Positions 1 through 14,014 of a stretch of 14,014 nucleotides of DNA are shown here, one piece after another; within the stretch, counting starts at the first letter, position 1, and each line of letters opens with the position of its first letter. The position numbers and the translations under genes were made by a program. Below the pieces are notes generated by a model, which saw only the letters and a list, made by a program, of their open reading frames with translations, was not told where the DNA came from and did not search any database. Origin of the DNA: Microtetraspora glauca (GTDB lineage: Bacteria; Actinomycetota; Actinomycetes; Streptomycetales; Streptomycetaceae); the NCBI GenBank assembly GCA_000721275.1, contig JOFO01000089.1:1-14014 (forward strand), given 5' to 3'.

Positions 1-77
1 CCCCCCGGCGCGCCGCCCCCGCCCCCGTACCCGCTCCGCGCCCGCCGTCGCGCCGGCCGGAGGTGATGCGCTGCTGA
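1..77 (+). CDS. Possible 3' end of an upstream gene (partial)
   Basis: The left edge has codon-like, Pro/Arg/Ala-rich sequence with GC-rich third positions. In the frame starting at base 3 it would end ...SRRPEVMRC and stop at TGA 75-77. A second frame (from base 1) stops at TGA 64-66. A third frame stays open into the small ORF that follows. With about 25 codons visible, the correct frame cannot be decided and no family can be named. The frame-3 reading is slightly preferred because its third positions are almost all G or C and it ends before a plausible intergenic gap. Confidence is low. Confidence 0.25.
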   Translation, partial: PRRAAPAPVPAPRPPSRRPEVMRC

Positions 78-136
78 CCGGCCCCCGCCTCTCAGCAGCC
101 CGTCCCCCCGACCCCGCACCCGCGAGGAGCACCGCC

Positions 137-298
137 ATGCCGTCCGACCCGTACGCCGTCCTCCAGGCCCTGCTGCGCGCCGAGGCCGCCCGGGGCCGCC
201 GCGCCGCCGAGCACCCGGCCGAACCGGCCCCCGCCCCGGAACCCGCGCCCGCCCCGCCGGCGCCGCACCCCGCACACCCCGAGCCCCCGGCCCGCTGA
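137..298 (+). CDS. Small Pro/Ala-rich hypothetical protein (53 aa)
   Basis: This ORF has an ATG start preceded by a good Shine-Dalgarno GAGGAG at 124-129, 7 nt from the start, and ends at TGA 296-298. The protein begins MPSDPYAVLQALLRAEAARG, a plausible short amphipathic helix. It continues as a low-complexity tail of Pro, Ala, Glu and His (about residues 26-53), probably disordered. No family is recognised. The frame stays open upstream to the window edge, so it could instead be the C-terminus of a longer protein. The clear Shine-Dalgarno and the poorly coding stretch at 78-120 favour a separate small gene. Two strong hairpins directly follow the stop, as expected for the end of a transcription unit. 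Confidence 0.45.
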   Translation: MPSDPYAVLQALLRAEAARGRRAAEHPAEPAPAPEPAPAPPAPHPAHPEPPAR

Positions 299-305
299 CC
301 GACCC

Positions 306-332
306 GGCCGCCCGGCCCCCGACCGGGCGGCC
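306..332. terminator. Hairpin after the small ORF
   Basis: A perfect 10-bp inverted repeat, GGCCGCCCGG (306-315) and CCGGGCGGCC (323-332), has a 7-nt loop and begins 7 nt after the stop of the 53-aa ORF. There is no U-tract, which is common for terminators in this group. A second hairpin follows at 338-355. Confidence 0.6.
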
Positions 333-337
333 CTGCC

Positions 338-355
338 GGGCCGGACCGCCGGCCC
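338..355. terminator. Second tandem hairpin upstream of the hydrolase gene
   Basis: A perfect 7-bp stem, GGGCCGG (338-344) and CCGGCCC (349-355), has a 4-nt loop ACCG. Together with 306-332 it makes a tandem pair, probably insulating the hydrolase gene that starts at 397. It could also sit in the 5' leader of that gene if the promoter lies upstream. Confidence 0.4.
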
Positions 356-396
356 CGCGCCCCGGAACCACCCCGTTTTCTCAGGGAGAATCCGGA

Positions 397-2256
397 TTGC
401 GCCCGCCCACCCGTCCGTACGACGCTGGCCGGATGACCTCGACCGACCGGAACGCCCGCCCCGATCGGTCCACCGGAGCCCCCTCCGGACCGGGCCCCGA
501 CACCGCACCGCCCGCCCCCGGCGCCGCCGCCCGGCTCGGCCGGCGGTGCCTCGCCGTCGCGCGGCGCCCCTACTGGGACCGGCCCAGCCCCGCGTACCGC
601 GTCCGGCGCTGGCCCGACCTCACCGCCCTCTGCCTCGCCACCCTCTTCTTCTGGTCGAGCCTCAGCCCCTCCCTCGTGCCCCGCCCCTGGTACCTCCAGG
701 GCATCGTCGGAGGCATCACCGCCGCCATCGGCTACGCCCTCGGCTCCACCCTCGCCTGGCTGGTCCGGGCCGTCGTCCGCCGCCTCCCCGGCGAGCGGAT
801 CCGCGCCCGCTGCTGGCAGGCGTACTGGCTGCTCGCCCCGCTCGCCAGCGTCTGGCTGATCTCCGAGTCGGCGCGGATGCAGCGGCGGCTGCGGGTCCTC
901 CAGGACCTGCCGCCCTCGCTCACCTGGCACACCCCGATGATCGCCCTCATCGCGCTCGCGCTCCTGGCCCTCGCGCTGCTCCTGGCCCGGCTCGTCCGGC
1001 TCGGCGCCGTCACCCTCATCCGGCTCCTCGGCCGGCTGCTGCCCCGGCCCGCCGCGTACGCCACCGGCGCGCTGCTCACCGCGCTCGCCGTCCTCGTCGG
1101 CGTCCGCGACATCGTCTACGACCGGGGGATCGTCGACCTCGCCGACCGCATCGCCGCCGCCACCAACGGCGGCACCAAGGACGGCATCACCCGCCCCGTC
1201 TCCCGCTCCGTCTCCGGCGGCCCCGGCTCGCTCCTGCCCTGGGAGTCCCTCGGCTACGAGGGCCGCAACTTCACCGGCTCCACCCCCAGCCGGGCCGCCC
1301 TCACCGCCTGGACCGGCCGTCCCTCCCGCGACCCCGTCCGCGTCTACGTGCCGTCCACCCCGCCCGTCGCCTTCGCCGACGACCGCCCCTTCGCCGCCCA
1401 GGCCGCCCTCGCCGTCCGCGAACTCGACCGCACCGGCGCCTTCGACCGGGCCGTCCTCGCCGTCGCCGGCACCACCGGCACCGGCTGGGTCGACCCGAAG
1501 GTCGCCGAGGCCCTGGAGTACCTGCACGGCGGCGACACCGCGATCGTCGCCGTCCAGTACTCGTACCTGCCCAGCTGGGTCTCCTTCCTCGTCGACAAGG
1601 AGAAGGCCGGCCAGGCCACCCGCGCCCTCCTCGACGCCGTCCGCGCCCGCCTCGACACCCTGCCCGCCGGCCGGCGCCCGAAGCTCGTCGTCACCGGCGA
1701 GAGCCTCGGCGCCTACGCCGTCGAAGCCTCCTTCGGCACCGCCCGCGCCCTCCTCGACGGCACCGACGGCGCCCTCCTCATGGGCCCGCCGGACTTCTCG
1801 CCGATCTCCCGGGAACTGCGCCGCGACCGCGACCCCGGCAGCCCGGTCTGGCGCCCCCAGTACCGGGGCGGCAGCCACGTCCGGTTCGGCCAGTTCCCGG
1901 CCGCCGACCTCGCCCGCCCCGCCGCCGTCTGGCGCCACCCGCGCGTCGTCTACCTCCAGAACGCCTCCGACCCCGTCGTCTGGTGGTCGCCCGCGCTCCT
2001 CCTCGACCGGCCCGCCTGGCTCTCCGGCCCGCTCGGCCCCGACATCACCCCCGACATCCGCTGGTTCCCCTTCGTCACCTTCTGGCAGACCTCCGTCGAC
2101 ATGGCCGTCTCGTACGGCGTCGACGCCCCGCACGGGCACCGCTACGGCGCCGGAGCCGTCGACGGCTGGGCCGCCGTCGTCCCGCCCGACGGCTGGACCA
2201 CCGCCGACACCACCCGGCTGCGCGCCTTCCTCGCCCACCGCGACGCCCCCTACTGA
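397..2256 (+). CDS. Membrane-anchored alpha/beta-hydrolase family protein
   Basis: This 619-aa protein resembles actinobacterial integral-membrane alpha/beta-hydrolases of unknown substrate (Abhydrolase_9 with its N-terminal membrane domain). A Pro/Arg-rich N-tail (about 1-70) is followed by roughly five hydrophobic segments: 75-95, 102-127, 143-158, 180-210 and 219-240. The soluble catalytic domain spans about 310-619. The nucleophile elbow is GESLG at 434-438 (Ser436). Asp525 (NASDPVVWW) and His579 or His581 (APHGHRYG) are plausible triad partners. The TTG start at 397 is chosen because GGGAG (384-388) lies 8 nt upstream. The next in-frame ATG (433) has no good Shine-Dalgarno. The substrate is unknown; a membrane-associated esterase or lipase role is an inference. 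Confidence 0.85.
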   Translation: MRPPTRPYDAGRMTSTDRNARPDRSTGAPSGPGPDTAPPAPGAAARLGRRCLAVARRPYWDRPSPAYRVRRWPDLTALCLATLFFWSSLSPSLVPRPWYLQGIVGGITAAIGYALGSTLAWLVRAVVRRLPGERIRARCWQAYWLLAPLASVWLISESARMQRRLRVLQDLPPSLTWHTPMIALIALALLALALLLARLVRLGAVTLIRLLGRLLPRPAAYATGALLTALAVLVGVRDIVYDRGIVDLADRIAAATNGGTKDGITRPVSRSVSGGPGSLLPWESLGYEGRNFTGSTPSRAALTAWTGRPSRDPVRVYVPSTPPVAFADDRPFAAQAALAVRELDRTGAFDRAVLAVAGTTGTGWVDPKVAEALEYLHGGDTAIVAVQYSYLPSWVSFLVDKEKAGQATRALLDAVRARLDTLPAGRRPKLVVTGESLGAYAVEASFGTARALLDGTDGALLMGPPDFSPISRELRRDRDPGSPVWRPQYRGGSHVRFGQFPAADLARPAAVWRHPRVVYLQNASDPVVWWSPALLLDRPAWLSGPLGPDITPDIRWFPFVTFWQTSVDMAVSYGVDAPHGHRYGAGAVDGWAAVVPPDGWTTADTTRLRAFLAHRDAPY

Positions 2257-2334
2257 ACCCCCGCCCGCCCCGGCATGACCTCACGGGTAATCGACCCGGA
2301 CCCGCCCCCGGCGGCACGATCGGAACCACCGGGA

Positions 2335-2358
2335 CCCGGGCGGCGCACTCCGCCCGGG
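2335..2358. terminator. Strong hairpin between hydrolase and 4-TM protein genes
   Basis: A perfect 9-bp stem, CCCGGGCGG (2335-2343) and CCGCCCGGG (2350-2358), has loop CGCACT. It begins 79 nt after the hydrolase stop and ends 46 nt before the next start. It could terminate the hydrolase transcript or be a leader hairpin of the downstream gene. A smaller inverted repeat, CGGGT-N5-ACCCG, lies at 2284-2298. Confidence 0.5.
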
Positions 2359-2404
2359 CACCGGCCCCGCGTCCCGCACGTCCCCCTCAGGAGGGTGATC
2401 CGTC

Positions 2405-2821
2405 ATGTCCCAGGCCCTGCTCGCCGGTCTCGCCCGCACCACCCGCCCGCAGACCATGCTCCGCCGGTTCATCGCCCTCGACGCCGTCGTCACCGGAGCC
2501 AACGGCCTCGCCTATGCGCTCGCCTCCGGCCCGCTCGGCGACCTCCTCGGTGTGGACCCCGGCCTGCTCCTCGGCCTCGGCCTCTTCCTCACCGCCTTCG
2601 CCGCCGGCGTCGCCTGGCTCGCGAGCCGCCCGCAGCCCCCGGCGCTCGCCGTGAAGCTGGTCGTCGACGCCAACCTGCTGTGGGCCGTCCTCAGCCTGGT
2701 CGCCCTCGCCGCCTGGCTCGACCCGACCACCGCCGGTCTCGTCTGGACCCCGATGCAGGCCGGCACCGTCGCCGGCTTCGCCCTCCTCCAGTGGACCGCG
2801 CTGCGGGCCGCTACCCGCTGA
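2405..2821 (+). CDS. Small integral membrane protein, four TM helices
   Basis: This 138-aa protein of unknown function has four predicted membrane helices, at about residues 22-44, 54-74, 85-104 and 117-135. Conserved catalytic motifs are not visible. The ATG at 2405 is supported by a near-perfect Shine-Dalgarno, AGGAGGGTGAT (2389-2399), which implies strong translation. The stop overlaps the stop of the oppositely oriented regulator by 11 bp, so no terminator fits between them. Streptomyces genomes carry many small unnamed four-helix proteins of this type. The sequence does not support a specific role, and proximity to the MmyB-like regulator is the only functional hint. Confidence 0.85.
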   Translation: MSQALLAGLARTTRPQTMLRRFIALDAVVTGANGLAYALASGPLGDLLGVDPGLLLGLGLFLTAFAAGVAWLASRPQPPALAVKLVVDANLLWAVLSLVALAAWLDPTTAGLVWTPMQAGTVAGFALLQWTALRAATR

Positions 2822-3623
2822 GGGAGCGCAGGTACTCCGCCGTCGCCGGGTCGGCCGGGAGCAGCGTCTCGATGGCCAGCTCGGCGACGGTCACGTCCAT
2901 CGGCGTGTTGAACGTCGAGATCGACGACACGAACGACAGCACCCGCCCGTCGTGCTCGATCCGCAGCGGCAGCGCGAAGTACGGGTACGGTTCCGGGTCC
3001 TCGGCGTCCCCGGCGCCGCCGCCCGCCGGCTCCGGCAGCGGATACGCCGTCACCTCCTCGTACACCGCCCGCAGCGCGTCCGACCGGGCGAACGCGATCT
3101 GCCGCTCCATCTGGGCCACCAGGTGCCCCCGCCACTCGCGCAGATTGCGGATCCGGGGCGCCAGGCCCTCCGGGTGCAGGGTGATCCGCATCGCGTTCAT
3201 CGGCGGCGCCAGCAGCTCCTCCGGCAGCCCGTCGAGGAGCAGTCCGATCGCGCGGTTGGCGGCCACCACCGTGTACGTGCCGTCCACCACCAGCGCCGGA
3301 TACGGCTCGTAGCCCCGCAGCAGCCGCTCGATGCCGTCCCGCAGCGTCTCCAGCTCCGGGGCGTCCAGCGCCGACTCCGCGTACCGGGGCGCGTAACCCG
3401 CCGCCAGCAGCAGCGCGTTGCGGTCCCGGACCGGCACGTCCAGGTGCTCGGCGAGCCGCAGGATCATCTCCTCGCTGGGCCGCGACCGGCCCGTCTCCAC
3501 GAACGAGATGTGCCGCGCCGACGAGTCCGCCCGCAGCGCCAGCTCCAGCTGGCTCAGCCGCCGCCGCTCGCGCCAGCCGCGCAGCAGCGCCCCCACCCCC
3601 GTGTCGCTCACGACCGTCGTCAT
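2811..3623 (-). CDS. MmyB-like helix-turn-helix transcriptional regulator
   Basis: This 270-aa regulator has an XRE-type helix-turn-helix at about residues 11-66 (core LSQLELALRADSSARHIS, then the FVETGRSRPS turn). The PAS-like ligand-binding domain of the MmyB family spans about 95-265. Family hallmarks are YPALVVDGTYTVVAANRA (108-125) and the C-terminal ALPLRIEHDGRVLSF...ETLLPADPATAEYL. Members are often encoded beside oxidoreductases, and a structurally characterised family member bound a fatty acid in this domain; the ligand here is unknown. The ATG at 3623 is chosen because the helix-turn-helix begins soon after it and a TACCGT box lies 6 nt upstream, suggesting a leaderless mRNA. The 40 codons upstream in frame look non-coding. 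Its promoter faces that of the pterin dehydratase across a strong inverted repeat. Confidence 0.9.
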   Translation of the reverse strand: MTTVVSDTGVGALLRGWRERRRLSQLELALRADSSARHISFVETGRSRPSEEMILRLAEHLDVPVRDRNALLLAAGYAPRYAESALDAPELETLRDGIERLLRGYEPYPALVVDGTYTVVAANRAIGLLLDGLPEELLAPPMNAMRITLHPEGLAPRIRNLREWRGHLVAQMERQIAFARSDALRAVYEEVTAYPLPEPAGGGAGDAEDPEPYPYFALPLRIEHDGRVLSFVSSISTFNTPMDVTVAELAIETLLPADPATAEYLRSLSG

Positions 3624-3635
3624 GCGCAGACGGTA
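3624..3635 (-). promoter_or_regulatory. -10 box for leaderless MmyB-like regulator gene
   Basis: Minus-strand TACCGT (3635-3630) fits the TANNNT -10 consensus and lies 6 nt before the ATG, so transcription should begin at or next to the start codon. No good -35 is visible at 17-19 bp spacing. The inverted repeat 3651-3678 occupies that position. Confidence 0.5.
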
Positions 3636-3650
3636 TCCCAGAGGGGCGAC

Positions 3651-3678
3651 CGGGTACGTTCCCCCGGGGAACGACCCG
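3651..3678. promoter_or_regulatory. Inverted repeat between MmyB-like and PCD genes, candidate operator
   Basis: Arms CGGGTACGTTCCCC (3651-3664) and GGGGAACGACCCG (3666-3678) are complementary except for one unpaired T, around a central C. The inner GTTCCCC-C-GGGGAAC is perfect. It covers the -35 region of the regulator's promoter and is about 58 bp upstream of the dehydratase start, a natural position for an operator shared by two divergent genes. Confidence 0.5.
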
Positions 3679-3735
3679 CACCGCCGACGCCGATCCGCCC
3701 CGCCCCGCGCACCACCGACCGGAGGGAGCACGCCC

Positions 3736-4041
3736 GTGCCCACGCAGCCGCTGTCGCAGAAGGAGATCGAGGACCGCCTGCGGGAGCTCCCCGGCTGGTC
3801 CGTCGAGGACGGGCGCCTGGTCCGCTCCTACCGGCTCCCCGGCCACGTCGCCGCCACGGCCCTCGTCGTCCACGTGGCGAGCGTCCAGCAGGAGCTGGAC
3901 CACCACGCGGACGTGACCCTCGGGTACGACTCCGTCGCCCTCGCCGTCTCCACCCACTCCGCCGGAGGCGCCCTCACCGACAAGGACTTCGCGCTCGCGG
4001 AGCGCGTCGAGGCCATCGCCCCGGCCCACGGCGCCCGCTGA
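3736..4041 (+). CDS. Pterin-4a-carbinolamine dehydratase
   Basis: This 101-aa protein is the usual length for the PCD/DCoH/PhhB family. The enzyme dehydrates 4a-hydroxytetrahydropterin to quinonoid dihydropterin, recycling the cofactor of aromatic amino acid hydroxylases. The signature runs through LDHHADVTLGYDSV (54-67) and STHSAGGALTDKDFALA (72-88). His56, His57 and His74 correspond to the three active-site histidines of the family. The common HHPD is HHAD here. The GTG at 3736 is chosen for the Shine-Dalgarno GGAGGGAG (3721-3728), 7 nt away. No aromatic amino acid hydroxylase is visible in the window, so the partner is elsewhere or the protein acts on another pterin. The next gene starts 29 bp downstream and may be co-transcribed. 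Confidence 0.9.
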   Translation: MPTQPLSQKEIEDRLRELPGWSVEDGRLVRSYRLPGHVAATALVVHVASVQQELDHHADVTLGYDSVALAVSTHSAGGALTDKDFALAERVEAIAPAHGAR

Positions 4042-4057
4042 CGCCCCGTCGGGTCCG

Positions 4058-4070
4058 TAGGGTGTCGGCC
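4058..4070 (+). promoter_or_regulatory. -10 box for leaderless methyltransferase gene
   Basis: TAGGGT (4058-4063) is followed by 7 nt and then the ATG at 4071, the usual layout of a leaderless start in Streptomyces. A TGAC-like -35 lies nearby (CTGACG, 4038-4043), but the 14-bp spacing is too short, so promoter strength is uncertain. Readthrough from the dehydratase gene is also possible. Confidence 0.45.
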
Positions 4071-4817
4071 ATGGCGGACACCCTGCTCGACTACGAGACC
4101 GAGGCGGCCCATTACGACGAGACCCGGGGCGGCGTGCCGCGGGCCGAGGCGGCGGCCGGCGCCGTGCTGCGGCTGCTGCCGCCCGGCACCCGCACCCTCC
4201 TCGACCTCGCCTGCGGCACCGGCCTGGTCACCGAGCGGATCACCCGGCCGGGACTGCGCGTCCTCGGCGCCGACGCCGCCCACGCCATGCTGCGGACCGC
4301 CGCCGGGCGCCTCCCCGGCCGGACGGTCCGCGCCGACGCCCGCCGGCTGCCGTTCCGCGCCGCGAGCCTCGACGCCGTCAGCGCGGTGTGGCTGCTCCAC
4401 CTGGTGCCGTACACCGGGGAGATCGTCGCCGAGGCCGCCCGGCTGCTGCGCCCCGGCGGCGTGTTCGCCGTCACCGTCGACAAGGACGCCTGCCACGACA
4501 CCGGCAGCGACATCGACGCCGTGCTGCGCCCGCACCGGGCGGGCGCCGCCGCCCACGACCGCGCCGCGCGCGTCGACGCCCTCGCCGCCGCCCACGGCCT
4601 CGCCCCGGCCGGCGGCACCACCTTCACCGGCCACGGCCAGGGAGCCACCCCGGCGGCCACCGCCCGCCGGCTCCGCGCCGGCCACTTCGCCTCCTGGTTC
4701 CGCGGCGACCCGGCCACCGCGGACGCCCTCGCCGCCGCGCTCGCGGCCCTCCCGGACCAGGACCGTCCGCGCCCCGCCCCCGTGTACCGCCTCGCCGCCT
4801 ACGCGAAGACGGTCTAG
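4071..4817 (+). CDS. Class I SAM-dependent methyltransferase
   Basis: This 248-aa soluble protein has a Rossmann-type methyltransferase fold. Motif I is LLDLACGTG at 43-51, which binds the methionine part of SAM. The acidic motif II is around VLGAD, motif IV around LDAVSAVWLLHLV (about 103-115), and the post-IV stretch is LLRPGGVFAVTVD. The N-terminal YETEAAHYDETR is typical of small-molecule methyltransferases of the Methyltransf_11/25 type. The substrate cannot be inferred. The ATG at 4071 is chosen because it precedes this conserved N-terminus and is preceded by a leaderless -10 box. The gene converges on the ABC-F gene, with a shared hairpin between the two stops. Confidence 0.85.
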   Translation: MADTLLDYETEAAHYDETRGGVPRAEAAAGAVLRLLPPGTRTLLDLACGTGLVTERITRPGLRVLGADAAHAMLRTAAGRLPGRTVRADARRLPFRAASLDAVSAVWLLHLVPYTGEIVAEAARLLRPGGVFAVTVDKDACHDTGSDIDAVLRPHRAGAAAHDRAARVDALAAAHGLAPAGGTTFTGHGQGATPAATARRLRAGHFASWFRGDPATADALAAALAALPDQDRPRPAPVYRLAAYAKTV

Positions 4818-4843
4818 CCGCCCCGGACCGGCACCCCGAGCAC

Positions 4844-4903
4844 CTACCCGGCGGCCAACCGGCCCCGCCTTTCGGGCCCGGCTACCCGGCGGCCACCCGG
4901 CCG
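4844..4903. repeat. Imperfect 21-bp direct repeat at the ABC-F 3' end
   Basis: CTACCCGGCGGCCA occurs at 4844-4857 and again at 4882-4895. The similarity extends to 21 bp with one mismatch, with a 38-bp period. The second copy encodes the last codons and stop of the ABC-F gene. The first is a shifted copy downstream of the stop, probably a small local duplication. Confidence 0.5.
4859..4881. terminator. Bidirectional hairpin between convergent methyltransferase and ABC-F genes
   Basis: Arms CCGGCCCCG (4859-4867) and CGGGCCCGG (4873-4881) pair with a single C-C mismatch around the loop CCTTT. The hairpin lies immediately after the ABC-F stop (minus strand) and 41 nt after the methyltransferase stop (plus strand). 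It can serve both transcripts. Confidence 0.55.
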
Positions 4904-6513
4904 CCGGCCAGCTCCAGGCGGCGGCCGGCGAAGCGGGCGCGGAACTCCCGGTCGTGCGAGACGGCGACGACCGCGCCCGGGAACGCGGCCACCGCCTCCT
5001 CCAGCTCCTCCACCAGCGCGGGCGCCAGGTGGTTCGTCGGCTCGTCCAGCACCAGCAGATCGGCCGGACGCGAGACCAGCAGGGCCAGTTCGAGCCGCCT
5101 CCGCTGCCCGGCCGACAGCGCGGCGACCGGCACCGCCAGGTCCTCCTCCCGCAGCAGCCCCAGCGCCAGCAGCTCCCCGGCGTGCTCCTCCGGCGTCCCC
5201 GGCCGGCCCTCCGCCCACACCGCCAGCGCCGGCCGGCGGGTGGGGGAGTGCGGCAGCTCCTGCGCGAGGTGGCCGACCCGGCCGGTCCGGCGCACCACCC
5301 CGGCGTCCGGCGCCAGTTCGCCCGCGAGCAGCCGCAACAGGGTCGTCTTCCCGGCCCCGTTGGGCCCCGACACCAGCAGCCGCTCCCCGGGTCCGATCCG
5401 CAGCGCGTCCACCGCCAGCCGGTCGCCGACGACCACGTCCGCCAGCTCCACCAGCGGCTCCTCCGACGGCTCCGCGTCCGCCTCCGCGAACCGGCCGCCG
5501 AAGCGCAGCGGCTCCGGCGGCGCCGCCACCGGCTCCCGCAGCAGCTCCTCCAGCCGGCGGCGGGCCGTCCGCACCTGCCCGGACAGCTTGTTCTCGCTGG
5601 ACCGGCGGTGCTTGCCGAAGCCCTGGCCCGGGTCCTTCCCGGTCACCGCGAGCCGCCGGCCCGCCGCCGCGACCAGCTCCTCGGTCCGGGCGACCTCGTC
5701 GCGCCACTCCTGGTGCTCCTGCTCCCGGCGGCGCCGCTCGGCGGCCTTCGCCGCCCGGTAGCCGGCCCAGCCGTCCCCGTACCGCAGCACGGTCCGCCGG
5801 TCCCGGTCGACCTCCAGGACGGTCGTGGCGAAACCGCCGAGGAACGCCCGGTCGTGGGTGACGACCAGCGCGGTGCCCCGGTGGGCGGAGAGCCGGGCCC
5901 GCAGCCAGTCGACGGCGTCGCGGTCGAGGTGGTTCGTCGGCTCGTCGAGCAGCAGCAGCTCGGCCCCGGACGAGAGCACGCAGGCGAGCGCGAGCCGCGC
6001 CTGCTCGCCGCCGGACAGCGAGGCGAGCGGCCGGTCGGGGGTGAGGTGCCCGAGACCGAGGGCGTTCAGGGCGGCGGCGGTCTCGGCGTCGGCTGTGTAG
6101 CCGCCGCGCTCCTCGAAGCGGTCGAGGAGTTCGCCGTACGCGGCGAGCTCGTCCGGCCCCGCCGTGCCGAGGCCCGCCTCGGCCTCCCGCAACTCCGCCT
6201 CCAGCGCGCGGAGTTCGGCGAGGGCGAGATCGACGGCGTGCTGGACGGTGTCGTCGGGGCCGACCGGGTACGTCTCCGGCAGCGTCTGGGCGAGCCGGGC
6301 GACGGAGCCCGGGAAGGCGACCACGACCTCGCCCTCGTCCGGGGCCAGCGCCCCGTCGAGCAGCCGGAGCAGGGTGGACTTGCCGGAGCCGTTCTCGCCG
6401 ACGACGACGGCCTTCTCGCCGGGCCGGACGGTGAACGACACCTGGTCGAGGACGCGGCGGTCACCGAGGACGACGCCGACGTGACGGAGGGAGAGCTGGG
6501 CGCGAGCGCGCAT
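4882..6513 (-). CDS. ABC-F ATPase, ribosome-protection / antibiotic-resistance type
   Basis: This 543-aa protein has two ABC domains and no membrane domain, the ABC-F layout. ABC1 has Walker A GENGSGKST (39-47), signature LSGGEQ (166-171), and Walker B plus catalytic Glu LLLLDEP (187-192, Glu191). The interdomain linker (about 245-345) carries a long charged helical pair and a tip GKDPGQGFGKHRRSS (292-306), the part that reaches the peptidyl-transferase region in resistance ABC-Fs. ABC2 has GPNGAGKT (383-390), LSAGQ (466-470) and LLVLDEP (486-492, Glu491). Such proteins dislodge ribosome-targeting antibiotics from the exit site. An Etta-like housekeeping role is the alternative, but the leader peptide upstream favours inducible resistance. 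The ATG at 6513 is chosen for the Shine-Dalgarno AGAGGA (6525-6520) and immediate homology. The in-frame ATG at 6570 lies in a leader hairpin loop. Confidence 0.9.
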   Translation of the reverse strand: MRARAQLSLRHVGVVLGDRRVLDQVSFTVRPGEKAVVVGENGSGKSTLLRLLDGALAPDEGEVVVAFPGSVARLAQTLPETYPVGPDDTVQHAVDLALAELRALEAELREAEAGLGTAGPDELAAYGELLDRFEERGGYTADAETAAALNALGLGHLTPDRPLASLSGGEQARLALACVLSSGAELLLLDEPTNHLDRDAVDWLRARLSAHRGTALVVTHDRAFLGGFATTVLEVDRDRRTVLRYGDGWAGYRAAKAAERRRREQEHQEWRDEVARTEELVAAAGRRLAVTGKDPGQGFGKHRRSSENKLSGQVRTARRRLEELLREPVAAPPEPLRFGGRFAEADAEPSEEPLVELADVVVGDRLAVDALRIGPGERLLVSGPNGAGKTTLLRLLAGELAPDAGVVRRTGRVGHLAQELPHSPTRRPALAVWAEGRPGTPEEHAGELLALGLLREEDLAVPVAALSAGQRRRLELALLVSRPADLLVLDEPTNHLAPALVEELEEAVAAFPGAVVAVSHDREFRARFAGRRLELAGGRVAAG

Positions 6514-6518
6514 GGGGA

Positions 6519-6603
6519 TTCCTCTGCGGGACGGGGCGGAAAAGGGCACGCGAAACCGGCCCACGGCCATGAGCGGCCGGGCCGGACCCCGGAATCAGAG
6601 GAA
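6519..6603 (-). promoter_or_regulatory. Attenuator: leader ORF end complementary to ABC-F Shine-Dalgarno
   Basis: On the minus strand the last bases of the leader ORF, TTCCTCTG (6603-6596), are perfectly complementary to CAGAGGAA (6526-6519), which contains the ABC-F Shine-Dalgarno. Just inside, CGGGG (6591-6587) pairs with CCCCG (6536-6532). These two helices enclose the 6556-6585 hairpin and would sequester the ribosome-binding site. A ribosome stalled near the end of the leader ORF would mask TTCCTCTG and free the site. The complementarities are seen; the switch is inferred. Confidence 0.6.
6556..6585 (-). terminator. Leader hairpin, possible transcription attenuator
   Basis: Minus-strand arms are CCGGCCC plus GGCC (6585-6575) and GGCC plus GGGCCGG (6568-6556, with a 2-nt GT bulge), around loop GCTCAT. 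This gives an 11-bp stem followed directly by TTTCG and, 9 nt later, TTTT. It may act as a premature terminator in the ABC-F leader or simply stabilise the Shine-Dalgarno-sequestering fold. Confidence 0.5.
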
Positions 6604-6627
6604 GAAGTAGTAGTGGTACGCACCCAT
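6595..6627 (-). CDS. Leader peptide MGAYHYYFFL upstream of ABC-F
   Basis: This is a 10-codon ORF, ATG at 6627 and TGA at 6597-6595, rich in aromatic residues (Tyr4, Tyr6, Tyr7, Phe8, Phe9). A good promoter lies such that the ATG should be the first transcribed codon, so it would be translated from a leaderless mRNA. It ends 81 nt before the ABC-F start. Short ORFs of this kind precede erm, msr and vga resistance genes and act as drug-sensing stall peptides. Its last codons overlap the segment complementary to the ABC-F Shine-Dalgarno. I do not recognise this exact peptide from a described system. Confidence 0.6.
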   Translation of the reverse strand: MGAYHYYFFL

Positions 6628-6663
6628 GCCACCGAGGCTAACAGCAGCCCCGGACGCTGTCGC
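6628..6663 (-). promoter_or_regulatory. Promoter of the ABC-F leader transcript
   Basis: Minus-strand -35 GCGACA (6663-6658) and -10 TAGCCT (6640-6635) are separated by 17 bp, and the -10 is 7 nt before the leader-ORF ATG. An AAA lies 5 nt upstream of the -35 (6671-6669), loosely reminiscent of the AT-rich patch of WhiB7/WblC-activated promoters, which is speculative. A short inverted repeat, ACAGC-N10-GCTGT (6641-6660), fills the spacer and touches the -35. Confidence 0.6.
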
Positions 6664-6700
6664 GGGACTTTCGACCCGCGGGCGGGAGGTGCCGACACGT

Positions 6701-6715
6701 TTGCCGTTCCGGCAA
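6701..6715. promoter_or_regulatory. Palindrome TTGCCG-N3-CGGCAA, candidate operator
   Basis: The perfect 6-bp inverted repeat TTGCCGTTCCGGCAA lies in the divergent region between the ABC-F leader promoter and the His-rich methyltransferase gene. A further TTGCCG half-site (6751-6756) abuts the methyltransferase ATG. A second inverted repeat, CGCGGG-N8-CCCGCG (6661-6680), overlaps the leader -35. No regulator can be assigned. Confidence 0.4.
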
Positions 6716-6757
6716 CTTCTCTCGCGTTTTCCGTGAGGGACGGCGCACTCTTGCCGT

Positions 6758-7732
6758 ATGACCCAGCATCGTGACGCCCACGCGGGCACCCACGCGCCGC
6801 ACGCCCACGGCGCCCCCACCCATGCCCCCTCCCACACCTCCGGCCACGCCCACGCCCACGCGCACGGCGCCCACGCGCACGGCGACGGGGAAGCGCTCGA
6901 CTGGGGGCGGCTCGCGCCGCTCCTGGAACGCCAGGCCGAGGTCGCCGGCCCCGCCTACCGCGAGGCCGCCGCATGGCTCGGCACGCTCGTGCCGGCGAGC
7001 GGCGTGCGCCGGCTCCTCGACATCGGCAGCGGCCCCGGCGTCATCACCGCGCTCCTCGCCGAGGCGTTCCCGTACGCCGAGGCCGTCGCCGTCGACGGCA
7101 CCCCCGAACTCCTGGAACGGGCCCGCGCCCGCGCCGAGGACCACGGCCTCGGCCGCCGGGTCGCCACCCTCCGCGCCGAACTCCCCGAGGAGACCGGTGC
7201 GCTCGGCGAGGCCGACCTGGTGTGGGCCGGCAACTCGCTGCACCACCTCGGCGACCAGCGGGCCGCGATCGCGGACTTCGCGAAGCTGCTGCGGCCCGGC
7301 GGCCTGATCGCGCTCGTCGAGGGCGGGCTGCCGCTGCGGCACCTGCCCCGGGACATCGGCATCGGCCGGCCGGGCCTGGAGGCGCGTCTCGACGCCGAGC
7401 ACGCCGACTGGTTCGCCCGGATGCGCGCCGAGCTGCCCGGAGCCGTCCGCGAACCGGACGACTGGCGCGCCCTGTTCACCGCCGCGGGCCTCACCCCGGC
7501 CGGCACCCGCACCTTCCTCGTGGACGTGCCCGCGCCGGTCCCGCAGGTCGTCCGCGAGCTGGCCGTCCGCCACTTCGAGCGGCTCCGCGAAGGCATGGGC
7601 GAACACCTGGGCGCCGAGGACCGCGCGGTCCTCGACCGGCTCCTCGACCCGGCCGACGAGCAGTCGCTGCACCGCCGGACGGACCTCTTCCACCTGACGG
7701 CCCACACGGTCCACACCGCCCGCAAGGGCTGA
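6758..7732 (+). CDS. SAM-dependent methyltransferase with His-rich N-terminus
   Basis: This 324-aa protein carries 13 histidines in its first 41 residues, as HAH and similar repeats. The extension is probably disordered and metal-binding. A class I methyltransferase domain follows: LLDIGSGPG (86-94) is motif I, AVAVDG is motif II, and AGNSLHHLGD (about 161-170) and LLRPGGLIALVEGG cover motifs IV and V. The C-terminal half (about 210-324) is specific to this protein, with no domain recognised. The substrate is unknown. The ATG at 6758 lacks a well-spaced Shine-Dalgarno (GAGGGA at 6735-6740 is 17 nt away), so the mRNA may be leaderless or weakly translated. It is divergent from the ABC-F leader, and its transcript converges on the lectin gene. 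Confidence 0.85.
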   Translation: MTQHRDAHAGTHAPHAHGAPTHAPSHTSGHAHAHAHGAHAHGDGEALDWGRLAPLLERQAEVAGPAYREAAAWLGTLVPASGVRRLLDIGSGPGVITALLAEAFPYAEAVAVDGTPELLERARARAEDHGLGRRVATLRAELPEETGALGEADLVWAGNSLHHLGDQRAAIADFAKLLRPGGLIALVEGGLPLRHLPRDIGIGRPGLEARLDAEHADWFARMRAELPGAVREPDDWRALFTAAGLTPAGTRTFLVDVPAPVPQVVRELAVRHFERLREGMGEHLGAEDRAVLDRLLDPADEQSLHRRTDLFHLTAHTVHTARKG

Positions 7733-7741
7733 ACCGCGCGG

Positions 7742-7755
7742 GCCGCCGCGGCGGC
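7742..7755. terminator. GC palindrome between convergent methyltransferase and lectin genes
   Basis: GCCGCCGCGGCGGC is a perfect 14-bp palindrome filling most of the 23-bp gap between the two stops. It can form a short hairpin in either transcript. It is a plausible bidirectional terminator, though the tight loop weakens the case. Confidence 0.35.
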
Positions 7756-8235
7756 TCAGGAGGGCACCGGCTCCAGCCGCCACCACTGGAACGGCGAGTC
7801 GGTGTCCTCCCCCTGGCGGATGTCGGCGCCCTCGGCCGTCGACCCGTCCGCCACTTCGAGCAGCAGCCCGCTGATGAAGCTGACCAGCGCGACCGTGTCC
7901 GGCGACTGGACGTCCCGCTCGATGATCCACTCCTGGGCGCCGAAGTTGTTCGCCCGCCACTGCTGGACGAGCGCCCCCGGTTCCGTGGAGGCGTTCACCA
8001 CGTCGAGCCGCTTTCCGCTGGCCGCGTTGACCAGGTGGTACAGCCCCCCGCCGTTCGGCACCGCGGACACCCGCCAGTGCTGCCCCGGCGCGTCCGCCGG
8101 AGCGCCCTGCTGCACCTTGGCACCGCCCCGCCGCGAACCGGCGTACACCTCCAGGACCAGCCCGCTGCCCACGTTCCGCACCCGGTAGAGCCCGTCAGGG
8201 ACGGGGGCCGTGCCCCCGTCCGCCGTCCCCCGCAC
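7756..8235 (-). CDS. Ricin-type beta-trefoil lectin-domain protein, no signal peptide
   Basis: This 159-aa protein is a single ricin B-like beta-trefoil. It has three QxW repeats, QHW (52-54), QEW (101-103) and QWW (150-152), one per lobe, each preceded by a GLxLEV- or GKRLDV-like strand. The domain fills the whole protein, so no catalytic module is attached. No signal peptide is visible, so it is expected to stay in the cytoplasm, unlike most ricin modules on secreted glycosidases. The GTG at 8235 lies 7 nt after the reductase stop, with a GAGG overlapping that stop, suggesting translational coupling. The ligand is unknown but is likely a carbohydrate. Confidence 0.8.
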   Translation of the reverse strand: MRGTADGGTAPVPDGLYRVRNVGSGLVLEVYAGSRRGGAKVQQGAPADAPGQHWRVSAVPNGGGLYHLVNAASGKRLDVVNASTEPGALVQQWRANNFGAQEWIIERDVQSPDTVALVSFISGLLLEVADGSTAEGADIRQGEDTDSPFQWWRLEPVPS

Positions 8236-8242
8236 CGGGGCC

Positions 8243-9085
8243 TCAGGCCATGTTGAACTGGGCCGGGTCCGGGCCGAGGCGCCGGCCCTCGTCCAGCGCG
8301 CCGATCGCCGCGACGTCCTCGGCGTCCAGCTCGAAGTCGAAGACGTCGATGTTCTCCCGGATCCGGGACGGGGTCACCGACTTGGGGATGACCACGTTGC
8401 CCAGCTGGAGGTGCCAGCGCAGCACCACCTGGGCGGGGGTGCGCCCGTGCTTGCGGGCGATGGCGACGAGCGCCGGGACGTCGAGCAGGCCCCGGCCCTG
8501 GCCCAGCGGCGACCACGCCTCGGTCGCGATGCCCAGCCGGGCGTGCACGGCCCGGGACTCGGCCTGCGGCAGCTGCGGGTGCAGCTCGATCTGGTTCACC
8601 GCCGGCACCACCGAGGTCTCGGCCGTCAGCCGCTCCAGGTGCTCGGGCAGGAAGTTGGAGACGCCGATCGCCTTGGCGCGCCCGTCGGCGAGGATCTTCT
8701 CCAGGGCCTTGTACGTGTCGACGTACGCGTCCTTGGCCGGCACCGGCCAGTGGATCAGGTACAGGTCGACGTAGTCGAGGCCGAGGCGCTCCAGGGACGC
8801 GTCGAAGGCGCGCAGCGCCGAGTCGTGGCCCTGCTCGCTGTTCCACAGCTTGGTGGTGACGAACAGCTCCTCGCGGGCGATCCCGGAGGCGGCGACGGCC
8901 TTGCCGGTGCCGCGCTCGTTCTCGTAGATCGCGGCCGTGTCGATGGAGCGGTAGCCGGCCTCCAGGGCGGTGGCCACGGCCTTCTCCGCCTCGTCGTCCG
9001 GCACCTGCCAGACGCCGAAGCCCAGCTGCGGCATCGCCACGCCGTTGTTCAGGAGGACCGAGGGGACCGTGTTGTCCGTGCTCAC
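8243..9085 (-). CDS. Aldo/keto reductase, 2,5-diketogluconate-reductase type
   Basis: This 280-aa NADPH-dependent oxidoreductase of the AKR superfamily is full length for the family. The catalytic tetrad is Asp49, Tyr54, Lys79 and His112 (DTAAIYENE, TTKLWNS, LIHWP). The AKR signature GYRSIDTAAIYENERGTG starts at 44, and the NADPH-phosphate motif IPKSVTPSRIREN is near the C-terminus. Closest in style are DkgA/DkgB-like reductases of carbonyls and sugars; the substrate cannot be fixed. The GTG at 9085 is chosen for AAGGA (9100-9096), 10 nt upstream, and because the family's conserved N-terminus (VLLNNGVAMPQLGFG) follows. It forms a two-gene unit with the lectin. Confidence 0.9.
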   Translation of the reverse strand: MSTDNTVPSVLLNNGVAMPQLGFGVWQVPDDEAEKAVATALEAGYRSIDTAAIYENERGTGKAVAASGIAREELFVTTKLWNSEQGHDSALRAFDASLERLGLDYVDLYLIHWPVPAKDAYVDTYKALEKILADGRAKAIGVSNFLPEHLERLTAETSVVPAVNQIELHPQLPQAESRAVHARLGIATEAWSPLGQGRGLLDVPALVAIARKHGRTPAQVVLRWHLQLGNVVIPKSVTPSRIRENIDVFDFELDAEDVAAIGALDEGRRLGPDPAQFNMA

Positions 9086-9179
9086 GTGGAAGGGATCCTT
9101 ACGTCGTCGTGGTCGTCGGCGGGCGCCGCGCGGACGCCTCGCCCCAAGGGCACAACGATCACCCGCCCCGCATGATTCC

Positions 9180-9212
9180 GCGACCCCGAAGCGACCCCGG
9201 AGCGACCCCGCC
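9180..9212. repeat. Three tandem 11-bp repeats
   Basis: GCGACCCCGAA, GCGACCCCGGA and GCGACCCCGCC follow one another directly between the ligase 3' end and the reductase start. They are near-identical and not coding. They could be slippage-generated or protein-binding sites for the reductase promoter; nothing decides between these. Confidence 0.5.
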
Positions 9213-9227
9213 ACGACCGCGCCGCGC

Positions 9228-9242
9228 GCCCCCGCCCGGGGC
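9228..9242 (-). terminator. Hairpin downstream of the acyl-CoA ligase gene
   Basis: A 5-bp stem, GCCCC (9228-9232) and GGGGC (9238-9242), has a 5-nt loop and further GCGC-type complementarity outside it. It begins 17 nt after the ligase stop in the minus direction. There is no U-tract. Confidence 0.35.
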
Positions 9243-9259
9243 GGCCCGCGCCGGTCCCG

Positions 9260-11101
9260 TCAGCCGTACAGCGCGTCGACCTCCGCCGCGTACGCCCGCT
9301 CGATCGCCTTCCGCTTCAGCTTCAGCGACGGGGTCAGCAGCCCGTGCTCCTCGCTGAACGGGTGGGCGAGGATCCGGAAGGTGCGGATCGACTCGGCCTG
9401 CGACACCAGCGTGTTCGCGGCCACCACCCCGCGCCGGATCTCCGTCTCCAGGTCCGGGTCGCGGACCAGCTCGGCGGGGGAGAGCGGCGGCCGGTTCTGC
9501 ACGGCGAGCCAGTGGTCGACCGCGTCCTGGTCGAGGGTGACGAGGGCCGCGATGTACGGGCGGTCGTTGCCGACGACCAGGCACTGGGCGATCAGCGGAT
9601 GGGCCCGTACCCGCTCCTCCAGGCCGGCCGGCGCCACGCTCTTGCCGCCGGACGTCACCAGGATCTCCTTCTTCCGCCCGGTGATCGTCAGATAGCCGTC
9701 GGCGTCGAGCGCCCCGAGGTCGCCGGTGGCGAGCCAGCCGTCGTTCAGGACGGCGGCCGTCGCCCGCGGGTCGTTGAGGTAGCCGGAGAAGACCTGGCCG
9801 CCGTGGATCCACACCTCGCCGTCCTCGGCGATGTGCACGGTGGTGCCGGGCACGGGCCGGCCGACGGTGCCGTACCGGACCCTCCCCGGCGGGTTCGCGG
9901 TCGCGGCGGCCGTCGTCTCCGTCAGGCCGTACCCCTCGAAGACGGTGACGCCGGCCCCGGCGAAGAAGAGGCCGGTGGCCCGGTTCATGGCCGAACCGCC
10001 CGACATCGCGTACCGGATCCTCCCGCCCAGCGCCTCCCGCACCTTCGCGTACACGGTCTTGTCGAAGAACTGGTGCTGCACCCGCAGCGCCGCCGACGGC
10101 CCCGGCCCCAGCCCGAACGCCTTGTGCTCCAGCGCCTCCGCGTACTTCACGGCCACGTCCACGGCCTTGTCGAAGACCCCGGCCCGGCCCTCCCGCTCGG
10201 CCTTGCGCCGCGCCGCGTCGAAGATCTTCTCGAAGACGTACGGCACGGCGAGGACGAAGCTCGGCCGGAACGCGGCCAGGTCCGGCAGCAGCGCGGAGGC
10301 CGTCATCGACGGCTGGTGCCCCAGCTTCACCCCGCCGCGCACCGCCGCCACCTCCACCATCCGCCCGAAGACGTGGGCCAGCGGCAGGAACAGCAGGGTG
10401 GACGCCGGGTCGCCGGGGCGGGAGCGGAAGACCGGCTCCCAGCCGGCGAGCAGGGCGTCCGTCTCGGCCATGAAGTGCCCGTGGGTGAGTACGCAGCCCT
10501 TGGGGCGGCCGGTGGTGCCCGAGGTGTAGATGACCGTCGCGACAGACTCGGGGGTCACCGCCCGCCGGTGCCGCTGCACCACCTCGTCGTCGATGCCCGC
10601 ACCGGCGGCGGTGAGCTCCGCGACGGCGCCCGGGCCGGCGTCCTCGCCGGGATCGAGCTGCCAGAGCCGCTGGAGCCGGGGCAGCCGGTCCACCACCGAG
10701 CCGATCGTCATGGCGTGGTCCTCGTGCTCCACCACGCACGCGGTGACCTCGGCGTCGTGCAGCATCCAGAGGACCTGGTCGGCGGAGGAGGTCGGGTACA
10801 CCGGCACGGGCTGGGCGCCGAGCGTCCACAGCGCGAAGTCGAAGAGCGTCCACTCGTAGCGGGTGCGGGACATGACGGCGACCCGGTCGCCGAACCGGAC
10901 CCCGTGCGCCACCAGCCCCTTCGCCAGCGCCAGCACCTCGTCGCGGAACCGGGCGCAGCTCACGTCCTGCCAGGACCCGTCGGCCGCCCGGCGGGCGAGG
11001 GCGACCGCGTCGGGGGTGTCGGCGGCGCGCGTGAAGACGGCGTCCGCCAGCCCCCCGCTCAGCGGCGCCGCCTCGACGGGCGGCACGGTGAACTCGCGCA
11101 C
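9260..11101 (-). CDS. Long-chain fatty-acid-CoA ligase, FadD15-like
   Basis: This 613-aa ANL-superfamily adenylating enzyme activates fatty acids to acyl-AMP and then acyl-CoA. The P-loop motif A3 is YTSGTTGRPKG (192-202), A5 is GYGLTE (380-385), A7 is WLATGDLG (446-453), and the hinge A8 is LTITGRKKEILVTSGGK (461-477). The C-terminal SLKLKRKAI (582-590) carries the A10 lysine region. The HGLLTPSLKLKRK ending is typical of the bacterial/mycobacterial FadD15-like group. No carrier-protein domain is attached. The GTG at 11101 is chosen for a strong Shine-Dalgarno, GGGAGGAG, with AGGAG at 11113-11109, 7 nt away. No neighbouring beta-oxidation genes are visible, so it is probably a stand-alone gene. 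Confidence 0.9.
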   Translation of the reverse strand: MREFTVPPVEAAPLSGGLADAVFTRAADTPDAVALARRAADGSWQDVSCARFRDEVLALAKGLVAHGVRFGDRVAVMSRTRYEWTLFDFALWTLGAQPVPVYPTSSADQVLWMLHDAEVTACVVEHEDHAMTIGSVVDRLPRLQRLWQLDPGEDAGPGAVAELTAAGAGIDDEVVQRHRRAVTPESVATVIYTSGTTGRPKGCVLTHGHFMAETDALLAGWEPVFRSRPGDPASTLLFLPLAHVFGRMVEVAAVRGGVKLGHQPSMTASALLPDLAAFRPSFVLAVPYVFEKIFDAARRKAEREGRAGVFDKAVDVAVKYAEALEHKAFGLGPGPSAALRVQHQFFDKTVYAKVREALGGRIRYAMSGGSAMNRATGLFFAGAGVTVFEGYGLTETTAAATANPPGRVRYGTVGRPVPGTTVHIAEDGEVWIHGGQVFSGYLNDPRATAAVLNDGWLATGDLGALDADGYLTITGRKKEILVTSGGKSVAPAGLEERVRAHPLIAQCLVVGNDRPYIAALVTLDQDAVDHWLAVQNRPPLSPAELVRDPDLETEIRRGVVAANTLVSQAESIRTFRILAHPFSEEHGLLTPSLKLKRKAIERAYAAEVDALYG

Positions 11102-11408
11102 GGACCTGCTCCTCCCTCGACGGCTCGTGGCTGAAAGGGGCCGCTGTGACGGCTGCGGCGCCGTGACCGTACCCCACCGGGCGCGGCGGCGGGAGAACCT
11201 TCACCAAGCCGCGACATTCCCCCGTTCGTCCAGGTCAGCCCGGGTGGGGCGGCACGTGACGGCCCCCCGCACCCCGTTGCGTACCGACCGGTACGCCCGG
11301 CCCCCGCCAACTCTCCACCGAATCTGTACCCCCCGCCCACGCCCCCACCCGGCCGAATATCCGCCCGCCGCCCCGCGGCACCCGGGCGCGGGCGGGGCCA
11401 CCCCGGCG
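11102..11408. other. Intergenic region between ligase and LysR genes
   Basis: This 307-bp stretch has no convincing gene. In the minus direction it holds the ligase ribosome-binding site, a possible -10 TACGGT (11171-11166) without a clear -35, the palindrome at 11279-11296, and GC-rich stems downstream of the LysR stop (CCGCCCG at 11361-11367 with CGGGCGG at 11389-11395). Those stems may terminate the LysR transcript. Confidence 0.6.
11279..11296. promoter_or_regulatory. Inverted repeat GCGTACC-GACC-GGTACGC, candidate operator
   Basis: Perfect 7-bp arms have a 4-nt spacer (the core reads TACCGACCGGTA). The site lies about 180 bp upstream of the ligase start and downstream of LysR. Size and symmetry resemble TetR-family operators. 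It could control the ligase, but no TetR gene is in the window. Confidence 0.45.
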
Positions 11409-12281
11409 TCACCCCGGGCGGCGCAGGCCGTCGACGCCCCGGAGGATCGCCTCGGCGAGGGCGTCCGCCGCCTCCTGCGCCGCGCCGCCCCGGCGGCCCG
11501 TGCGCAGGACGAAGTCGACCCCGCCGAGGTCCGGGAGGCCCGCCCGGGGCGGTACGGGGACGAGGCCGGGCGGCAGCAGGCCCCGGGTGTGGGCCATGAC
11601 GCCGAGCCCGGCACGGGCCGCCGCCACGTTGGCGCTCAGACTGGAGCTCGTGCAGGCGATCCGCCAGGCCCGGCCCTCCGCCTCCAGGGCCGCCAGCGCC
11701 CGGGCCCGGGTGATGCCGGGCGGCGGGTAGACGATCAGCGGCACCGGCCGCTCCGGGTCGAGCCGGAGGCCCGGCGCCCCGATCCACACCAGGACGTCGC
11801 TCCACACCGGCACCCCGCCGTCCCCGTCCGCCCCGTCGCCCCGCTTGGCCAGGATCAGATCGAGCCGGCCCGCCGCGAGCCGCGCCTGGAGCGTTCCGGA
11901 GAGGCCGACGGTCAGCTCCAGGTCCACCTCCGGGTGGGCGCGCCGGAACGACTCCAGGACCTCCGGCAGCCGGGTCGCCACGAAGTCCTCCGACGCGCCG
12001 AACCGCAGCCGGCCGCGCAGCCGCGTCCCGGTGAAGAAGGCCGCCGCCCGCTCGTGCGCCTGGAGGATCGTCCGCGCGAAGCCGAGCATCGCCTCCCCGT
12101 CCTCGGTCAGCTCCACGCTGTGGGTGTCACGGGTGAGGAGCGGCCGGCCGGCCGCCTCCTCCAGCCTTCGCACGTGCTGGCTGACGGTCGACTGGCGCAG
12201 CCCCAGCCGCCGGGCCGCCCGGGTGAAGCTCAGCGCCTGGGCGACGGCGAGGAAGGTGCGCAGCTGGGTGGGCTCGTACAC
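11409..12281 (-). CDS. LysR-family transcriptional regulator
   Basis: This 290-aa regulator has a winged helix-turn-helix at residues 1-60 (LRTFLAVAQALSFTRAARRL, then STVSQHVRRLEEAAGRPLLTR), a linker helix, and a periplasmic-binding-like effector domain at about 90-285 that starts GRLRFGASEDF. Length and layout are standard. The GTG at 12281 is chosen because the conserved LysR N-terminus begins at once. The promoter CTGACT-N17-TAACGT ends 7 nt before it, so the mRNA should be leaderless. Upstream in-frame codons to 12371 do not fit the family. It is divergent from the BASS transporter, which is its most likely target; the effector is unknown but may be the transported compound. Confidence 0.92.
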   Translation of the reverse strand: MYEPTQLRTFLAVAQALSFTRAARRLGLRQSTVSQHVRRLEEAAGRPLLTRDTHSVELTEDGEAMLGFARTILQAHERAAAFFTGTRLRGRLRFGASEDFVATRLPEVLESFRRAHPEVDLELTVGLSGTLQARLAAGRLDLILAKRGDGADGDGGVPVWSDVLVWIGAPGLRLDPERPVPLIVYPPPGITRARALAALEAEGRAWRIACTSSSLSANVAAARAGLGVMAHTRGLLPPGLVPVPPRAGLPDLGGVDFVLRTGRRGGAAQEAADALAEAILRGVDGLRRPG

Positions 12282-12317
12282 CCGGCCGACGTTATCGCGG
12301 AACGTGATGACAGTCAG
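12282..12317 (-). promoter_or_regulatory. LysR gene promoter with overlapping T-N11-A site
   Basis: Minus-strand -35 CTGACT (12317-12312), a 17-bp spacer and -10 TAACGT (12294-12289) lie 7 nt before the GTG. ATC-N9-GAT (12294-12308) is a T-N11-A type LysR box with partly symmetric arms. It sits in the spacer, where it could mediate autorepression and control of the divergent transporter. Confidence 0.55.
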
Positions 12318-12412
12318 TGCGCTGTACGGGATTCCCGATGACCGGTGCGTCCACCAGGATGGGAACCACACGGCAAGCGCGACCGCGCCCCTTCCCCGCC
12401 CCGAGTGGAGCC

Positions 12413-13480
12413 ATGAACCGACGCCCCCTCCTGCCCTCCTGGCTGCCGGTCGACGGCTACGTCCTCGCCCTGCTCGGCACCGTCGGCCTCGCCGCCCTGC
12501 TGCCCGCCTCCGGCACGGCGGCCCGGATCGCCGAGGCCGCCGCGACCGGCGCGGTCGCGCTCCTCTTCTTCCTCTACGGCGCCCGGCTCTCCACCCGGGA
12601 GGCGCTCGACGGACTCCGGCACTGGCGGCTCCACCTCACCGTCCTCGCCTGCACCTTCGCCGTCTTCCCGCTGCTCGGCCTGGCCGCCCGCGGACTGGTG
12701 CCGGCCGTCCTCACCCCGCAGCTGTACGCCGGCTTCCTCTTCCTCTGCCTGGTCCCGTCGACCATCCAGTCGTCGATCGCCTTCACCTCGATCGCCCGCG
12801 GCAACGTGCCGGCCGCGATCTGCGCCGGCTCCTTCTCCTCGCTGGCCGGCATCGTGCTGACCCCGCTGCTCGCCGCGGCCCTGCTCGGCGGGCACACCGG
12901 CGGCCTCTCCGCCGACGCCCTGGTCCGGATCGTCCTCCAGCTCCTCGTCCCCTTCCTGCTCGGGCAGGCGCTGCGCCGCTGGGTGGGCGGCTTCCTGACC
13001 CGGCGGAAGAAGGTGCTCGGGTACGTCGACCGGGGCTCGATCCTGCTGGTCGTCTACACGGCCTTCAGCCAGGGCATGCTCGCCGGCGTCTGGCACCTGG
13101 TGACCCCCGGCCGGCTCGCGCTGCTGCTCGCCGCCGAGGCCGTCCTGCTCACCGTGATGCTGGCCCTGACCTGGTACGGGGCCGGGAAGCTCGGCTTCGG
13201 GCGGGCCGACCGGATCGCCATCCAGTTCGCCGGCTCCAAGAAGAGCCTCGCCGCCGGCCTGCCGATGGCGAGCGTCCTCTTCGGCGCGCAGGCGTCGCTC
13301 GCCGTGCTGCCGCTGATGCTCTTCCACCAGATGCAGCTCATGGTCTGCGCGGTCCTGGCCCGCCGCCGGGCCCAGGACCCCGAAGCCGCGGCCCCCGGCC
13401 CCGAGGCGACCGGACCGGAACCCCCGGCCGCGGACGCGACCGCCCGCGGGACGGGAGCCCCCGCCCCGTCCTCCCGCTGA
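12413..13480 (+). CDS. Bile acid:sodium symporter family (YfeH-like) transporter
   Basis: This 355-aa integral membrane protein of the SBF-like/BASS family has about ten TM helices over residues 15-318. Hallmarks are FFLYGARLSTREALDGLRHWRLH (starting 52), PSTIQSSIAFTSIARGN (115-131) and GSKKSLAAGLP (274-284), the latter two matching the conserved crossover and sodium-site regions. The family moves organic anions with Na+; no specific substrate can be read from sequence. A 35-40-residue Pro/Ala/Glu-rich hydrophilic tail follows the last helix. The ATG at 12413 is chosen because family similarity begins there, although GGAG (12407-12410) is unusually close. Upstream starts at 12359, 12338 or GTG 12317 would add an Arg/Pro-rich tail overlapping the LysR promoter. 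The gene is divergent from LysR. Confidence 0.9.
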   Translation: MNRRPLLPSWLPVDGYVLALLGTVGLAALLPASGTAARIAEAAATGAVALLFFLYGARLSTREALDGLRHWRLHLTVLACTFAVFPLLGLAARGLVPAVLTPQLYAGFLFLCLVPSTIQSSIAFTSIARGNVPAAICAGSFSSLAGIVLTPLLAAALLGGHTGGLSADALVRIVLQLLVPFLLGQALRRWVGGFLTRRKKVLGYVDRGSILLVVYTAFSQGMLAGVWHLVTPGRLALLLAAEAVLLTVMLALTWYGAGKLGFGRADRIAIQFAGSKKSLAAGLPMASVLFGAQASLAVLPLMLFHQMQLMVCAVLARRRAQDPEAAAPGPEATGPEPPAADATARGTGAPAPSSR

Positions 13481-13492
13481 TCACCGGGCCGC

Positions 13493-13505
13493 TACGGTGG
13501 CACCC
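13493..13505 (+). promoter_or_regulatory. -10 box for leaderless ferredoxin gene
   Basis: TACGGT (13493-13498) is followed by 7 nt and then the ATG at 13506. No clear -35 is seen, and the transporter stops only 25 bp upstream of the ATG, so co-transcription is also possible. Confidence 0.45.
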
Positions 13506-13919
13506 ATGCCCTCACTTGATCCCGGCCGCGCCCGCGCGCACCGCGCCCCCTTCCGGTACGGATCCCGTCCCTGCTCCCTCGTCGTCTGCCGCGGCTGCTG
13601 CTGCGGCGACCCCCGCAAGAACCCCGGCACCGACCACGCCGCGCAGCTCGACCGGCTCCGGGCCGCCGCCGCGGCCTCCGGAGGCCGGCTCGCGGTCCGC
13701 ACCAGCGACTGTCTCGGCCCCTGCGCGCAGGCCAACATCGTGGTCGTCCAGCCGTCGACGGAGGGCCGCCGCCGCGGCGGCCGGGCCGCCTGGATCGGCT
13801 TCACCCTCGACGACGACTGCCTCGACGACATCCTCGCCTGGACCGAGGCCGGCGGCCCCGGCCTCGCCCCGCCCCCGGCGACCCTGGCCCTCCAGATGAT
13901 CGACCCGCCGAAGAACTAG
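13506..13919 (+). CDS. Thioredoxin-fold [2Fe-2S] ferredoxin domain protein
   Basis: This 137-aa protein resembles the thioredoxin-like (2Fe-2S) ferredoxins of actinomycetes. Cysteines fall in two groups: VCRGCCCG (Cys28, 31, 32, 33) and SDCLGPCAQANIVVVQP (Cys69 and Cys73). Cys28, Cys33, Cys69 and Cys73 are the likely cluster ligands, and Cys23 is extra. It would act as a small cytoplasmic electron carrier or iron-sulfur protein; a partner is not visible. The ATG at 13506 is chosen for the -10 box 7 nt upstream; GTG 13497 lies inside that box. The stop TAG (13917-13919) interlocks with the transposase stop on the other strand, so the C-terminal residues may have been reshaped by the insertion. 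Confidence 0.8.
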   Translation: MPSLDPGRARAHRAPFRYGSRPCSLVVCRGCCCGDPRKNPGTDHAAQLDRLRAAAAASGGRLAVRTSDCLGPCAQANIVVVQPSTEGRRRGGRAAWIGFTLDDDCLDDILAWTEAGGPGLAPPPATLALQMIDPPKN

Positions 13920-14014
13920 TGATCTGAGTCAGAGATTCGTCGGCAGTAGGCGGCGACTTTGTCGAGGATCTCGTCGGCGGTCTTCGTCCAGACGAACGGT
14001 CTGGGGTGCTCGTT
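13916..14014 (-). CDS. IS630-family transposase, C-terminal end (partial)
   Basis: The minus strand reads 32 residues from the right edge to a TAG at 13918-13916. The core FVWTKTADEILDKV and the ending YCRRISDSDH are characteristic of the C-terminus of IS630/Tc1-mariner transposases. The DDE catalytic residues would lie outside the window. By hand count the last 95 bases are about 59% GC, well below the neighbouring genes, consistent with a mobile element. The stop overlaps the ferredoxin stop within CTAG, so no intact terminal inverted repeat can be placed beyond the ORF without entering the ferredoxin gene. Confidence 0.8.
   Translation of the reverse strand, partial: NEHPRPFVWTKTADEILDKVAAYCRRISDSDH
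13916..14014. mobile_element. Right-edge IS630-type insertion sequence (partial)
   Basis: The transposase end, the GC drop and the TA dinucleotide in CTAG at the junction suggest one end of an IS630-type element, which targets TA. The terminal repeat and exact boundary are not resolved because the other end is outside the window. Confidence 0.55.

Follow-up and report, generated by a model that had tools for sequence, protein, structure and literature searches.

A conserved aromatic mini-ORF on an apparently leaderless transcript upstream of Streptomyces ABC-F genes is a probable translational attenuator

It is established that ABC-F genes can be controlled through attenuation by short upstream open reading frames (uORFs), and the published descriptions include examples from Streptomyces (PMC12421871, PMC8546547, PMC10201436). 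In Streptomyces coelicolor, the ARE5 genes tiaA and are5sc have 5′UTRs of 194 and 232 bp with uORFs for the peptides MVGDDDISG and MLV, and lincosamides, streptogramin A and pleuromutilins are described as stalling ribosomes at the uORF start codon (PMC12421871). A transcriptional reporter of tiaA was reported to be insensitive to the drugs, while the translational reporter responded (PMC12421871). The locus of this study was found in the window, which is the whole stretch of 14,014 nucleotides that was analysed, and it resembles these two as a Streptomyces antibiotic-resistance ABC-F gene with a 5′ uORF (PMC12421871). It differs from them in that the leader ORF is aromatic and apparently translated from a leaderless mRNA, and opening of the Shine-Dalgarno (SD) sequence in the window is predicted to need a stall from about codon 5–6 rather than at the start codon.

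The nearest known analogue of the peptide appears to be MsrDL (MYLIFM), the leader of msrD. According to the report on this peptide, erythromycin blocks its termination, and the next-to-last residue F5 clashes with the GGQ motif of the release factor (PMC10314930). MsrDL and the leader described here are both very short hydrophobic or aromatic leaders with Phe in the next-to-last position, MsrDL belonging to a macrolide ABC-F gene (PMC10314930). However, the target of MsrDL is described as a Rho-independent terminator and its stop codon is UAA (PMC10314930), whereas the putative target here is the SD sequence, the stop is UGA in 62 of 62 leaders and the peptides have 7–10 residues; the likeness is one of sequence. 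The leader of cplR is similar as an ABC-F uORF (MR[I/M]) with a stem hiding the main SD, but it is from Clostridia, has three codons and is accompanied by a terminator (PMC10201436). Leaderless conserved uORFs have also been described in mycobacteria, such as the Cys-rich ORF before cysA2, for which a response to cysteine or redox state was proposed (PMC4633059). These uORFs resemble our leader as short leaderless ORFs at the 5′ end of actinobacterial mRNAs with a proposed attenuation function, but the passages on them concern cysteine and redox and make no connection with ABC-F genes or drugs (PMC4633059).

The leader peptide itself was not found in the titles, abstract starts and passages that were searched in the open-access PMC literature. 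The original prediction had considered it as possibly a new drug-sensing leader; for the peptide, this agrees with the literature search, but the general kind, uORF attenuation of an ABC-F gene, was already known. In the cat-86/cmlA-type attenuators, a ribosome stalled on a short leader opens the single hairpin that hides the SD. The same principle of SD release is proposed here, while the peptides and the genes differ.

The window comes from an assembly of 7.47 Mb in 254 contigs. On its minus strand, a 10-codon ORF at 6627–6595 (ATGGGTGCGTACCACTACTACTTCTTCCTCTGA, from ATG to TGA) encodes MGAYHYYFFL*, as had been predicted, and precedes an ABC-F gene at 4882–6513 on the same strand, which encodes 543 amino acids and a stop (coding 6513–4885 without the stop). 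The ORF listing also gives an alternative in-frame ATG of this gene at 6570, and the ATG at 6513 is the one with an SD sequence. No Rfam family matched in the window at the gathering score. On the plus strand, a divergent gene at 6758–7732 encodes a methyltransferase-like protein whose N-terminus is very rich in His, and the gene starts about 130 nt from the leader.

Based on profile matches and the tree, the window ABC-F protein is placed in a clade that is sister to the TlrC/CarA/OleB/SrmB-type proteins, and the named proteins closest to it are from Streptomyces; the clade includes a protein listed under the name of S. venezuelae (P0095). Its score with the NF000171 model (TlrC/CarA/OleB/SrmB, ARE4) was 644.6 bits, below the cut-off of 800, and six further members of the aromatic-leader clade also stayed under 800 (650.7–733.6 bits), so that none of the members scored reaches this class. 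Among five more distant proteins, two from the MGSL clade described below reached the cut-off (844.9 and 927.3 bits) and three did not (678.4–755.6 bits). With NF000355 (ribosomal-protection ABC-F, cut-off 380 bits), the window protein scored 371.8, five of six other clade members 382.5–406, and the sixth, P0025, 366.8.

We compared 63 loci, the window counted, each encoding an ABC-F protein with 63% or more identity to the window protein. The original prediction had proposed an alignment of orthologues as a check, and in its peptide part this alignment supported the leader: an aromatic mini-ORF of 7, 8 or 10 codons was found upstream of the ABC-F gene in 62 of the 63 Streptomyces loci. In the sole exception, L047, the ABC-F aligns only from residue 19, and the leader was absent from the 450 nt examined. 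The initial criterion, used for 55 of the 63 loci, accepted any mini-ORF with at least three F/Y/W/H residues and did not require Phe before the last residue; 54 of these 55 had Phe there without selection, and adding Phe to the criterion later lost no locus. The leaders have 7 (n = 22), 8 (n = 28) or 10 residues (n = 12) and comprise 42 distinct peptides, such as MGSYYFFL, MAFLFFV and MGSYKHYFFL. The next-to-last residue is Phe and the stop is TGA in all 62, while the last residue is L in 31, R in 18, V in 10 and P in 3. From residue 4 to residue −3, 87% of the positions are F/Y/W/H vs. 6.6% in the ABC-F proteins, and a given position may hold F, Y, H, L or W depending on the locus. Leader length changed seven times on the tree, and the frame from start to stop was intact each time. 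In L012 and L017, an apparent ACG was seen by eye in place of ATG at the usual ABC-F start, which may have moved.

The leader is restricted to one clade. A mini-ORF ending in Phe-X-stop was found in 0 of 35 more distant ABC-F loci (53–58% identical, L063–L097), drawn from the 95 listed matches below 63% identity; some mini-ORF with at least three F/Y/W/H residues occurred in 7 of the 35, none of them with this ending. The carriers form one clade with an SH-aLRT of 99 against 16 of the 35 distant loci, and in a rooted tree that included 26 of the 62 carriers its support was 100/99. A DNA pattern of the leader end gave 31 matches in 392 Streptomyces genomes, compared with 5 for the reversed pattern, and 30 of the 31 were located upstream of an ABC-F gene 60–100% identical to that of the window, the other one lying at a contig end. 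A clade member was listed in at least 55 of 199 Streptomyces genomes, one of them without the leader; this is a lower bound, since G034 and G066 at first gave only more distant ABC-Fs, yet carry matches to the pattern. At strict cut-offs, no clade member was detected outside Streptomyces, which was 1 of 17 genera in one search and 1 of 36 in another. A search of genome contigs for related loci returned mostly more distant ABC-Fs, and the clade accounts for 3 of the 80 loci retained.

In the window, the −10-like box TAGCCT (6635–6640, minus strand) is located 7 nt before the leader ATG, with a weak possible −35 element, GCGACA (6658–6663, minus strand), recognised by eye 17 nt from the box. A generic sigma-70 scan did not report this TAGCCT box. 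Among the 62 leaders, a TANNNT hexamer precedes the start codon by 6 nt in 33 loci and by 7 nt in 26, which makes 59, and within 2–39 nt before the leader TANNNT occurs in only three other places. Such a spacing would be expected of a transcript that begins exactly with the leader start codon. Only 4 of 62 loci have an SD-like sequence in front of the leader, or 6 with a wider list of motifs, vs. 61 of 62 for the ABC-F gene with the same wider list. The leader ORF therefore probably lacks a 5′UTR and is translated as a leaderless mRNA. This apparent leaderless start goes beyond the original prediction, as do the clade-wide occurrence of the element and the ability of the leader 5′ end to pair with the start region of the ABC-F gene at many loci.

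The 3′ end of the leader in the window, TTCCTCTG at 6603–6596 within the last codons and the stop, is an exact 8-nt complement of CAGAGGAA at 6526–6519, which carries the SD just upstream of the ABC-F ATG. The predicted pair probability is 0.88–1.00, and CAGAGGAA is paired with the leader in the predicted folds. The second helix, CGGGGT (6591–6586) with GCCCCG (6537–6532), is nested inside the first one in the predicted folds of the window, so both helices of the original prediction were recovered. The 161-nt region folds at −73.7 kcal/mol vs. a mean of −65.95 for shuffled sequences (z −1.92; 7 of 200 shuffles equally low). The partner of the leader 5′ end in the window differs between two folds, being the start region in one and codons inside the ABC-F gene in the other. 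Taken alone, the 8-nt match of the window is only mildly surprising, because Phe and Leu codons are rich in pyrimidines and the SD is rich in purines. A complement of at least 8 nt to the 30-nt SD region was present in 141 of 20,000 shuffled leaders (0.7%) and in 681 of 20,000 random-codon ORFs (3.4%), and when the window peptide was recoded synonymously, 38% of the recodings paired as well or better at the 3′ end and a fraction of 0.25 at the 5′ end. The weight therefore rests on the comparison across loci.

Across the 62 loci, leader codon choice leans towards pairing. At the anti-SD position, Phe is encoded by TTT in 24 of 62 leaders, compared with 1 of 81 Phe codons at other leader positions and 1.6% of those in the ABC-F genes. 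For Gly, the leaders use GGT in 27 of 27 cases vs. 8% in the ABC-F genes. With the peptide fixed, the 3′ ends paired with the SD region at −9.80 kcal/mol, compared with −8.44 after recoding (real better in 43 of 62), and the 5′ ends paired with the region from the SD to the start at −8.09 vs. −7.02 (real better in 44 of 62). The stronger end differs by clade, being the 3′ end in most MGSYYFFL-type and the 5′ end in MAFLFFV-type leaders. When partners were swapped among loci, a comparison that ignores kinship, 0 of 5000 swaps were as good as the real pairs at either end. The choice of TTT or TTC agreed with the SD partner in 25 of 30 loci (21 TTT-A, 4 TTC-G) and disagreed in 5 (Fisher p 0.016, uncorrected for kinship), while a tree-corrected covariation test of this one pair gave a median p of 1 and was underpowered in independent pairs. 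In partition-function folding, SD–leader pairing exceeded 0.5 in 52 of 62 loci, with a mean of 0.78 vs. 0.61 after recoding; it was 0.5 or less in the other 10, and in L181 it was wholly absent from the predicted folds. Conservation of the helices, which the original prediction had expected to appear as compensatory changes, is thus supported for the SD helix by folding, recoding and swaps, with the covariation test underpowered, and the second helix was followed in the window only. Part of the constraint on Phe and Leu could stem from pairing and not from the peptide.

From the conserved ORF, its linkage to the ABC-F gene throughout the clade, the fixed −10 spacing, the pairing-biased codons and the predicted SD sequestration, we consider it likely that the leader acts as a translational attenuator of a ribosome-protecting ABC-F gene, in which leader codons hide the SD and a late stall frees it. 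The transcript would start at the A of the leader AUG or close to it, and the leader would be translated without an SD. When ribosomes clear the leader, its codons would pair with the ABC-F SD and translation would stay low. A ribosome stalled in the second half of the leader would cover the anti-SD, and the SD would open, allowing the ABC-F protein to be made. In a negative feedback, this protein may then clear the stalled ribosomes. Stalling is probably caused by the aromatic peptide with its invariant Phe in the next-to-last position; this Phe, followed by one amino acid and an immediate stop in 62 leaders, would fit a termination block like that of MsrDL, but pairing constrains it as well.

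The inducing drug would most probably be a macrolide or some other inhibitor of the exit tunnel or the peptidyl transferase center (PTC). We favor macrolides because, in the sister clade, both members tested reach the cut-off of the model for TlrC/CarA/OleB/SrmB, a group that is listed as conferring macrolide resistance (PMC6723617), although the scored members of the aromatic-leader clade stay below it.

In a ribosome-masking model of the window, SD pairing was 1.00 with the P site at codons 1–4, 0.85 at codon 5 and 0.61–0.70 at codons 6–10. The SD is thus shut until about codon 5–6, and the model needs a stall within the leader or at its stop. Over the 62 loci, mean SD pairing fell from 0.89 to about 0.65, so that the predicted release is partial. 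The drop was greater than 0.15 in 46 of 62 loci; in 23 of these it occurred from five codons before the last, and in 10 already at codon 1. Opening of the window SD by stalling at the start codon was considered and is unsupported, since the SD stays closed at codons 1–4, yet opening at codon 1 was predicted in those 10 of the 46 opening loci.

Among the other explanations, it might be supposed that nothing is sensed and that ribosomes on the leaderless ORF simply prevent the hairpin from closing, so that basal translation of the ABC-F gene is coupled to that of the leader and the peptide is incidental. A leader of about one ribosome footprint and a pairing bias at the codon level would agree with this. 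However, the central residues of the leader are strongly conserved and Phe is next-to-last in 62 of 62, which argues for a role of the peptide, and the known ABC-F uORFs of S. coelicolor are described as responsive to drugs (PMC12421871), so we regard this explanation as unlikely.

Another explanation is transcription attenuation of the lmrC/vmlR type, with the leader governing a premature terminator and not access to the SD. It is a common mode among the described ABC-F uORFs (PMC12421871, PMC8546547, PMC10314930), but a scan of the window for intrinsic terminators found 0 terminator-like sites in 6450–6800. Although Rho-dependent effects might play a part, we judge this explanation to be quite improbable for our locus.

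The leader core of 87% aromatic residues could also point to amino-acid attenuation. Leaders of the pheA type sense charged tRNA, and in a similar way the leader may sense charged tRNA-Phe or tRNA-Tyr so that a shortage of aromatic amino acids induces the ABC-F gene, for which an identical geometry of SD release would work. A sensor of a single tRNA would hardly tolerate the variation among F, Y, H, L and W, and the gene downstream of 30 of the 31 pattern matches is an ABC-F gene, not one of aromatic biosynthesis, the remaining match being at a contig end; this makes the explanation very unlikely. That the ORF and its complementarity arose by chance can practically be dismissed, for although the 8-nt complement alone is expected at 0.7% to 3.4%, the presence of the leader in 62 of 63 vs. 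0 of 35 loci and the fixed promoter spacing refute it.

If the attenuator reading is true, about a quarter of Streptomyces genomes, as a lower bound, would carry an undescribed peptide sensor of stalled ribosomes without a 5′UTR, and leaderless initiation would be tied to drug-inducible resistance. The 42 natural peptides with one invariant Phe are also a ready series for mapping the chains that a drug-bound ribosome cannot finish.

A second, shorter uORF was found in the sister clade. In 12 of the 35 distant loci (L067, L072, L079–L083, L086, L092 and L095–L097), a leaderless-looking uORF of four codons with the same −10 spacing is located upstream of ABC-F genes of the sister-clade TlrC/SrmB type; it reads MGSL* in 11 of them and MGTL* in L092. 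In the rooted tree, the sister group of the aromatic-leader clade consists of the MGSL carriers and L073, a locus that lacks such a uORF. When 295 genomes were searched with ATGGGTTCCCTSTGA, 19 matches were obtained, compared with 0 for the reversed control; the −10 spacing is present at 17 of the 19 (L271–L284 and L287–L289), each of these 17 being followed by an ABC-F gene 50–55% identical to that of the window. The MGSL* uORF is predicted to pair strongly with its SD region (−10.9 to −18.3), yet not better than recoded versions do (mean −14.70 vs. −14.55, 12 loci), and codon-level selection is therefore not evident at MGSL*. An 18-codon uORF of the MSYRPPHGFPVRKPAPTA type in some sister loci was set aside because of its overlap with the MGSL* uORF promoter. 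In L078, a single leaderless-looking uORF of three codons, MIF*, was seen behind TACACT, 132 nt before the ABC-F match.

We tentatively propose that leaderless uORFs with anti-SD codons may be a distinct architecture of Streptomyces ARE4-like ABC-F genes that exists in two lengths. The aromatic form of 7–10 codons might stall at or just before termination, through an MsrDL-like block of the release factor by the next-to-last Phe, while the four-codon MGSL* leader would be covered by a ribosome already at its first codon. In that case the two forms would respond to inhibition at different stages and hence to different classes of macrolides. The aromatic leader with a late stall and the four-codon leader before the sister ABC-Fs offer a clean comparison, and their drug spectra are directly testable.

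A short palindrome, GACGNNNCGTC/T, was also observed at a fixed place over the promoter, for example as AGACGCATCGTCT, and is a candidate repressor operator. It was not found in the window. Among the 62 aromatic-leader loci, 19 have it 26–28 nt before the start of the leader (L018, L024, L034 and others), with one more match at −82 in L021, and 7 of the 12 MGSL loci have it 47 nt before the start; of the 23 other distant loci, 4 have the motif within 300 nt.
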